Source: Alphaproteobacteria bacterium (GTDB lineage Bacteria; Pseudomonadota; Alphaproteobacteria; Reyranellales; Reyranellaceae). Taken from it: a stretch of DNA of 64,000 nucleotides. The notes below the pieces were generated by a model. That model searched no databases. It was not told the DNA's origin and worked only from the letters and a program-made list of their open reading frames with translations. Each line of letters starts with the position of its first letter. Position 1 is the first letter of the stretch. Made by a program: the position numbers and the translations under genes. Below are positions 1-64,000 of this stretch, one piece after another. The stretch lies in the NCBI GenBank assembly GCA_016869975.1, contig VGCZ01000007.1, positions 62,001 through 126,000 of the forward strand, in the 5' to 3' direction.

Positions 1-1
1 T

Positions 2-484
2 GCGTGCTGGTCCGGTCGCGCCGACATCACCGGCGCGTCGAATCCGCTGGCGTTCATCGCGGCCCGCATCATAGGCATGCCGCGCGCGGCGCGGGAAGTC
101 GACGTCACCGTCGCGTTCGAGGTACGCGATGGCGTCGAGCGCTGGCGACGATCGTTCGCGCGACGGCCGTTCGTCTCGCTGCAGTACGCCGGCGAGGGGC
201 TCGACACGGGCACCGTGATCGAGCGTTTCGGTGCGCTGTCATTCGCCCTGCGCAACACGTTGGACGACAAGGGCCTGTCGCAGGAGATCGCGGCAGCCTA
301 TGTTCTGGGCATCCGCCTGCCACGCCCGCTGTGGCCACGTATTCGCGCGCGCGAACGCCTCGACGGGCAGGGCCGCTTCACCTTCGATGTCGCCATCGCC
401 GTGCCGCTGCTCGGCCGGCTGGTCGCCTACAAAGGTTGGCTGATTCCCGATGACACCCGAGCACACGCTGAGGAGGCCGCGTAG
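2..484 (+). CDS. DUF4166 domain protein, C-terminal part (5' end outside window)
   Basis: The reading frame is open from the left edge of the window and ends at a TAG at 482-484, giving 160 visible residues. The start of the visible part (FRG-like GRADI segment, then a run ending RIIGMPRAARE) and the later VTVAFEVRDGVERWRR stretch resemble the DUF4166 family, which often follows a saccharopine-dehydrogenase-like or NAD-binding domain. Function of the family is unknown. The true start lies upstream of the window, so the internal ATG at 77 is unlikely to be the real start. It converges on the penicillin acylase gene. Confidence 0.6.
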   Translation, partial: ACWSGRADITGASNPLAFIAARIIGMPRAAREVDVTVAFEVRDGVERWRRSFARRPFVSLQYAGEGLDTGTVIERFGALSFALRNTLDDKGLSQEIAAAYVLGIRLPRPLWPRIRARERLDGQGRFTFDVAIAVPLLGRLVAYKGWLIPDDTRAHAEEAA

Positions 485-520
485 CGGCCGTCCTGAAGCA
501 TGGGCGACAGACACCTTGTG

Positions 521-572
521 CGTTGTCCAGCCTGCGAGACGCGCCTTCGGCGCTCCTCAGGGTGAGGTCGAA
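521..572. repeat. Dispersed intergenic hairpin repeat
   Basis: Between the two convergent genes lies a sequence containing GAGACGCGCC, a TTCGG turn and GGCGCTCCTCAGGGTGAGG. This looks like one of the short palindromic repeats scattered between genes in alphaproteobacterial genomes. It may also act as a transcription end for one or both neighbours. Nothing else is visible in 485-580. Confidence 0.45.
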
Positions 573-580
573 CGCAAGCG

Positions 581-2998
581 CTACTTCGCCGGCGGCGCGA
601 GATTGATCGTGCCGATGCCCTGGTGGATCACGGCGAACCTGAATCCGGCGACTCGCACGTAGTCGAAACGGCGCCAGCCATCGACGAAGTTGCGATACCA
701 CGGCGAGAGCACGTTGCCGGACTGCCCCAGCGGGATGGCGAAGCGGCTGTTGTCGAGGTCCTCGAAATCGTAGATCGCGCGCAGGGTCGCGCCGTGCACC
801 GCGCCGAAGGGATCGCGCGCGCTGTAGGCGGCGCGGTTCAGCGTGTGCGGTCCACCGTCTGCGGGAAAGCGCACCGAGGCGGCGTTGCGCACCAGCGGCA
901 GCGCGTCGAGCAGGGCGTGGCGGTGCACCGCCGGATGGGCGTCTCCCCAACGCCAGCGTTCCATGTTGGCGCCGTAGCGCGTCACGAGCTGCTCCAGCGC
1001 CGTGTCCAGCGATCGCGCGATGATATCGGCGCAGGTCTCGACCTCACGCGTGCGCGTGTCGTCGCACCAGGCGCTGCTCTCGCGCAGCGCCTTGACCAGG
1101 AAGGCGACGCTCTGACCGGAGACCTCGCGGTAGAGGTCCTCGCCAAGCTCATCGGCGTAGAGTGCGCGGTGCAGTTCGCGCAGCCAGGCGCTATAGATCA
1201 GCGGCTCGGGCCGGTCCGCGAGCATGCGCCGGTTCCAGGTGCGCAGCATGTCGATGGCCGCGGCCTGGCGGAAGCCGCGCGGCTCGACCGCCAGCATCAG
1301 GGGCAAAGTGTCGGCGGTGTCGGGCGAGACGTTGTCCTCCTGCATCGCGATCATGCTGCCGACGCCGTGGCGCTGGGTGGCCGCGAGCATCGCCGCGGCG
1401 CGGCGCTGGCGATAGGGCTCGACCCAATCCTTGGTGATGAAGTGGCGGTAGGCGGGGGGGGTGACTCGCGCATTGGCGTTGACGATCACGCCGCTGGGCG
1501 GATTGAAAGCGCGCGGCAGCTCCTCGAAGGGCACGAAGCCCGCCCAGTCGTACTCGCCGGTCCAGCCCGGGACCGGCAGGCTGCCGTCGCCCCGGCGGCG
1601 GATCGGCACGCGCGCCGGCGAGACGAAGCCGATGTTGCCCTCGATATCGGCGAACACCATGTTCTGCATCGGGCCGACGATCTTGCGTGCCGCCGCGAGG
1701 AATTGGTCCCAGTTGGTCGCCAGGCCGATCTCGAGGAAGCCCTCGGCGGAGGTGTCGGCGGGATCGAGCGCCGTGGCTGAGAGCGCCAGCACATGGCCCG
1801 CCGGCGTTGCCGCGGCGGTGGCTTTCGGGTCGAGCACGTCGGAGATCACTGGCCCGTGGCGCGTCTCGCGTACGCGCAGGCGCACGGGATCCTGGAAGCG
1901 GACGGTGATCACCTCCTCGCGCACGGCGAAGGCGCGCGAGCCCTCCGGCGTGACGTAGTTGTTGGGGTTGGTCGGATCGATCTTCTCGATGAAGAGATCC
2001 TGGCTGTCGAGGTTGGTGGTGGTGAAACCCCAGGCGATGCGGTTGTTGTGGCCCAGCAGGATCGCCGGCGTGCCCGGCATGGTGGCGCCGCGGAGGTCGA
2101 AATCCTCGGCGACCAGGCGCGCGAGATACCAGGTGCCCGGCGCGGCGAGTCCGAGATGCGGATCGTTGGCGAGCAGCGGCTTGCCCGAGCGCGTGCGCGC
2201 GCCGGCCACCACCCACTCGTTCGACGCCTCACGCTTGCGCGTCGCGTCGTGGTCGGTGACGTCGTAGAGCCTGTCGAGCGGCAGCGAGCGCAGCGCCTCG
2301 TTGATCACGGACAGCGTGGCGTCGCGCGCGTCGTCGAGCTGCGGGAAGAGCTGGCGCGTCTTGTCCTCGCCCAGTGCCAGCAGCGCGCGCGCGCGCATCA
2401 GCTCGGCGCGCCAGTTGCCGTCGAGGCTGAGCGCGAACAGCTTGGCGATCACCAGCGTGTCGGCCGGCGTCCACGGATCAGGCGTCACCTGCAGGAGCGT
2501 GAACTCGGGACCGTAGGATCCCTGACGCTCGCGAATGTAGGTGTTCACGCCGGTGGCGTAGGCCTCGAGGATGCGCCGCGTGCGCGGTTGCAGGGCGTTG
2601 ACGCTGTCCTGCGCGCGGCGATAGACGCCCAGGCCGCGCATGGTGCGGTCGAGATCGAGCAGGGGCTTCAGCGGTCCCAGCGGCGGCAGCATCTCGGACA
2701 GGCGGCCGGCGCCGACGCGGCGGCTGAACTCCATCTGCCACAGCCGGTCCTGGGCGTGGACGTAACCCAGCGCCAGTGCCGCGTCCTCGTGGGAATTGGC
2801 GAAGATGTGCGGTACGGCGTTGGTGTCGCGCACGATCTGCACGCGATCCTGCAGTCCGGCGATGGTGCGATTGCCCGAGAGCGCGGGCAGTGAGCCGCGT
2901 AGATGGAAGTAGAGGCCCGCGCCCATCACCGCGAGCACGATGACCAGTGCGCCCAGCGCGCGGCCGAGGTGGCCAAAGTAGCGGCGCAGACGTTTCAT
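581..2998 (-). CDS. Penicillin acylase family protein (Ntn-hydrolase, S45)
   Basis: This 805-aa protein has the layout of family S45 amidases, which are made as one precursor, cut autocatalytically and hydrolyse amide bonds of penicillins, acyl-homoserine lactones or similar compounds. An N-terminal anchor (about residues 10-33) suggests export or membrane attachment. The alpha chain contains DTNAVPHIFANSHEDA. The junction REAS259NEWVV gives Ser259 as the new N-terminal nucleophile of the beta chain, followed by GARTRSGKPLLANDPHL. The later GHNNRIAWGFTTT segment belongs to the oxyanion region. The natural substrate cannot be told from sequence. It is the last gene of a leftward run behind a CoA-transferase. 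Confidence 0.9.
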   Translation of the reverse strand: MKRLRRYFGHLGRALGALVIVLAVMGAGLYFHLRGSLPALSGNRTIAGLQDRVQIVRDTNAVPHIFANSHEDAALALGYVHAQDRLWQMEFSRRVGAGRLSEMLPPLGPLKPLLDLDRTMRGLGVYRRAQDSVNALQPRTRRILEAYATGVNTYIRERQGSYGPEFTLLQVTPDPWTPADTLVIAKLFALSLDGNWRAELMRARALLALGEDKTRQLFPQLDDARDATLSVINEALRSLPLDRLYDVTDHDATRKREASNEWVVAGARTRSGKPLLANDPHLGLAAPGTWYLARLVAEDFDLRGATMPGTPAILLGHNNRIAWGFTTTNLDSQDLFIEKIDPTNPNNYVTPEGSRAFAVREEVITVRFQDPVRLRVRETRHGPVISDVLDPKATAAATPAGHVLALSATALDPADTSAEGFLEIGLATNWDQFLAAARKIVGPMQNMVFADIEGNIGFVSPARVPIRRRGDGSLPVPGWTGEYDWAGFVPFEELPRAFNPPSGVIVNANARVTPPAYRHFITKDWVEPYRQRRAAAMLAATQRHGVGSMIAMQEDNVSPDTADTLPLMLAVEPRGFRQAAAIDMLRTWNRRMLADRPEPLIYSAWLRELHRALYADELGEDLYREVSGQSVAFLVKALRESSAWCDDTRTREVETCADIIARSLDTALEQLVTRYGANMERWRWGDAHPAVHRHALLDALPLVRNAASVRFPADGGPHTLNRAAYSARDPFGAVHGATLRAIYDFEDLDNSRFAIPLGQSGNVLSPWYRNFVDGWRRFDYVRVAGFRFAVIHQGIGTINLAPPAK

Positions 2999-3002
2999 AA
3001 TC

Positions 3003-3049
3003 TTTCCTTCTGCCCGCGGCCCCTGACCTTCGCGGGGAGAAGGGAAGAG
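3003..3049. repeat. Palindromic intergenic repeat (CCTTCTCCCCGCG type)
   Basis: CCTTCTGCCCGCGG and CGCGGGGAGAAGGG face each other between the CoA-transferase and penicillin acylase genes. Similar arms recur near 11968, 26257, 44119 and 45450, so this is a member of a dispersed family and not a site specific to these genes. Confidence 0.5.
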
Positions 3050-3059
3050 TGGCCCGTTC

Positions 3060-4223
3060 TCACGCCCCGTCCAACCACTTCACGATGCGGGCGCGGTCGC
3101 TGTCGAGGTCGGGCGCGGGCGGGCGCGTCGTGGCGTCGGCGAAGGCGGACATCTTTAGCGGATTGCCGGCCAACTTCAGCGCGCCGCCGTTGCCGTCGGG
3201 TACCGAGACCAGCATGTTGCGCGCGGCGACTTGCGGGTGGGCCAGGGCCTGCTCGATGTTGTTGATCGGCCCGCAGGGTACGCCGGCCTTGCCTAACACG
3301 CCGATCCAGTGCGCGGTGGTGTTGGTCTTCAGCACCGACTCGATCTCATCCTGGATCTTCTCGTAACTCCTCAGGCGCAGCGCGTTGGTCTTGTAGGCGG
3401 GGTCGCTCGCCATGTCGGGGCGGCCCAGCGCCTCGCAGGTCTTGAGCCACAGCCCGTCATTGCCGGCGGCGATGATCAGGAAGCCGTCGCCCGTACGGAA
3501 CGCCTGGAACGGCGTGATCGTCGGGTGACGCGCCCCCAGCGGGCCAGGAATCTCGCGCTCGACCTGGTAGCGCATGACCGCGTTCTCGAGCAGCGCGATC
3601 TGGCAGTCGAACATGGCGATGTCGACCTTGGTTGACTCGCCGGTGCGGAAGCGGTGCAGCAACGCGGCGTTGACGGCTACGGCAGTGTAAAGGCCGGCGC
3701 CGATATCGCCGATCGACATGCCGACGCGCGCTGGCGGCACCTCGGGATAGCCGGTGACGCTCATGATGCCGCCCATGCCCTGCACGACCATGTCGTAGGC
3801 CGGGTCCTTGGAGTTCGGGCCGGTGTGGCCGAAGCCCGAGGCCGATGCGTAGATCAGCCGTGGGTACTTCGGATGCAACTGCTCCCAGCCGTAGCCCAGC
3901 TTCTCCATGGTGCCCGGCCGGAAGTTCTCGACGACGACGTCGGCTTTGGCCAGCAGCTTCTCGAAGATTGCCCGATCGGCGTCGAGCTTGAGGTCGAGCG
4001 CGATCGATTCCTTGCCGCGGTTGACCGAGGCGAAATACATCGAGCGGCCGGCGATGAACGGGCCGTAGGCACGCGCGTCGTCGCCACCCTTGGGCGGCTC
4101 GACCTTGATCACCCGCGCGCCCAGCTCGGCCATCATCATGGTGCAGTAGGGGCCGGCGAGGATGCGCGACAGATCGATGACGGTGACGCCCGAAAGCGGA
4201 CCCTTTGGACTGGATACGGTCAT
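3060..4223 (-). CDS. CaiB/BaiF family CoA-transferase
   Basis: A 387-aa class III CoA-transferase, which moves CoA between carboxylic acids through an aspartyl-CoA thioester. Family hallmarks are an N-terminal GVTVIDLSRILAGPY, IKVEPPKGGDDAR, and VVVENFRPGTMEKLG. The catalytic aspartate is D173 in MSIGDIGAG. The ATG at 4223 was chosen because a GAGGGAG ribosome site lies four bases before it; an upstream in-frame start at 4250 has none. The specific acid pair is unknown. It sits between an alpha/beta hydrolase (60-bp gap) and the penicillin acylase and may be cotranscribed with them. Confidence 0.9.
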   Translation of the reverse strand: MTVSSPKGPLSGVTVIDLSRILAGPYCTMMMAELGARVIKVEPPKGGDDARAYGPFIAGRSMYFASVNRGKESIALDLKLDADRAIFEKLLAKADVVVENFRPGTMEKLGYGWEQLHPKYPRLIYASASGFGHTGPNSKDPAYDMVVQGMGGIMSVTGYPEVPPARVGMSIGDIGAGLYTAVAVNAALLHRFRTGESTKVDIAMFDCQIALLENAVMRYQVEREIPGPLGARHPTITPFQAFRTGDGFLIIAAGNDGLWLKTCEALGRPDMASDPAYKTNALRLRSYEKIQDEIESVLKTNTTAHWIGVLGKAGVPCGPINNIEQALAHPQVAARNMLVSVPDGNGGALKLAGNPLKMSAFADATTRPPAPDLDSDRARIVKWLDGA

Positions 4224-4283
4224 GCGACTCCCTCGAATGGGGAGTCTCATAGCTCAGACCAGATGGACCTTCCAGACGGCAGT

Positions 4284-5378
4284 TCAGCGCCGTTCCGCCA
4301 GCAACGCATCGACAGCGCGCCACACCGTCCAGGCGTTGCCCAGGGTCACGGAGCTGAAGCCGACGTGGCCGATCTGGTCGACCAGGAACAGCCGGGCGGC
4401 ACCCGGTCGGGCGGCGGCGGCGAGCGCCTCGCTCTCGCTGAAGGGAATGATGGGATCGTCTCGGCCATGGACGAGGATCAGCCGCGCCGCCAGTGGCTTC
4501 AGATCGTAGAGCGCCAGGTTCAGGGAATCGATGTCGCGCCTGATCGCTTCCGGTAAGGCCGCGATCAGGGTCGGAACCTGTGCCGGGTTAGTGGCCTCGA
4601 GAAGATCGAGGACCGCCAGTCCCTGCGGCGACAGCAGGTCGCGGACATCGGCGGAGGAGGCGTTGGCGTCGTCGAGTCGGCGATCGGCCAGTGTCCGCAG
4701 GAGATCACGGTCGCGCTCGTCGTCGAGGCGACCGGCGTTGGCGTGCAGGAAGACCCAGCGGCTGTAGGTGTTGGGCGGCAGGCGATGCAGCAGCGGGTCG
4801 TTGGCTCGGCGGAACGTGCCGGTGACCATGAACTGGATGGCGCTGTCGGTGTTGTGATAGCCGCCGATGCCGACGATGAAGTCGACCTTTCCCGCGAGAT
4901 CGGGCTCGAGCGCGGCGATGACCGCGGGGCCGACGCCGTAAGATACCGCCGCGATTCCGAGCGGCGACTGGGAACGATCGGCGCCACGCAGGACCTCGGC
5001 GAGGATCTCGGCGTCGGCGCGCGACAGGGAGAGCCGGCGCGGGCCGGGCAGCTCCGGCACGATCACCCGGAAGCCGGCGCGCGCCAGCGAGCGTGCGAGA
5101 TCGCGCAGGCGTGGCTCCTCGCGGCCGAGCACGGCAGCGCCGGGCACCAATACCAGGCTGGCGCGTGGTTCGTCGGCCGGCGTGTAGAGATCGACCTCGA
5201 TGCCGCGCAGCGTGCTCGTGGACTCGATCGGCGCGCGGATCAGCCGCTTGTAAGGCGTCGGCTCACGGGCGGCGGCTATGTCGGCCATCAGCAGCGCCGC
5301 CATGGTCCAGCGCACGGGTTGACCGAACACGAACAGGGCGCCGAGGGCGAAGCTGAGAAGGACGGCGGCGCGCTTCAT
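4284..5378 (-). CDS. Alpha/beta hydrolase, probably exported or membrane-anchored
   Basis: A 364-aa protein with a hydrophobic N-terminus (residues 3-32) that could be a signal anchor. The fold is an alpha/beta hydrolase: the nucleophile elbow is AAVS146YGVG, an atypical version of GxSxG with Ala in place of the first Gly; the acid is in HGRDDPIIPF and the histidine in DQIGHVGF near the C-terminus. It resembles dienelactone-hydrolase or peptidase-like enzymes, but I cannot assign a substrate. It lies 40 bp after the DMT transporter gene and 60 bp before the CoA-transferase. Confidence 0.75.
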   Translation of the reverse strand: MKRAAVLLSFALGALFVFGQPVRWTMAALLMADIAAAREPTPYKRLIRAPIESTSTLRGIEVDLYTPADEPRASLVLVPGAAVLGREEPRLRDLARSLARAGFRVIVPELPGPRRLSLSRADAEILAEVLRGADRSQSPLGIAAVSYGVGPAVIAALEPDLAGKVDFIVGIGGYHNTDSAIQFMVTGTFRRANDPLLHRLPPNTYSRWVFLHANAGRLDDERDRDLLRTLADRRLDDANASSADVRDLLSPQGLAVLDLLEATNPAQVPTLIAALPEAIRRDIDSLNLALYDLKPLAARLILVHGRDDPIIPFSESEALAAAARPGAARLFLVDQIGHVGFSSVTLGNAWTVWRAVDALLAERR

Positions 5379-5418
5379 GGGCCGCGAGGCTGCCGTGCGA
5401 GAGTGGCGAAAAGGCGGC

Positions 5419-6297
5419 TCAGGCCGGCGCCAGCCGCAGCCGCGCGGCGCGCGCCTCCCACAGCGTATTGAGCGCCAGCGCCCCCAGGATCACGCCGCCG
5501 CCGATGAAGCCGTAGAGGCCGGGCGATTCGCCGAAGGCCAGCCAAACCCAGAGCGGGCCCAACACGGTTTCGAGCAGGCCCACCAGGCTCGCAGTGGCCG
5601 CCGGCAGGTGGCGCAGGCCGAGCGTGAAGAGCACCAGGCCCAGCCCGAGTTGCACGACACCGAGGAAAGCCAGCCACGGGATCTCATGCGACGGCGCCGG
5701 GAACGGCCAGGCCAGCGGCAGGGTGATCAGGGCCGAGACAACGCCGCCCAGCACGACCGAGAACATCATGTTCACATCGGGTCGCGTGCGGATCACCACC
5801 ATGTTGGCAGCGAAGCTGACGGCGCAGAACAGCGCCAGAAGTGGCCCGATGATCCCGGTACTCGCCAGCGAATCAACGACGGTCAGCGCCACACCGCCGA
5901 TCGCCGCCAGCATGGCGAGCCAAGTCGCCGGTCGCACCGCCTCGCCGAGGAAGAGGCGCGCCAGCAGGGCGGCGATCAGCGGCGCCGAGGCGGTGACGAC
6001 CAGCGTGTTGGCGACGGTGGTGTGGTCGAGCGCGACGAAGAAGCCGACAAAAGCGCCGGACAGGCAGAAGGCGCTCAGCAGCATCGCGCGCCAGGCGCGG
6101 CGGATCGCATCGAGCGTCGCGGCGCGGTCGAACACCAGGAGATAGCCGCCGATGGTGAGCGCCATCACCACCGAGCGCCAGAAGACGATCTCCCAGGGAT
6201 TGGCCTGCAACGAGCGCGTGACGACGCCGGCAAAGCTCCAGCACAGCGCGCCGCCGGCGACCAACGCGACGCCGAGGGCGAAAGACTGACGGGTCAT
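5419..6297 (-). CDS. DMT-superfamily (EamA) transporter
   Basis: A 292-aa membrane protein with about ten hydrophobic segments arranged as two repeats of five, as in EamA-type drug/metabolite exporters. The first half has the recognisable GALCWSFAGVVTRSLQ and WEIVFWRSV, the second GPLLALFCAVSFAANMV and the final LLETVLGPLWVWLAFGE. Such proteins usually export amino acids or metabolites; no substrate can be deduced. It starts only 55 bp from the divergent hydrolase gene and leads the leftward run toward the penicillin acylase. Confidence 0.85.
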   Translation of the reverse strand: MTRQSFALGVALVAGGALCWSFAGVVTRSLQANPWEIVFWRSVVMALTIGGYLLVFDRAATLDAIRRAWRAMLLSAFCLSGAFVGFFVALDHTTVANTLVVTASAPLIAALLARLFLGEAVRPATWLAMLAAIGGVALTVVDSLASTGIIGPLLALFCAVSFAANMVVIRTRPDVNMMFSVVLGGVVSALITLPLAWPFPAPSHEIPWLAFLGVVQLGLGLVLFTLGLRHLPAATASLVGLLETVLGPLWVWLAFGESPGLYGFIGGGVILGALALNTLWEARAARLRLAPA

Positions 6298-6352
6298 GGC
6301 CGCGTTATGTCCGGCGCCCGTCGCCGACGCAACAGTGCTATTGTTCGCGGCG

Positions 6353-7339
6353 ATGCCAGTTTCTCTTGACCTCGAGCCGTTCCGCCCGCGCTTCCCCTGG
6401 CTGACCGCCGATCTTCAGACCATCGCCAACCGTATCGTGCCGCCGTCCGTCGACCTGGGCGCGGCGTCGAGCGAACGCATCCGCCTGCCGATGGCGGATG
6501 GCAGCGGCGACACGCTGCTGGCGACACTCGATCGTCCACGGATCGATCGTGGCGGGCCGCTGGTGATCCTGATCCACGGCCTGACCGGCAGCGAGAACAG
6601 CGCCTACATCCTGACGAGCACGCGCCACATGCTGTCGCTGGGCCGGCGCGTCCTGCGCCTCAATCTGCGCGCCGCCGGTCCCTCGCGCACGACCTGCGGC
6701 GATATCTACTACGCCGGCCGCTCGCAGGATTTCCGCGCCGTGCTGGAGATGCTGGATCCGGCGCTGACCGAAGGCGGCGTCTTCGCCGTCGGCTACTCGC
6801 TGGGCGGCAACATGCTGCTGAAATTCCTCGGCGAGGAAGGGGCGTCTGCGCCGCTGATCGGCGCCGCTTCGGTCTGCACGCCGATCGACCTGTCGGTCAC
6901 CTGCCAGCACATGCTGCGGCCGCGCAACCGTTTCTATCACCGTTACATTCTGGGTCAGATGAAGGCCGAGGCGACGGGCGAGGGCGCGTGCCTCACCGCC
7001 GTCGAGCGCGCGGCGATCCTCGGTTCGGCTTCGGTGTGGGAGTACGACGAGGTCTTCATCGCGCCGCGCCATGGCTTCGCCGGCGCCGAGGACTACTACG
7101 ACAAGAGCCGCGCGTCGCGCTTCATGCCGGCGATCCGCAAACCTACTTTGGTGATCGCCGCCGCCGACGATCCGTGGGTACCGATCGCGATCTACCGCGG
7201 CTTCGATTGGAGGGCGCATGCCGATCTGACGCCGCTACTGGCCGAGGGCGGCGGCCATGTCGGATTCCATGCCGCCGGCCACGCCGCCCCATGGCATGAT
7301 CGCGCCATCGAGCGCTTCATCGGGGAGATCGCGACATGA
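6353..7339 (+). CDS. YheT-like alpha/beta hydrolase
   Basis: A 328-aa protein of the YheT/ABHD1-3 subgroup of alpha/beta hydrolases (putative esterases/lipases). It has FRPRFPWLTADLQTI at the start, the oxyanion strand VILIHGLTGS, the nucleophile elbow GYS149LGGNMLLKFLGE, an acid in AADDPWVP and a histidine in GGHVGF. The ATG at 6353 fits the family N-terminus; an upstream ATG at 6296 would run into the divergent gene. Its stop overlaps the start of the next gene by four bases (ATGA), so the two are probably translated from one message. Confidence 0.88.
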   Translation: MPVSLDLEPFRPRFPWLTADLQTIANRIVPPSVDLGAASSERIRLPMADGSGDTLLATLDRPRIDRGGPLVILIHGLTGSENSAYILTSTRHMLSLGRRVLRLNLRAAGPSRTTCGDIYYAGRSQDFRAVLEMLDPALTEGGVFAVGYSLGGNMLLKFLGEEGASAPLIGAASVCTPIDLSVTCQHMLRPRNRFYHRYILGQMKAEATGEGACLTAVERAAILGSASVWEYDEVFIAPRHGFAGAEDYYDKSRASRFMPAIRKPTLVIAAADDPWVPIAIYRGFDWRAHADLTPLLAEGGGHVGFHAAGHAAPWHDRAIERFIGEIAT

Positions 7340-7662
7340 GGTTCGTGGCGAGGATGCTGGCGGCACTGCTCGTGCTTGGCCTGGCCGCCGGCGGCGCGCA
7401 GGCCCAGACAGTAGGCAAGGACTGCACCTTCAAGGGCCGCAAGCTGTGGGGCAAGGTGATGGTCGTTACCTCCTTCCCCGACCTCAAGATAATGGTCGTG
7501 AATTCATTCCCCGACCTCAAGGTGATGAACGTCAACGCGTTTCCCGATTCCTGCGGCAAGTGGCAGACAGTGACGTCGTTCCCGGACCTGAAGGTTCAGT
7601 TCGTGAACTCGTTCCCCGACGTCAAGATCATGTACGTCAACAGCTTCCCGGGGCTGCCGTAG
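7336..7662 (+). CDS. Small exported repeat protein, probable 7(1) septoil knot domain
   Basis: A 108-aa protein with a signal peptide (residues 1-24, ending AQAQ) and a mature part made almost wholly of 11-residue repeats with the core VNSFPDLKV. SFPD-like motifs start at residues 46, 57, 68 (AFPD), 81, 92 and 103 (SFPG), with spacing 11, 11, 13, 11, 11 and an SCGKWQ insertion in the middle. I recognise this pattern as that of the small proteins reported to form a 7(1) knot; their function is unknown. A cysteine pair (C30 in the N-terminal KDCTF, and C73) could form a disulfide. It overlaps the hydrolase gene by four bases. If not knotted, it would still be a short beta-repeat protein. Confidence 0.75.
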   Translation: MRFVARMLAALLVLGLAAGGAQAQTVGKDCTFKGRKLWGKVMVVTSFPDLKIMVVNSFPDLKVMNVNAFPDSCGKWQTVTSFPDLKVQFVNSFPDVKIMYVNSFPGLP

Positions 7663-7669
7663 CGTTCGG

Positions 7670-9192
<1,523 letters not shown>

Positions 9193-9271
9193 TTATCTCT
9201 CCCTTGGCTGAGCTTATAGGACAGCGGACGCCGCCCCGTAAGCCGTCGCCGTGCCGCAGGGAGAGTGCGGA

Positions 9272-9742
9272 ATGATCCGCTGGGTGCCGGTGTTGCTGCT
9301 CTCGCTATCCGTGGCGCTGCCGGCGTCGGCGCAGGACCGTCTGGCCGGCCGCTGGCAGGGAACCTACTACTGTGCGCAAGGCCTCACTGGCGTGACGCTG
9401 ACGATTCGCGGCGACGACCAGCGCGCCGAAGCGCTGTTCCATTTCTACCCGGTGCAGGAGAACCCCGGTGTTCCGGTGGGCTGCTATACTATGCTTGGCC
9501 ACGTCGATACGGCGTCGGGGACCATCAACCTCGAGAGCGACGAGAGTCATTGGATCCTGCAGCCGAGGGGCTACGTCACGGTGAACTTCCGCGGTCGCTT
9601 TTCCGGTGGTCGTCATCGTATCGTCGGCCGTGTCGAGGGGCCTGGCTGCTCGACCTTCACCATGCGCCGCGTCGAGGAGGCGCCGCCGGGGCCGAAGGAG
9701 TGCTTCCTCGAGCTGCCAACTGTCAGCCTGCCCCAACCATAG
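9272..9742 (+). CDS. Small secreted protein of unknown function
   Basis: A 156-aa protein with a clear signal peptide (MIRWVPVLLLSLSVALPASAQ) followed by DRLAGRWQGTYYCAQGLTGV. The mature part is beta-rich with four or more cysteines that could pair (YYC, GCYT, GCSTF, KECF). The WxGTYxC opening is seen in small periplasmic lipocalin-like or uncharacterised proteins; I do not recognise a named family. The ATG at 9272 has a GGGAGAG site upstream and gives the best signal peptide; a GTG at 9251 is the alternative. It lies 12 bp before the MORN-repeat gene and the two may be cotranscribed. Confidence 0.7.
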   Translation: MIRWVPVLLLSLSVALPASAQDRLAGRWQGTYYCAQGLTGVTLTIRGDDQRAEALFHFYPVQENPGVPVGCYTMLGHVDTASGTINLESDESHWILQPRGYVTVNFRGRFSGGRHRIVGRVEGPGCSTFTMRRVEEAPPGPKECFLELPTVSLPQP

Positions 9743-9754
9743 CGGAGACCTGCG

Positions 9755-10210
9755 ATGCGGATTGTCACGCTGACGTTTCTGGCCGCGTTGTGCGTCGTCG
9801 GCGCCGCCGAGGCGCAGCAGCCGAAATCCGGCTGGATCGCCGATCCAAAGTCCGGCTGCAAGGTGTGGAACGAGAATCCGATCGCCAACGAGCACATCTC
9901 GTGGAGCGGTCCCTGCGTCGGCGGCATCGCCAATGGCAATGGCACCCTGCAGTGGTACGCCAACAACAAGCCGACCGACCGCTATGTCGGCGAACTCGGC
10001 AATGGCCGCGAGAACGGGCAAGGTGCCTACTACTGGCCCGAGGGCGCGCGTTACGAAGGCGCCTGGAAGGACGGCAAGGCGCACGGCTTCGGCACGCGCG
10101 TCAACGCGCAGGGCAAGGTCTTCACCGGCCAGTGGGTCAATGGCTGCTTCGACAACGGCACGGACCGCGCCTGGGTCGGTGTCGAGCGCGCCGATTGCGG
10201 CTTCCGCTAG
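9755..10210 (+). CDS. Secreted MORN-repeat protein
   Basis: A 151-aa protein with a signal peptide (about 20 residues, ending AEAQ). The mature part opens with GWIADPKSGCKVWNENPIAN and then carries MORN-type repeats: GPCVGGIANGNGTLQW, YVGELGNGRENGQGAYYW, YEGAWKDGKAHGFGTRV and FTGQWVNGCFDN. Bacterial secreted MORN proteins are thought to act at the cell envelope, but no role is established for this one. Its TAG stop overlaps the stop of the convergent membrane-protein gene. Confidence 0.85.
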   Translation: MRIVTLTFLAALCVVGAAEAQQPKSGWIADPKSGCKVWNENPIANEHISWSGPCVGGIANGNGTLQWYANNKPTDRYVGELGNGRENGQGAYYWPEGARYEGAWKDGKAHGFGTRVNAQGKVFTGQWVNGCFDNGTDRAWVGVERADCGFR

Positions 10211-10740
10211 GCGCGGACAAGGCGCCGGTAGTAGCCGTTGGGCCGCGCGCCGTCGCGCATGTAGATCCAGAAGCCGGCGACGAGCATCAGCTCGCCGATG
10301 AAGGTGAGAAGCATCGGCACGAGTGACTGCAGCATGAACTCCGCGCCACCGCTGTACTGGCTGGCGATCCAGAACTGGCCGGCGACGCCGACCACCAGCC
10401 GCAGGGCGGTCCAGCCGATGAGTCCCCAGCAGGCGAAACCCGGCGCCGAGGACGAGCGCATGAGCGTCATGATCGAGAACACCAGGGCCCAGATCAGAAG
10501 GTAAAGTGTCGGAATCGCGTACAGCGCGGCCAGCCCGGCCGGTCCCCTGCCGGTGAGGAGGCTGCTGGCGAAGCCGCCGAACAGCAGCGACGCGGGCATG
10601 GTGAGCAGCGCTGCCAGCAGCAACAGGATGGCAATAACGCCCAACGCCGCGGCGCACACCATGATCAGCAGCAGTGAACCCTCGAGGCGCGCCTCTGGCC
10701 GGCTGACCAGTTCCTCGTCCGTCATGGGACGCCACGTCAT
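10207..10740 (-). CDS. Integral membrane protein of unknown function
   Basis: A 177-aa protein with four or five hydrophobic segments (about residues 20-45, 55-75, 80-100, 112-130 and 140-165) and a short basic tail (YYRRLVRA). The N-terminal TWRPMTDEELVSRPEARLEG is cytoplasmic-looking. I do not recognise the family. The ATG at 10740 follows a GGGAG site; a longer version from 10782 is possible but lacks one. It converges on the MORN gene with a three-base overlap of stop codons. Confidence 0.65.
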   Translation of the reverse strand: MTWRPMTDEELVSRPEARLEGSLLLIMVCAAALGVIAILLLLAALLTMPASLLFGGFASSLLTGRGPAGLAALYAIPTLYLLIWALVFSIMTLMRSSSAPGFACWGLIGWTALRLVVGVAGQFWIASQYSGGAEFMLQSLVPMLLTFIGELMLVAGFWIYMRDGARPNGYYRRLVRA

Positions 10741-10824
10741 CTCGATCTCCCATTCCTTGTTCCCGCAGAATAGCCGAGCCACGCTTCGTTGACAGGCCGG
10801 GGTCGCTGGCTATGGTGGCCGCCG

Positions 10825-11964
10825 ATGGATTTCACGCTCTCCGAAGACCAGGCAGCGTTCCAGAAAGTCGCCCGCGATTTCGCGCGCGATCGCATGCTGC
10901 CGCACGCCGCCGGCTGGGACCGCGACAAGACCTTCCCGGTCGACACGCTGCGCGAGGCGGCGTTGCTGGGCTTCGGCGGCATCTATGTGCGCGATGATGT
11001 CGGCGGCAGCGCGCTGACGCGCTTCGACGCGGCGTTGATCATGGAGGAGCTGTCGGCGGCGTGTCCGTCGACGGCGGCCTATATCTCCATCCACAACATG
11101 GCGGCGTGGATGATCGACGACTTCGGCGACGAGGGCCAACGCCGGCGCTTCCTGCCCAAGCTGTGCTCGATGGAGCATTTCGCCAGCTACTGCCTGACCG
11201 AGCCCGGCGCGGGCTCAGACGCCGCCGGCTTGCGGACGAGAGCGGTGCTCGATGGCGACCACTACGTGCTCAACGGCAGCAAGGCGTTCATATCGGGTGG
11301 TGGCCGTAGCGACATCTACGTCACCATGGTCCGCACCGGCGGCGATGGCGCCGGCGGCGTATCCTGCCTGGCGATCGAGAACGGCACGCCGGGGCTGAGC
11401 TTTGGCAAGCAGGAAGAGAAGCTGGGCTGGAACAGCCAACCGACTGCAGCAGTGATCTTCGAGAATTGTCGCGTGCCGGTCGCCAACCGCATCGGGCCAG
11501 AAGGTCACGGCTTTCGCATCGCCATGGCTGGCCTCGACGGTGGTCGTATCAACATCGGCGCCTGCTCTTTGGGCGGCGCGCGCGCTTGCCTGGAGACGGC
11601 CTCGCGCTACGTCGTCGAGCGCAAGCAGTTCGGCAAGCCGATCGCCGATTTCCAGGCCACGCAGTTCAAGCTCGCCGACATGGCGACCGAACTGGAGGCG
11701 GCGCGTCTACTGATCCATAAGGCCGCGTCGCTGCTCGACGCCAAGTCGCCTGAGGCGACGCAGGCCAGCGCCATGGCCAAGCGCTTCGCCACTGACGCCG
11801 GCTTCCGCATCGTCAACGAGGCGCTGCAGCTGCATGGCGGTTACGGCTACCTCAAGGACTTCCCGCTGGAGCGCTACCTGCGTGACCTGCGAGTGCACCA
11901 GATCCTCGAGGGTACTAACGAGATCATGCGCGTGGTGATCGCGCGAAGGCTGATGACCGGGTGA
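10825..11964 (+). CDS. Acyl-CoA dehydrogenase, probably isobutyryl-CoA dehydrogenase
   Basis: A 379-aa flavoenzyme of the ACAD family. Recognisable parts are [18 protein letters not shown], the [12 protein letters not shown] strand, [37 protein letters not shown] and the C-terminal [12 protein letters not shown], whose LEG glutamate is the catalytic base of the ACAD8/short-branched type. The context is decisive: the next two genes catalyse later steps of valine breakdown, so isobutyryl-CoA to methacrylyl-CoA is the likely reaction. Start at 10825 was chosen as MDFTLSEDQ matches the family. Confidence 0.9.
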
Positions 11965-11967
11965 TCT

Positions 11968-12085
11968 CCCTCTCCCCGCGCGCGGGGAGAGGGTCGGGGT
12001 GAGGGGGAGTCGCAGGTTGTGCACGATCGTTGTGCCTCACCTGATGCAGCCCCTCACCCCAACCCTCTCCCCGCATGCGGGGAGC
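11968..12085. repeat. Pair of palindromic intergenic repeats
   Basis: The gap between the acyl-CoA dehydrogenase and hydrolase genes holds a perfect 13+13 palindrome at 11968-11993 (CCCTCTCCCCGCG and its complement) and a second copy near 12063-12085 (CCCTCTCCCCGCATGCGGGG). GGGGTGAGGGGG next to the first faces CCCCTCACCCC next to the second, so the whole stretch could fold as one larger structure. It is one of the dispersed repeats and may reduce or end readthrough into the next gene. Confidence 0.6.
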
Positions 12086-12111
12086 GGGAGGAAGACAGGG
12101 AGTGACTACAA

Positions 12112-13182
12112 GTGGCAGATGAAGCGGAAATTCTGTTCGAAGTGAAGGACGGTCTGGGCGTCATGACGCTCAACCGTCCCAGAGCGCTCAACGCGCTGTC
12201 GGTCGGCATGATCCGCGAGATGGAGCGCATGCTGCCGCGATGGGAAAATGATCCGGCGGTGAAGGCGGTGATCGTGCGCGGCGCCGGCGACAAGGCGTTC
12301 TGCGCCGGCGGCGATGTGGCTTTTCTGGCGCGCGAAGCGAAGGACAATCCGTCTGGAACCGGCCGGCGCGACTTTTTCCGCGAGGAGTACATCGTCAACC
12401 GCCGCATCTATCGCTTCGCCAAGCCCTGGATCTCGCTGATCGACGGCATCGACATGGGCGGCGGCGTCGGGCTGTCGGTGCACGGCACCTATTCGATCGC
12501 CACCGAGAAGTTCCTGTTCGCCATGCCGGAGACCGCCATCGCGCTGTTTCCCGATGTCGGCGGCGGCTACTTCCTCAATCGCCTGCCCGGCGCGCTCGGC
12601 GTCTTCCTGGCGCTGACGGGCTATCGCCTGCGCGCCGCCGACGCGCTGTGGGCCGGTATCGTGCAGGCCTATGTGCCAAGCGCGAAGCTGCCGCTGGTGG
12701 TCGAGGCGCTGGCCAAGGCCGACCTGTCGGGGTCGCCGCTGCCGCGGCGCATCGACGCCATTGTTGCGCCCTTCGCCGAGGAGCCGGGCGCGCCGACCCT
12801 GCCGGCGATGATGGCGGACATCGATCGCTGCTTCTCGGCCGACAGCGTCGAGGAGATCTTCGCCAAGCTCAAGGAGCGGGGCGGCGAGTGGGCAGGCAAG
12901 CAGCTTGCGGTGCTGCAGAAGATGTCGCCGCTGTCGCTGAAGATCACGCTCGAGCAGCTGGCGCGCTGCGCCAACCGCTCGTTCGAAGACGTGATGACCC
13001 TCGAGTACCGCATGTCTCAGGCCTGCATGAAGCCCGACCACGATTTCTTCGAGGGCGTGCGCGCGGTGCTAATCGACAAGGACCAGAAGCCGACCTGGAA
13101 CCCGCCGACGCTCGAAGGCGTGTCGCGCGCCATGGTCGAGGCACATTTCAAGCCGGTCGCCAACGACCTGACATTCGACTGA
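12112..13182 (+). CDS. 3-hydroxyisobutyryl-CoA hydrolase (enoyl-CoA hydratase family)
   Basis: A 356-aa crotonase-fold enzyme. The motifs GDKAFCAGGDVAFLAREA, SLIDGIDMGGGVGLSVHG and FAMPETAIALFPDVGGGYFL are those of HIBYL-CoA hydrolases, which release 3-hydroxyisobutyrate from its CoA ester in valine degradation; the length also fits this group better than true hydratases (about 260 aa). The start is a GTG at 12112 after AGGGAGTG-like sequence. It lies between the dehydrogenase that makes its precursor and the dehydrogenase that uses its product. Confidence 0.9.
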   Translation: MADEAEILFEVKDGLGVMTLNRPRALNALSVGMIREMERMLPRWENDPAVKAVIVRGAGDKAFCAGGDVAFLAREAKDNPSGTGRRDFFREEYIVNRRIYRFAKPWISLIDGIDMGGGVGLSVHGTYSIATEKFLFAMPETAIALFPDVGGGYFLNRLPGALGVFLALTGYRLRAADALWAGIVQAYVPSAKLPLVVEALAKADLSGSPLPRRIDAIVAPFAEEPGAPTLPAMMADIDRCFSADSVEEIFAKLKERGGEWAGKQLAVLQKMSPLSLKITLEQLARCANRSFEDVMTLEYRMSQACMKPDHDFFEGVRAVLIDKDQKPTWNPPTLEGVSRAMVEAHFKPVANDLTFD

Positions 13183-13196
13183 GGGAGACAACGACT

Positions 13197-14078
13197 ATGG
13201 CGAAGATCGCCTTCATCGGCCTGGGCAATATGGGCGGACCGATGGCCGCCAACCTGCTCAAGGCGCAGCATCAGGTCGCCGCTTTCGACCTTTCGGCCAA
13301 GGCTCTGGAGGCCGCCGTCGCCGCCGGCGCGTCGCGTGCCGCCGACGTCGCAGCAGCGGTGAAAGGCGCCGAAGTTGTTATCACCATGCTGCCGGCCGGC
13401 AAGCATGTGCGCGAGGTCTATGAAGGGGCCGTTCTGGGCGCGGCGGCCAAGGGCGCGTTGCTGATCGACTGCTCGACCATCGATGTCGAGAGCGCCCGCC
13501 ACGTCGCGGCGGCGGCGGCCAAGGCCGGGCTCGACATGGTCGACGCGCCGGTTTCCGGCGGTGTCGGTGGCGCGACGGCCGGCACCTTGACCTTCATGGT
13601 GGGCGGCCCCGACGCGGCTTTCGCGCGCGCCAAGCCGATTTTGGAGAAGATGGGCCGCAACATCGTGCATGCCGGCGCCAGCGGCAACGGCCAGGCGGCC
13701 AAGATCTGCAACAACATGATGCTCGGGATCACGATGATCGGCACCTGCGAGGCCTTCATGATGGCCAAGCGCCTGGGGCTCGACGCGCAGAAGCTGTTCG
13801 ACATCGCCTCGACCGCGTCCGGCCAGAGCTGGGCGCTCACCAGCTACTGCCCGGTGCCTGGCCCGGTGCCGACCTCGCCGGCCAATCGCGACTACGCCGC
13901 CGGCTTCACCGCGGCGATGATGCTCAAGGACCTGATGCTGGCGCAGGACGCGGCGCGCTCGGTCGGCGCGTCGACACCGATGGGCGCGGAGGCGGCGCAA
14001 CTGTTCAGCTTGTTCGTCGGTTCCGGGTCGGGTTCCGTCGATTTCTCCGGCATTATTCGAATGATCGACGGGCGCTGA
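13197..14078 (+). CDS. mmsB: 3-hydroxyisobutyrate dehydrogenase
   Basis: A 293-aa NAD-dependent beta-hydroxyacid dehydrogenase that oxidises 3-hydroxyisobutyrate to methylmalonate semialdehyde. It has the nucleotide-binding FIGLGNMGGPMAANLLKA, the substrate-binding DAPVSGGVGGATAGTLT, the catalytic lysine in GQAAKICNNMMLG and the C-terminal KDLMLAQDAA. The ATG at 13197 follows GAGGGAGA and lies 14 bp after the hydrolase stop, so the three valine genes form an operon. The open frame reaches upstream to 12648 but that is antisense-like overlap with the hydrolase gene. Confidence 0.95.
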   Translation: MAKIAFIGLGNMGGPMAANLLKAQHQVAAFDLSAKALEAAVAAGASRAADVAAAVKGAEVVITMLPAGKHVREVYEGAVLGAAAKGALLIDCSTIDVESARHVAAAAAKAGLDMVDAPVSGGVGGATAGTLTFMVGGPDAAFARAKPILEKMGRNIVHAGASGNGQAAKICNNMMLGITMIGTCEAFMMAKRLGLDAQKLFDIASTASGQSWALTSYCPVPGPVPTSPANRDYAAGFTAAMMLKDLMLAQDAARSVGASTPMGAEAAQLFSLFVGSGSGSVDFSGIIRMIDGR

Positions 14079-14096
14079 ACCCGCTACATTTTTTCG

Positions 14097-14126
14097 GGGC
14101 GCCTGTTCCCAAGGGAACAGGCGCCC
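14097..14126. repeat. Perfect 14-bp inverted repeat after mmsB
   Basis: GGGCGCCTGTTCCC and its exact complement are separated by AA. A T-run (14089-14094) lies on the upstream side instead of the downstream side, so it is not a canonical terminator for mmsB. A strong hairpin or an operator for the next gene are both possible. Confidence 0.6.
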
Positions 14127-14193
14127 GCTGAGGTCGGATTCATAGTGCCTCCTTGAGACGAGGCCGCCGACCGGCGGCACGGGGGAGGCAACG

Positions 14194-15408
14194 GTGATTA
14201 ATCAGGCCGACAACAAGATTCTCGAGAAGTGGCTGGGCTGGCATCGCAAGTCGGGAACCGTTTTCACACCATCCTATGACGGCCGAGGCGCCGGTTTCGC
14301 GCCTGCGTTCGGCGCCTTCAACAACGCGACATTCGATGTCGGCCAGACGTGGAAAACCAGCCTCGGCACCAAGCGCGTCATCCTGGGAATTGTCGGCGAC
14401 ACCTTCCTGTTCGAGAGCGGCGGCAAGATATACGAGCAGGATCGCAGCGGGTTCCAGAACGACACCAGCAAGATCGACCAGATCGCGATCAACACCGCCG
14501 GGATCGGCTGGGCGATGGAAGTCATGGTGACGTCCGCGATCATCGTCATGATCTGCGCGCCGGCGGTCCTCGCGTCGCTGCCGGCGGCGTCGATCGCGCA
14601 AGGCACGTTGACGGTCACGACCAGCCACTCGTTCAGTTGGTGGGTTGTGACGGCCGTGCCGGCGATCCAGAAGTCGATCCCGATCATCCAGGCGGCCTTG
14701 CGTGCGCGGGCGCTGATGATCAAGACGACGCCCACGCTCTACGACGCGCTGATCAACCGCGCCATCTTCGACGGCATCAAGACGATTCCCGCCAGCGTCA
14801 AGACGGAGGTGACCAACGCCATCACGCACGCCGACAAGGGCTGGCTGGAGATCGCCGGCCTGCCCAAGATCCCCGAGATCAAGGACGGCATGACGTGGGA
14901 CGAATACATCTCGACGACGAAGGACTGCGTCGATACCGCCAAGGACTATTACGAGATCGCTTCGGCAATCTATAGCACCTGGACGTCGGGCGGCACGTTC
15001 AACCTGCTCAAGCTGGCGGGCAAGAAGTTCCTCGAAGGCCTGCTGGCGCCGCTCAAGGAATGGCAGGACACGCTGAAGGACTCCGGCAAGAGTGGCGCCC
15101 AGAACGCGATGAGCACCGCCGGTACCAACGCGCTGAAGCTGGGTGGTTCGTTTTCGCCGATGAGTCCTAGGGAGGTCGTTGACGCCTTCAAGGCGGCGGG
15201 CTTCGAGATCAGCGGCTTCACCGCGGAGAAAATCGCCGGCGAGCTGAAGGATCCCAAGGCGGCGGCGGCGGTGTGTGCCGCCCTGACGCTGCTCATGCAG
15301 GCGGCGGAGATCGACATGGGCGATATCTCGGTCAAGCCCAAACCCGGTGCCTGGGTGCGCGTTCGGTATGTCGAGCCTCCGAAGAAGCCGGCGCGGAAGG
15401 CGCGGTAG
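14194..15408 (+). CDS. Orphan 404-aa protein with hydrophobic segments
   Basis: I do not recognise this protein. It begins with a soluble part (INQADNKILEKWLGWHRKSG), has a hydrophobic stretch at about residues 107-135 and another at 148-168, a helical middle region rich in Lys and Ala, and a C-terminal part with a helix-type segment MSPREVVDAFKAAGFEISGF followed by a basic tail (PPKKPARKAR). No signal peptide is seen. The GTG start at 14194 has a good GGGGAGG site. It stands alone between the mmsB and GST genes, behind a perfect inverted repeat. A membrane-inserting or envelope-associated protein is possible; nothing stronger can be said. Confidence 0.7.
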   Translation: MINQADNKILEKWLGWHRKSGTVFTPSYDGRGAGFAPAFGAFNNATFDVGQTWKTSLGTKRVILGIVGDTFLFESGGKIYEQDRSGFQNDTSKIDQIAINTAGIGWAMEVMVTSAIIVMICAPAVLASLPAASIAQGTLTVTTSHSFSWWVVTAVPAIQKSIPIIQAALRARALMIKTTPTLYDALINRAIFDGIKTIPASVKTEVTNAITHADKGWLEIAGLPKIPEIKDGMTWDEYISTTKDCVDTAKDYYEIASAIYSTWTSGGTFNLLKLAGKKFLEGLLAPLKEWQDTLKDSGKSGAQNAMSTAGTNALKLGGSFSPMSPREVVDAFKAAGFEISGFTAEKIAGELKDPKAAAAVCAALTLLMQAAEIDMGDISVKPKPGAWVRVRYVEPPKKPARKAR

Positions 15409-15462
15409 CGGCGACATTGCCGCGTCTCTAGGATGCGGCGCCAAAGGCTACCGGAGCTGACC

Positions 15463-16167
15463 ATGGCGACAATCACCCTCTACGATCTCGACGTCACCGG
15501 CGGCCGGCGGCCCAGCCCGTACTGCTGGCGCGCCAAGTTCGCGTTGGCGCACAAGCGGCTGGCCTGGGACGAGGTGCCGGTCGGCTTCACCGAGAAGGAC
15601 AAGATCGCCTTCGCCGGCTCGCGCACCGTGCCCGTGCTGGTCGATCACGGCCATGGCGCCAAGGTGGTGAAGGACAGCTGGGACATCGCTGAGCATCTCG
15701 ACGAGAGCTACACGGACGGCCCCGCGCTGCTCGGCGGCGAGCGCGGCAAGGCGTTCGCGCGTTTCGTCGCCGCCTGGACCAACGTCACTCTGCACGGCGC
15801 GCTATTCCCGCTGGTGGTCGCCGACATCCACGCCGCGGCGCATCCCGCCGACCAAGCGTATTTCCGCGAGAGCCGCGAGAAGCGGCTGGGTACGACTCTG
15901 GAGGCCGCGCAGTCTGCCGCGCGCGAGCAGCGGATCCCGGCTTTGCGCGAGACCCTGGAGCCGCTGCGCCAGCAATTGCGCGGGCAACCTTACATCTCCG
16001 GCGCCGCGCCGGCCTATCCCGACTACACGGTGATGGGCGCCTTCATGTGGGCGCGCACGGTTTGCGCGCTGCCGCTGCTGGCCAACGACGACCCGCTGCA
16101 CGATTGGATCGGCCGCATGCTCGATCTTTTCGACGGCATGGCCCGCGCGCACAAGGCGGCCGGCTGA
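15463..16167 (+). CDS. Glutathione S-transferase family protein
   Basis: A 234-aa protein with an N-terminal thioredoxin-like GST domain (ITLYDLDVTGGRRPSPYCWR, then SRTVPVLVDHG and DSWDIAEHLDE) and an all-helical C-terminal domain ending in SGAAPAYPDYTVMGAFMWAR. The S/C-x-Y-C active-site region and glutathione-binding DSW motif are present. It is of the Ure2p/beta-etherase-like type, but the substrate is unknown. Start 15463 follows CCGGAG and gives the canonical N-terminus. Confidence 0.88.
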   Translation: MATITLYDLDVTGGRRPSPYCWRAKFALAHKRLAWDEVPVGFTEKDKIAFAGSRTVPVLVDHGHGAKVVKDSWDIAEHLDESYTDGPALLGGERGKAFARFVAAWTNVTLHGALFPLVVADIHAAAHPADQAYFRESREKRLGTTLEAAQSAAREQRIPALRETLEPLRQQLRGQPYISGAAPAYPDYTVMGAFMWARTVCALPLLANDDPLHDWIGRMLDLFDGMARAHKAAG

Positions 16168-16314
16168 ATAACTCCAGCCTGCCTGAGTCATTGCGGATGG
16201 CGCGATAGTGGCGCATGGGTGGCGCGGTGGCGTCGCCCCATGGCGACGGCGCGCCGCATGTCGACGACCGGGCATCCCCTCGGAGGTCGGAACCGCAAGG
16301 GCAGGAGCCCTACC

Positions 16315-16506
16315 ATGTCATCCGAATGGATAAAGTGCACGGCACCGAACGGAATGGCGATCTTCGTCAACATGGCTAACGTGGCCTACATTCGCGTGGT
16401 CGAGTCGGAAACCCGCATCGTGTTCCCGGGCGCGGCGGACGACTATCTTCGTGTCGCCGAATCGCCGGAGGACATCCTCGCGCTGCGCGCCGCGGCGCAG
16501 GCCTGA
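16315..16506 (+). CDS. Small conserved-looking protein (63 aa)
   Basis: A 63-aa product starting MSSEWIKCTAPNGMAIFVNM. The order of an N-terminal strand, FVNMANVAYIRV and a TRIVFPGA strand resembles the small FlbD-like or ligand-free beta proteins, but the match is too loose to name. A CAGGAG site eight bases before the ATG supports translation. It is convergent with chrA. The 147 bases upstream (16168-16314) show no other gene. Confidence 0.55.
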   Translation: MSSEWIKCTAPNGMAIFVNMANVAYIRVVESETRIVFPGAADDYLRVAESPEDILALRAAAQA

Positions 16507-16526
16507 AACGCCAGCCTCGGCGGCGA

Positions 16527-17930
16527 TCAGAGCGCGCCGCGCAGGAAGTACCAGGCGATGCCAGCGGCGCTGCTCACCAGCAGCACCGCGATCATGCCGG
16601 CCTTGAAGCGAAACACGGCGATCGCAGCGGCGGCGGCGAGCACCAGCGACGGCCAATCCACCGATGATAGCACCGGTGCCTGCAGCGACATGCCGAGCCA
16701 GGCGAAGGGCGTGTGCTTGGTGAACAGCACCTGCAACGCGAACCAGATCGCCAGGTTCAGGATCACGCCCACCACCGCCGCGGTGATCGTGCCCAATGCC
16801 GCCGACAATGCCTTGTTGCCGCGCAGCGCCTCGACAAAGGGTGCACCGAAGAAGATCCACAGGAAGCAGGGCGCGAAGGTCACCCAGGTGGTCAGCAGGC
16901 CGCCCAGGGTCGCGGCGAGCAGGGGATTGAGGCCGCCGGGGGCGCGGTGCGCGGCGAGGAAGCCGACGAACTGCGTCACCATGATCAGCGGGCCGGGCGT
17001 GGTCTCGGCCATGCCCAGGCCGTCGAGCATCTCGCCCGCCGTCACCCAGTTGTAGTGCTCGACCGCCTGCTGCGCGACATAGGCCAGCACGGCATAGGCG
17101 CCGCCGAAGGTCACGACCGCCATCTTGCTGAAGAAGACGGCGATGTTGCTGAACACGTTGTCCGGTCCCAGCGTCGGCAGCAGCGCGGCCACCGGCGCCA
17201 GCCACAACAGCAGGAACACGGCGCTGATGGTCAGCGACCAGCGCAGGTTGGGCCGCGCATGCGCGGGCGTTTCCTCGCCCAGCAGCGAGTCGCGGTCGGC
17301 GACCTGCTTGTCGCCGACCTTGCCGTGCCCGCCGCCGGCGAGGAACGCCGGCATTCCCATGCGGCCGCCGACATAGCCGATCACGCCAGCGACGATGATG
17401 ATCAGCGGGAAGGGCACATCGTAGAAAAAGATCGCGATGAAGGCCGCCGCGGCGATGGCCACCATCACCTGGTTCTTCAGCGCGCGCTTGCCGACGCGCA
17501 CCACGGCCTCGATGACGATCGCCAGCACTGCCGCTTTCAGGCCGAAGAACAGACCTTGCACGACTCCAACCTTGCCGAAGATCACGTAGATCCAGCTCAG
17601 CGCCATGATCGCCAGCAGGCCGGGCAGCACGAAGAGCAGGCCAGCGGTCAGCCCGCCCTTGGTCTTGTGCATCAGCCAGCCGATGTAAGTCGCGAGCTGC
17701 TGCGCCTCGGGGCCGGGCAGCAAGGTGCAGTAGTTAAGCGCCTGCAAGAAGCGAGTCTCGCCGATCCACCGCTTTTCCTCGACGATGATGCGATGCATGA
17801 CGGCGATCTGGCCGGCCGGTCCGCCGAAGCTCAACGCCGCGACGCGCAGCCAGACCTTCACGGCCTCGCCGTACGGGACGCCGTGGCCCGCGGAGTCCAC
17901 CGGACGCGCCGGCAGTGTCTGGTCGGTCAT
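16527..17930 (-). CDS. chrA: Chromate transporter ChrA
   Basis: A 467-aa long-chain CHR-family membrane protein with two homologous halves of about six segments each. The first half has FGGPAGQIAVMHRIIVEEKR, LLPGPEAQQLATYIGW and the second FGGAYAVLAYVAQQAVEHY with TTPGPLIMVTQFVGFLA. These GGP/GG and PGP motifs define ChrA, which expels chromate using the proton gradient. Its ATG overlaps the chrB stop by four bases, giving a chrBA operon. A 20-bp gap separates it from the small convergent gene. Confidence 0.95.
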   Translation of the reverse strand: MTDQTLPARPVDSAGHGVPYGEAVKVWLRVAALSFGGPAGQIAVMHRIIVEEKRWIGETRFLQALNYCTLLPGPEAQQLATYIGWLMHKTKGGLTAGLLFVLPGLLAIMALSWIYVIFGKVGVVQGLFFGLKAAVLAIVIEAVVRVGKRALKNQVMVAIAAAAFIAIFFYDVPFPLIIIVAGVIGYVGGRMGMPAFLAGGGHGKVGDKQVADRDSLLGEETPAHARPNLRWSLTISAVFLLLWLAPVAALLPTLGPDNVFSNIAVFFSKMAVVTFGGAYAVLAYVAQQAVEHYNWVTAGEMLDGLGMAETTPGPLIMVTQFVGFLAAHRAPGGLNPLLAATLGGLLTTWVTFAPCFLWIFFGAPFVEALRGNKALSAALGTITAAVVGVILNLAIWFALQVLFTKHTPFAWLGMSLQAPVLSSVDWPSLVLAAAAAIAVFRFKAGMIAVLLVSSAAGIAWYFLRGAL

Positions 17931-18928
17931 TTGCCGCTCCGCTTTCCCCGGAAGGACTCATAGAGATCGTCGAGCACTGCGCCGCCACGCGCCAGGCGGC
18001 GCTCGTCGTCCTTCTGCGAGTCGGCGATGCCGGCGATCAGGGTGCGGATGCCGGCGGTTTCCTCTCGGCCGTACTTGCCGTCCTTCAGGTCGATGTCGTG
18101 GACGATCTGGGCGATCGCGGTCAGCGCTGGATCCTCCGCGCTGCTTAGCGCCTTCAGCTCGCCGACCAGCACCTCGAAGGTGCAGCGATCGCCGCGATGG
18201 GTGAACTCGCCTTCGAACATGTCGAAGCGCAGCTCGCCTGGCCGCGGCGTGTAGCCGGTGCCGGCCACGAACTTGAAGTGCGCGCCCTCGTCGATGAAGC
18301 GGCGGATCAGCCAGGCGGAGGCGATGCGATCGATCTGCACGCCCTTGCGCGTGACCCACACGCGTCCCTTCAGCTTGCCGGTCGTACCGGCATCCGACGG
18401 TGCGTCGCGCATGGCCGTGTCCTCCTGCTGCGGTTCGGATTCGAGGCCGGAAACCAGCCCCTTGGTCGGCTCGCGGCCATCGGCGCCGAAGAAGTCGATC
18501 GCCACCACCTCATCGAGCCGGCGGCGCAGGCGCGCGACCTGCGCGGCGAAGTCGGCATGGGCCTCGGCCGTATCGAGACTGGCGCGGCGAGCGGCCAGAT
18601 CGCGCGCGCTCGCCGAGATCTCGGCATAGTCCTCATCGCGCGCCGCGTCGAACAGCGCCTGTACCTCTCTATCATCGAGGCCGTCGATCAGGGTCGCTTC
18701 GCACGTGAAGGCCTCGCCGCCGAGCTCGACGATCTCGCGGACCAGCCAGGCGAAGTCCTCGCGGGTCTCGGCGTTGCAGGGCAGGGCGTAGACCGCGTTC
18801 TTCACTGTGACGGCGCCCAAGCCCTTGAGGCGGCGCCAGATCTTCACCCGGGCATAGGCCGGCTTGGCAGGCAACTGGTGGATCAGCAGCAGCCAGGGCG
18901 GGGAGTCTGCGGTCTGCGACGTGCTCAC
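17927..18928 (-). CDS. chrB: Chromate resistance protein ChrB
   Basis: A 333-aa protein with the two ChrB parts: an N-terminal winged-helix-like domain (WLLLIHQLPAKPAYARVKIW, AVTVKNAVYALPC) and a C-terminal domain (GRVWVTRKGVQIDRIASAWL, IRRFIDEGAHF, FDMFEGEFTHRGDRCTFE). In studied chr loci ChrB senses chromate and regulates the operon. The GTG at 18928 is the start used here. It is translated just ahead of chrA and divergent from the SOD-fusion gene, so it likely acts on the 115-bp intergenic region. Confidence 0.92.
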   Translation of the reverse strand: MSTSQTADSPPWLLLIHQLPAKPAYARVKIWRRLKGLGAVTVKNAVYALPCNAETREDFAWLVREIVELGGEAFTCEATLIDGLDDREVQALFDAARDEDYAEISASARDLAARRASLDTAEAHADFAAQVARLRRRLDEVVAIDFFGADGREPTKGLVSGLESEPQQEDTAMRDAPSDAGTTGKLKGRVWVTRKGVQIDRIASAWLIRRFIDEGAHFKFVAGTGYTPRPGELRFDMFEGEFTHRGDRCTFEVLVGELKALSSAEDPALTAIAQIVHDIDLKDGKYGREETAGIRTLIAGIADSQKDDERRLARGGAVLDDLYESFRGKRSGK

Positions 18929-19043
18929 GGTGCATCCGTATCATGTGGATAAGATTCTATGCAACACTTATATCTTTTTCCTTGCGCTCCTCGGTGGTGA
19001 GGGTATCGTGGTGATGAAACGAGTGTATCAGGAGCACCGATCC
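18929..19043. promoter_or_regulatory. Divergent promoter region of the chromate locus
   Basis: The 115 bases between chrB and the SOD-fusion gene are clearly more AT-rich than their surroundings (ATGCAACACTTATATC). Rightward, TTGCGC at 18982 and TATCGT at 19004 are 16 bases apart and could be weak -35/-10 boxes. Leftward, TTGCAT lies in the same stretch. I infer that ChrB acts here; I see no clean operator palindrome. Confidence 0.4.
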
Positions 19044-19982
19044 ATGCCGTTCCACACCCGGCCGATCTCCTTCAAGCCCTCCCGCCTCAACGGGCTGAGC
19101 GGGCGGCTGATCGCCAGCCACTACGAGAACAACTACGGCGGAGCGGTGCGGCGCCTGAACGCGATCCGCGGCGAGCTGGCCGCGCTCGACCCGGCGACCG
19201 CGCCCGGCTTTCGGCTCAACGGGCTGAAGCGCGAGGAGCTGATCGCCACCAACTCGATGCTCCTGCATGAGCTCTACTTCGAGGCGCTGGGCGGACCGGG
19301 CGGCGATCCCGCGGGTGAACTTGCGCAGGCGATCGAACGTGACTTCGGGTCGTTGGCGCGGTGGCGCGCGGAGTTCGTCGCCATGGGCAAGGCGCTGGGT
19401 GGTGGCTCGGGCTGGGTGGTGCTGACGCGCTCGGCGCGCGACGGCGGCCTGGCCAATGTCTGGGCGGCGGACCATACGCACAGCCTCGCTGGCGGCACGC
19501 CGATCCTGGCGCTCGACATGTACGAGCATTCCTACCACATCGACTTCGGCGCCAACGTCGCGGCTTATGTCGACGCGTTCATGGCGAACATCTCCTGGGC
19601 GCGCGTCGCGGCGCGCTTCGCCGGCACGCCGGCCGAAAGAAACCCCTACGCCATCAACACGACGGCGGCACGCACGCTGGTCGAGTCTAATCCCGACCTG
19701 CTGGTGATCGACGCGCGTCAGCCCGACGACGCGATCAGCGTACCGGTGCGCCTGCGCGGCGCGCGTCGTGCGCCGCCGGGCCGCGTTGAGGAGGTCGCGG
19801 CCACCTTGCCCAAGGGCGCCAAGGCGCTGGTCTATTGCGCCTGGGGCTTCGACATCGGCGGCGACTGCGCGGCCAAGCTGCGCGAGCGCGGCCTCGACGC
19901 CGTCACCATCGCCGGCGGCATCGGCGCCTGGCGCGCCGACGGCATGCCCACCGAACCGCACAAGGAAGGAGACACGCCATGA
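19044..19982 (+). CDS. Fe/Mn superoxide dismutase fused to a rhodanese domain (ChrC-like)
   Basis: A 312-aa fusion. Residues 1-195 are an iron/manganese superoxide dismutase with all four metal ligands: H26 (ASH26YENNYGG), H75 (LLH75ELYFEALGG), D158 and H162 (LD158MYEH162SYHIDFG). Residues 205-305 are a rhodanese-like domain with the active-site loop VYC265AWGFDIGGDC and DAVTIAGGIGAWRADGMP. SOD-type ChrC occurs in known chr operons and protects against superoxide made during chromate reduction; the sulfurtransferase half is unusual. The ATG at 19044 follows an AGGAG site. Its stop overlaps the next gene by four bases. Confidence 0.88.
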   Translation: MPFHTRPISFKPSRLNGLSGRLIASHYENNYGGAVRRLNAIRGELAALDPATAPGFRLNGLKREELIATNSMLLHELYFEALGGPGGDPAGELAQAIERDFGSLARWRAEFVAMGKALGGGSGWVVLTRSARDGGLANVWAADHTHSLAGGTPILALDMYEHSYHIDFGANVAAYVDAFMANISWARVAARFAGTPAERNPYAINTTAARTLVESNPDLLVIDARQPDDAISVPVRLRGARRAPPGRVEEVAATLPKGAKALVYCAWGFDIGGDCAAKLRERGLDAVTIAGGIGAWRADGMPTEPHKEGDTP

Positions 19983-20431
19983 AGTGGGTCACCCGCGAAC
20001 GGCCCAAGATCGACCGCATCGCCTGCCCGTGGCTGATCACGCGCTTCATCGACAAGCAGCCGGAGTTTCTCTACGTGCCGCCGGAGCGCGTGCTCGCCGT
20101 GGCCAAGGAGACCGGCGCCGAGCCCTACGACATCCCCGGCGTGAAGTTCAGCCATGTCGGCGAGAAGTGCAGCTTCGACGCCTTCATTGCCGAATATAAA
20201 CTCGACGCGCCGGGCCTCGATCGTCTCGCCGACATCGTGCGCGGCGCCGACACCTCGCGCCTCGACCTGACGCCGCAATCGGCCGGGCTGTTCGCGATCT
20301 CGTTGGGACTGAGCCACGTCTATCAGGACGACCACGAGATGCTGAAGCACGGCATGGTGATGTACGACGCGCTCTACGCGTGGTGCCGCAGCCTGACCGG
20401 CGAAACGCACAACTGGCCACCGAAGATGTGA
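19979..20431 (+). CDS. Stand-alone ChrB C-terminal domain protein
   Basis: A 150-aa protein that matches only the C-terminal half of ChrB: VTRERPKIDRIACPWLITRF, IDKQPEFLYVPPE, VKFSHVGEKCSFDAFI and a helical C-terminus. Compared with ChrB, the IDRIAxxWLIxRFID and FxHxGxxCxFxxx segments are kept and the N-terminal DNA-binding-like part is missing. That makes it a likely sensor or enzyme domain acting without DNA binding. It overlaps the SOD-fusion gene by four bases (ATGA) and precedes the propeller gene by 7 bp, so the three are one operon. Confidence 0.88.
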   Translation: MKWVTRERPKIDRIACPWLITRFIDKQPEFLYVPPERVLAVAKETGAEPYDIPGVKFSHVGEKCSFDAFIAEYKLDAPGLDRLADIVRGADTSRLDLTPQSAGLFAISLGLSHVYQDDHEMLKHGMVMYDALYAWCRSLTGETHNWPPKM

Positions 20432-20438
20432 GGCGGCC

Positions 20439-21374
20439 ATGAGCGAGGCACCGCTGCGCCTGGAAGGCTACGTCGATCTGCCGCCGCACAAGGGCAAGGG
20501 CGGTTTCGACCACGCCGCTGTGCACGCCGCGACAGGCCATGTCTACGTCGCGCATACGGCGAACGACTCGGTGGATGTGTTCGATCCGCTGCGGCGCGAA
20601 TGCCTGTACTCGATTCCGGACCTTCCCGGCGTCGCCGGCGCGTTGGTGAGCGACGAGGGACAACTTATCCTCTCGTCCAATCGCGGCGCCGATACAATCG
20701 GCGTGTTCGCGCCCGGCCGGGATCCAGTCGTGCGGCGGCTGGGCGTGGGTGTGCGGCCCAACGGTCTGGCCTATGACCATCGCCGCCAGCTTGTGCTCGC
20801 CGCCAATGTCGGCGACGAGGCGACTCCCGGCACGCATACGGTCTCGCTGGTGTGGCTCGGCGGCGACTCGGTGCGGCGCGAGATCGCCGTGCCGGGCCGC
20901 ACGCGGTGGACGGTGTTCGATCCGACCACTGAACTGTTTTACGTCAACATCGCCAAGCCCTCGCTGATCATCGTCATCGATCCGCGTCAACCCGATCGCA
21001 TCGCGCGCAGCTACGCGATCGCCCATGCCGGTGCCCATGGCCTCGACATCGATATCGAAACGCAGCGGCTGTTCTGCGCCTGCGACGCCGGCGTGCTGGT
21101 GACGCTCGACGCCCGCTCGGGCGGTGTGCTCGACGAGAAGCCGCTGAGCGGCGTACCCGATGTCGTCTGGTTCAACCGCCAGCGCCGGCAGCTCTACGTC
21201 GCGGTGGGCGATCCCGGTGTCATCGATGTCTTTGCGACCTCACCGGTGACGAAGCTGGTCACGGTCGAGACGGAGGGCGGCGCGCATACGACGGCACTAT
21301 CGCCGTCCGGCGACTGGCTCTGCGCCTTCCTGCCGCGCACGCATCGCGCGGCGGTCTACCGCATCGGCGGCTAA
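20439..21374 (+). CDS. YncE-like beta-propeller protein in the chromate operon
   Basis: A 311-aa protein with repeated blade motifs (HVYVAHTANDSVDVFDP, LILSSNRGADTIGVF, LFYVNIAKPSLIIVIDP, LYVAVGDPGVIDVFAT) typical of seven-bladed YVTN/YncE propellers. No signal peptide is apparent, so it is probably cytoplasmic. Propellers of this kind often serve as binding scaffolds; a link to chromate or redox stress is inferred only from its place as the third gene of the operon. Its stop overlaps that of the convergent alcohol dehydrogenase gene. Confidence 0.8.
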   Translation: MSEAPLRLEGYVDLPPHKGKGGFDHAAVHAATGHVYVAHTANDSVDVFDPLRRECLYSIPDLPGVAGALVSDEGQLILSSNRGADTIGVFAPGRDPVVRRLGVGVRPNGLAYDHRRQLVLAANVGDEATPGTHTVSLVWLGGDSVRREIAVPGRTRWTVFDPTTELFYVNIAKPSLIIVIDPRQPDRIARSYAIAHAGAHGLDIDIETQRLFCACDAGVLVTLDARSGGVLDEKPLSGVPDVVWFNRQRRQLYVAVGDPGVIDVFATSPVTKLVTVETEGGAHTTALSPSGDWLCAFLPRTHRAAVYRIGG

Positions 21375-22423
21375 GGCGTCAGCACCACGCGGCCGACGAC
21401 CTTACCGGCCTTCAGCTCCTCCAGCACGTCGTGGGCCGCCTCCAGCGGGCGCGTCGAGTAGGGCAGGGCCTGGACGCGGCCCTCGCGCACCAGCTTCATC
21501 AGCTCCTGCAATTCGCGCAGATCGCCGACATACGAGCCTTCGATCGCCGCCATCTTGAACGGCATGGCGATCGGCGCGAAGGGCGCGTCGCCGCCGAACA
21601 GGCCGACGATCACCACCTTGCCGCCACGCCGGATCGAGTCGAAGGCGAAGCGGAACGAGGCGGCGGCACCGACGAAGTCGATCGCCGCATCGACGCCGCC
21701 GCCGGTCTGCTGCACCAGCTTCTGTACCGCGCCCTCGGCCTTGGGGTTTACCGTGTGGTGCGCGCCGTGCTTCTTGGCGACGGCGAGCTTGCTGTCGTCG
21801 ATATCGGCGACGACGATCTCGCCGTCGAAGATCGCCTTGGCGACCTCGAGCCCGGCCAGCCCCACGCCACCGGCGCCGACCAGCAGCAGGCGCTTGCGGT
21901 TCTTGACCGTCTCGGTCTTGCGGATCGCGCTGTAGGCGGTCAGGCCGGAGCAAGCGTAGGTGCAGGCCAGATCGATCGGCGAGTTGCCGGGATCGACCAG
22001 GTACTTGCTGTGCGGCACGATCACGTGCGTGGCATAGCCGCCGTCGCGCCGCGTACCCAAGGTGCGTGGCGTCGGGCAGAGCAGCTCCTCGCCGGCCTGG
22101 CAGGCGGCGCAGGTGCCGCAGCCGATCCACGGGAAGACAACATAGCGGCTGCCGGGCCTGACGTCCTTCACGTCGGGGCCGACGGCGACGACCTCGCCGG
22201 CGATCTCGTGGCCCAGCGTGAAGGGCAGCTTCATGCCGCGCGCGCTCATCTCCAGCTTCTGGCCGCCGCCGATGTCGAAGAAGCCTTCCCAGATATGCAG
22301 GTCGGAATGGCATACGCCGCTGGAGACGATCTTCACCAGCACCTCGGAGCCCGTCGGCTTGGGATCGTCGTAGGTATTCAGCTTCAGCGGCTTGCCGAAC
22401 TCGACGATTTGCATGGCGCGCAT
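21371..22423 (-). CDS. Zinc-dependent alcohol dehydrogenase
   Basis: A 350-aa medium-chain dehydrogenase. Catalytic-zinc ligands are in CHSDLHIWEG and GHEIAGEV, the structural zinc is held by C-x2-C-x2-C-x7-C in CGTCAACQAGEELLC, and the NAD-binding loop is VGAGGVGLAGLEVAKA. Substrate is unknown; the size and NAD loop fit NAD(P)-linked alcohol or aldehyde turnover. Start 22423 was chosen because GGGAGGG lies five bases upstream; 22465 and 22414 are alternatives. Confidence 0.88.
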   Translation of the reverse strand: MRAMQIVEFGKPLKLNTYDDPKPTGSEVLVKIVSSGVCHSDLHIWEGFFDIGGGQKLEMSARGMKLPFTLGHEIAGEVVAVGPDVKDVRPGSRYVVFPWIGCGTCAACQAGEELLCPTPRTLGTRRDGGYATHVIVPHSKYLVDPGNSPIDLACTYACSGLTAYSAIRKTETVKNRKRLLLVGAGGVGLAGLEVAKAIFDGEIVVADIDDSKLAVAKKHGAHHTVNPKAEGAVQKLVQQTGGGVDAAIDFVGAAASFRFAFDSIRRGGKVVIVGLFGGDAPFAPIAMPFKMAAIEGSYVGDLRELQELMKLVREGRVQALPYSTRPLEAAHDVLEELKAGKVVGRVVLTP

Positions 22424-22482
22424 GGAATCCCTCCCGTAGCATCCGCGGCGATTTGGGCGGCGCATCCTAGACGGGGGAACAC

Positions 22483-23007
22483 GTGGCGCAAGCGGACGGG
22501 ACCGCCCAGCGGTTCGACCCGGCGAAGCACAGCTTCGGGCCGGCGCACTATTTCGAGGATCTCAAGGTCGGGCAGCGCTTCTACATCAACTCGCGCACCC
22601 AGACCGAGGCGCTGTTCTCGGCGTTCCAACTCGCCAGCGGCGACAACCACCCCATCCACTACGACCGAGTCTACTGCCAGGCGCGCGGCCATCGCGACAT
22701 GCTGGCGCACGGCCTGCAGGTGGTGATCCAGGCGGCGGCCGGCGGCGGCATTTTCCCGCACGTGCTGGGCGATTCGCTGATCGGCTTCATCGAGCAATCT
22801 TCGCGCTTTCTCAAGCCAGTCTATGTTGGCGACACGCTGTTTCCGATGATGGAGATTGTCGATCTGAAGCCCAATCGCACAACAGGCGTCGTGGTGTGCA
22901 AGATCACCGTGCACAACGAGAAGGGCGATCTCGTGATGGACGGCGAGCACAAGTACCTCGTGCGCAAGCGCGGGGGCGCCGGCGCTCCCAAAGAGGAGAC
23001 GACGTGA
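22483..23007 (+). CDS. MaoC-family hotdog dehydratase
   Basis: A 174-aa hotdog-fold protein. The hydratase-2 motif with the catalytic pair is ASGD54NHPIH59YD, and the segment MLAHGLQVVIQAAAGGG matches enoyl-CoA hydratase-2/MaoC enzymes. Such enzymes hydrate enoyl-CoA or dehydrate 3-hydroxyacyl-CoA. The GTG at 22483 is used; the stop overlaps the next gene's ATG by one base, indicating an operon with the SDR gene. Confidence 0.85.
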   Translation: MAQADGTAQRFDPAKHSFGPAHYFEDLKVGQRFYINSRTQTEALFSAFQLASGDNHPIHYDRVYCQARGHRDMLAHGLQVVIQAAAGGGIFPHVLGDSLIGFIEQSSRFLKPVYVGDTLFPMMEIVDLKPNRTTGVVVCKITVHNEKGDLVMDGEHKYLVRKRGGAGAPKEETT

Positions 23008-23783
23008 TGGGCATTCTCGACGGCAAGGTGGCGTGGATCACCGGCGCGGGTACCGGCATCGGCCGGGCTGGCGCGATCGAGCTGGCGCGCGCGGGCGTGC
23101 ATGTCACGCTCTCGGGCCGCACCGCCAGGACCTTGGAGGAAACCGCCGCGCTGGTGAAGCAGGCGGGCGGTACGTGCGTGATGGAGTTGTTGGATGTGGC
23201 GGACAAGAAGGCCGTGGCCGATGTCGCCGCGCGCATCGTCAAGGCGCGCGGCCGCGTCGACATCCTGGTCAACAGCGCCGGCATCAACATCCCGACGCGC
23301 GCCTGGGGCAATGTCGACACCGAGGGCTGGGAGCAGGTGCGCTCGATCAACCTCGACGGCACGTTCTATTGCTGCCACGCGGTGATTCCCACCATGCGCG
23401 CCCAGGGCGGCGGCTTGATCGTCAACGTCGCGAGTTGGCTGGGTCGGCACGTCTCGCCGCTGGGCGGGCCGAGCTACACCGCGAGCAAGGCCGGCGCGCG
23501 CTTCCTCAGCGAATCGATCAACGCCGAGCAGGGCAAGTTCGGCATCCGTGCCTGCAGCCTGTGCCCGGGCGAGGCGGCCACCCCCATCATGGATCGCCGG
23601 CCGGTGAAGCCACCCCAAGTCGAACTCGACCGCATGCTGCAGGAGGAGGATCTCGGCAAGACCATCCTGTTCCTCGCCAGCCTGCCGCCTAGGGTGTGCA
23701 TCAACGAGATGGTCGTGTCGCCGACCTGGAACCGCTTCTATGTCGGCGGGCTGGAAACCACGACGCCGGCGGCCAGGACTTGA
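23007..23783 (+). CDS. Short-chain dehydrogenase/reductase
   Basis: A 258-aa SDR with the cofactor motif TGAGTGIGR, the NSAG motif (VDILVNSAGIN), and the catalytic S143, Y157 and K161 (SYTASKAGARFL). The longer upstream open frame is not used because the family begins at GILDGKVAWITGAG. It overlaps the MaoC gene (TGATG) and together they could reduce and dehydrate an acyl-CoA or similar intermediate; the substrate is not determined. Confidence 0.88.
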   Translation: MGILDGKVAWITGAGTGIGRAGAIELARAGVHVTLSGRTARTLEETAALVKQAGGTCVMELLDVADKKAVADVAARIVKARGRVDILVNSAGINIPTRAWGNVDTEGWEQVRSINLDGTFYCCHAVIPTMRAQGGGLIVNVASWLGRHVSPLGGPSYTASKAGARFLSESINAEQGKFGIRACSLCPGEAATPIMDRRPVKPPQVELDRMLQEEDLGKTILFLASLPPRVCINEMVVSPTWNRFYVGGLETTTPAART

Positions 23784-23834
23784 TCAGGCCGGCGTCATCG
23801 TGCTGAAGCAGAACTGTACCAGGAGGAGATATCC

Positions 23835-24125
23835 ATGATCGGCGTGATCGCGACGCTCACCATCAAGCCCGGCACCAATGCCGATTTCGAGAAGATCGTC
23901 GGTCAGCTCGCCAAGGCCGTGCGCGCCAACGAGCCAGGCAACAAGCTCTACGCGCTGCACCGCACCGAGGACGCCAACGTCTACGTCTTCCTCGAGCGCT
24001 ACGACGACGAAGCCGCTTTGGCCGCGCATCGCGCCGCGCCGCATTTCAAGGAGCTGGGCCGCAAGCTCGGCGACTACCTCGCCAAGCCGCCGGAAGTGAA
24101 GCGCATGCCGGAGATCGATTTCTAG
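23835..24125 (+). CDS. Antibiotic biosynthesis monooxygenase (ABM) domain protein
   Basis: A 96-aa single ABM/dimeric ferredoxin-like domain: IGVIATLTIKPGTNADFEKI, then FLERYDDEAALAAHRAAPHF, and KRMPEIDF at the end. Members include quinol monooxygenases and heme-degrading enzymes, usually homodimers. The gene has a good AGGAGGAGA site eight bases upstream and lies 51 bp after the SDR gene and 14 bp before corA. Confidence 0.85.
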   Translation: MIGVIATLTIKPGTNADFEKIVGQLAKAVRANEPGNKLYALHRTEDANVYVFLERYDDEAALAAHRAAPHFKELGRKLGDYLAKPPEVKRMPEIDF

Positions 24126-24139
24126 CCCACGGAGCAACC

Positions 24140-25210
24140 ATGTTCGACGGCCTCATCCGCCGCTCCAAGCCCGGCACCGCGCCGGGCATGCTGGTCGGCC
24201 GCGAGCCGATCCCGGACGAGGCGCTCACCTTCACGCTGACCGAGTACACGCTGGAGGGCTGGGAGGTCTACAACGAGGTCGAGGTGGCGGAGTGCAGCTT
24301 CCACCTCACGACGCCGGGCCGCACCTGGATCGACGTCGCGGGCCACGCCAGCGCTGAGATGCTGCGCTCGCTGGGCCAGGCTTTCCACCTGCACAGCCTG
24401 GCGCTGGAGGACGTCTTCCACGGCAACCAGCGGCCGAAGCTGGAGGTCTACGACAAGCAAGGATTCATCGTGCTCAACGATCCGGTGATCGTCGATGACG
24501 TCTTCAAGAGCCGGCAGGTCAGCATCTTCTTCGGCGACAACTACGTGATCAGCTTTCACGACCACAAGGAAGATATCTTCAAGCCGGTGCGCGAACGGAT
24601 CCAGCAGGACGGCTCGCGGCTGCGCCAGTTCGGTACCGACTACCTCGTCTACGCGCTGGTCGACCTCGTCGTCGATCGTAAGTTCCCGCTGCTGGCGCGG
24701 CTGAGCGAGCGGCTCGAGGAGCTCGAGGACGAATCGATGGAGTCGCGGCCGACGCGCGAGACGGCGCAGGACATTCACGCCGCGCGGCGCGCGCTGGTCG
24801 GCTTCCATCGCGTCCAGTGGGCCGAGCGGGAGACCGTGCTGGCGCTGATGCGGCCCGACACGCCCTTCATCAAGCCCGAGACACGCACCTATCTGCGCGA
24901 CTGCCTCGACCACGCCGTGACGGTGCAGGAGCTGGTCGAGAGCTACCGCGATATGGCCAGCGGCCTGATGGAGCTCCACCTGATGGAGACCTCGAACCGC
25001 ATGAACGAGGTGATGAAGGCGCTGGCCATCGTCACCGTGTTCTTCATGCCGCTCAGCTTCCTCGCCGGCATCTACGGCATGAACTTCGAGACCAATGTCG
25101 GCAACATGCCGGAGCTGGGCTGGAAGTACGGTTACGTGTATTTCTGGGCCATGGTCGTGCTGATCGTCGGCGGCCTGTTCTGGTGGATGAGGCATCGCAA
25201 ATGGCTGTGA
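24140..25210 (+). CDS. corA: CorA-family magnesium/divalent metal transporter
   Basis: A 356-aa CorA-type channel: a long cytoplasmic N-terminal domain, then two C-terminal membrane segments with the signature G313-M314-N315 in AGIYGMNFETNVGNMPE. It carries Mg2+ and probably Co2+/Ni2+. The N-terminal fold (DVAGHASAEMLRSLGQAF, ALEDVFHGNQRPK) matches the family and the length is normal. The stop overlaps the GST gene start by 10 bases. Confidence 0.93.
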   Translation: MFDGLIRRSKPGTAPGMLVGREPIPDEALTFTLTEYTLEGWEVYNEVEVAECSFHLTTPGRTWIDVAGHASAEMLRSLGQAFHLHSLALEDVFHGNQRPKLEVYDKQGFIVLNDPVIVDDVFKSRQVSIFFGDNYVISFHDHKEDIFKPVRERIQQDGSRLRQFGTDYLVYALVDLVVDRKFPLLARLSERLEELEDESMESRPTRETAQDIHAARRALVGFHRVQWAERETVLALMRPDTPFIKPETRTYLRDCLDHAVTVQELVESYRDMASGLMELHLMETSNRMNEVMKALAIVTVFFMPLSFLAGIYGMNFETNVGNMPELGWKYGYVYFWAMVVLIVGGLFWWMRHRKWL

Positions 25211-26205
25211 GCGGCTATCGCCTGTTCGGCTCCGAGCTGTCGCCTTACTCCGTGAAGGTGCGCTCCTACCTGCGCTTCAAGGGCATCGAGCACGAGTGGG
25301 TGCCGCGCGGGCCCAACAGCGCGGCGGAATTCCAGAAATACGCCAAGCTGCCGCTGATCCCGCTGCTGGTGACGCCGGAGGGCACGGGCTTGCAGGATTC
25401 GACGCCGATCATCGAGGCGCTAGAGGCGAAGACTCCCGAGCCGTCGATCCACCCCGAGGATCCGGCGCTGCGCTTTCTCTCCGAGCTGATCGAGGAATAC
25501 GCCGACGAGTGGGGCAACAAATCGATGTTCCACTACCGCTGGAGCTACCCGGCGGATGCCGAATCCGCGTCGCGACGCATCGCGAACCAGATCGCGCCCG
25601 ACGGCTCGGACGAAGCGGCGGTGGCCAAGACGGCCGAGGGCGTGCGCGGGCGCATGATTCCGCGACTGAGCTTCGTCGGCTCCAGCGCCGGCACCAAGGA
25701 CACCATCGAGAGCTCGCTGCGTCGTATACTTGATACGCTGGAAATGCACTTCGTCGGCCGCAAGTACCTGTTCGGCGACCGTCCGGCTCTAGCCGATCTC
25801 GGCATGTGGGGCCAGCTCTACGAGTGCTGGACCGACCCGACGCCCAAGGCGTTGATCGACGAGCTCTATCCCAACACCTGGCGCTGGATCGAGCGCATGC
25901 TCAACCCCAAGGTCGAGGGTGGCTGGGACACGTGGTCGTCGATGCGCTGGGGCATCGGCCGTCTGCTCGACACCGAGGTGGCCGGGCTGTTCCTGCCCTG
26001 GTCGACGGCGAACACGGTGGCGCTGCAAGGCGGGCAGGAGCAGTTCACGGTGATGCTCGACGGCAAGCCGTTCACCCAGCAAACCCAGAAGTATCACGCC
26101 CGCTCGCTGTCGGAGATCAAGCGCAAGTACCAGGCGGCGAAGAGCGCGCCGGGCCTCGACGCGATCCTCAACGAGACCGGCTGCCTGCGCTGGCTGGAGG
26201 ATTGA
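25201..26205 (+). CDS. Glutathione S-transferase family protein, long C-terminus
   Basis: A 334-aa protein. Residues 1-85 are an N-terminal GST domain (YRLFGSELSPYSVKVRSYLR, PLIPLLVTPEG, LQDSTPIIEALEAK) and the next part is a helical GST C-domain (DRPALADLGMWGQLYECW). About 90 further residues after NPKVEGGW are not part of the usual GST. Substrate unknown. The ATG at 25201 overlaps corA by 10 bp, suggesting coupled expression. Confidence 0.85.
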   Translation: MAVSGYRLFGSELSPYSVKVRSYLRFKGIEHEWVPRGPNSAAEFQKYAKLPLIPLLVTPEGTGLQDSTPIIEALEAKTPEPSIHPEDPALRFLSELIEEYADEWGNKSMFHYRWSYPADAESASRRIANQIAPDGSDEAAVAKTAEGVRGRMIPRLSFVGSSAGTKDTIESSLRRILDTLEMHFVGRKYLFGDRPALADLGMWGQLYECWTDPTPKALIDELYPNTWRWIERMLNPKVEGGWDTWSSMRWGIGRLLDTEVAGLFLPWSTANTVALQGGQEQFTVMLDGKPFTQQTQKYHARSLSEIKRKYQAAKSAPGLDAILNETGCLRWLED

Positions 26206-26256
26206 TAAGGCGGCGTTACCTTCCCCAGAGGGGAAGAGTGATCGCACATGACGTTT

Positions 26257-26292
26257 CGCCTTCTCCCCGCCTTCGCGAGGAGAAAGAAGGCG
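26257..26292. repeat. Palindromic intergenic repeat
   Basis: CGCCTTCTCCCCGCCTTCG pairs with CGAGGAGAAAGAAGGCG, another member of the dispersed CCTTCTCCCC family, placed between the convergent GST and hydroxylase genes. A second short hairpin (CTTCCCCAGAGGGGAAG, near 26220) lies next to it. Confidence 0.5.
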
Positions 26293-26326
26293 CAGGCGAA
26301 CCGCATACGATACGCCTTGCTCCCAT

Positions 26327-27238
26327 TCAATCGCCGGCGGCGGCGTTGGCGAGGCGGCGGCGCAGGTCCTCCGTTGTCGCGCCCGAGCCATCGGCGCTCC
26401 AGCCGGGCGGGCCGAATATGTGCATGAAGCGGGCGCGCCACGACGTCGCGCCCCGCAGATCGCGCGCCATCTGCAGCCAGTCGTGGAAGGCGATCTTGAT
26501 CGGATTGTAGGACCGCAGCGGCTTCACCAGGCCGTAGCGGCAGGGCAGGTCGGCGCGCTCCGCGATGAAGGTGCCGAACAGCCGATCGAAGACAATCAGC
26601 ACGCCGCCGTAGTTGGCGTCGAGATACTCGGGGTTCGACGCGTGGTGCACGCGGTGATGTGAGGGCGTGTTGAAGATGTACTCGAACCAGCCCAGCTTCG
26701 GGATCCAGGTCGTGTGCAGCCAATACTGATACAGCAGGTTCAGCGACAGGGTGAGGAACACGGCGGCGGGCGGGAAGCCCAGCCAGATCAGGGGCACGTA
26801 GAACAGCGCTGAGCCGCTCAGCCGTCCGGTAAGGCCGAAGCGGTAGGAGGCCGACAGGTTGAGCTGCTCCGGCGAGTGGTGCACCGCATGCGTCGCCCAG
26901 AACCAGCGCACCCGATGGCTGGCGCGGTGGAACCAGTAGTAACAGAACTCCTGGCCGAGAAAGAGCAGGACGAAGGCGCTCACCGTGTCGAGCTGGACGG
27001 TGGCCAGCCGGTTTTGCCAGGCCCAGGCGATAAACGGCGCCGCCAGGCCAAGCGGCAGCAGGCGGCGGACCAGGAACTCTCGCAGCAGGAAGTCGGCCAG
27101 CGACGCCAGGGCGGCGCGCCAGTCGTAGGCCTCCTTGCGCGTGAGCGCGAGCACGACGCCCTCGAGCGCGGCGAGCGTGATCACGACCGGGACGGCGTAG
27201 ATCAGAAGGCGGGCGAAATCCTTGAACTCGGGGGGCAT
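26327..27238 (-). CDS. Fatty acid hydroxylase/sterol desaturase family membrane protein
   Basis: A 303-aa integral membrane enzyme with the di-iron histidine motifs of the family: H-x3-H in WFHRASHRVRWF, HAVHHSPEQ and HRVHHASNPEYLDANYGG. These bind two irons that hydroxylate or desaturate lipid substrates. The start 27238 is the first ATG after a GAGAGAG stretch; the frame can extend to 27295. It is preceded by a regulator gene transcribed in the same direction. Confidence 0.88.
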   Translation of the reverse strand: MPPEFKDFARLLIYAVPVVITLAALEGVVLALTRKEAYDWRAALASLADFLLREFLVRRLLPLGLAAPFIAWAWQNRLATVQLDTVSAFVLLFLGQEFCYYWFHRASHRVRWFWATHAVHHSPEQLNLSASYRFGLTGRLSGSALFYVPLIWLGFPPAAVFLTLSLNLLYQYWLHTTWIPKLGWFEYIFNTPSHHRVHHASNPEYLDANYGGVLIVFDRLFGTFIAERADLPCRYGLVKPLRSYNPIKIAFHDWLQMARDLRGATSWRARFMHIFGPPGWSADGSGATTEDLRRRLANAAAGD

Positions 27239-27346
27239 GGTGCTCTCTCTCGGCCATTGGAGGCCCGCCGTTCGTAGACTCGATGTCGCCGGCATTCTCG
27301 CCGGTTTTGATCCCGGGCTGGCCGATTCCGAAATCGGCCTGTGGAT

Positions 27347-28417
27347 TCACGTGGTTGGCGGTCCCCGGGAGCGGCGGAACTCGCTCGGCGTCAGCCCGGT
27401 TCTGGCCTTGAACGCGCGATTGAACGGGCCGATCGACTGGAAGCCAGCATCCAGCGCGATGGTCAAAATGGGCACGTCGTCCTGCGCCGGGTCGGCCAGA
27501 GCGGCCTCGGCCTCGGCCAGCCGGTAGCCGTTGACGAAGGCCGTGAAATTACGGTGGCCGAGTTGCTGATTGATGAGGCGTCGTAGCCGGTACTCGGGGA
27601 TCGCCATCCGCGCGGCGAGGGTCGCCATCCCGAACCCATCCTGCCGATAGCACCGCTCCCGTTCCATCAGGCCGGTGAGCAGCGCCAGCAGCGCGGCGTC
27701 GGCTGGCTCGGTCATGGGCGGTTCGGCGGGCACCGGCGGAGGAGGGAGCGCGCCGTCCGCGTCGGTCGATACGCCCAGCGCCACCATCTGCGCCGTGCTG
27801 CGCAACGTGAGGCGAGCCATGGTCACGATCGCCGCCAGGAAGAGCAGGCCGTACGACTCGACGATACGACCGGCGGCGCTGTCGATCCTGTCCTGACGCA
27901 GGTTGGCGACGATCAGCACGACGACATAGATCGCGATCAGCCCGATCAGCACCAGGCGGAAACGGCGGCGCGGCTCGATCAGGTCGGTGCCGCGGCCGAT
28001 CGCGGCCTGCCAGACCGCCATGCCGACATAGGCCAGCGACAACGCGCTGAAGATCCACCACAGGATCCGGCCGCCGACAAATAGGCACAACGCTGCGACG
28101 ATCATCGAACCCAGCCAAGGTACCACCTGCCACCACGACAGCTGGAACTCGTCGTCGAAGCAGGCGGCGGAGAACAGCCAGAACAGCGCCGGCGTCGACA
28201 TCGACACCAGACGCGACGGCGTGACCCAGGGCGCCTCGACGATCGACAACGCCGCGATCGGTTGAGCCGAGTCGACGACGTAAGCGGCCGCGCCAAGCGC
28301 CAGCAGGCATCCGGTCCAGCCGGACGGGGAACGCCTGCCGTCGCGCCACAGCATGGCGGCGAGCAGCAGGAAGAGGGCGACCGCCGCGCCGCGAGCCGCC
28401 GCGTCGAGCAGGGCCAT
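27347..28417 (-). CDS. AraC-type regulator with an N-terminal membrane domain
   Basis: A 356-aa protein with about seven hydrophobic segments in residues 5-215 (a 7TM-like sensor) and a C-terminal AraC helix-turn-helix pair (EYRLRRLINQQLGHRNFTAF, VNGYRLAEAEAALAD, TIALDAGFQSIGPFNRAFKA, TPSEFRR). Membrane-embedded AraC regulators sense an external or lipid signal. It may control the downstream hydroxylase gene. The ATG at 28417 is taken; a TTG at 28438 would overlap the upstream gene's stop. Confidence 0.82.
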   Translation of the reverse strand: MALLDAAARGAAVALFLLLAAMLWRDGRRSPSGWTGCLLALGAAAYVVDSAQPIAALSIVEAPWVTPSRLVSMSTPALFWLFSAACFDDEFQLSWWQVVPWLGSMIVAALCLFVGGRILWWIFSALSLAYVGMAVWQAAIGRGTDLIEPRRRFRLVLIGLIAIYVVVLIVANLRQDRIDSAAGRIVESYGLLFLAAIVTMARLTLRSTAQMVALGVSTDADGALPPPPVPAEPPMTEPADAALLALLTGLMERERCYRQDGFGMATLAARMAIPEYRLRRLINQQLGHRNFTAFVNGYRLAEAEAALADPAQDDVPILTIALDAGFQSIGPFNRAFKARTGLTPSEFRRSRGPPTT

Positions 28418-28434
28418 CGCGGCGGCGCCGAGAC

Positions 28435-29673
28435 TCAACGAGCCGTGAAGGACTGCATCCCGGTAATGGCCCGGCCGAGAATCAGCGCGTGCACGTCATG
28501 GGTGCCTTCGTAGGTGTTGACCGCCTCGAGGTTCATGACGTGGCGGATGACGTGGTACTCGTCCGACACGCCATTGCCGCCGTGCATGTCGCGCGCCTGG
28601 CGGGCGATGTCGAGCGCCTTGCCGCAGTTGTTGCGCTTGATCAGGGAGATCATCTCCGGCTGCGCCTTGCCCTCGTCCTTCAGGCGGCCGACGCGCAGGC
28701 AGGCCTGAAGCCCCAGCGCGATCTCGGTCTGCATGTCGGCGAGCTTCTTCTGGATCAGCTGGTTAGCGGCCAGCGGCCGGCCGAACTGCTTGCGCTCCAC
28801 CGTGTAGTCGCGCGCGCGCATCCAGCAGAACTCGGCGGCGCCCATGGCGCCCCAGGCGATGCCGTAACGCGCGTTGTTGAGGCAGCCGAACGGCCCGCCC
28901 AGACCGGAGACGTTGGGCAGCAGGTTCTCCTCCGGCACCATCACGTCGCTCAGCATGATGCCGCCGGTGACCGAGGCGCGCAGGCTGAACTTGCCCTCGA
29001 TCTTGGGCGTCTCGAAGCCCTTCATGCCGCGCTCGAGGATGAAGCCGCGGATCGCGCCGTCGTCAGTCTTGGCCCACACCACGGCGACGTCGGCGATCGG
29101 GCTGTTGGTGATCCACATCTTGGCGCCGTTGAGCTTGTAGCCGCCCGGAACCTTGGTCGCCTTGGTGATCATGCTGCCGGGATCGGAGCCGTGGTCGGGC
29201 TCGGTCAGACCGAAGCAGCCCACCCACTCACCCGTGGCGAGCCTGGGCAGGAACTTCATGCGCTGCTCCTCGGTGCCGTAGGCGTAGATCGGGTGCATCA
29301 CCAGCGAGGACTGCACGCTCATCGCCGAGCGGTAGCCGGAATCGACGCGCTCGACCTCTCGCGCAACCAGGCCGTAGACGGTGTAGCTCGAGCCGGCGCA
29401 GCCGTACTTCTCCGGCAGGGTGCTGCCGAGCAGACCCAACGCGCCCATCTCGGTCATGATCTCGCGATGGAACTTCTCGTGCCGGTTGGCCTCGATCACC
29501 CGGCTCATCAGCCTGTCTTGGCAGTAGTCGCGCGCGGCGTCGCGGATGGCGCGCTCCTCCTCGCTGAGCTGATCGTCGAGGAAGAACGGATCCTGCCAAT
29601 CGAAGGGCGCGGCGCCTTCCTTGATGCCCTTGGCGTTGGCGGCCTTCACGGCGCTGGCGATGGCGGACGACAT
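28435..29673 (-). CDS. gcdH: Glutaryl-CoA dehydrogenase
   Basis: A 412-aa flavoenzyme that oxidises and decarboxylates glutaryl-CoA to crotonyl-CoA in lysine and tryptophan breakdown. It has [65 protein letters not shown] and the catalytic-glutamate motif [20 protein letters not shown] that separates GcdH from other acyl-CoA dehydrogenases. The full length fits the family. It is divergent from the liv operon. Confidence 0.94.
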
Positions 29674-29769
29674 GGCTGTTCTCGCTGTTTCTTCAGTCGG
29701 GGTGACGGTCGGTGGCCCTCTTAACAGAGGCGGGCGCGGCGATCCACGCCGGCTGTGAGTCCTCGCCGC

Positions 29770-29798
29770 TTGCCCCCCGGCGGATGATCGGGTTTATA
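29770..29798 (+). promoter_or_regulatory. Candidate promoter of the liv operon
   Basis: TTGCCC at 29770-29775 and TTTATA at 29793-29798 are 17 bases apart, upstream of livH and in the 151-bp gap shared with gcdH. The -35 box is weak and no operator is clear, so this is a suggestion only. Confidence 0.3.
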
Positions 29799-29824
29799 TC
29801 GATACAATCAAGACACGGGGGCGC

Positions 29825-30739
<915 letters not shown>

Positions 30740-30740
30740 G

Positions 30741-32209
<1,469 letters not shown>

Positions 32210-32213
<4 letters not shown>

Positions 32214-33028
32214 CCGCGCCGCTCATCCGCGTCCAGCACCTCACCATGCGCTTCGGCGGCTTGGTGGCGATCGACAACGTGTCGTTCGAGGGCGCGCCCG
32301 GGGCGATCACCGCCATAATCGGCCCCAACGGCGCCGGCAAGACGACGGTGTTCAACTGCATCACCGGTTTCTACCGGCCGACGGTCGGCCGCCTGGCGCT
32401 GAATCACGCGGGCGGCGAGTTCCTGCTCGAGCGCATGCCCGGCCACGAGATCGCCCGGCGCGCGAAAGTGGCGCGCACCTTCCAGAACATCCGCCTGTTT
32501 CCCGGCATGAGCGTGCTGGAGAACCTGCTGGTGGCACAGCACAACAAGCTGATGCTGGCCTCGGGCTACAGCGTGCTGGGCATCCTCGGCGTGGGCGGCT
32601 ACGGCGCGGCCGAGCGCGCCGCGATCGACAAGGCGCGCGGCTGGCTCGAGCGCATCGGCCTGCTCGAGCACGCCGATCGCCGGGCCGGCGAGTTACCCTA
32701 TGGCAGCCAACGCCGCCTGGAGATCGCGCGTGCGATGTGCACCGATCCGGTCCTGCTGTGCCTGGACGAGCCGGCGGCCGGTTTGAACAACCGCGAGTCG
32801 GCCGAACTCAACGAGCTGCTGCTGTCGATCCGCGAGCGCGACAAGGTCGGCGTGCTGCTGATCGAGCACGACATGAGCGTGGTGATGACGATCTCCGACC
32901 ACATCGTCGTGCTCGACTACGGCCGCAAGATCGCCGAGGGCGCGCCGGCCCAGGTGCGCGGCGATCCCGCCGTGATCCGCGCCTATCTCGGCGAGGACGA
33001 GACGACGCCGGAGGCGGCACATGGTTGA
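32210..33028 (+). CDS. livG: Branched-chain amino acid ABC transporter ATPase LivG
   Basis: A 272-aa ABC ATPase with Walker [21 protein letters not shown], the LivG-type insert [20 protein letters not shown], the signature [15 protein letters not shown] (divergent form of LSGGQ) and Walker [16 protein letters not shown], followed by IEHDMSVVM. It powers transport together with LivF. The ATG at 32210 overlaps livM; the open frame continuing from 31073 is antisense-like overlap with livM. Confidence 0.95.
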
Positions 33029-33740
33029 GCCCATGTTGCGCGTCGAGGGCGTCGAGACCTTCTACGGCGCCATCCAGGCGCTGCGCGGCGTCGACATCGA
33101 GGTCAATCGCGGCGAGATCGTCACCCTGATCGGCGCCAATGGCGCCGGCAAGTCGACCCTGCTGATGACCATCTGCGGCTCGCCCAAGGCGCGGACGGGC
33201 AGGGTTCTGTTCGAGGGTCGCGACATCACCGGGCTGCCGACTTTCGAGATCGTGCGGTCGGGCGTGGCGCAAGTGCCCGAAGGCCGCCGCATCTTCGCGC
33301 GCATGACTGTCTACGAGAATCTGCAGATGGGCGCGACCTTCGCCGATCCGAGCCATTTCGCGCACGACATCGACCGCGTCTTCGCGCTGTTCCCGCGCCT
33401 GAAGGAACGGCGCGACCAGCGCGGCGGCACGCTGTCGGGTGGCGAGCAGCAGATGCTGGCGATCGGCCGCGCTCTCATGAGCCGTCCCCGCCTGCTGTTG
33501 CTCGACGAGCCCTCGCTCGGCCTGGCGCCGCTGATCGTCAAGCAGATATTCGACATCATCGGCGCCATCGCGCGCGAGGAGGGCGTCACCGTGTTCCTGG
33601 TAGAGCAGAACGCCCATCGCGCGCTCAACCTCGCCGATCGCGGCTACGTCATGGTCAACGGCCGCATCACCTTGAGCGGCGGCGGCAAGGAATTGCTCGC
33701 CAACGACGACGTGCGCTCGGCCTATCTGGGTGGCCATTGA
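33021..33740 (+). CDS. livF: Branched-chain amino acid ABC transporter ATPase LivF
   Basis: A 239-aa ABC ATPase: Walker A IGANGAGKSTLLMTICGSPK, the LivF-type VPEGRRIFARMTVYENLQMG, LSGGEQQMLAIGRALMSRPR and Walker B LLLLDEPSLGLAPLIVKQIF, then LVEQNAHRALNLADRGYVM. It forms a pair with LivG. It overlaps livG by eight bases and the following small membrane gene by one base. Confidence 0.95.
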   Translation: MVEPMLRVEGVETFYGAIQALRGVDIEVNRGEIVTLIGANGAGKSTLLMTICGSPKARTGRVLFEGRDITGLPTFEIVRSGVAQVPEGRRIFARMTVYENLQMGATFADPSHFAHDIDRVFALFPRLKERRDQRGGTLSGGEQQMLAIGRALMSRPRLLLLDEPSLGLAPLIVKQIFDIIGAIAREEGVTVFLVEQNAHRALNLADRGYVMVNGRITLSGGGKELLANDDVRSAYLGGH

Positions 33741-34096
33741 TGAACGAGATGCTGCCCTGGCTCGGCAACACGCCGTGGCGCTGGCTGCTGACCCTGGTGG
33801 CGCTGGTGCTGCCGGCGGCGCTGGCGACCGGGCGCGGCGTCGCCATCACCTGGCGGCCGGGTTGGCAGGTTGTGGTCTATGCCGCGTTGCTGGCGGCGGC
33901 GCATCGCTTCATCGACTACGCGCTTTCGGAGGGCTCTTTGTGGGCCCTGGGCGGCTTCTTCCTCGCCTGGGCGGCGCTGGCCGCCGCCGGGCTGGCGATG
34001 CATCGCGCCACGCGCGCGGCGATGATGGTGGCGCAATACCCCTGGCTGCACGCCCGCGACGGGCTATTCGGCTGGCGCGACAGAGCCGGGGATTGA
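33740..34096 (+). CDS. DUF6867-type small membrane protein downstream of livF
   Basis: A 118-aa protein with three hydrophobic segments and the conserved-looking ATGRGVAITWRPGWQVVVYA, HRFIDYALSEGSLW and MMVAQYPWLHARDGLFGWR. I recognise it as the small membrane family (DUF6867) that commonly follows liv genes in alphaproteobacteria. A helper or assembly role in branched-chain amino acid uptake is inferred from its operon position only. Its ATG overlaps the livF stop (TGATG). Confidence 0.8.
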   Translation: MNEMLPWLGNTPWRWLLTLVALVLPAALATGRGVAITWRPGWQVVVYAALLAAAHRFIDYALSEGSLWALGGFFLAWAALAAAGLAMHRATRAAMMVAQYPWLHARDGLFGWRDRAGD

Positions 34097-34194
34097 TCGC
34101 CGTCGGCGCTTGGCGGCGCGCGCCGGGCGAACTAAGGTTTGGCCAGAAGACGGCGCGCTTTCGGCCGTCGGCGACGTTTAAGGGAGACAATCCG

Positions 34195-35316
34195 ATGAAA
34201 CGGTTCTTCGTCACGTTGGGCACCGCGACGGCGGTCGCCATCGCCTTGGGCGCCAGCGCCGGCTGGGCGCAGATCAAGATTGGCGCCGCCGGTCCGATGA
34301 CCGGCTCGAACGCGGCGTTCGGCGAGCAGATGCGCCGCGGCGCGCAGATGGCGATCGCCGATATCAACGCCGCCGGTGGCGTGAACGGTCAGCAGCTGCA
34401 GCTGGTGATCGGCGACGACGCCTGCGATCCCAAGCAGGCTACGGCCGTGGCCAACAAGATGGTCACCGACAAGGTTGTCTTCATCGCCGGGCATTTCTGC
34501 TCGAGCTCCTCGATCCCGGCCTCGAAGATCTACAAGGAAGCCCGCATCCTGCAGATCACCCCGGCCTCGACCAACCCGCGCCTGACCGACGAGGGCGCCG
34601 CCGAGGGCAACAAGGCACTGTTCCGCACCTGCGGTCGCGACGACGCGCAGGGCATGGTGGTCGCCACCTATTTGCTGAAGCATCACAAGGGCAAGAAGGT
34701 CGCCATCCTGCACGACAAGTCGACCTACGGTAAGGGCGTCGCCGACGAGACCAAGAAGGCGATGAACGCCGGCGGCATGCGCGAGACGATGTACGAGGCC
34801 TACACGGCCGGCGACAAGGACTTCACCGCGCTGATCAACAAGATGAAGCAGGCCGGCGTGCAGATCATCGTGCTCGGCGGCTACCACACCGAGGGCGCGC
34901 TGATCATCAAGCAGTCGCGCGAGCAGGGCCTGGCGGCCCAGATGGTGGGCTTCGATTCGCTCGAGACGGCCGAGTTCGGCCAGCTGGGCGGCGCCGCCAC
35001 CAACGGCGTGCTGATGTCCTTCCCGCCCAAGGCGGAGAACGACCCGGCCAACGCCGCGCTGGTCAAGAAGTTCCGCGACGCCAAGTACGAGCCGGAGGGC
35101 TACACCCTCTTCACCTACGCCGCCGTGAAGGTGTGGGCCGACGCCGCCAACAAGGCGAAGGCGACCGACGCCGCCGCCGTGTCGACCGCGCTGCGCTCCC
35201 AGAAATGGTCCAGCGCCGTCGGTGCGCTCGAGTTCGACGCAAAGGGCGACGTCAAGAACGCCGCCTATGACATCTACGTCTGGAAGGACGGCAAGTCGCA
35301 CCCGTCGACCAAGTAG
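34195..35316 (+). CDS. livK: Branched-chain amino acid substrate-binding protein
   Basis: A 373-aa periplasmic binding protein with a signal peptide (residues 1-25, ending GWAQ) and the Leu/Ile/Val-binding fold: IKIGAAGPMTGSNAAFGEQM, RRGAQMAIADINAAGGVNG, FIAGHFCSSSSIPASKIY, ILQITPASTNPRLTDEG and VAILHDKSTYGKGVADETK. It delivers branched-chain amino acids or related ligands to LivHM. It follows the membrane gene by 98 bp, with its own AGGGAGA site, and ends just before a strong terminator. Confidence 0.93.
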   Translation: MKRFFVTLGTATAVAIALGASAGWAQIKIGAAGPMTGSNAAFGEQMRRGAQMAIADINAAGGVNGQQLQLVIGDDACDPKQATAVANKMVTDKVVFIAGHFCSSSSIPASKIYKEARILQITPASTNPRLTDEGAAEGNKALFRTCGRDDAQGMVVATYLLKHHKGKKVAILHDKSTYGKGVADETKKAMNAGGMRETMYEAYTAGDKDFTALINKMKQAGVQIIVLGGYHTEGALIIKQSREQGLAAQMVGFDSLETAEFGQLGGAATNGVLMSFPPKAENDPANAALVKKFRDAKYEPEGYTLFTYAAVKVWADAANKAKATDAAAVSTALRSQKWSSAVGALEFDAKGDVKNAAYDIYVWKDGKSHPSTK

Positions 35317-35339
35317 GCCGCTACGGCTAGTCTGTGGAC

Positions 35340-35374
35340 CGGCCCGGCGGGCGACCGCCGGGCCGTTCTGTTTT
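35340..35374 (+). terminator. Rho-independent terminator of the liv operon
   Basis: A perfect 10-bp GC stem (GGCCCGGCGG / CCGCCGGGCC) with a GCGA tetraloop, followed by GTTCTGTTTT, lies 24 bp after the livK stop. Confidence 0.85.
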
Positions 35375-35400
35375 CGCCGTGATTTCAATATGTTGACCCG

Positions 35401-35421
35401 CGCACAACAAGTGCTTGTGCG
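35401..35421. repeat. Short inverted repeat upstream of rpiB
   Basis: CGCACAA and TTGTGCG (7 bp each) flank a 7-base loop, just after a TTGACC that could be a -35 box. It may be an operator or a hairpin in the leader of the rpiB-glyA operon. The rest of 35375-35490 shows no gene. Confidence 0.4.
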
Positions 35422-35490
35422 AGGTTGGCGGGGCCGCGCGAGATATGGTATCGGTGCCACTCCGGGTACAGTAATGGGTCATTCGCGCCG

Positions 35491-35934
35491 ATGGCCGCGC
35501 AAACCATAGTGATGGCGTCGGATCACGCCGGCTTCGAATTGAAGGAACTGCTGAAGGGCGACCTGAAGGCGGCGGGCCGCGACGTGCTCGATCTGGGGGT
35601 CAACTCGACCGCCTCGGTCGACTACCCCGACTATGGCTTGGCGCTCGCCCAGGCGATCCGCGACGGCAGGGCGGGCCGCGGCGTGCTGGTCTGCGGCACC
35701 GGCATCGGCATCGCCATCGCCGCCAACCGCGAGCCCTCGGTGCGCGCCGCCGTCGTCCACGACGTCACCAGCGCCCGCCTGACCCGCCAGCACAACGACG
35801 CCAACGTCATGGCGCTGGGTGCCCGGCTGATCGGCGCCGAGGTCGCCCGCGACTGCCTGCGCGTCTTCCTCGACACCCCCTTCGAAGGCGGCCGTCACGC
35901 CGCCCGCGTCGCCAAGCTCGCAAGGAGCGCGTGA
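35491..35934 (+). CDS. rpiB: Ribose-5-phosphate isomerase B
   Basis: A 147-aa LacAB/RpiB-family enzyme interconverting ribose 5-phosphate and ribulose 5-phosphate. It has the N-terminal [17 protein letters not shown], the catalytic cysteine C68 in VLVC68[12 protein letters not shown] and the C-terminal [19 protein letters not shown] with the arginine region. The ATG at 35491 was chosen because it starts the family's first strand. It overlaps glyA by one base and shares its operon. Confidence 0.95.
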
Positions 35935-37229
35935 TGAACGCCACCATCCTCGACAGCCGCTTCTTCTCGGCCGACCTCGCCGCCAGCGATCCCGAGGTGA
36001 AGCATGCGCTCGACGGCGAGCTCAACCGTCAGCGCGACTGGATCGAGCTCATCGCCTCGGAGAACATCGTCTCGAAGGCGGTGCTCGAGGCGCAGGGCTC
36101 GGTGCTGACCAACAAATACGCCGAGGGCTACCCAGGCCGGCGCTACTACGGCGGCTGCGAGGAGGTCGACAAGGTCGAAGCGCTGGCCATCGCGCGCGCC
36201 TGCAAGCTGTTCGATTGCGCCTTCGCCAACGTCCAGCCGCATTCCGGCGCGCAGGCCAACCAGGCGGTGTTCTTCGCCCTGATGAAGCCGGGCGACATGT
36301 TCCTCGGCATGTCGCTCAACGAGGGCGGCCATCTCACCCACGGCTCGCCGGTCAACCAGTCTGGCAAGTGGTTCAATGTCGTCTCTTATGGCGTGAAGCC
36401 CGACACGCAGCTGATCGACTACGATCGCATGGAAGCGATGGCGCGCCAGCACAAGCCGAAGCTGATCCTCGCCGGCGCCTCGGCCTATTCGCGCACCATC
36501 GACTTCGCGCGCTTCCGCAAGGTGGCCGACGAGATCGGCGCCTTCTTCATGGTCGACATGGCGCACTACGCGGGTCTGGTCGCCGCGGGCGCCTATCCCA
36601 GCCCACTGCCGCACGCCCATGTCGTCACCACGACGACGCACAAGACGCTGCGTGGTCCTCGCGGCGGCATGATCCTCAGCAACGATCAGGAGCTGGGCAA
36701 GAAGATCAACTCCGCCGTCTTCCCCGGCCTGCAAGGCGGCCCGCTGATGCACGTGATCGCCGCCAAGGCGGTGTCGTTCGGCGAGGCGCTGCGGCCGGAG
36801 TTCAAGACCTACGGCCACCGCACGGTCGAGAACGCGCGCGCGCTGGCGGCGTCGCTGATCGAGCGCGGCCTGGCGATCGTCTCCGGCGGCACCGACAGCC
36901 ACGTCATGCTGGTCGATCTGCGGCCCAAGCGCACGACCGGCACGATCGCCGAGAAGGCGCTCGACCGCGCCGGTATCACCACCAACAAGAACGGCATCCC
37001 CAACGACCCCGAGAAGCCGGCGGTGACCTCGGGCATCCGTCTGGGCTCGCCGGCCGGCACGACGCGCGGCTTCGGCCCCGCCGAGTTCCGCCAAATCGGC
37101 CATCTCATCGCCGACGTGCTCGACGGCCTCGCGGCCAACAGCGCCGACGGCAATCGCCTCGTTGAACAGGAAGTACGCGGCAAGGCGCTCGCGCTATGCC
37201 GCCGCTTCCCGATCTACGGAGGCGCCTGA
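35934..37229 (+). CDS. glyA: Serine hydroxymethyltransferase
   Basis: A 431-aa PLP enzyme converting serine and tetrahydrofolate to glycine and 5,10-methylene-THF. Motifs: [35 protein letters not shown], and the PLP lysine K237 in VVTTTTHK237[10 protein letters not shown]. Length and motif order are standard. The ATG at 35934 overlaps the rpiB stop (TGATG). It leads into nrdR after 49 bp. Confidence 0.97.
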
Positions 37230-37278
37230 GCGGCCCTCACAAGACCGCCAGACGACAGGGACCTAACGGGGGATTCGA

Positions 37279-37740
37279 ATGCGTTGTCCGTTCTGCGGCA
37301 ATGACGACACCCAGGTGAAGGACTCGCGTCCCACCGAGGACAACTCCGCCATCCGCCGCCGGCGCTATTGCCCGGCCTGCGGCTCGCGCTTCACCACTTT
37401 CGAGCGCGTGCAGCTGCGCGAGCTCACCGTCGTGAAGAAGAACGGCCAGCGCGTCGCCTTCGATCGCGACAAGCTGGCGCGCTCGATCGTCACCGCCTGC
37501 CGCAAGCGCCCAGTCGATCCCGAGCGCATCGAGCGCGTGGTCAACGGCATCGTGCGCCGGCTGGAAAGCTCGGGCGAGAGCGAGATCGCCTCGACGCAGA
37601 TCGGCGAGCTGGTGATGGATGCGCTGCGTGCGCTCGACCCGGTCGCCTATGTCCGCTTCGCCTCGGTCTACAAGAACTTCCGCGAGGCCAAGGACTTCGA
37701 GGATTTCGTCAGCGACCTCAACGAGATCGACAACGATTGA
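37279..37740 (+). CDS. nrdR: Transcriptional repressor NrdR
   Basis: A 153-aa repressor of ribonucleotide reductase genes. It has the zinc ribbon [19 protein letters not shown] with [16 protein letters not shown] (two CxxC pairs), followed by an ATP-cone domain ([20 protein letters not shown]). It binds ATP/dATP and NrdR boxes; no box is visible in this window. The glyA-nrdR-rib order is common in alphaproteobacteria. Confidence 0.96.
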
Positions 37741-37930
37741 GGCGCCAGGCCCTGGAGCACGTTTCGATCGACCCGACCGGCCCATCGACCCACAATGTCC
37801 GCCCTCCCTGTCGGGGCGGGGCGATCGCATGTGGTTTGCGGGTTGCCTTCGGGCCGCGCCACTGTAGTGGTGCGTCCGCGACCTTGAGGACCATGTGCGG
37901 CAGCCCCGCGGCCCGGGCGAGGGCAACGGC

Positions 37931-39034
37931 GTGAGCGGCGACGACCACGCCTTCATGGATGGCGCGCTCGCGTTGGCGCGGCGGGGGATGGGCGAGACAT
38001 GGCCCAACCCGACGGTCGGCTGCGTATTCGTACGCGACGGCCGGGTGATCGCGCGCGGTCGCACCGCGCGCGGTGGCCGGCCGCACGCCGAGGCCGCCGC
38101 GATCGAGGCCGCGCGCGTCGTTGGCCTCGACCTCGCCGGAACCACCGCCTATGTCAGCCTCGAGCCGTGCTCGCATCACGGCCGCACGCCGCCCTGCGCC
38201 GACGCGCTGGTCGAGGTGAAGGTGGCGCGCGTGGTGGTCGCGACCGGCGATCCCGATCCGCGCGTGGCCGGCGGTGGGCTGAAGCGGCTGCGCGACGCCG
38301 GCATCGCGGTCCTCGAGGGCGTCCGGAGCGCCGAGGCCGACGAGATCAACGCCGGCTTCTTCCAGCGCGTGCGCCAGGGTCGGCCGCTGGTGACCCTGAA
38401 GCTCGCGACCTCGCTCGATGGCCGCATCGCCACAATGACGGGCGAGAGCAAGTGGATCACCGGGCCGGACGCGCGGGCCTGGGGCCAGCTCCTGCGCGCC
38501 ACCCACGACGCCATCATGGTCGGCATTGGCACGGCGGCGGCGGACGACCCGGAGCTGACCTGCCGGCTGCCCGGCCTCGGCGATCGCTCGCCGGTGCGCA
38601 TCGTGATCGACAGTGCGGCGCGGTTGGCGCTCGACAGCAAGCTGGTGAGCGGCGCGAAACAGGTGCCGGTGTGGCTGGTGTGCGGCGAGGCGGCGAACAC
38701 GTCGGCGCTCGCAGCGACCGGGGTGGAGATCGTCAAGGTGCCGGCGACATGGTCGGGCACCGTCGACCTGGCGGCGGCGCTGGCGGCGCTGGGCGGCCGT
38801 GGTCTGACCCGCGTGCTCGTCGAGGGCGGCGGCCGGCTGGCGGCATCGCTGCTGGCAGCCAATCTGGTCGACCGGCTGGCGATCTTCCGGTCCGGCGTGG
38901 TGATCGGCGGCGACGGGCTGGCGGCGGTCGCCGGCTATGGCCTGGAAAAGCTCGATCTCGCACGGCGGTACACTAGGCAATCGCTACAGGAAATCGGTGC
39001 CGACACGCTGGAAACCTGGGCGCGAGGTCACTAG
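37931..39034 (+). CDS. ribD: Bifunctional riboflavin biosynthesis deaminase/reductase
   Basis: A 367-aa enzyme for two steps of riboflavin synthesis. The deaminase domain has the zinc motifs HAEAAAIEAA and PCSHHGRTPPCADAL plus NPTVGCVFVRDG; the reductase domain has VTLKLATSLDGRIATM, GESKWITGPDAR and VLVEGGGRLAASLL. The GTG at 37931 follows GAGGG; upstream alternatives exist. The 190 bases before it contain no FMN riboswitch that I can see. First of the rib genes here. Confidence 0.94.
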   Translation: MSGDDHAFMDGALALARRGMGETWPNPTVGCVFVRDGRVIARGRTARGGRPHAEAAAIEAARVVGLDLAGTTAYVSLEPCSHHGRTPPCADALVEVKVARVVVATGDPDPRVAGGGLKRLRDAGIAVLEGVRSAEADEINAGFFQRVRQGRPLVTLKLATSLDGRIATMTGESKWITGPDARAWGQLLRATHDAIMVGIGTAAADDPELTCRLPGLGDRSPVRIVIDSAARLALDSKLVSGAKQVPVWLVCGEAANTSALAATGVEIVKVPATWSGTVDLAAALAALGGRGLTRVLVEGGGRLAASLLAANLVDRLAIFRSGVVIGGDGLAAVAGYGLEKLDLARRYTRQSLQEIGADTLETWARGH

Positions 39035-39043
39035 GTTCCGGCC

Positions 39044-39658
39044 ATGTTCACGGGCATCATCACCGATATCGGCGAGGTCACCGCCGTCGTGGCCGGCGGC
39101 CAGACCGGCGATCAGCGTTTCACCATCGCCACGCGCTTCGACATGGACGATGTCAACCTCGGCGCCTCGATCGCGTGTTCCGGCTGTTGCCTGACGGTGA
39201 CGACCAAGGGTAAGGCGAACGGCCGCGGCTGGTTCACCGTCGACGTATCGGGCGAGTCGCTGTCGAAGACCACCTTGGGCACCTGGGCGGCCGGCCGTCG
39301 CATCAACCTGGAGCGCTCGCTGAAGTTCGGCGACGAGCTGGGCGGCCATCTGGTCTACGGCCATGTCGATGGCGTGGCGCGCATCGCCTCGATCACGCCC
39401 GAAGGCGGCAGCCAGCGCTATGTCTTCAACGCGCCGCCGGCGCTCCAGGCCTTCATCGCTTCGAAGGGCTCGGTGGCGATCGACGGCGTGTCGCTGACGG
39501 TCAATGAGGTCGACGGCGCGCGCTTCGGCGTCAACATCATCCCGCATACCCAGCGCGAGACCACGTTCGGCGCGGCGCGCGCCGGCGATCCGGTCAATCT
39601 TGAGGTCGACATGCTGGCGCGATACGTTGCTCGCCAGCTCGAGGGGAGATCGTCATGA
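39044..39658 (+). CDS. ribE: Riboflavin synthase, alpha subunit
   Basis: A 204-aa protein with the two lumazine-binding repeats: MFTGIITDIGEVTAVV and then CSGCCLTVT, and the second with LGGHLVYGHVDGVARI and SIDGVSLTVNE-like text (AIDGVSLTVNEVDG). It dismutates two lumazines to riboflavin. It starts 9 bp after ribD and overlaps the next gene by four bases. Confidence 0.96.
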   Translation: MFTGIITDIGEVTAVVAGGQTGDQRFTIATRFDMDDVNLGASIACSGCCLTVTTKGKANGRGWFTVDVSGESLSKTTLGTWAAGRRINLERSLKFGDELGGHLVYGHVDGVARIASITPEGGSQRYVFNAPPALQAFIASKGSVAIDGVSLTVNEVDGARFGVNIIPHTQRETTFGAARAGDPVNLEVDMLARYVARQLEGRSS

Positions 39659-40809
39659 CGATGGTCGGCAAGGAGCCGTGGCGCGTCACCTTCTCCGAGA
39701 TGAAGGCGCCGGCCGACGAGATCATCGAGGAGGCGCGGCGCGGGCGCATGTTCATTCTCGTCGACGACGAGGATCGCGAGAACGAGGGCGATCTCGTCAT
39801 CCCCGCGCAGATGGCGACGCCCGAGGCGATCAACTTCATGGCACGCTACGGCCGCGGCCTGATCTGCCTGGCGCTCACCGGCAAGCGCGTCGAGGAGCTC
39901 GGCCTGCCGCTGATGGCGCAGAACAACGGTACGCGCCACCAGACCGCGTTCACCGTCTCGATCGAGGCGCGCGACGGCGTCACAACGGGCATCTCCGCCG
40001 CCGACCGCGCGCGCACCGTCGCCGTCGCCATCGATCCGAGCTGCGGGCCGCGCGACATCGTCACGCCGGGCCATGTTTTCCCGTTGATGGCGCGCGAAGG
40101 CGGCGTGCTGGAGCGCACCGGCCATACCGAGGCGGCCGTCGATCTGGCGCGGCTGGCCGGCCTGGCGCCGGCCGGGGTGATCTGCGAGATCATGAACGAC
40201 GACGGCACCATGGCGCGCCGCGACGATCTGATCCGCTTCGCCCAGATGCACGGCCTGAAGATCGGCACGATCTCCGACCTGATCGCCTATCGCCGCAAGT
40301 ACGATTCGATCGTCAAGCGCGTCACCGAGACGACGCTCGACAGCCATGCCGGCGGCGAATTCCGCGTCATCGTCTACGTCAACAAGGCGACGATGGCGCA
40401 GCACGTGGCGCTGGTGAAGGGCGACGTCGCGACCGGCGGACCGGTGCTGGCGCGCGTGCACGCCATGAACCTGTTCAGCGACATCCTCGGCGAGAAGTCC
40501 GTCGGCCGCGGCGGCGAGATCGAGGCGGCGATGCGCATCATCGCCGCGGAGGGCAGGGGCGTGCTGGTGCTGATCCGTGAGCCGATCGCGGTGCAGCTCG
40601 CCATCAACCGCCGCCGCGCCGGCGAGCAGGTCGAGGCGCCCACCGGCGAGCTTCGCGACTACGGCGTGGGTGCGCAGATCCTGCTCGATCTCGGCGTCAG
40701 CCAGATGACCCTGCTGACTAACAGCAAGCGCAATCTCGTCGGCCTCCAGGGCTTCGGCCTGGAGATCGTCGGCCAGCGGCCGATCCCGACCAAGGGCGGG
40801 GAGAGCTGA
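39655..40809 (+). CDS. ribB: 3,4-dihydroxy-2-butanone-4-phosphate synthase with degenerate GCH-II domain (RibBX)
   Basis: A 384-aa fusion. The N-terminal 210 residues are a complete DHBP synthase ([72 protein letters not shown]). The C-terminal part matches GTP cyclohydrolase II in length and layout but lacks the zinc cysteines: where active RibA has CLTGDxxxSxxCDC, this reads [11 protein letters not shown] with no Cys. The second domain is therefore probably not a cyclohydrolase. It overlaps ribE by four bases. Confidence 0.93.
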
Positions 40810-40811
40810 TC

Positions 40812-41303
40812 ATGGCTGCCCGCGACGGCGTCGCCCGCCCGCGTATCGCGCTGCCGCGGCCGCCGCATGTGCTGATCGTCGAGGCGCGCTTCTACGCCGA
40901 CCTCGCCGACGAGCTGGCTGAGGGCGCCATCGCCGTGATCCGCGACCATGGCGGCACCTGGGAACGCGTCGCGGTGCCCGGTGCCTTCGAGCTGCCCGGC
41001 GCCATCGCCATCGCCGCCGGGCGTCCGGGCGCCGGCGGCACGCAGTACGACGGATTCGTCGCCCTGGGCTGCGTGATCCGCGGCGAGACCACGCATTACG
41101 ACTATGTCTGCGGCGAGAGCGCGCGCGGCCTGATGGACCTTACGGTTCAACGTCGGCTGGCGATCGGCTACGGCGTGCTTACGGTGGAGAACGAGGCGCA
41201 GGCTTGGGCCCGCGCGCGACGCAACGAGCAGGACAAAGGCGGTGATGTGGCCTATGCCTGCCTGTCGATGATCGGACTACGCCACAGATACGGCGAGGCC
41301 TGA
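40812..41303 (+). CDS. ribH: 6,7-dimethyl-8-ribityllumazine synthase
   Basis: A 163-aa protein forming the lumazine synthase shell: [58 protein letters not shown] and [14 protein letters not shown]-like text ([17 protein letters not shown]). It joins the RibA and RibB branches before riboflavin synthase. Its stop overlaps nusB by one base. Confidence 0.96.
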
Positions 41304-41818
41304 TGGCCACGCACAAGGTGTCGGATGACCTGGCGCGCCGGCGCGGCCTGGCGCGCGTCGCTGCCGTGCAGGCGCTGTTCCAGTGGCTGCAGGGCGACGA
41401 CGAGCCGCGCGAAGTCGTCACGCAGTTCCTGCGCTTCCGCAGCCGCGAGGACGACGGCGAAGGCGGCATGCCGCGCGACGCCGACCGGAGCTTCTTCCAG
41501 GAAATCGTCGCCGGCGCGTCCAAGCGCGGCGAGGATTACGACAAGACCATCGCCGAGAATTTGCGCGACACCTGGACCGTCGAGCGCATCGACAAGCTGC
41601 TGCGCGCCATCCTGCTCGCCGGCATCTACGAGCTCGAGCGCCGCGGCGACGTGCCGGCGCGTGTCGTCATCACACAATATGTCGACGTCGCGCGGCAATT
41701 CTTCTCAGGCGGCGAGCCGGCCTTCGTCAACGTCACGCTCGACCGCCTCGCGCGCCGGCTGCGGCCGATGGAGTTCGAGGCGCCCGTCGGCAAGGCGGCG
41801 GCGCCGGACGGCGGCTGA
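41303..41818 (+). CDS. nusB: Transcription antitermination factor NusB
   Basis: A 171-aa all-helical protein with the RNA-binding N-terminus RRRGLARVAAVQALFQWLQ and the later DKTIAENLRDTWTVERIDKL, AILLAGIYELERRGDVPARV and FVNVTLDRLARRLRP. It binds boxA RNA with NusE in ribosomal RNA transcription. ribH-nusB-thiL is a common order. Confidence 0.95.
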   Translation: MATHKVSDDLARRRGLARVAAVQALFQWLQGDDEPREVVTQFLRFRSREDDGEGGMPRDADRSFFQEIVAGASKRGEDYDKTIAENLRDTWTVERIDKLLRAILLAGIYELERRGDVPARVVITQYVDVARQFFSGGEPAFVNVTLDRLARRLRPMEFEAPVGKAAAPDGG

Positions 41819-41823
41819 CGGCC

Positions 41824-42807
41824 GTGGCCGGCGCGGGGCTGAGCGAGTTCGAGTTCATCGCGCGCCTGCTGCGGCCGCTGGCCTCGGGCGTACCGGGCGC
41901 CGAAGGGCTGGGCGACGACACCGCGCATCTGAAGCCGCCTTCCGGCCACGAGATCGTGGTGACGACCGACGCGCTGGTTTGCGGCGTGCACTTCCTCGCG
42001 CACCACCCGCCGGATCTGATCGCGCGCAAGGCGCTACGCGTCAACCTCTCGGACCTCGCTGCGTCGGGCGCGCGGCCATGGACCTATCAGCTGGCGCTGG
42101 CCCTGTCGGACGACATCGACGATGCCTGGCTGGCCGCGTTCTGCAACGGGCTGGCGCGCGACCAGCGCGAATTCAGCATCGATCTCACTGGTGGCGACAC
42201 GGTCTCGACGCCCGGCCCGCTGACCATCGCGGTGACGGCGCTGGGCCTGGTCCCAGCCGGCCAGTCCCTGCATCGCGCCGGTGCAAAGCCGGGCGACGCG
42301 GTGTTCGTCAGCGGTACGATCGGCGATGGCGCGCTGGGTCTGCGCGCCAGCGAGGGCAAGCTCGCGGGCGCCGGTGCCGAGGACATCGCCGCGCTATCCG
42401 ATCGCTACCTGCTGCCGCGTCCGCGCGCGACGCTGGGCGCGCGCCTGCGCGGCCTCGCCAGCGCCTGCATGGATATCTCCGACGGGCTGGTCGGCGATCT
42501 CGGCCATATCTGCGCGCGCTCCGCCGTGGCAGCCGTGATCGACGTCGCGCGTATGCCGCTGTCGGAACCCGCGCGGCGCGCGATCGAACGCGACGCGGCG
42601 TTGCTGGAGCTGGCGATCACTGGCGGCGACGATTACGAGCTGCTGTTCGCCGCGCCAGCGAGCGAGCGTGGGGCGATCGCAACCTTGGCCCGGGAGATCG
42701 GCGTGCCGATCACCGAGATCGGCCGCATCGAGGCGGGTGCCGGCGTGACGGCGTTGCGGGGCGGCGAGCCGATGTCGCTCACGAGAACCGGCTATCGCCA
42801 TCGATAG
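41824..42807 (+). CDS. thiL: Thiamine-monophosphate kinase
   Basis: A 327-aa ATP-binding kinase that makes thiamine pyrophosphate from thiamine phosphate. Motifs are LGDDTAHLKPPSGHEIVVTT, DALVCGVHF, the metal-binding LTGGDTVSTPGPLTIAVTAL and MDISDGLVGDLGHI, with DDYELLFAAP near the end. A GTG at 41824, six bases after nusB, is the start. It ends the long rib/nus operon. Confidence 0.94.
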   Translation: MAGAGLSEFEFIARLLRPLASGVPGAEGLGDDTAHLKPPSGHEIVVTTDALVCGVHFLAHHPPDLIARKALRVNLSDLAASGARPWTYQLALALSDDIDDAWLAAFCNGLARDQREFSIDLTGGDTVSTPGPLTIAVTALGLVPAGQSLHRAGAKPGDAVFVSGTIGDGALGLRASEGKLAGAGAEDIAALSDRYLLPRPRATLGARLRGLASACMDISDGLVGDLGHICARSAVAAVIDVARMPLSEPARRAIERDAALLELAITGGDDYELLFAAPASERGAIATLAREIGVPITEIGRIEAGAGVTALRGGEPMSLTRTGYRHR

Positions 42808-42825
42808 AGTGCGTTCAGACTGATG

Positions 42826-42893
42826 TCGTCCCGAGCGCGGCGAGAAGTCTTGGTGTTGCTGAAAGATCCCTTGCTGCTTTCGGGATGACAGAT
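42826..42893. repeat. Dispersed intergenic repeat after thiL
   Basis: GTCCCGAGCGCGGCGAGAAG opens and TTTCGGGATGACA closes a stretch with partial dyad symmetry, typical of a different family of alphaproteobacterial intergenic repeats (CCCGAGC...GGGATGACA). No gene is seen in 42808-42910. Confidence 0.4.
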
Positions 42894-42910
42894 TCGAAAC
42901 TCATCCCGGC

Positions 42911-44104
42911 ATGACCACGCTTCGCTACCTCTGCGATCGTTCCCGTCACATCGTCTGCCTGCCGTACAGCGTCGAGAACTTGCACGCCATGGCGCGGGAT
43001 CTTGGTCTGTCGCGGGGCTGGTTCCATGACGGCCGCTGGCCGCATTACGACATGCCGGCGCACCGCATCGAGGAGCTGACGGCGCGCTGCGAGGTCGTAT
43101 CGCCGCGAACCATCCTGCATGTCATCAGGACGGGCGGTGGGGAGGGACTGGTCGAGGCGCCCAGGCGAGCCACGGGCAGGTCGGCGGATGTCGTCGTCAT
43201 CATGAAGAATCAGGTCAATCCGGCCTATGGCGGCGCTTTTGTCGGCGCGACGCGGGCCGCCGCCCGCTTCGGCCTGACGCTGCGGGGCGCGGCGCCGTCG
43301 GTCGCCGATGACATCGACGAGCAGCGCGCGCTGATCCGGCGCGCGGTGGCGGCGCGGCCGTCGGCCATCGTCCTGCTGCCGGCGCACGAGAGCGCTCTCG
43401 ACGCGGCGATCGAGGAGGCCGACGCGCTGGGGGTTCCGGTGTTCCACATCGTCAGCAAGCCGCTGACGAGCGCCTGGATCAATCACGTAGCGACCGACAG
43501 CGTCGCGATCGCGCGCGATATTGCGCGCCATCTGTTCGATCATCTCGGCGGCTCCGGCGATGTGGTCATCATGGATGGCACGCCCGGCGCGATCAGCAGC
43601 CCTCAACGCCATCAAGGCTTCGTCGAAGCGGCCGCCGAGCGGCCAGCCATCAGGATCGTCGAGTCCGTGTGCGGCTATCTTCTACGCGAACCGGCGCGCG
43701 CCGCGGCGCGGGAGGTCCTGCGAAGGTACACCCGGATCGACGGCATGCTGGTCGCCAACGACCTGATGGCCATGGGCGTCGTCGACGTGCTGAAGGAAAG
43801 TGGCCGGACGTTTCCCGTCGCCAGCATCAACGGTACGCCCGAAGCCGTCGCCGCGATCAAGGCCGGCGCGATGCTCGCGACGGCGTCCTTCGACACGCTG
43901 GCGTTCGGCGAATTGTCGGTCGAGGCGGTCGCCCGCTATCTGCGCGGCGAGGCCGTGCCCCGCGAGATCATCCTGCCCACGGCGATCATCGATCGAAGCA
44001 ACGTCGGGCAGTGGGACAAGCCTTACGAAGCGCGGCAGGCCCCGTCGTGGGACCAGGCGCAATCCCACTGGATCGGCCCGATGCGGCGACGAACGATGTT
44101 GTGA
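42911..44104 (+). CDS. DUF4031 domain fused to a periplasmic-binding-protein-like sugar-sensing domain
   Basis: A 397-aa protein that I read as two parts. Residues 1-70 (LRYLCDRSRHIVCLPYSVEN, LHAMARDLGLSRGWF, HYDMPAHRIEELTARCEVVS) look like DUF4031, a small domain of unknown function. The rest is a LacI/sugar-binding type domain (VVVIMKNQVNPAYGGAFVGA, PSAIVLLPAHESALDAAIEE, DGMLVANDLMAMGVVDVLKE, RRAVAARP). There is no signal peptide and no helix-turn-helix, so it is probably cytoplasmic and not a transporter subunit. The frame is continuous with no stop between the parts. No ABC genes lie next to it. Confidence 0.75.
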   Translation: MTTLRYLCDRSRHIVCLPYSVENLHAMARDLGLSRGWFHDGRWPHYDMPAHRIEELTARCEVVSPRTILHVIRTGGGEGLVEAPRRATGRSADVVVIMKNQVNPAYGGAFVGATRAAARFGLTLRGAAPSVADDIDEQRALIRRAVAARPSAIVLLPAHESALDAAIEEADALGVPVFHIVSKPLTSAWINHVATDSVAIARDIARHLFDHLGGSGDVVIMDGTPGAISSPQRHQGFVEAAAERPAIRIVESVCGYLLREPARAAAREVLRRYTRIDGMLVANDLMAMGVVDVLKESGRTFPVASINGTPEAVAAIKAGAMLATASFDTLAFGELSVEAVARYLRGEAVPREIILPTAIIDRSNVGQWDKPYEARQAPSWDQAQSHWIGPMRRRTML

Positions 44105-44118
44105 GGACGGGCGGGATC

Positions 44119-44152
44119 TTTCTTCTGCCCGCCCGCGCGGGGAGAAGGGAAG
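44119..44152. repeat. Palindromic intergenic repeat
   Basis: TTTCTTCTGCCCGC faces GCGGGGAGAAGGGAA, a copy of the same family as those near 3003 and 26257. It fills most of the 102-bp gap before the MFS gene. Confidence 0.45.
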
Positions 44153-44206
44153 CCCAAACAATATCGCGCTTGTGTCCAGGGCGGCCGTGCCGCATGTGGG
44201 CGCGTC

Positions 44207-45424
44207 ATGACCGAAACCCTGTCTGCCGGCGCCGCCCCCTCGCGCGCCGTGCGTAATGTCCTCTTGCTGGTGATCTGCCAGGCGCTGGCGCAAAGCGGCA
44301 ACGTGCTGGTGATCGCGGCCACGGCGCTGGCGGCGACGACCATCACCGGCAAGGACTTCTACTGGACGACCCTGCCGGTCACCATGCAGCACCTCGGCGT
44401 CATGCTGTCGGTGTTTCCCGCGGCGTTGATGGGCCAGCGCTTCGGCCGGCCGATGGGCTTCGGCGTAGGCGCGCTGGTCGGCATGCTGGGCGGCGGCTTG
44501 TGCTCGCTGTCGATCTATATCGCCAACTTCCCGATGCTGTGCGCCGGTGGGCTGGTGATGGGCTACGCGGTCGCCAACATGCAGCTCTATCGCTTCGCCG
44601 CCACCGAGCTGGTGGCGCCGGCCGATCGCGCCAAGGCGATCTCCTATGTCACCGCGAGCGGCGTCGCCGCGGCGATTCTCGGCCCGGCCATCGCGCGGCT
44701 TACGCCTGACCTGCTGCCGCACCAGTTCCTCGCCACCTACATGGCGTTGATCGTGCTGCACGCCGTGGCCTTCGCGGCGCTGCGCCTGATCCAGTTCCCG
44801 CCGGTCAAGGTCGAGCAGGTCAGCGGCCCGCAACGCCCCCTATCGGAGATCGCGCTGCAGCCGACCTATCTCGTCGCCGTGACGGCGGCGATGGTCGCCT
44901 TCGGCGTCATGTCGTTCCTGATGACCGCCACGCCGCTCGCCATCGTCGCCTGCGGGCTGGACGCCAAGCTCGCCCCGGTGACGATCTTCTGGCACGTCAT
45001 GGGTATGTTCGTGCCGGCGTTCTTCACCGGCCATCTGATCGGCAGATTTGGTGTCACCAAGGTGATGCTGGCCGGCACGGCCCTGCTGGCGGTTTCGCTC
45101 GCCATCTCGCTGGCCGGCATCGACATCTGGAACTTCCACATCGGTTCCACCGTGCTGGGTGTCGGCTGGGCCTTCATGTTCGTCGGCGCCACCACCCTGG
45201 TGACCACGACCTACCGCCCGGCCGAGAAGGGCAAGGCGCAGGCGCTCAACGATTTCCTGGTGTTCGGGACCACGGCGGCAGCGAGCCTGATGGCCGGCAT
45301 CCTGCAGCAGGCCTGGGGTTGGAGCGCGCTCAACTACCTCGCCGTGCCGCTGGTCGGCGTGGCGCTCGCGGCGATCCTCTGGCTGCGCCTGAGGCCGGCG
45401 GCGATGCCAGCGGGAATTCGTTGA
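44207..45424 (+). CDS. MFS transporter
   Basis: A 405-aa membrane protein with about 12 hydrophobic segments. Family hallmarks are the loop between segments 2 and 3 (MGQRFGRPMGFGVGALVGML), the mid-protein cytoplasmic loop (FPPVKVEQVSGPQRPLSEI), and the later LIGRFGVTKVMLAGTALLAV. Substrate unknown; drug or metabolite export is common for this subgroup. It is followed by a repeat-rich gap. Confidence 0.85.
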   Translation: MTETLSAGAAPSRAVRNVLLLVICQALAQSGNVLVIAATALAATTITGKDFYWTTLPVTMQHLGVMLSVFPAALMGQRFGRPMGFGVGALVGMLGGGLCSLSIYIANFPMLCAGGLVMGYAVANMQLYRFAATELVAPADRAKAISYVTASGVAAAILGPAIARLTPDLLPHQFLATYMALIVLHAVAFAALRLIQFPPVKVEQVSGPQRPLSEIALQPTYLVAVTAAMVAFGVMSFLMTATPLAIVACGLDAKLAPVTIFWHVMGMFVPAFFTGHLIGRFGVTKVMLAGTALLAVSLAISLAGIDIWNFHIGSTVLGVGWAFMFVGATTLVTTTYRPAEKGKAQALNDFLVFGTTAAASLMAGILQQAWGWSALNYLAVPLVGVALAAILWLRLRPAAMPAGIR

Positions 45425-45795
45425 TTTTTCAGTATGTTGTGGGCTTATCCTCCCCGTCGGTGGGGAGGGTGGCGCATAGCGCCGGATGGGGGTGGTTGGT
45501 GCGACAACCCCGATCGGGGTGACTGACCGCTATGTCGCCACGCCTATCCGCCCTTCGGGCACCTTGCCCCGCGAGCGGGGTAAGGTAGCGCGCTGACGTG
45601 CGAGCGCGCCCTCATCACCTTGAAATCGCGAGCGAATCGATTGCGTCGTCGGACGGCCTCTGGCATGTATCGCGCGCCTTCGATCCGGGGGGATAGCGGC
45701 GACCACAGAGCGGTCGCGGCTCCAGCGCGGTGCTCGTCGGCGCGTGATCGTTCAACGGGCGCCGTGCTGAGCGCCTCAAAACTACGGGAAAGACC
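45425..45795. other. 371-bp gene-free gap between MFS gene and hppA
   Basis: The first half (about 45450-45600) consists of palindromic repeat units: CCTCCCCGTCGGTGGGGAGG, GGCGCATAGCGCC, AACCCCGATCGGGGT, TGCCCCGCGAGCGGGGTAAGG. I see no complete gene. The second half probably holds the hppA promoter and leader, but I cannot point to clear -35/-10 boxes, and I see no riboswitch. Confidence 0.6.
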
Positions 45796-47922
45796 ATGTC
45801 GAACATCCTCTGGGCCGTGATCGGCTGCGGCGTGCTCGCCGTGCTGTACGGCCTCGTCACCGGCCGCGCGGTGATGGCCGCGGACGCCGGCACCAAGCGC
45901 ATGCAGGAGATCGCCCAGGCGGTCCAGGAAGGCGCCAGCGCCTATCTGCGGCGCCAGTACACGACCATCGCCATCGTCGGCGTCGTCGTCCTGGTCGTGC
46001 TGGGCATCGCGCTCGGCGTCTGGCCGGCGATCGGCTTCCTGATCGGCGCCGTGCTGTCGGGCGCCGCCGGCTTCATCGGCATGAACGTCTCGGTGCGCGC
46101 CAACGTGCGCACGGCGGTCGCCGCGCAGAAGAGCCTCGGCGCCGGCCTCGACCTCGCCTTCAAGGCGGGCGCCATCACCGGTATGCTGGTGGCCGGCCTC
46201 GCGCTACTCGGCGTCGCCGTCTACTACTACGTGCTGGTGAAGGCCGGCGTGCCCCAGCGCGTGCTGATCGACTCGCTGGTGGCGCTGGGCTTCGGCGCCT
46301 CGCTGATCTCGATCTTCGCCCGTCTCGGCGGCGGCATCTTCACCAAGGGCGCCGATGTCGGCGCCGACCTCGTCGGCAAGGTCGAGGAGGATTTCCCCGA
46401 GGACGATCCGCGCAACCCCGCGACGATCGCCGACAACGTCGGCGACAACGTCGGCGACTGCGCCGGCATGGCCGCCGACCTGTTCGAGACTTACGCCGTG
46501 ACCACGGTCGCGACCATGGTGCTGGCCTCGATCTTCTTCAAGGGCGAGCAGGCGCTGGCGATGATGCTCTATCCGCTGGCGATCGGCGGCGTCGGCATCG
46601 TCACCTCGATCATCGCCACCTACTTCGTCAAGCTCGGCTCCGACAACGGCATCATGTGGGCGATGTACAAGGGCGTCATCGTCACCGGCGTGCTGTCGGC
46701 GATCCTGATGTACCCGCTGACCAGCTACATGCTGGGCGGCATGGGCACCAAGCTGACGGTCGGCGCGCAGACCTTCACCGGCATGGCGCTGTTCTGGTGC
46801 GCGCTGGTCGGCCTGGTCGTCACCGGCTTGATCGTCTGGGTCACCGAGTACTACACCGGCACCGACTACAAGCCGGTGAAGTCGGTCGCCCAGGCCTCCG
46901 TCAGCGGCCACGGCACCAACGTGATCCAGGGCCTCGCGGTGTCGATGGAAGCGACGGCGCTGCCGGCGCTGATCATCTGCGCCGGCATCATCATCTGCTA
47001 CGTGCTGGCCGGCCTGTTCGGCATCGCCATCGCCACCACCGCAATGCTGTCGCTGGCGGGCATGATCGTGGCGCTCGACGCCTACGGCCCGGTCACTGAC
47101 AACGCCGGCGGCATCGCCGAGATGTCGGGCCTGCCCAAGGAAGTGCGCAAGAACACCGATGCGCTCGACGCCGTGGGCAACACCACCAAGGCGGTCACCA
47201 AGGGCTACGCGATCGGTTCTGCGGGTCTCGGCGCGCTGGTGCTGTTCGCCGCCTACACTTCGGACCTCGACTACTTCATCGCCCAGAAGGCGCTGAAGGG
47301 TGTCGAGGGCGCGGTCGCCTTCTCGCTGACCAGCCCCTACGTCGTGGTCGGCCTGCTGCTGGGCGGCCTGCTGCCCTACCTGTTCGGTGCCATGGGCATG
47401 ACCGCGGTCGGCAAGGCCGCCGGCTCGGTGGTCGAGGAGGTGCGTCGGCAGCTCAAGTCGATCCCCGGCCTGCGCGAGGGCAAGGAGGGGGTGCGGCCCG
47501 AGTACGGCCGTCTCGTCGACATGCTCACCAAGGCGGCGATCAAGGAGATGATCATCCCCTCGCTGCTGCCGGTGCTGTCGCCGATCGTGCTGTTCCTCGT
47601 GGTGCGCTGGATCGCCGGTCCCGCCGACGCCTTCGCGGCGCTGGGCGCGATGCTCTTGGGCGTGATCGTCACCGGCCTGTTCGTGGCGATCTCGATGACC
47701 GCCGGCGGCGGCGCCTGGGACAACGCGAAGAAGTCGTTCGAGGACGGCTTCGTCGACAAGGACGGCGTGAAGCACATGAAGGGCTCGGACGCGCACAAGG
47801 CGGCCGTGACCGGCGACACCGTCGGCGACCCCTACAAGGACACCGCCGGCCCGGCGGTGAACCCGATGATCAAGATCACCAACATCGTGGCGCTGCTGCT
47901 GCTGGCCGTGCTGGCACACTGA
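45796..47922 (+). CDS. hppA: Membrane-bound proton-translocating pyrophosphatase (K+-independent type)
   Basis: A 708-aa integral membrane pump with about 16 segments that splits pyrophosphate and pumps protons. The PPi-binding motif is [20 protein letters not shown] followed by [20 protein letters not shown]. The residue that decides potassium dependence is a lysine, K465, in GNTTK465AVTKGYAIG, where K+-dependent enzymes have Ala. The other conserved acidic segment DNAGGIAEM is present. It is alone in its transcription unit, ended by a strong terminator. Confidence 0.97.
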
Positions 47923-47946
47923 TCGCGCGGATCATCCGACAACGAG

Positions 47947-47979
47947 AAGCCCCGGCGGAGCGATCCGCCGGGGCTTTCT
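47947..47979 (+). terminator. Rho-independent terminator of hppA
   Basis: A 13-bp stem (AAGCCCCGGCGGA / TCCGCCGGGGCTT) with a GCGA tetraloop, followed by TCT, 24 bases after the hppA stop. Together with the loop this is one of the clearest hairpins in the window, though the T-run is short. Confidence 0.8.
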
Positions 47980-48078
47980 CATGGATGGAGCACGGCAAGA
48001 GCACGCGCGTCGAGAGCTTTGAGATACGCACTGGCGTCGTCGTGAGAGCGGGTTGAGTGTGCCGTATCCCGCAGCGCC

Positions 48079-48333
48079 TCAGTTGAAGCCGATGACCGGC
48101 TCCTCCACGATACCGAGTTTGCCTTGCACGTAACGGAGGATGATGGCGACCGCCGTCGGCCCATGCGCGCCGACGATTCGCGGCATGACCTCGGTCAGCA
48201 TGGCCGTGGCGATAGCCTCATCTGAATATCCCGCCGCCTCGCACTGTTGGAGCGCGGAACGGACAATGCGCGATGCCTGGTGAAAGCCCGCGGGAATATC
48301 AGCGGCGAAGCTTTGATCGCTCAAGACAGCCAC
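48079..48333 (-). CDS. Small hypothetical protein in the Zur-associated operon (84 aa)
   Basis: An 84-aa soluble-looking protein: DQSFAADIPAGFHQASRIVR, SALQQCEAAGYSDEAIATAM, LTEVMPRIVGAHGPTAV and LRYVQGKLGIVEEPV. Mostly helical, one cysteine. I do not recognise it. It is the third gene of the leftward operon after the COG0523 GTPase, 25 bp behind the CxxCxC gene, so a role in zinc shortage is inferred from position only. Confidence 0.6.
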   Translation of the reverse strand: MAVLSDQSFAADIPAGFHQASRIVRSALQQCEAAGYSDEAIATAMLTEVMPRIVGAHGPTAVAIILRYVQGKLGIVEEPVIGFN

Positions 48334-48358
48334 TCCATCAGCCCGCCTGGCGCGCGAC

Positions 48359-48640
48359 TTACTTGCGCGTGACGGTCAATCGGCATTGGCAGTAGGGACA
48401 AGCCTGCGAGGCAGAGCCCTCCGTCCCATGGACTTCGAGATGCCGGCGCAGACTGGCGAAGATCGCTGGATGCCTGCCGCGACTTTCGCACGGCGTTCCC
48501 AAGACGATGCCCGTCGGATTTTCAGGCGCGACGATCTCGTTCGAGAATGCTGGCGACGCACGCGACGAAAGCAGGAGCATCGAACCGGCCAATCCGACGG
48601 CCGATCGCAGTGCATTTCGCCGATTGATGGTCTCGTGCAT
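48359..48640 (-). CDS. Small exported-looking protein with a C-terminal CxxCxC motif (93 aa)
   Basis: A 93-aa protein. The N-terminus (INRRNALRSAVGLAGSMLLL, then SSRASPAFS) resembles a Tat or Sec signal with a double-arginine start. The mature part has a cysteine (GTPCESRGRHP) and ends in ACPYCQCRLTVTRK, a CxxCxC metal-ligand-like pattern. It starts 41 bases after the GTPase gene on the same strand. A metal-binding or metal-chaperone role is an inference; I do not recognise a family. Confidence 0.6.
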   Translation of the reverse strand: MHETINRRNALRSAVGLAGSMLLLSSRASPAFSNEIVAPENPTGIVLGTPCESRGRHPAIFASLRRHLEVHGTEGSASQACPYCQCRLTVTRK

Positions 48641-48681
48641 CTATGATCTCCACGCATTCTCGGGTGACATTTGAAGCGGCG

Positions 48682-49854
48682 TCAGGGGTGGGCCGCGGCG
48701 CGCTCCGCCTCGGGCGTGCCGGATACGCGCGGCATCACGGGTGCGGCTGCCGGGCTGGTGAACATGGCGAGCGTTTCGCGAAGGCCGGACTCGCTCATGT
48801 CTCGGACAATGAACACGATGCGCGTCCTGCGATCCCCTCCGGGCCACTTCTTGAGCATGATAGGCGGGTGAAACACATGCTGGACGCCGTGGAACACGAG
48901 CGGGCCCTTGAGGTTGCGGATGTTTACAATCCCCTTGACCCGCAAGATGTCCGGACCTCTGAGGACAAGTAGGGCCTCGAGCCAGCCGTCGAACGCATCG
49001 CCGTCGATCGGATCGTCGACGGTCAGGCACACGGCCCGGATGTGATCGTCATGGCGGTTCGGATGATGGGCATGCGCGTGAGCCTGGCCGTTCGCTGTGG
49101 CGCCGTGATCATGCCGATGTAGGGCGCTGTCCTGCGCCTGCCCATGATGGTGGCCGCCGGCTTCGAACGCCTCGGCATTGAGCCATTTCCGCACATCGAG
49201 GCTCTTCGTGGCCGGGTTGTACAGTCCGGTATCAAAGAGCCTCGCGGGGTTGACGATGCCCCCTCGGGCCTGGATGACGGGCGCCGCCGGATTCAACGCT
49301 TTCAGGCGCTCGACGAGAGCGCCGCGGGTCTCCGAGTCGACGAGATCGGTTTTTGTGAGCAGCAGCCTGTCGGCGACCGCTGCTTGCTTTACGGACTCGA
49401 TCTGGCGGTCGAGCGTCGCCATGCCGACGGCGGCATCGACAACCGTGATGACCCCCTCCAGTCGGTAGTGCTGGGCGAGAACGGGGTCCGTCATGAGTGT
49501 GTGCAGGATCGGCGCCGGGTCGGCCAATCCAGTCGTCTCGATCACAACCCGGTCGAACCTGGTGATCTCATCGTGGGCGCGGCGATGCGCGAGCGAGCGC
49601 AGAACGTCGATGAGATCGCCCCGGATGGTGCAGCAGAGGCATCCGCTCTTCAACAGCACGAGGTCTTCCGTGGAGCTTTCAATGAGCTCGTGGTCGAGCC
49701 CGATCTCGCCGAACTCGTTGATGACAACCACGGTGTTGGACAGTTCCGGGCATTGCAGGAGGTGATTGAGGACGGTCGTTTTCCCGCTTCCGAGGAAACC
49801 CGTGAGAAGGGATACGGGGATGTTTTCGCCGGCGGTCAGCCCGGGTGTTGTCAT
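48682..49854 (-). CDS. COG0523 (CobW-type) GTPase, probable zinc metallochaperone
   Basis: A 390-aa G3E GTPase: Walker A GFLGSGKTTVLNHLL (residues 19-33), the metal motif GC72LC74C75, the GTP-binding VIETTGLADPAP and TKTD at 167-170, and the CobW C-terminal domain. A His-rich loop (residues 234-271, for example GGHHHG, HRHDHG and HAHAHHPNRHDDH) precedes the C-terminal domain and fits a metal-binding region. The start 49854 follows AGGAGG. A Zur box lies 38 bases upstream, which points to the zinc-starvation subgroup of COG0523 proteins. Confidence 0.92.
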   Translation of the reverse strand: MTTPGLTAGENIPVSLLTGFLGSGKTTVLNHLLQCPELSNTVVVINEFGEIGLDHELIESSTEDLVLLKSGCLCCTIRGDLIDVLRSLAHRRAHDEITRFDRVVIETTGLADPAPILHTLMTDPVLAQHYRLEGVITVVDAAVGMATLDRQIESVKQAAVADRLLLTKTDLVDSETRGALVERLKALNPAAPVIQARGGIVNPARLFDTGLYNPATKSLDVRKWLNAEAFEAGGHHHGQAQDSALHRHDHGATANGQAHAHAHHPNRHDDHIRAVCLTVDDPIDGDAFDGWLEALLVLRGPDILRVKGIVNIRNLKGPLVFHGVQHVFHPPIMLKKWPGGDRRTRIVFIVRDMSESGLRETLAMFTSPAAAPVMPRVSGTPEAERAAAHP

Positions 49855-49891
49855 CACGGCTTCCTCCTGCGAGCGACGATAGCTTGACAAG

Positions 49892-49908
49892 ATGTTATAA
49901 TATAACAT
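49892..49908. promoter_or_regulatory. Zur box (zinc uptake regulator operator)
   Basis: ATGTTATAATATAACAT is a perfect palindrome of 8+1+8 bases centred on 49900. It matches the known Zur operator (ATGTTATANTATAACAT). It lies 38 bases before the leftward GTPase gene and 88 bases before the rightward HisI gene and so could silence both while zinc is plentiful. A TTGACA at 49884 adjoins it. Confidence 0.9.
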
Positions 49909-49996
49909 ATCGCGATTGCGATAGACAAAAGGACTGCTGGCAGCCAGCGAGGCGATGTCGTCCCGCGTGGCGCTGTCGGTTGTCGAAGGGTCGGGC

Positions 49997-50497
49997 ATGA
50001 CAGATCAGTCCAACGGGAATTGGCGTCCGTGGCTTGCTACGCGCACCTCCATTTTCCAAGTCGAGGAGGGTCTGAGCCTTGCCCCAAAGTTCGACGCGGC
50101 GGGGCATATCCCGGTTGTGACCACGGACGCCGATACCGGCGAGGTGCTCATGATGGCGGTGATGAACGCCGAGGCCCTGGTACGAACCATCGAGACGGGT
50201 GAAGCGCACTATTGGAGCCGAAGCCGCCAGCGGATCTGGCACAAGGGCGCTACCAGTGGCCTGGTCCAACGCGTGATCGAGATGCGAGTGGACGACGATC
50301 AGGACGCAATCTGGCTCCGCGTGAAGGTCGCGGGGTCGGGCGCGAGCTGTCATGTCGGTTATCGGTCCTGCTTTTATCGCTCAGTCCCCCTTGGAATCCT
50401 GGGCGATGCGGCCGTGACGTTGCGTTTCGAGGAGCACCGAAAAGTCTTCGACCCCGACGCGGTGTACGGCGACAGCCCCAATCCCACCCAATTGTGA
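49997..50497 (+). CDS. hisI: HisI paralogue (phosphoribosyl-AMP cyclohydrolase) with an altered zinc site
   Basis: A 166-aa HisI-family protein; the enzyme opens the purine ring of phosphoribosyl-AMP in histidine synthesis and normally needs zinc. Motifs [19 protein letters not shown] and [13 protein letters not shown] are intact, keeping C118 and C125. The third zinc ligand is missing: the usual DCDxD is DDDQD, with D100 in place of Cys. With the Zur box upstream, it is likely a backup form used when zinc is short. The ATG at 49997 is used. Confidence 0.9.
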
Positions 50498-50522
50498 TCG
50501 CGGTGGTATCGAAGGAGGCGGT

Positions 50523-50750
50523 ATGCGGGCGGCAGCGCTCATCGCTGAGGCGCACGCCGGAGATGTCACGGCGGCGCATGCCCTGACCGCGCAGACCGGC
50601 GAGCGTTGGATCGCGTCTATCGCCATCGCTGAAGCCTTGGTGGGTGCGCTGCTCCAGCTCTCCCTGTACACAGCTGGCCGGCCGGACATCGCTGAGAATC
50701 TGCGTGGACTCGCGGCGGCCATCGAAGAAACGTCAACCCAGCACCACTGA
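50523..50750 (+). CDS. Small hypothetical protein in the Zur-associated rightward operon (75 aa)
   Basis: A 75-aa, largely helical protein (IAEAHAGDVTAAHALTAQTG, IASIAIAEALVGALLQLSLY). It lies 25 bases after hisI, with a GAAGGAGGC site seven bases before the ATG, and 16 bases before the alcohol dehydrogenase gene. No family is recognised. It may be a partner of its neighbours. Confidence 0.65.
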   Translation: MRAAALIAEAHAGDVTAAHALTAQTGERWIASIAIAEALVGALLQLSLYTAGRPDIAENLRGLAAAIEETSTQHH

Positions 50751-50766
50751 GACGGAACATCTCCTC

Positions 50767-51894
50767 ATGGCGATCCTGTCGTATCTCACCACAACGCACT
50801 TTGATTTCGGGGCGATCGCGTTACTGACCAAGGAACTCGAGCGCCTCTCGATCGCGCGTCCGTTCGTCGTGACGGACAAGGGCGTGCGCGGTGCCGGCGT
50901 GCTTGACCGTGCGATGTCTGGGTATAGCCCGTCCGACGCGCTACCGGTGTTCGACGAGACGCCCGCCAACCCGACCGAAGACGCGGTGATGGACGCTCTC
51001 GCCCTCTATCGCTCGCATGGTTGTGATGGTGTTGTCTGTGTCGGCGGCGGATCGGCCATGGATCTCGGCAAGGCGGTCGCACTCCTGGCGGGCAGTGGCG
51101 GACCGCTTTCGCGATTTGATCCGGCGAAGGGGGGATCGCGGCTGATCGATCAGGTCGCGCCGGTTGTCGCTATTCCCACAACGGCCGGGACCGGCAGCGA
51201 AGTCTCGATCGGCTTCGTCATCAACATGCGGGAGGGTCGCAAGCTGACGTTTGCCAGCCCGAAACTGGTGCCGCGAGTCGCCATCTGCGATCCCGAATTG
51301 ACCCTCGGCCTTCCGGCGCTCTTGACCGCCGCGACGGGCATGGATGCTGTCACTCACTGCATCGAGGCGATCCTGTCGCCGGTCGTCAATCCGCCTGCCG
51401 AAGGGATCGCGCTCGATGGTCTTTGGCGGGCGTGGCGCCATCTTCCCCGGGCTGTCGCCGACGGAAGTGACCGCGAGGCGCGCTGGCACATGATGATGGC
51501 GTCGACAGAGGGCGCTCTTGCCTTCGTGAAGGGCCTCGGTGCCGTCCACGCGATGAGCCATGCGGCTGGTCGTCTTCAGACCCCGAGACTACACCACGGA
51601 ACCCTGAACGCCGTGACCTTGCCGGCCGTACTGCGGTTCAACGCCGACACATCGCGCGAGAAGTTTGAGCGTATCGCCATGGCCATCGGTTTGGCGCCTC
51701 GCGCGGATCTGGCCGAGGCCGTCACGATGATGAACCGCTCGATAGGCTTGCCGGCCGGTCTCGCGGAGATGGGCGTATCTGCGGAGATGATCGATGGCTT
51801 GGCTGAGTTCGCGACGCGTGATCTCGCCAGTCGCACCAATCCGCGTCCAGTCACGCGGGCCGACTACACCGAGCTATTTCACCAGGCGCTATAG
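50767..51894 (+). CDS. Iron-containing alcohol dehydrogenase (group III)
   Basis: A 375-aa protein of the iron-type dehydrogenase family. NAD-binding and family motifs are VCVGGGSAMDLGKAVAL, IPTTAGTGSEVSIGFVI and ATGMDAVTHCIEAILS (ligand Asp and His), then GAVHAMSHAAG and LHHGTLNAV with further His ligands. Substrate unknown; alcohols, aldehydes or maleylacetate are used by relatives. As an iron enzyme in a Zur-controlled operon it could take over from a zinc alcohol dehydrogenase such as that at 21371-22423. Confidence 0.88.
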   Translation: MAILSYLTTTHFDFGAIALLTKELERLSIARPFVVTDKGVRGAGVLDRAMSGYSPSDALPVFDETPANPTEDAVMDALALYRSHGCDGVVCVGGGSAMDLGKAVALLAGSGGPLSRFDPAKGGSRLIDQVAPVVAIPTTAGTGSEVSIGFVINMREGRKLTFASPKLVPRVAICDPELTLGLPALLTAATGMDAVTHCIEAILSPVVNPPAEGIALDGLWRAWRHLPRAVADGSDREARWHMMMASTEGALAFVKGLGAVHAMSHAAGRLQTPRLHHGTLNAVTLPAVLRFNADTSREKFERIAMAIGLAPRADLAEAVTMMNRSIGLPAGLAEMGVSAEMIDGLAEFATRDLASRTNPRPVTRADYTELFHQAL

Positions 51895-52003
51895 CTGTTG
51901 ATCGTAGGCGGCGGCGAACGCCTGTAGGCTGAAAACGATCGATCGGCGTCCATGCTGTTTTGCTAGAGCGACGCGGCCCGAATGGCTTTGAATCCCGCGT
52001 CGG

Positions 52004-53110
52004 CTACAACCGTCCCAACGCCGCGAACTTGTCGACGACAGCCTGTACTGCGCGCTCCTGATGCGTGTGCAAGGCCTGGCCGGGGACCTTCGACCAGGCC
52101 GGCTCGAAGGGATCGGCAACGCCGGCGTTGGCACCGCTCATGCGCTCGATGGTGGCGAGCGCCAGATAGGGCACCGAGACAGGGGCGTAGCCGCCCTCAT
52201 GGGTCATCACCAGCCGGCCGCCACAGAACTCGTCGGCGATCGCCATCATGCGCGCCGTCATCTCCCGATAGCTGCCGGGGTGCAGCATCATGCGGCCCAG
52301 CGGATCGTGATTGCCGGCGTCGAAGCCGCTGGAGATGAACAGCAGCTCGGGCTTGAAGCGGCGCAGCGCCGGCATCACGACGCGATCGAAGGCGTGCAGG
52401 TACGCGCCGTGGCCCGAGCCCGCCGGCAGCGGGATGTTGATGTTGAAGCCCGCGCCGACGCCGTCGCCGGTTTCGTCGACATCGCCGGAGGTGACGGGGA
52501 AGAGTCGCTCCTGGTGCAGCGAGATAGTCAGCGCGCGCGGATCGCGCCAGAACGCCTGCTGCGTGCCGTTGCCGTGATGCACGTCCCAGTCGACATAGGC
52601 GATGCGCTTGAGGCCGCGCTTTTCCAGCGCGTGCATGCCGGCGATCGCGCCATTGCAGAGGTAGCAGAAGCCCATGCCGACATCGCGCTCGGCGTGGTGG
52701 CCGGGCGGGCGGATCAGGGCGTAGACGTTGCGCACCTTGCCGTCGAGCACGGCGTCGACCGCCTCGATGGCGCCGCCGGCGGCGAGCCGGGCGATCTGGT
52801 AGGTGCCGGGACCCACGCGGGTGCGCGGGCCGACCTCGCCATAGACCTGCGTCTCGGCTGCCTTCAGGCGCTCGATATAGGCGGCGTCGTGCACGCGCAG
52901 GATCTCGGCCTCAGTGGCCGGGCGCGCGGCGATCGGCGTGAGGCGCGCAAGGAGACCGCTGACCTCGAGCAGGTTCTTGATGCGCCGCTTGGTCTCCGGC
53001 GATTCGAAGCTGGGGAAGGGCTCGAACAGCGCCTCGGGCGGATAGGTCGCGGCAATGTTGACGCTGTCGTGCCAGACGAAGCGCTCGTCCCAGACGAAAC
53101 CGGTGACCAT
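52004..53110 (-). CDS. Histone-deacetylase-like amidohydrolase
   Basis: A 368-aa class II HDAC/acetylpolyamine amidohydrolase-type zinc enzyme: IRPPGHHAERDVGMGFCYLC (catalytic His pair), RIAYVDWDVHHGNGTQQAF (Asp and His zinc ligands), LLFISSGFDAGNHDPLGRM (zinc Asp) and MTHEGGYAPVS with the transition-state aromatic residue. Bacterial relatives deacetylate polyamines or other small amides. It lies 5 bp after bamE on the same strand; the link looks positional only. Confidence 0.9.
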   Translation of the reverse strand: MVTGFVWDERFVWHDSVNIAATYPPEALFEPFPSFESPETKRRIKNLLEVSGLLARLTPIAARPATEAEILRVHDAAYIERLKAAETQVYGEVGPRTRVGPGTYQIARLAAGGAIEAVDAVLDGKVRNVYALIRPPGHHAERDVGMGFCYLCNGAIAGMHALEKRGLKRIAYVDWDVHHGNGTQQAFWRDPRALTISLHQERLFPVTSGDVDETGDGVGAGFNINIPLPAGSGHGAYLHAFDRVVMPALRRFKPELLFISSGFDAGNHDPLGRMMLHPGSYREMTARMMAIADEFCGGRLVMTHEGGYAPVSVPYLALATIERMSGANAGVADPFEPAWSKVPGQALHTHQERAVQAVVDKFAALGRL

Positions 53111-53115
53111 GCGGG

Positions 53116-53589
53116 CTAGAAGTCGCCGCTGGGGCCGGCCGCGCCGGGTACCTGCTTCTTCGGCGCGCTGAACTTGCCGACGTTGCCCAGGAGCTGCTCG
53201 AGGACGGTGAGCTCCTTGCCTGATGTCGGCGTCCGGCGCGCCACCATGTCGACTTCCTTGCCGTCCTTCAGCTCGTACTGCTTGATCTCGCGCACGCGGC
53301 GGTCGCCGCCGAAGCTGACGGCGACCACGCGCTGCTCCAGAATGCGCGGCGCCAGGAAGGCGGTGGTCTCGTTCTTGGTCGAGATGTAGTACCAGACCTC
53401 GTCGCCGAAGGTGGCGATGGTCGAGGGGCTGCCCATCAGGCGCAGCACGTCGTCGCGACCTTGGCTGCCGACCTCCAGCTTCTCGACTGTGCCCGGCAGC
53501 GGCTGGTGGCCGCGCTGGTCGACGATCTGGCCGCAGGCGGCGGCCAGCAGCGCCACGCAGAGCGTCGCGGCGATCTGACGAAGCTTCAT
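53116..53589 (-). CDS. bamE: Outer membrane assembly lipoprotein BamE
   Basis: A 157-aa lipoprotein with lipobox LLAAAC (cysteine at residue 19) and the SmpA/OmlA fold: VEKLEVGSQGRDDVLRLMGS, PSTIATFGDEVWYYISTKN, FGGDRRVREIKQYELKDGK. It helps the BAM complex fold outer membrane proteins. It is divergent from the cytochrome chaperone gene, the usual alphaproteobacterial arrangement. Confidence 0.93.
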   Translation of the reverse strand: MKLRQIAATLCVALLAAACGQIVDQRGHQPLPGTVEKLEVGSQGRDDVLRLMGSPSTIATFGDEVWYYISTKNETTAFLAPRILEQRVVAVSFGGDRRVREIKQYELKDGKEVDMVARRTPTSGKELTVLEQLLGNVGKFSAPKKQVPGAAGPSGDF

Positions 53590-53703
53590 CGGCTTGAACC
53601 CCTTGACGGGCTGTCCTAAACGACCGGGGCGAGGGGGCCGGTCGTCGTCAAATTGCCGACGCGGTGCGGACCTGTCAAATCCCGCGATGGGAGCGAAAGG
53701 GCG

Positions 53704-54243
53704 ATGTTCGGTGTTTTTCGCCGCCGGGCGCAGTCACGGCAAAGCCTCGCCGCGCTCTACGCCGCGCTGGCGACTCAGGCGCGCTCGCCGGCCTTTTATG
53801 CCGAGCTCGGCGTGCCCGACACCGTCGATGGCCGCTTCGACCTGCTGGTGCTGCACGCGTGGCTGGTGATGCAACGCCTCGACGAGGAGCCAGAGAGCGG
53901 ACCGCTGAAGCAGGATCTGTTCGACACCATGTTCGACCATCTCGATCTGACGGTGCGCGAGATGGGTGCGCAGGATCTCGGCGTCGGCCGGCGCATCAAG
54001 CGCATGGCCGAGGGCTTCCAGGGCCGCGCCAGCGCCTTCCGCGAGGCCTGGCTGGCGGGCAATGAGGCGGCGTTGCGCGAGGCCTTGCGGCGCAACGTCT
54101 TCGGCAAGGCCAGCGCCGCGGACGACAGTGTTGCAAATTTGTCACACTATATCGGCGCAACGATGGCATGTCTGAAGAAAGCCGACCTGACCGCGCTCCT
54201 CGCCGGGCGGATCGCCTGGCCGACGCCCGGGAGCAGCGCATGA
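53704..54243 (+). CDS. Ubiquinol-cytochrome c chaperone family protein (CBP3-like)
   Basis: A 179-aa protein with FDLLVLHAWLVMQRLDEE, LKQDLFDTMFDHLDLTVREM and LGVGRRIKRMAEGFQGRA, the CBP3-type chaperone for assembly of the cytochrome bc1 complex. The ATG at 53704 gives the normal MFGVFRRR start. It overlaps yceD by four bases. Confidence 0.92.
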   Translation: MFGVFRRRAQSRQSLAALYAALATQARSPAFYAELGVPDTVDGRFDLLVLHAWLVMQRLDEEPESGPLKQDLFDTMFDHLDLTVREMGAQDLGVGRRIKRMAEGFQGRASAFREAWLAGNEAALREALRRNVFGKASAADDSVANLSHYIGATMACLKKADLTALLAGRIAWPTPGSSA

Positions 54244-54752
54244 CCGCCCCGCCGGAAGAGCTCAGCCGCATCGTCCGCCTCGATCGTGTGCCGGCGCGCG
54301 GCGTGACGATCGACGTCACCGCCACCGAGGCGGAGCGCGCCGCCCTGGCCCGTCGCTTCGAGCTGCTCGAGCTGCCGGCGCTGAAGGCCGAGGTCATGGT
54401 GCGGCCCGGGTTGGGCGGCGTCTGGAGCGTGACTGGGCGGCTCAGCGCCGACGTGGTGCAGGCCTGTGTCGTCACCCTCGATCCGGTGGCCCAGTCGATC
54501 GACGAGGCCATTGACCTGCGTTTCGCTGCCGACGCCAAAGCCACCGCCGACGATCCGGAGGCGCCCGAGCCGCTCGAGGGTGACACGATCGATGTCGGCG
54601 CCATCGTCGCCGATCACCTGTCGCTGGCGCTTGATCCCTTCCCGCGGGCGCCGGGCGCGACATACGAGCCCGCCCCCGAGCCGGCCGACACCAAGCCCAA
54701 CCCCTTCGCCGCCCTGGAGGGGCTCAAGGGGCGGCTCAAGGGCGAGGCGTAA
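54240..54752 (+). CDS. yceD: YceD family protein (DUF177)
   Basis: A 170-aa YceD protein (VTATEAERAALARRFELLEL, VRPGLGGVWSVTGRLSADV, QACVVTLDPVAQSIDEAIDL). YceD is usually located next to rpmF and is linked to ribosomal RNA accumulation. The ATG overlaps the preceding stop (ATGA). It precedes rpmF by 112 bp. Confidence 0.92.
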   Translation: MTAPPEELSRIVRLDRVPARGVTIDVTATEAERAALARRFELLELPALKAEVMVRPGLGGVWSVTGRLSADVVQACVVTLDPVAQSIDEAIDLRFAADAKATADDPEAPEPLEGDTIDVGAIVADHLSLALDPFPRAPGATYEPAPEPADTKPNPFAALEGLKGRLKGEA

Positions 54753-54864
54753 GGGCGGCAAAGCGCTTGCCGCACTGTCACAATTTGGCTAGGAAAGCGC
54801 CCTCGCGACCTGCCCCCGGATTGTCGAGGCTGGCGCCCAAGCGCTGGTCGGCACGGAGTTTCAA

Positions 54865-55050
54865 ATGGCTGTTCCCAAGAAGAAGGTGAGCCCGTCTCGC
54901 CGCAACATGCGCCGGTCGCATCATGCGCTCGAAGGCCAGGCGTTCGTGGAGTGCGCCAATTGCGGCGAGTTGATGCGTCCGCATCACGTCTGCCAGGCCT
55001 GCGGCTACTACCGCAAGCGTGAGGTCGTCGCGAAGGCGGCCAACGGCTGA
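54865..55050 (+). CDS. rpmF: Large ribosomal subunit protein bL32
   Basis: A 61-aa protein: [38 protein letters not shown] and [10 protein letters not shown]. It has the CxxC and CxxC pairs of the zinc-binding (C+) form. Typical yceD-rpmF-plsX-fabH order. Confidence 0.97.
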
Positions 55051-55072
55051 TCCCCGGGCCGCGAGGGCCGAC

Positions 55073-56149
55073 GTGACGCGAAAGATCGTCATCGCGCTCG
55101 ACGGCATGGGCGGCGATATGGCGCCGGACATGGTCGTCCGTGGCGCCGGAATCGCCCGCGAACGGCACCCTGACGTCACCTTTCGGCTCTACGGCCCGGC
55201 CGCTCGGCTGGCCGAGCTTGTCAAGCGCGTGCGCTGGCTCGGCGATTGCTGCGAGATCGTGGCGGCCGAGGATGTCGTCACCAACGACGACACACCCAAG
55301 GTGGCACTGCGCAAGCGCCGGACGTCGAGCATGGGCATGGCGCTCGACGCCGTCGCCGACGGCCAGGCCGACTGCATCGTCTCGGCCGGCAACACCGGCG
55401 CCCTGCTGGCCTCGGCCACCGTGATGCTGCGCACCCTGCCGGGCATCCGCCGGCCTGCGCTGTCGTCGCTGCTGCCGACCATGCGCGGCGAGACGGTCAT
55501 GCTGGATCTCGGCGCCAACATGCAGTGCGACGCCAACAACCTCGCCGAATTCGCCGTCATGGGCTCGGTCTTCGCCCGCACCGTGCTCGGCCTCGACCAG
55601 CCCAGAGTGGGCCTGCTGAACGTCGGGTCGGAGGAGGGCAAGGGCAACGAGACCTTGCGCGACGCCGCGGCCATGCTGAAGACCGAGGGCTCGCCGGTTC
55701 ACTTCCACGGCTTCATCGAGGGCAACGATATCGGCGCCGGCACGGCCGATGTAGTGGTCACCGACGGCTTCACCGGCAACGTGGCGCTCAAGGCCATCGA
55801 AGGTACCGCCAAGCTCTATACCGGCTTCGTGCGCGACGCCTTCAAGACCTCGACCTTCGCCAAGCTGGGCTATCTGCTGGCCTCGGGCGCCTGGACCAAG
55901 CTGCGCAAGCGCGTCGACCCCCGGCGCTACAACGGAGGCGTCTTCCTCGGCGTCAACGGCGTGTGCGTGAAGAGCCACGGCGGCACCGACGCCTTGGGCT
56001 TCGCCTACGCCATCGGGGTCGCCGTTGATCTTGTGAAATACAATTTGAACGACAAGGTCGTAGGCGATCTCAAGAAGCTGCGCGAGATTGTGGCCGCCGA
56101 AGAGGCCGAGCCTGTGGTGGCGGTGGCCGGAGGAACGGGCGCGCCATGA
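55073..56149 (+). CDS. plsX: Phosphate acyltransferase PlsX
   Basis: A 358-aa enzyme that makes acyl-phosphate from acyl-ACP for phospholipid synthesis. Motifs include [60 protein letters not shown], and the C-terminal [20 protein letters not shown]. The GTG at 55073 is used, since the frame upstream of it overlaps rpmF. It overlaps fabH by four bases. Confidence 0.95.
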
Positions 56150-57117
56150 TCCGGTCGATCGTCGAGGCTTGCGGGGCGTACCTGCCCGAACGCGTCATGA
56201 CCAACGAGGAGCTGGCGCGCAAGGTCGACACCTCCGACGAATGGATCGTCCAGCGTACCGGCATCCACTCGCGCCACATCGCCGCCGAGGGTGAGTTCAC
56301 CTCGCACCTCGCGATCAAGGCCGCCGACCAGGCGCTGAGCCGCGCTGGCATGAAGGCGGCGGATCTCGACTTGATCGTGCTGGCAACCGCGACGCCGGAC
56401 CAGACCTTCCCGGCGACCGCGACCAAGGTGCAGGCCACGCTCGGCATGCATCGCGGCGCGGCCTTCGACGTCCAGGCCGTTTGCTCGGGCTTCATCTACG
56501 CGCTGTCGGTCGCCGACACCATGATCAAGGGTGGCATGGCTGGCTCGGCGCTGGTCATCGGCGCTGAGACATTCTCGCGCATCCTCGACTGGAGCGACCG
56601 CGGCACCTGCGTGCTGTTCGGCGACGGCGCCGGCGCCGTGGTGCTCAAGGCCGGCGAGGGAAAGGGCACCGCCCAGGATCGCGGCATCCTCGGCAACGCC
56701 GTGCATTCCGACGGGCGCTACCACGACCTGCTCTATGTCGATGGTGGCCCCTCGACCACGGGCACGGCGGGCTTCCTGCGCATGCAGGGCCGCGAGGTCT
56801 TCAAGCACGCCGTGACCAACTTGGCGTCGGTGGTCGGCGAGACCATGGGCAAGGTGGGCCTGGAGGCCAAGGACATCGACTGGCTGATCCCGCACCAGGC
56901 CAACAAGCGCATCATCGACGGCACCGGCAAGAAGCTTGGCCTGTCGGCCGACAAGGTCGTTGTCACCGTCGACCGCCATGCCAATACCTCGGCGGCGTCG
57001 ATCCCGCTGGCCCTGGAGGTCGCCGTCTCGGACGGCCGGGTCAAACGCGGCGACCTTCTGCTGCTCGAGGCCATGGGTGGCGGCCTGACCTGGGGCGCCA
57101 GCCTGGTTCGCTGGTAG
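56146..57117 (+). CDS. fabH: Beta-ketoacyl-ACP synthase III
   Basis: A 323-aa KAS III that starts fatty acid synthesis from acetyl-CoA and malonyl-ACP. The catalytic triad is C113 (VQAVC113SGFIYAL), H250 (LIPH250QANKRII) and N280 (DRHAN280TSAAS). Length and motifs are standard. A terminator follows within 60 bp. Confidence 0.97.
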
Positions 57118-57169
57118 CCTCAAAAGAGGGGGCGAAGTGAGCCTCGCATTGTGAAAAAATTTACTTAAT

Positions 57170-57193
57170 GCCTCACATTAAGTGAGGCTTTTT
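57170..57193 (+). terminator. Rho-independent terminator after fabH
   Basis: A 7-bp stem (GCCTCAC / GTGAGGC) with loop ATTAA and a run of five T lies 53 bp after the fabH stop. Its AT-rich surroundings stand out from the rest of the window. Confidence 0.8.
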
Positions 57194-57352
57194 GGCAACA
57201 CGTGATGTAAATTTGTCACTTTAGCGGTAATTTCTAAATCACGGTTTTCGTTGCGCTTATTGCCGGCGGGAATACGCCTTTTTCATCGCGCGACACGTGA
57301 ATCCCGCCCCTAATCCCGCCGTAATTTCAATACTTAAGGTCATGTTGTGAGG

Positions 57353-57381
57353 TTGACCGCGAACCCTTCTTACACTATGGT
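57353..57381 (+). promoter_or_regulatory. Candidate promoter of ihfA
   Basis: TTGACC at 57353-57358 and TATGGT at 57376-57381 are 17 bases apart, 25 bases before the ihfA ATG. The region 57194-57352 before it is AT-rich with no gene. Confidence 0.55.
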
Positions 57382-57405
57382 TTAAGAGGGGAAGAGGAAT
57401 GCTGA

Positions 57406-57732
57406 ATGGATCAACGGACAATCACTCGAGCTGATCTTAGCGAGTCGGTGTTCCAGGAAGTCGGTCTGTCCCGTAACGAGTCGGCCGATCTGGTCGAGGA
57501 TATCCTCGGTGAGATTGCCGACGCGCTCGCCCGTGGCGAGACGGTTAAGATTTCGTCTTTTGGGAGCTTTTCGGTCCGCGACAAGGGTCAACGGGTGGGG
57601 CGTAATCCAAAAACTGGACAGGAAGTTCCAATCCTGCCACGGCGTGTCCTCGTCTTCCGCGCGTCTACCGTGCTCAAAGCACGCATCAATAATCTGCCAA
57701 TGACAAGCAATGATGATGTGGAAGGTGAATGA
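57406..57732 (+). CDS. ihfA: Integration host factor alpha subunit
   Basis: A 108-aa DNA-bending protein: [40 protein letters not shown] and [20 protein letters not shown], which contains the DNA-intercalating Pro region. Forms a heterodimer with IhfB. Followed by a MerR-type gene (ATGA overlap), the usual arrangement in this group. Confidence 0.96.
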
Positions 57733-58235
57733 TGGTCATTCTCAGCGCTCAGGGGATGGAGCGCCGCGTCGAGAAGTCGGCGCTTGCGTTCCGGACAATC
57801 AGTGAAGTCGCGACCGAACTCGACGTGCCGCAGCACGTCCTGCGTTTCTGGGAGAGCAAGTTCAGCCAGGTGCGTCCGCTCAAGCGGGGCGGCGGCCGGC
57901 GGTACTACCGCCCGGAGGACGTCGATCTGCTGCGTCGTATCCGCTCTTTGCTCTATGACGACGGCTACACCATCAAGGGCGTGCAGCGCCTTCTGAAGGA
58001 AGGCCGCGGGCGTCTGTCGACGCGCGAGGAGGGCGAGACCGCCCGCCTCATGCCGATCGACGCCGAGGCTCGCCCCGCGATGCCGCGTACCGGTCCGCAG
58101 CCGGCGACCAACATCGCCCTGCCGCGGCCCACCGCCAAGCTCGATGGCGCCAAGCGCCGCGAGATCGAGAACGTGCTCGACGATCTGCAGAACGCGCTCG
58201 AGCTGCTGCGCCGGACGCTGCACGGCCAGCACTAG
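57729..58235 (+). CDS. MerR family transcriptional regulator
   Basis: A 168-aa protein with an N-terminal winged-helix: [72 protein letters not shown]. The C-terminal helix ([20 protein letters not shown]) probably makes the dimer. The effector is unknown. Position behind ihfA is conserved in alphaproteobacteria. Confidence 0.92.
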
Positions 58236-58271
58236 AGCGGTCTTCCGCGCGACCGCGCGGGACTCGAAACA

Positions 58272-58310
58272 GACGCCGCCGGAAGTCTCCCCGGCGGCGT
58301 CGTTCGTTTT
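58272..58310 (+). terminator. Rho-independent terminator after the MerR gene
   Basis: An 11-bp stem (GACGCCGCCGG / CCGGCGGCGTC) with an eight-base loop, followed by GTTCGTTTT. Confidence 0.8.
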
Positions 58311-58365
58311 GTGGTTCGCGAGCGTTGAAATGGACGGTCGGGAAGCGCTAAGTACCGCCCACGGT

Positions 58366-58442
58366 CGGGGCGTAGCGCAGCCCGGTAGCGCATCAGTCTG
58401 GGGGACTGGGGGTCGTGGGTTCGAATCCCGCCGCCCCGACCA
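58366..58442 (+). tRNA. tRNA-Pro (anticodon GGG)
   Basis: Acceptor arm CGGGGCG/CGCCCCG, anticodon stem TCAGT/ACTGG with loop CTGGGGG (anticodon GGG), T arm GTGGG-TTCGAAT-CCCGC, discriminator A and an encoded CCA end. The cloverleaf is complete. It follows the ihfA-merR genes. Confidence 0.95.
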
Positions 58443-58493
58443 ATCACGCTAGGGCGAATCGGCCCATCAGGGCTCGTCGAAAGGCCCGCCGCT

Positions 58494-58925
58494 TCAGATC
58501 GCTCGAATGCGATTGTTGCGTGCGTTGTGCTCGAGCTCGGCGAGGCCCAGCAGCTCGAGTACCGGGCAGACATAGTTGGCGAAGCGGCCGCGATAGCCTT
58601 TGCGCAGGCCGTAATAGCCGCCCACCGGGTTCTGGGGATCGCGCGCCCAGGCCTCGACCGTTCCATCCTGGACAGGCTTGCCCTCATCGGCGTTGCCAAG
58701 CGCGACCCAATCGCCGCGCTGTTTGAGCATGGCGTGGACATCCTCGATGCAGCGCGCGCGATAGGACAGCACGGTGGTGCCGACGCGCACGACCAAGGCG
58801 GGCGGATCGAGCGTCGCATCGCGCCAGGCGTTGTAGTTGGAGGACAGGGACGGCGTCTTGAGCAACCAGGGATCATCTTTCGTCCCGTCGCCATAGGTCA
58901 CGGCGCCTGTTTTCTTCTTGCTCAT
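58494..58925 (-). CDS. Conserved hypothetical protein (143 aa)
   Basis: A 143-aa protein: GAVTYGDGTKDDPWLLKTPS, PALVVRVGTTVLSYRARCIE, DVHAMLKQRGDWVALGNADE, YYGLRKGYRGRFANYVCPVL. Looks like a compact soluble domain; I do not assign a family. It overlaps the SRPBCC gene by four bases, so they are cotranscribed. Confidence 0.75.
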   Translation of the reverse strand: MSKKKTGAVTYGDGTKDDPWLLKTPSLSSNYNAWRDATLDPPALVVRVGTTVLSYRARCIEDVHAMLKQRGDWVALGNADEGKPVQDGTVEAWARDPQNPVGGYYGLRKGYRGRFANYVCPVLELLGLAELEHNARNNRIRAI

Positions 58926-59344
58926 GATCCGGTCTCCGCCAGCGTCTTCAGGCCAAGCGCGAACTTCTTGAACGAGGGTGTGAGGTCGGGGATCGACTTG
59001 GTGATCATGGGCGCTAGCGCGCCGGTGAATTCCTCGCGCATGAGAAAGCGCGTCCCGCCCGCGACAGGCTCAAGCGCGAAGCTGCGGACGCCCTTGAAGA
59101 GGCCGAAGGGCATGCCGCCTTCCCAGGTCATGCGCGTCGGCGGCTCGAAGACGGCCACGCGCAGCGAAAACGCACGCTTGGGCGAGGCCTCGGACAAAAG
59201 CTTGAGGCGCGCACCAGGGCGGATGGCGCCCTCGATCCGCGTGATGCCCAGGCCGCCGCCGACCAGTCGCGGCGCGTCGGTGAGGATCGCCCAGATCCGA
59301 TCGGGGGCGGCCCCGATATGCTGCTCGACGCTGAACGATGTCAT
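58922..59344 (-). CDS. SRPBCC family (START-like) protein
   Basis: A 140-aa polyketide-cyclase/dehydrase or AHSA1-like helix-grip protein: FSVEQHIGAAPDRIWAILTD, GLGITRIEGAIRPGARLKLL, RMTWEGGMPFGLFKGVRSFA, GGTRFLMREEFTGALAPMIT. Ligand unknown. It is divergent from a YafY-type regulator gene; this pairing is common. Confidence 0.85.
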   Translation of the reverse strand: MTSFSVEQHIGAAPDRIWAILTDAPRLVGGGLGITRIEGAIRPGARLKLLSEASPKRAFSLRVAVFEPPTRMTWEGGMPFGLFKGVRSFALEPVAGGTRFLMREEFTGALAPMITKSIPDLTPSFKKFALGLKTLAETGS

Positions 59345-59383
59345 CGACCCGCTCCACTTGTCGGCGCTTATTGCACGGCTAAG

Positions 59384-59400
59384 ATGACATCTACTGTCAT
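59384..59400. promoter_or_regulatory. Inverted repeat, probable operator of the YafY-type regulator
   Basis: ATGACA and TGTCAT are separated by five bases in the 71-bp gap between the divergent SRPBCC and regulator genes. It is placed where both promoters should be. Confidence 0.65.
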
Positions 59401-59415
59401 ATAAGAGGAGCGGCG

Positions 59416-60033
59416 ATGCGGGCGTCGCGCTTGTTGCAGATGTTGCTGTTGCTGCAGAACCGCGGGCGCATGACCAGCCTTGAGCTGGCCGAGGAGCTGG
59501 AGGTCGCGCGACGCACGGTGCTGCGCGACATCGACGCGCTCAGCGAGGCAGGGTTGCCCATCGTCGTGCATCGCGGCAACCAGGGCGGTGTCGAGCTTGG
59601 CTTCAACTATCGCACGCGGCTGACGGGCCTGTCGGCCGACGAGGCGGAAGCGCTGGCCGTCATTCTGTCGAGGCCCACACCGGAGCTTGCCGTGCTTGGG
59701 CTGGCGAGCGCTGGCGCGAGAGCCCGGGCGAAAATGCTCGAGTCCTTTCCAGACGGCGTGCGCGAGCGCATCGAACGGGCGCGTGGCTGGTTCTGTGTCT
59801 TGCCGGCGGAGCAGGAAGAGGTCGATCCGCGCGTCGAGGCGCTGGCGCAGGCGATTCGCGGCCGTCGCATCGTGCGCGTCCGCGCCAGGAGCGGGCGTCC
59901 GCGCACGATTCATCCGGTGGCGCTCGCGTGCGGGGAGACGGGATGGCAAGTCGTCGATCAGCAGGACCCGAGCAATCCGATCCCACTAGCCGCGTGCGGC
60001 GACATCAACATCTCGGCGCGTTCATTCGCTTGA
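59416..60033 (+). CDS. YafY-type HTH regulator with short WYL-like part
   Basis: A 205-aa protein: an N-terminal DeoR-like winged helix (LLQMLLLLQNRGRMTSLELA, EELEVARRTVLRDIDALSEA, PIVVHRGNQGGVELGF) and a C-terminal part that resembles a WYL domain (RVRARSGRPRTIHPVALACG, TGWQVVDQQDPSNPIPLA) but is shorter than usual (typical length 220-330 aa). It likely controls the divergent SRPBCC gene through the operator between them. Confidence 0.85.
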   Translation: MRASRLLQMLLLLQNRGRMTSLELAEELEVARRTVLRDIDALSEAGLPIVVHRGNQGGVELGFNYRTRLTGLSADEAEALAVILSRPTPELAVLGLASAGARARAKMLESFPDGVRERIERARGWFCVLPAEQEEVDPRVEALAQAIRGRRIVRVRARSGRPRTIHPVALACGETGWQVVDQQDPSNPIPLAACGDINISARSFA

Positions 60034-60055
60034 GCGATACGCGGCGGAGAGGAGG

Positions 60056-60484
60056 TCAGCCCTTCTCGGCGATCAGCCGGCCTTCCGAGGTCAGCTTGCA
60101 GACCAGCCAATCCGGCTTGGTGGGATTGCTGAACCATGGCTCGGCCCAGCCCATGGCGATGCAGCGGCGGATCATGGCAGGATCGCAGGCCTGGCCGTCG
60201 AGATCGAAAAGCGGCAGCTTGCCGCCAGCCTGGTTGAGCCCGCGTCGGAGGTAGGTAATGTCTCGTTCTGTAGGTAAATCAATGTATTGAGGACTATTCC
60301 TATCCTCGAATCTCAATATTTGAGCGACATTGGCCATATCGATCGAGACCCCTGTGTCCGGCCCCACAGCCGGCCACCCCACATCTAAGAATAGTCCACA
60401 ACCATCTGAAATGAAATGAAAATATGCCTTGATCTTGGATCGATTCCCGGTTCGCTGCATCTGGTAGGTTAACGAGCGTGCCAT
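60056..60484 (-). CDS. Hypothetical protein with low-GC 5' half
   Basis: The full frame gives 142 aa. The C-terminal part (YLRRGLNQAGGKLPLFDLDG, MIRRCIAMGWAEPWFSNPTK, PDWLVCKLTSEGRLI) has normal codon use and resembles small conserved proteins I have seen in alphaproteobacteria, without a named function. The N-terminal half is AT-rich with atypical codons. The first ATG at 60484 shares its bases with the start of cutA on the other strand. A shorter start at 60337 would give 93 aa and leave room for promoters. Confidence 0.55.
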   Translation of the reverse strand: MARSLTYQMQRTGNRSKIKAYFHFISDGCGLFLDVGWPAVGPDTGVSIDMANVAQILRFEDRNSPQYIDLPTERDITYLRRGLNQAGGKLPLFDLDGQACDPAMIRRCIAMGWAEPWFSNPTKPDWLVCKLTSEGRLIAEKG

Positions 60485-60815
60485 GTCCCAAGTCTTGTCC
60501 GTCTACATGACCGCCGGCGATCTCGCCGAGGCCGAGAAGATCGCCCAGGCGCTGGTCGACGAGCGTCTGGCGGCCTGCGTCAATATCTTCGAGGGCGTGC
60601 GCTCGGTGTTCCGCTGGCAGGGCAGCGTGCAGAGCGGTCGCGAGGTCGTGTTGATCGCCAAGACGGTGGAGGAGCGCTTCGACGATCTGCGCGAGCGGGT
60701 GATCGAGCTGCACTCCTACGAGCTGCCCTGCATTGTCGCCCGGCCGGTCAGCGACGGCCATCCCGGCTTTCTGGAGTGGATCGAGGCCGAGACTGACCCG
60801 TCCTCGGTGCTCTGA
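60483..60815 (+). CDS. cutA: CutA family divalent-ion tolerance protein
   Basis: A 110-aa CutA protein: VYMTAGDLAEAEKIAQALVD, ERLAACVNIFEGVRSVFRWQ, REVVLIAKTVEERFDDLRER and PCIVARPVSDGHPGFLEWIE. CutA is a trimeric, very stable protein linked to copper tolerance in some bacteria. It starts immediately at the edge of the leftward gene. Confidence 0.93.
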   Translation: MSQVLSVYMTAGDLAEAEKIAQALVDERLAACVNIFEGVRSVFRWQGSVQSGREVVLIAKTVEERFDDLRERVIELHSYELPCIVARPVSDGHPGFLEWIEAETDPSSVL

Positions 60816-60910
60816 GAAAAGCCGCGATGCGCGCCCGGAGGTTGCGGCGGCGCACAATCGAGACGAGATTGCCGGCCCCTTACGCATGATCTCTGGTCAG
60901 TTCGCCGCCC

Positions 60911-62197
60911 ATGTCCGTCGCCACGCCCCCGTCGCACGTCCCGGCCATGCCGGGCGAACGGCTGACCTTGCTGTACTCCTCGCTCAGCCATGCGCTGATG
61001 CATCTGATGACCGCGTTCTACTCGGTGATCGTCGTGTCGTTGGCGGTCAGCTGGAACATCCCCGACCATCGGCTGCTCGAGCTGTATGGGCCGGCGGCGA
61101 TCCTTTTGGGCCTCGGCGCGCTGCCGGCCGGCTGGCTCAGCGACCGCTGGAGCGCGCCGGGCATGATCGTGATCATGCTGGTCGGGCTGGGCCTGAGCTC
61201 GATCGCCTGCGGGCTCGTGCCGACTGGTGACGTGCTGGCATTGGGAATCGCACTGGGCGGTATCGGGCTGTTCGGCTCGATCTACCACTCGGTCGGCATA
61301 GGCTGGGTGATCCGCACCGCTTCGCGTCAGGGCCACGCCATGGGCGTGAACGGGCTGTTCGGTAGCGTCGGCCTGGCGCTCTACGGCATCTTCCCGGCGG
61401 CACTGATCAGCCTGCATTCTTGGCGCGCCGCCTTCATCGTGCCCGGCCTGATCTGCCTGGGGCTGGCGGCGGCGCTGTGGTGGCATTGGCGTGCAGGCGC
61501 GGTGGGCGACCGGCAGATGCCGCCGGTGGCGGGCGTGAACCCCGGCCGCGATGCCTTCTGGCGGGTCTTCATCATCCTGTCGATCACCATGTTCGTCGAA
61601 GGCGTGCAGTGGCAGGCGATGATGTACGGCGCCGGCCTGCTGTTCTCCGGTCGCCTCGCCGGCGAGATCGAGGCGATCCGGTCGTTCTTCGGCCGTCACG
61701 GTGTCGAGACTCAGGTCGTGCTGTGGGTCGGGTTGGCGACGTCGCTGATTTATGTGCTGTCGGGCATCGCCCAATACGTCATCGGCAATCGCGTGCTCGA
61801 CCGCTATCGCCTGAAGTCGATCTATGTCATCGCCACCGGCCTGGGCGCTTTCGCCATGCTGATGGTCGCCGAAGGCAGCGGCCTGATCGTGCTGGCGGGC
61901 GCGGTGATCGCGGCGATTCTCGCCTCTGCCACCGGCCCCGTCGAGAACCTGCTGATCGCGCGCTACACGCCAAGCCGCTACCACGGCCTGGGCTTCGGCG
62001 CGAAGTTTGTCATCGCCTTTGGAGTCGGCTGGCTGGCGATCAAGATGATATCGGTCGTCAAGGAGCGTACCGGCGAGCTCGACTGGCTGTTCCTCGGTCT
62101 CGCCATCGCCGCCGTCGCCATGTGCCTCGTGTCGCTGCTGCTGCCGGGCGGCGAGCGCAAAGACGAACCGGCCGCGGTGGCGCAGCCGGCGGAATAA
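60911..62197 (+). CDS. MFS transporter
   Basis: A 428-aa membrane protein with about 12 segments (LLYSSLSHALMHLMTAFYSV, ILLGLGALPAGWLSDRW, IGLFGSIYHSVGIGWVIRT, GLGFGAKFVIAFGVGWLAIK). It has the MFS loop LPAGWLSDRWSAPG. Substrate unknown. Spacing of 95 bp from cutA leaves their link open. Confidence 0.85.
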   Translation: MSVATPPSHVPAMPGERLTLLYSSLSHALMHLMTAFYSVIVVSLAVSWNIPDHRLLELYGPAAILLGLGALPAGWLSDRWSAPGMIVIMLVGLGLSSIACGLVPTGDVLALGIALGGIGLFGSIYHSVGIGWVIRTASRQGHAMGVNGLFGSVGLALYGIFPAALISLHSWRAAFIVPGLICLGLAAALWWHWRAGAVGDRQMPPVAGVNPGRDAFWRVFIILSITMFVEGVQWQAMMYGAGLLFSGRLAGEIEAIRSFFGRHGVETQVVLWVGLATSLIYVLSGIAQYVIGNRVLDRYRLKSIYVIATGLGAFAMLMVAEGSGLIVLAGAVIAAILASATGPVENLLIARYTPSRYHGLGFGAKFVIAFGVGWLAIKMISVVKERTGELDWLFLGLAIAAVAMCLVSLLLPGGERKDEPAAVAQPAE

Positions 62198-62199
62198 CT

Positions 62200-62221
62200 T
62201 ACCTTCGCCCGGGGGAAGGTA
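62200..62221. repeat. Short palindrome between convergent genes
   Basis: TACCTTCGCCCG faces GGGGAAGGTA, three bases after the MFS stop and just before the stop of the convergent GST gene. It could act as a two-way terminator or be a shortened repeat unit. Confidence 0.45.
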
Positions 62222-62224
62222 GTC

Positions 62225-62821
62225 CTACTTCCCCCGGAACGCCGGCCGCGACAGGCAGCGGTCGAGCCAGTTGGCGACGCCGGCGTGGCCGGTCATGTCG
62301 AGCTTCACCAGCTTGGCCCAGCCCATCACCGAGGCGAGGTTGAGGTCGGCGATGGTGAAGGTGTCGCCCAGCAGGTACTGCTTGCCCTTCAGCGTATCGT
62401 CGAGCACCGCCAGCGGCTTCTGCAGCGCCGCCTTGGCGTCCTCGACCGCCTTCGGGTTCTTCTTGTCCGGCGGCGTCATGAAGGTATCGACGACGATCGT
62501 CAGCAGGTGTCGCTCGATCTCGGTCACGCCCCAGAACGACCACTGGTAGGCCAGGCCTTCGCCCTCGACCGAAGACGGCCATAGCGCGCCGCCGTACTTC
62601 TTCGCCAGGTACAGGTTGATCGCCATCGACTCGAAGAGCACGAGATCGCCGTCGATCATCGCCGGCATCTTGCCGTTGGGATTGACCTTGAGGAACTCCG
62701 GGTCCTTCACCGACTTCATGTCGAGCACGACATGCTCGTGCTCGACACCGCATTCGCGCGCGCACCACAACGCGCGCGCCGCGCGCGACTGCGGCGAGCC
62801 GTAGATCTTCACCTTGGCCAT
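62225..62821 (-). CDS. Glutathione S-transferase
   Basis: A 198-aa GST: VKIYGSPQSRAARALWCARE (N-terminal domain), NPNGKMPAMIDGDLVLFESM (cis-Pro and glutathione-binding ES motif), and the C-terminal LLGDTFTIADLNLASVMGWA. Substrate unknown. It is preceded on the same strand by the sulfhydrylase gene, 18 bp away. Confidence 0.9.
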   Translation of the reverse strand: MAKVKIYGSPQSRAARALWCARECGVEHEHVVLDMKSVKDPEFLKVNPNGKMPAMIDGDLVLFESMAINLYLAKKYGGALWPSSVEGEGLAYQWSFWGVTEIERHLLTIVVDTFMTPPDKKNPKAVEDAKAALQKPLAVLDDTLKGKQYLLGDTFTIADLNLASVMGWAKLVKLDMTGHAGVANWLDRCLSRPAFRGK

Positions 62822-62839
62822 GCTCTCTCCCCTTGAAGG

Positions 62840-64000
62840 CTACTCGGCCGCTTTCGCCGCCGGCTGGTTGGTCTTGTGCAGCGCCTGCTCGAGATCGGCG
62901 ATGATGTCCTCGACGCTCTCGATGCCTATCGACAGGCGCACGACGTCGGGCCCGGCGCCGGCGGCGATGCGCTGCTCCTCGGTGAGCTGGCGATGCGTCG
63001 TCGAGGCGGGATGGATCACCAGGCTCTTGGCGTCGCCGATATTGGCGAGGTGCGAGAAGAGCTCCAGCGAATCGACCAGCTTGACGCCGGCGGCGTAGCC
63101 GCCCTTGAGCCCGAAGGTGAACACCGAGCCGGCACCCTTCGGCAGGTACTTCTTCGCCAGCTTGTTGTACTTGTTCGAGGGCAGGCCGGCGTAGTTCACC
63201 CAAGCCACGGCGGGGTGCTTCTCGAGATACTCGGCGACCTTCTGCGCGTTGGCGCAGTGGCGCTCCATGCGCAGGCCCAAGGTCTCGATGCCCAGCATGG
63301 TGACCCAGGCGTTGAACGGCGACTGAGAGGGGCCGAGGTCGCGCAAGCCCACGGCGTGACCGTGGAAGGTGTAAGCCATGTCGCCGAAGGTCTCGTGGAA
63401 GTTCAGGCCGTGATAGGCCGGCTCCGGCCCGGCGAGGCTGGGGAACTTGCCGCCGCGCGACCAGTCGAACTTGCCGGAGTCGACGATCGCGCCGCCCATC
63501 GACGTGCCCGAGCCGCACAGGAACTTGGTCGTGGAGTGCACGACCAGGGTTGCGCCGTACTCGATCGGCCGACACAGGTATGGCGAGGCCAGCGTGTTGT
63601 CGACGAGCAGCGGCACACCGGCGGCGTCGGCGATCTTGGCGATCGCTTCGATGTCGCAGACCACGCCGCCGGGATTGGCAAGGCTCTCGATGAAGAACGC
63701 CTTGGTCTTCGGCGTGACGGCCTTGCGGAAATTCTCCGGATCATCAGGGTCGACGAACACCACTTTCCAGCCGAACTTGGGATAGGTGTTCTTCATCTGC
63801 TGCACCGAGCCGCCATACAGCTTGGTGCTGGCGACCACCTCGTCGCCCGGCGACATCAACGGGAACAGCGCCATGACCTGCGCCGCGTGGCCCGAGGCGC
63901 AGACGGTCGCGCCGCGGCCGCCCTCGAGCGCCGCGAGCCGCGCCTCGAGCGCCGCCGTCGTCGGATTGGTCAGGCGCGAATAGATGAAGCCCACGGTCTG
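62840..64000 (-). CDS. metY: O-acetylhomoserine sulfhydrylase (PLP, cystathionine-gamma-synthase family), 5' end outside window
   Basis: At least 386 aa and open to the right edge, so the N-terminus is missing. Motifs are YSRLTNPTTAALEARLAALE, SPGDEVVASTKLYGGSVQQM, PLLVDNTLASPYLCRPIEYG, and the PLP lysine in LVVHSTTKFLCGSGTSMGGA. The segment SGKFDWSRGGKFPSLAGPEP and the length fit MetY more than MetB or MetC. It makes homocysteine from O-acetylhomoserine and sulfide for methionine. Confidence 0.88.
   Translation of the reverse strand, partial: QTVGFIYSRLTNPTTAALEARLAALEGGRGATVCASGHAAQVMALFPLMSPGDEVVASTKLYGGSVQQMKNTYPKFGWKVVFVDPDDPENFRKAVTPKTKAFFIESLANPGGVVCDIEAIAKIADAAGVPLLVDNTLASPYLCRPIEYGATLVVHSTTKFLCGSGTSMGGAIVDSGKFDWSRGGKFPSLAGPEPAYHGLNFHETFGDMAYTFHGHAVGLRDLGPSQSPFNAWVTMLGIETLGLRMERHCANAQKVAEYLEKHPAVAWVNYAGLPSNKYNKLAKKYLPKGAGSVFTFGLKGGYAAGVKLVDSLELFSHLANIGDAKSLVIHPASTTHRQLTEEQRIAAGAGPDVVRLSIGIESVEDIIADLEQALHKTNQPAAKAAE

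Follow-up and report, generated by a model that had tools for sequence, protein, structure and literature searches.

A superoxide dismutase–rhodanese fusion of ChrC–ChrE type in a chromate locus of a Reyranellaceae bacterium

The chromate locus and its fusion gene

The window, that is, the whole 64,000-nucleotide stretch of DNA that was analysed, contains a chromate locus whose features are collected in Table 1. One of its open reading frames is translated into a single chain of 312 amino acids, which consists of a superoxide dismutase (SOD) half and a rhodanese half. The start methionine of this chain is common to the orthologues. Stand-alone ChrC proteins have a length of about 195-200 amino acids, whereas the fusion carries a rhodanese at its C-terminus. 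An AlphaFold2 model of the full fusion, built from a 45-sequence alignment, reached a pLDDT of 91.5 and a pTM of 0.88. The first-pass annotation had described a ChrC-type SOD joined to a rhodanese within a chr locus, with four SOD ligands and a loop cysteine in one chain. The domain matches, the fold and the chrA, chrB and chrF-like neighbours agree with this description, and H26, H75, D158 and H162 were found together with C265, whose residue number was given exactly. A chance join, a frameshift or an assembly artefact was ruled out by full-length orthologues in dozens of independent genomes.

Table 1. Features of the chromate locus, in window coordinates.
Feature	Position	Strand	Basis
404-aa protein beside the chromate cluster	14194-15408	+	no Pfam or NCBIfam match
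chrA, transporter for chromate efflux; overlaps chrB by ATGA	16527-17930	-	ChrA, 239 bits
chrB, putative chromate-responsive regulator; divergent from the fusion gene	17927-18928	-	ChrB_N, 52.6 bits; ChrB_C, 144.9 bits
First operator-like repeat, AACACTTATATCT, within the divergent promoter between chrB and the fusion gene; also conserved among relatives	18963-18975	+	
Second operator-like repeat AACGAGTGTATCA, just 5′ of the fusion ribosome-binding site	19018-19030	+	
Ribosome-binding site AGGAG, 9 nt 5′ of the fusion-gene ATG	19030-19034	+	
Fusion gene, ChrC-ChrE-like, Fe/Mn SOD and rhodanese domain, 312 aa	19044-19982	+	Pfam, NCBIfam, AlphaFold model
SOD half, residues 1-195, SodFM4-like, ChrC clade	19044-19628	+	Pfam, 1coj alignment, structure match
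SOD metal-ligand codons H26, H75, D158, H162	19119, 19266, 19515, 19527	+	1coj alignment
Codons 30-34, NYGGA; gateway His30 to Asn and Tyr34 to Ala relative to typical SODs	19131-19145	+	
Rhodanese half, about residues 204-306, ChrE-like	19653-19961	+	NCBIfam, model, structure match
Cys265 codon, catalytic position, in loop CAWGFD	19836-19838	+	
Stand-alone ChrB_C protein, chrF homologue (pMOL28, Ochrobactrum tritici); overlaps the fusion gene by ATGA	19979-20431	+	170 bits
YncE-like beta-propeller protein	20439-21374	+	Pfam/NCBIfam

The closest classical counterpart is found on plasmid pMOL28 of Cupriavidus metallidurans, where the annotated order is chrI, chrB, chrA, SOD (chrC), chrE, ChrB_C (chrF), more genes and, as the last one, a YncE-family gene. 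The order SOD-rhodanese-ChrB_C in the window is the same as the C-E-F order of pMOL28. The plasmid-borne ChrC (WP_011239974.1) is about 70% identical to the SOD half of the window protein, and ChrE (WP_011239975.1) has a cysteine in the same loop as the rhodanese half. A YncE-family gene lies downstream in both, and such a gene likewise closes the chr cluster of B. pyrrocinia. In contrast to the window, chrC and chrE of pMOL28 are separate genes, the similarity of ChrE to the rhodanese half is only distant (~30 bits), and chrB-A is co-oriented with chrC, whereas chrB and chrA of the window are divergent from the fusion. The window gene is chrC plus chrE of the classical chrB-A-C-E-F set as one chain. 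The earlier view of the rhodanese as an addition to a chr SOD holds insofar as the two are fused, but the domain is not foreign, as chrE of pMOL28 already adjoins chrC. Since a SOD-adjacent rhodanese was already known, the fusion adds tethering and not a new function.

The divergent promoter between chrB and the fusion gene contains two direct-repeat copies of AACRNNNRTATCW. They are the only copies in the 64 kb, against 0.14 expected for this pattern, which was picked after inspection of the alignment. The first repeat is conserved as far as the Rhizobium and Mesorhizobium loci. Judged from the sequence, the repeats are a candidate ChrB operator. They are unlike the operator of TnOtChr, which is a 12-9-12 inverted repeat (PMC3817168). 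A scan for a sigma-70 promoter or a terminator near 18800-19150 found none.

Structure and conservation of the two halves

The Pfam Sod_Fe_C model matched residues 89-191 of the fusion with 82.5 bits (cut-off 20.9). Superposition of the model of residues 1-195 on the solved Fe/Mn SODs 8bhx and 1ids gave a Z-score of 26.2 and 1.7 Å over 193 residues, and in the alignment the four ligands are in register with those of 1coj. These ligands are kept in all intact homologues (81 fused and 17 free), the exception being the frame-broken plasmid copy L116. This copy (4977-5921) is degenerate, and chrA of the same cluster also looks interrupted.

The residues at the gateway of the active site are another matter, and their loss was overlooked in the first-pass annotation. 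Asn30 and Ala34 replace the gateway His30 and Tyr34 in 97 of the 98 fused and free ChrC-type domains, whereas the ordinary SODs of related genomes carry His and Tyr at these positions of the alignment. His30 and Tyr34 are kept by almost all SODs; they are conserved, not strictly defining. The SOD half also has the motif HXXXNY, which by sequence would fit the missing last His of HXXXHH in SodFM4 enzymes. In the ChrC clade, H144 is invariant and is a putative water-coordinating His; it would fit the C-terminal water-coordinating His of the SodFM3 and SodFM4 types (PMC10172142). The clade shares its ligands with SodFM4 enzymes, exemplified by the Aquifex SOD 1coj (PMC10172142), and judged from the sequence it would also resemble them in the putative C-terminal water-coordinating His and in lacking the final His of HXXXHH; a tetramer, the further mark of this subfamily, is known from O. 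tritici ChrC. The clade differs from 1coj, which retains His30 and Tyr34, in having Asn and Ala. In human MnSOD, k1 falls from 1.5 to 0.25 in the Y34A mutant and to 0.21 in the H30N mutant, which is ~6-7 fold lower, and product release is raised (PMC9208312). The gateway losses would therefore be expected to slow the turnover of the SOD half.

The activity of a ChrC without a rhodanese has been determined in O. tritici. The purified enzyme is an active tetrameric Fe-SOD in both gel and solution assays, and deletion of chrC leads to more ROS under chromate (PMC4779226). The published primers used to clone this gene fit both ends of chrC in locus L118 without a mismatch, from which we infer that L118 is the O. 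tritici gene between the primer sites. The L118 chrC has the N30/A34/S71 signature of the window's ChrC clade. By way of L118, ChrC of TnOtChr can be placed in the same SOD clade, with N30, A34, S71 and H144; it differs in that it has no fused rhodanese and its cluster has no chrE. Because purified O. tritici ChrC is active and the primer-matched L118 shares N30/A34/S71, a loss of SOD activity in the ChrC clade seems unlikely, and the fusion is likely to function as a SOD. The superoxide removal proposed in the first-pass annotation draws its support from this homologue, an active Fe-SOD whose deletion raises ROS, and for the fusion itself it may be assumed by analogy.

The rhodanese half was recognised less readily by the family models. 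Pfam Rhodanese (PF00581) gave 16 bits on the window protein, which is under the cut-off of 22.2. The NCBIfam model of ChrE (NF033833) was the top named rhodanese with 44.5 bits (E 1.2e-11); as its curated cut-off of 120 was missed, we use the label "ChrE-like". At E ≤ 0.001, the Pfam model matched 29 and NF033833 all 45 of the 45 orthologues. Modelled alone, the half reached a pLDDT of 90.8, with a Z-score of 15.8 against 3tp9 and of 14.3 against E. coli GlpE. On account of this structural match, we assigned the half to the rhodaneses despite the weak family scores. In the model, C265 immediately follows the strand 260-264, which is the usual place of the catalytic cysteine.

The first-pass annotation had made its reading depend on the presence of the rhodanese half in orthologues. 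The fusion is indeed conserved, and 79 of its 81 examples retain C265, the exceptions being L030, which is frame-broken, and the degenerate plasmid copy L116. Kept alongside C265 are Y264, G268, G291-G292 and W296. The orthologue alignment showed lower conservation in the rhodanese half than in the SOD half. In close pairs, dN/dS was ~0.05-0.28 in the SOD half and ~0.10-0.28 in the rhodanese half. These values indicate that selection maintains the two halves, with the tighter constraint on the SOD half, and that the rhodanese half is under purifying selection.

The loop CAWGFD is without the Arg of typical CRxGxR loops. In the alignment, C265 and G283 lie one residue further apart than the equivalent positions of ordinary rhodaneses, namely of most of the CxxGxR-type ones of the same genome. 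A Cdc25/Acr2-like seven-residue oxyanion loop was considered and rejected. The model helix begins at 271, after six loop residues, the arginine of Cys-X5-Arg is absent, and the longer spacing also occurs in one ordinary tandem rhodanese. Other redox enzymes with a C-terminal rhodanese are exemplified by the persulfide dioxygenase-rhodanese 5ve3 and by CoADR-RHD 3ict. Their rhodanese folds match that of the window protein, but their redox partners are unrelated to SOD and they do not come from chromate operons.

Distribution of the fusion and of ChrE-type domains

A full-length fusion is present in 31 of 61 Reyranellaceae genomes (that of the window and 60 others), and a few more genomes contain pieces of it at contig ends. 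A ChrC-type SOD was found in 18 of 289 evenly sampled alphaproteobacterial genomes; in 12 of them it belongs to a full-length fusion, and these 12 represent about ten families. The fusion also occurs in many other Alpha- and Betaproteobacteria and on plasmids of Rhizobium, Variovorax, Acidovorax and Pseudomonas, beta- and gammaproteobacterial ones included. The plasmid-borne fusions bear the annotation "Fe-Mn family superoxide dismutase" or none. Where the flanks are long enough, homologues of chrA, chrB and chrF nearly always lie beside the fusion. The survey of other chr loci that the first-pass annotation had proposed thus shows the fusion to be widespread in this setting. We found no description of a SOD-rhodanese fusion in chr operons in the openly licensed literature; it is apparently undescribed, although it is built from known chr-operon parts and does not represent a new type of system.

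Several further arrangements were observed. Seven Reyranellaceae loci (L058, L067, L068, L074, L030, L039 and L007) have a tandem second SOD-rhodanese paralogue with ~45% identity, and in L030 and L068 the fusion is split over two frames. A free ChrC that adjoins chrA was also found in L049, L052, L055, L059, L063 and L065. In a quick SOD tree, two changes of state separate the fused from the free forms. Because the outgroup branch is very long, the tree is compatible with either gain or loss of the fusion.

ChrE-type domains were detected in 45 of 299 sampled Pseudomonadota genomes, all below the NF033833 cut-off of 120. Among the best 30 loci (L155-L184), 27 have the domain fused to ChrB_C (chrF) and two to SOD, one of which is the window, and one is free. 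Being fused to chrF or to SOD in all but one of these 30 loci, ChrE is a module that joins either neighbour. A protein of the ChrE-ChrF type, SMc00911 of S. meliloti, has been studied (PMC3462710). In such proteins, the same rhodanese family is joined to a neighbour from the chr operon, but this partner is chrF, on the other side, the rhodanese is N-terminal, and there is no SOD.

Proposed role in chromate resistance

The fold of both halves, the metal ligands, the cysteine, the orthology, the conservation and the operon are established here. With these in hand, we consider it probable that the fusion is a one-chain chrC (SodFM4-like Fe-SOD) and chrE (single-domain rhodanese) that works according to the following scheme. 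On entry of chromate, ChrB would release the divergent promoter, and ChrA would export chromate. The SOD half, presumably an iron tetramer, would remove the superoxide that arises from one-electron reduction of chromate inside the cell. Four rhodanese copies on short linkers would sit on the outside of the SOD tetramer. There, the thiol or persulfide of C265 could act on sulfur species formed concurrently, of which Cr-thiol (glutathione) complexes or sulfane sulfur are the most plausible. The fusion would provide a fixed 1:1 dosage and hold both activities together. In this scheme, the induction of the fusion, the chemistry of its rhodanese and the benefit of tethering are conjectural, and the rhodanese half may have a sulfurtransferase role, a Cr-glutathione role or, as the first-pass annotation had proposed, a role in the repair of thiols or Fe-S clusters. 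That ChrE acts on Cr-glutathione complexes has been put forward in the literature as a suggestion only (PMC10581121), and TnOtChr functions without any chrE (PMC4779226). There is thus at least one system in which resistance does not require the rhodanese. In O. tritici, chrC and chrF are also reportedly not crucial for resistance.

If the rhodanese half were a non-catalytic appendage for binding, dimerisation or docking of ChrF, the SOD half alone would do the work. The weak scores of the rhodanese models on the window protein, the lower conservation of this half, the atypical loop without Arg and the absence of chrE from related chr systems (PMC4779226) are consistent with such a role. However, an appendage need not keep an active-site cysteine, and C265 is retained in nearly all fusions together with its neighbouring residues. 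The purifying selection on this half and its complete rhodanese fold, with GlpE among the matches, also argue against an appendage, which we regard as improbable. We think it even less probable that the protein is a housekeeping SOD or a general oxidative-stress protein, with chromate as one inducer among several. The Sod_Fe_C, Sod_Cu and desulfoferrodoxin models detected no other Fe/Mn or Cu/Zn SOD or superoxide reductase in the genome of the window (G000; 4.84 Mb), whose assembly in 96 contigs could miss a SOD. A search for Ni-SOD gave no match anywhere, control genomes included, and is uninformative. A single SOD is unusual for an aerobic bacterium, unless there is a gap in the assembly. 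Should the assembly be complete in this respect, the role of general SOD must fall to the fusion, and this again favours its activity. Against a housekeeping function, chr genes adjoin the fusion in nearly all informative loci, and two genomes of the same genus, G001 and G003, have typical SODs in addition.

Two further explanations start from the chemistry of the active sites. The open gateway (N30, A34) could mean that the metal site has shifted from superoxide dismutation to another small oxidant or to a chromium species; the rhodanese would then be the source of thiol electrons. This would account for the almost invariable N30/A34 of ChrC-type domains, in contrast to the His/Tyr of the ordinary SODs. 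But the signature-bearing ChrC matches the O. tritici enzyme that has SOD activity and whose deletion raises ROS, and a shift of this kind is very improbable. The protein might also be a dedicated chromium-thiol detoxifier. Its rhodanese Cys would then split or reduce adducts of Cr with glutathione, and the metal site with its open gateway would clear away the superoxide or Cr(V) radicals that form in the same step. Such a function is rather unlikely; if it were true, the halves would form a channelled two-step enzyme and not two tethered ones. A one-chain ChrC and ChrE-like rhodanese that works in the proposed scheme is the reading we prefer.

The natural N30/A34 pair of the ChrC clade offers a wild-type enzyme for asking why SODs keep His30 and Tyr34; its counterparts are known singly as slow, less product-inhibited mutants of human MnSOD. 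As the database entries name only the SOD, the rhodanese half has been overlooked. That ChrC is naturally joined to a ChrE-like domain argues strongly, if circumstantially, for a partnership between the chromate SOD and the product of chrE, which has long been neglected, and the fusion provides a single protein in which the function of ChrE may be probed.
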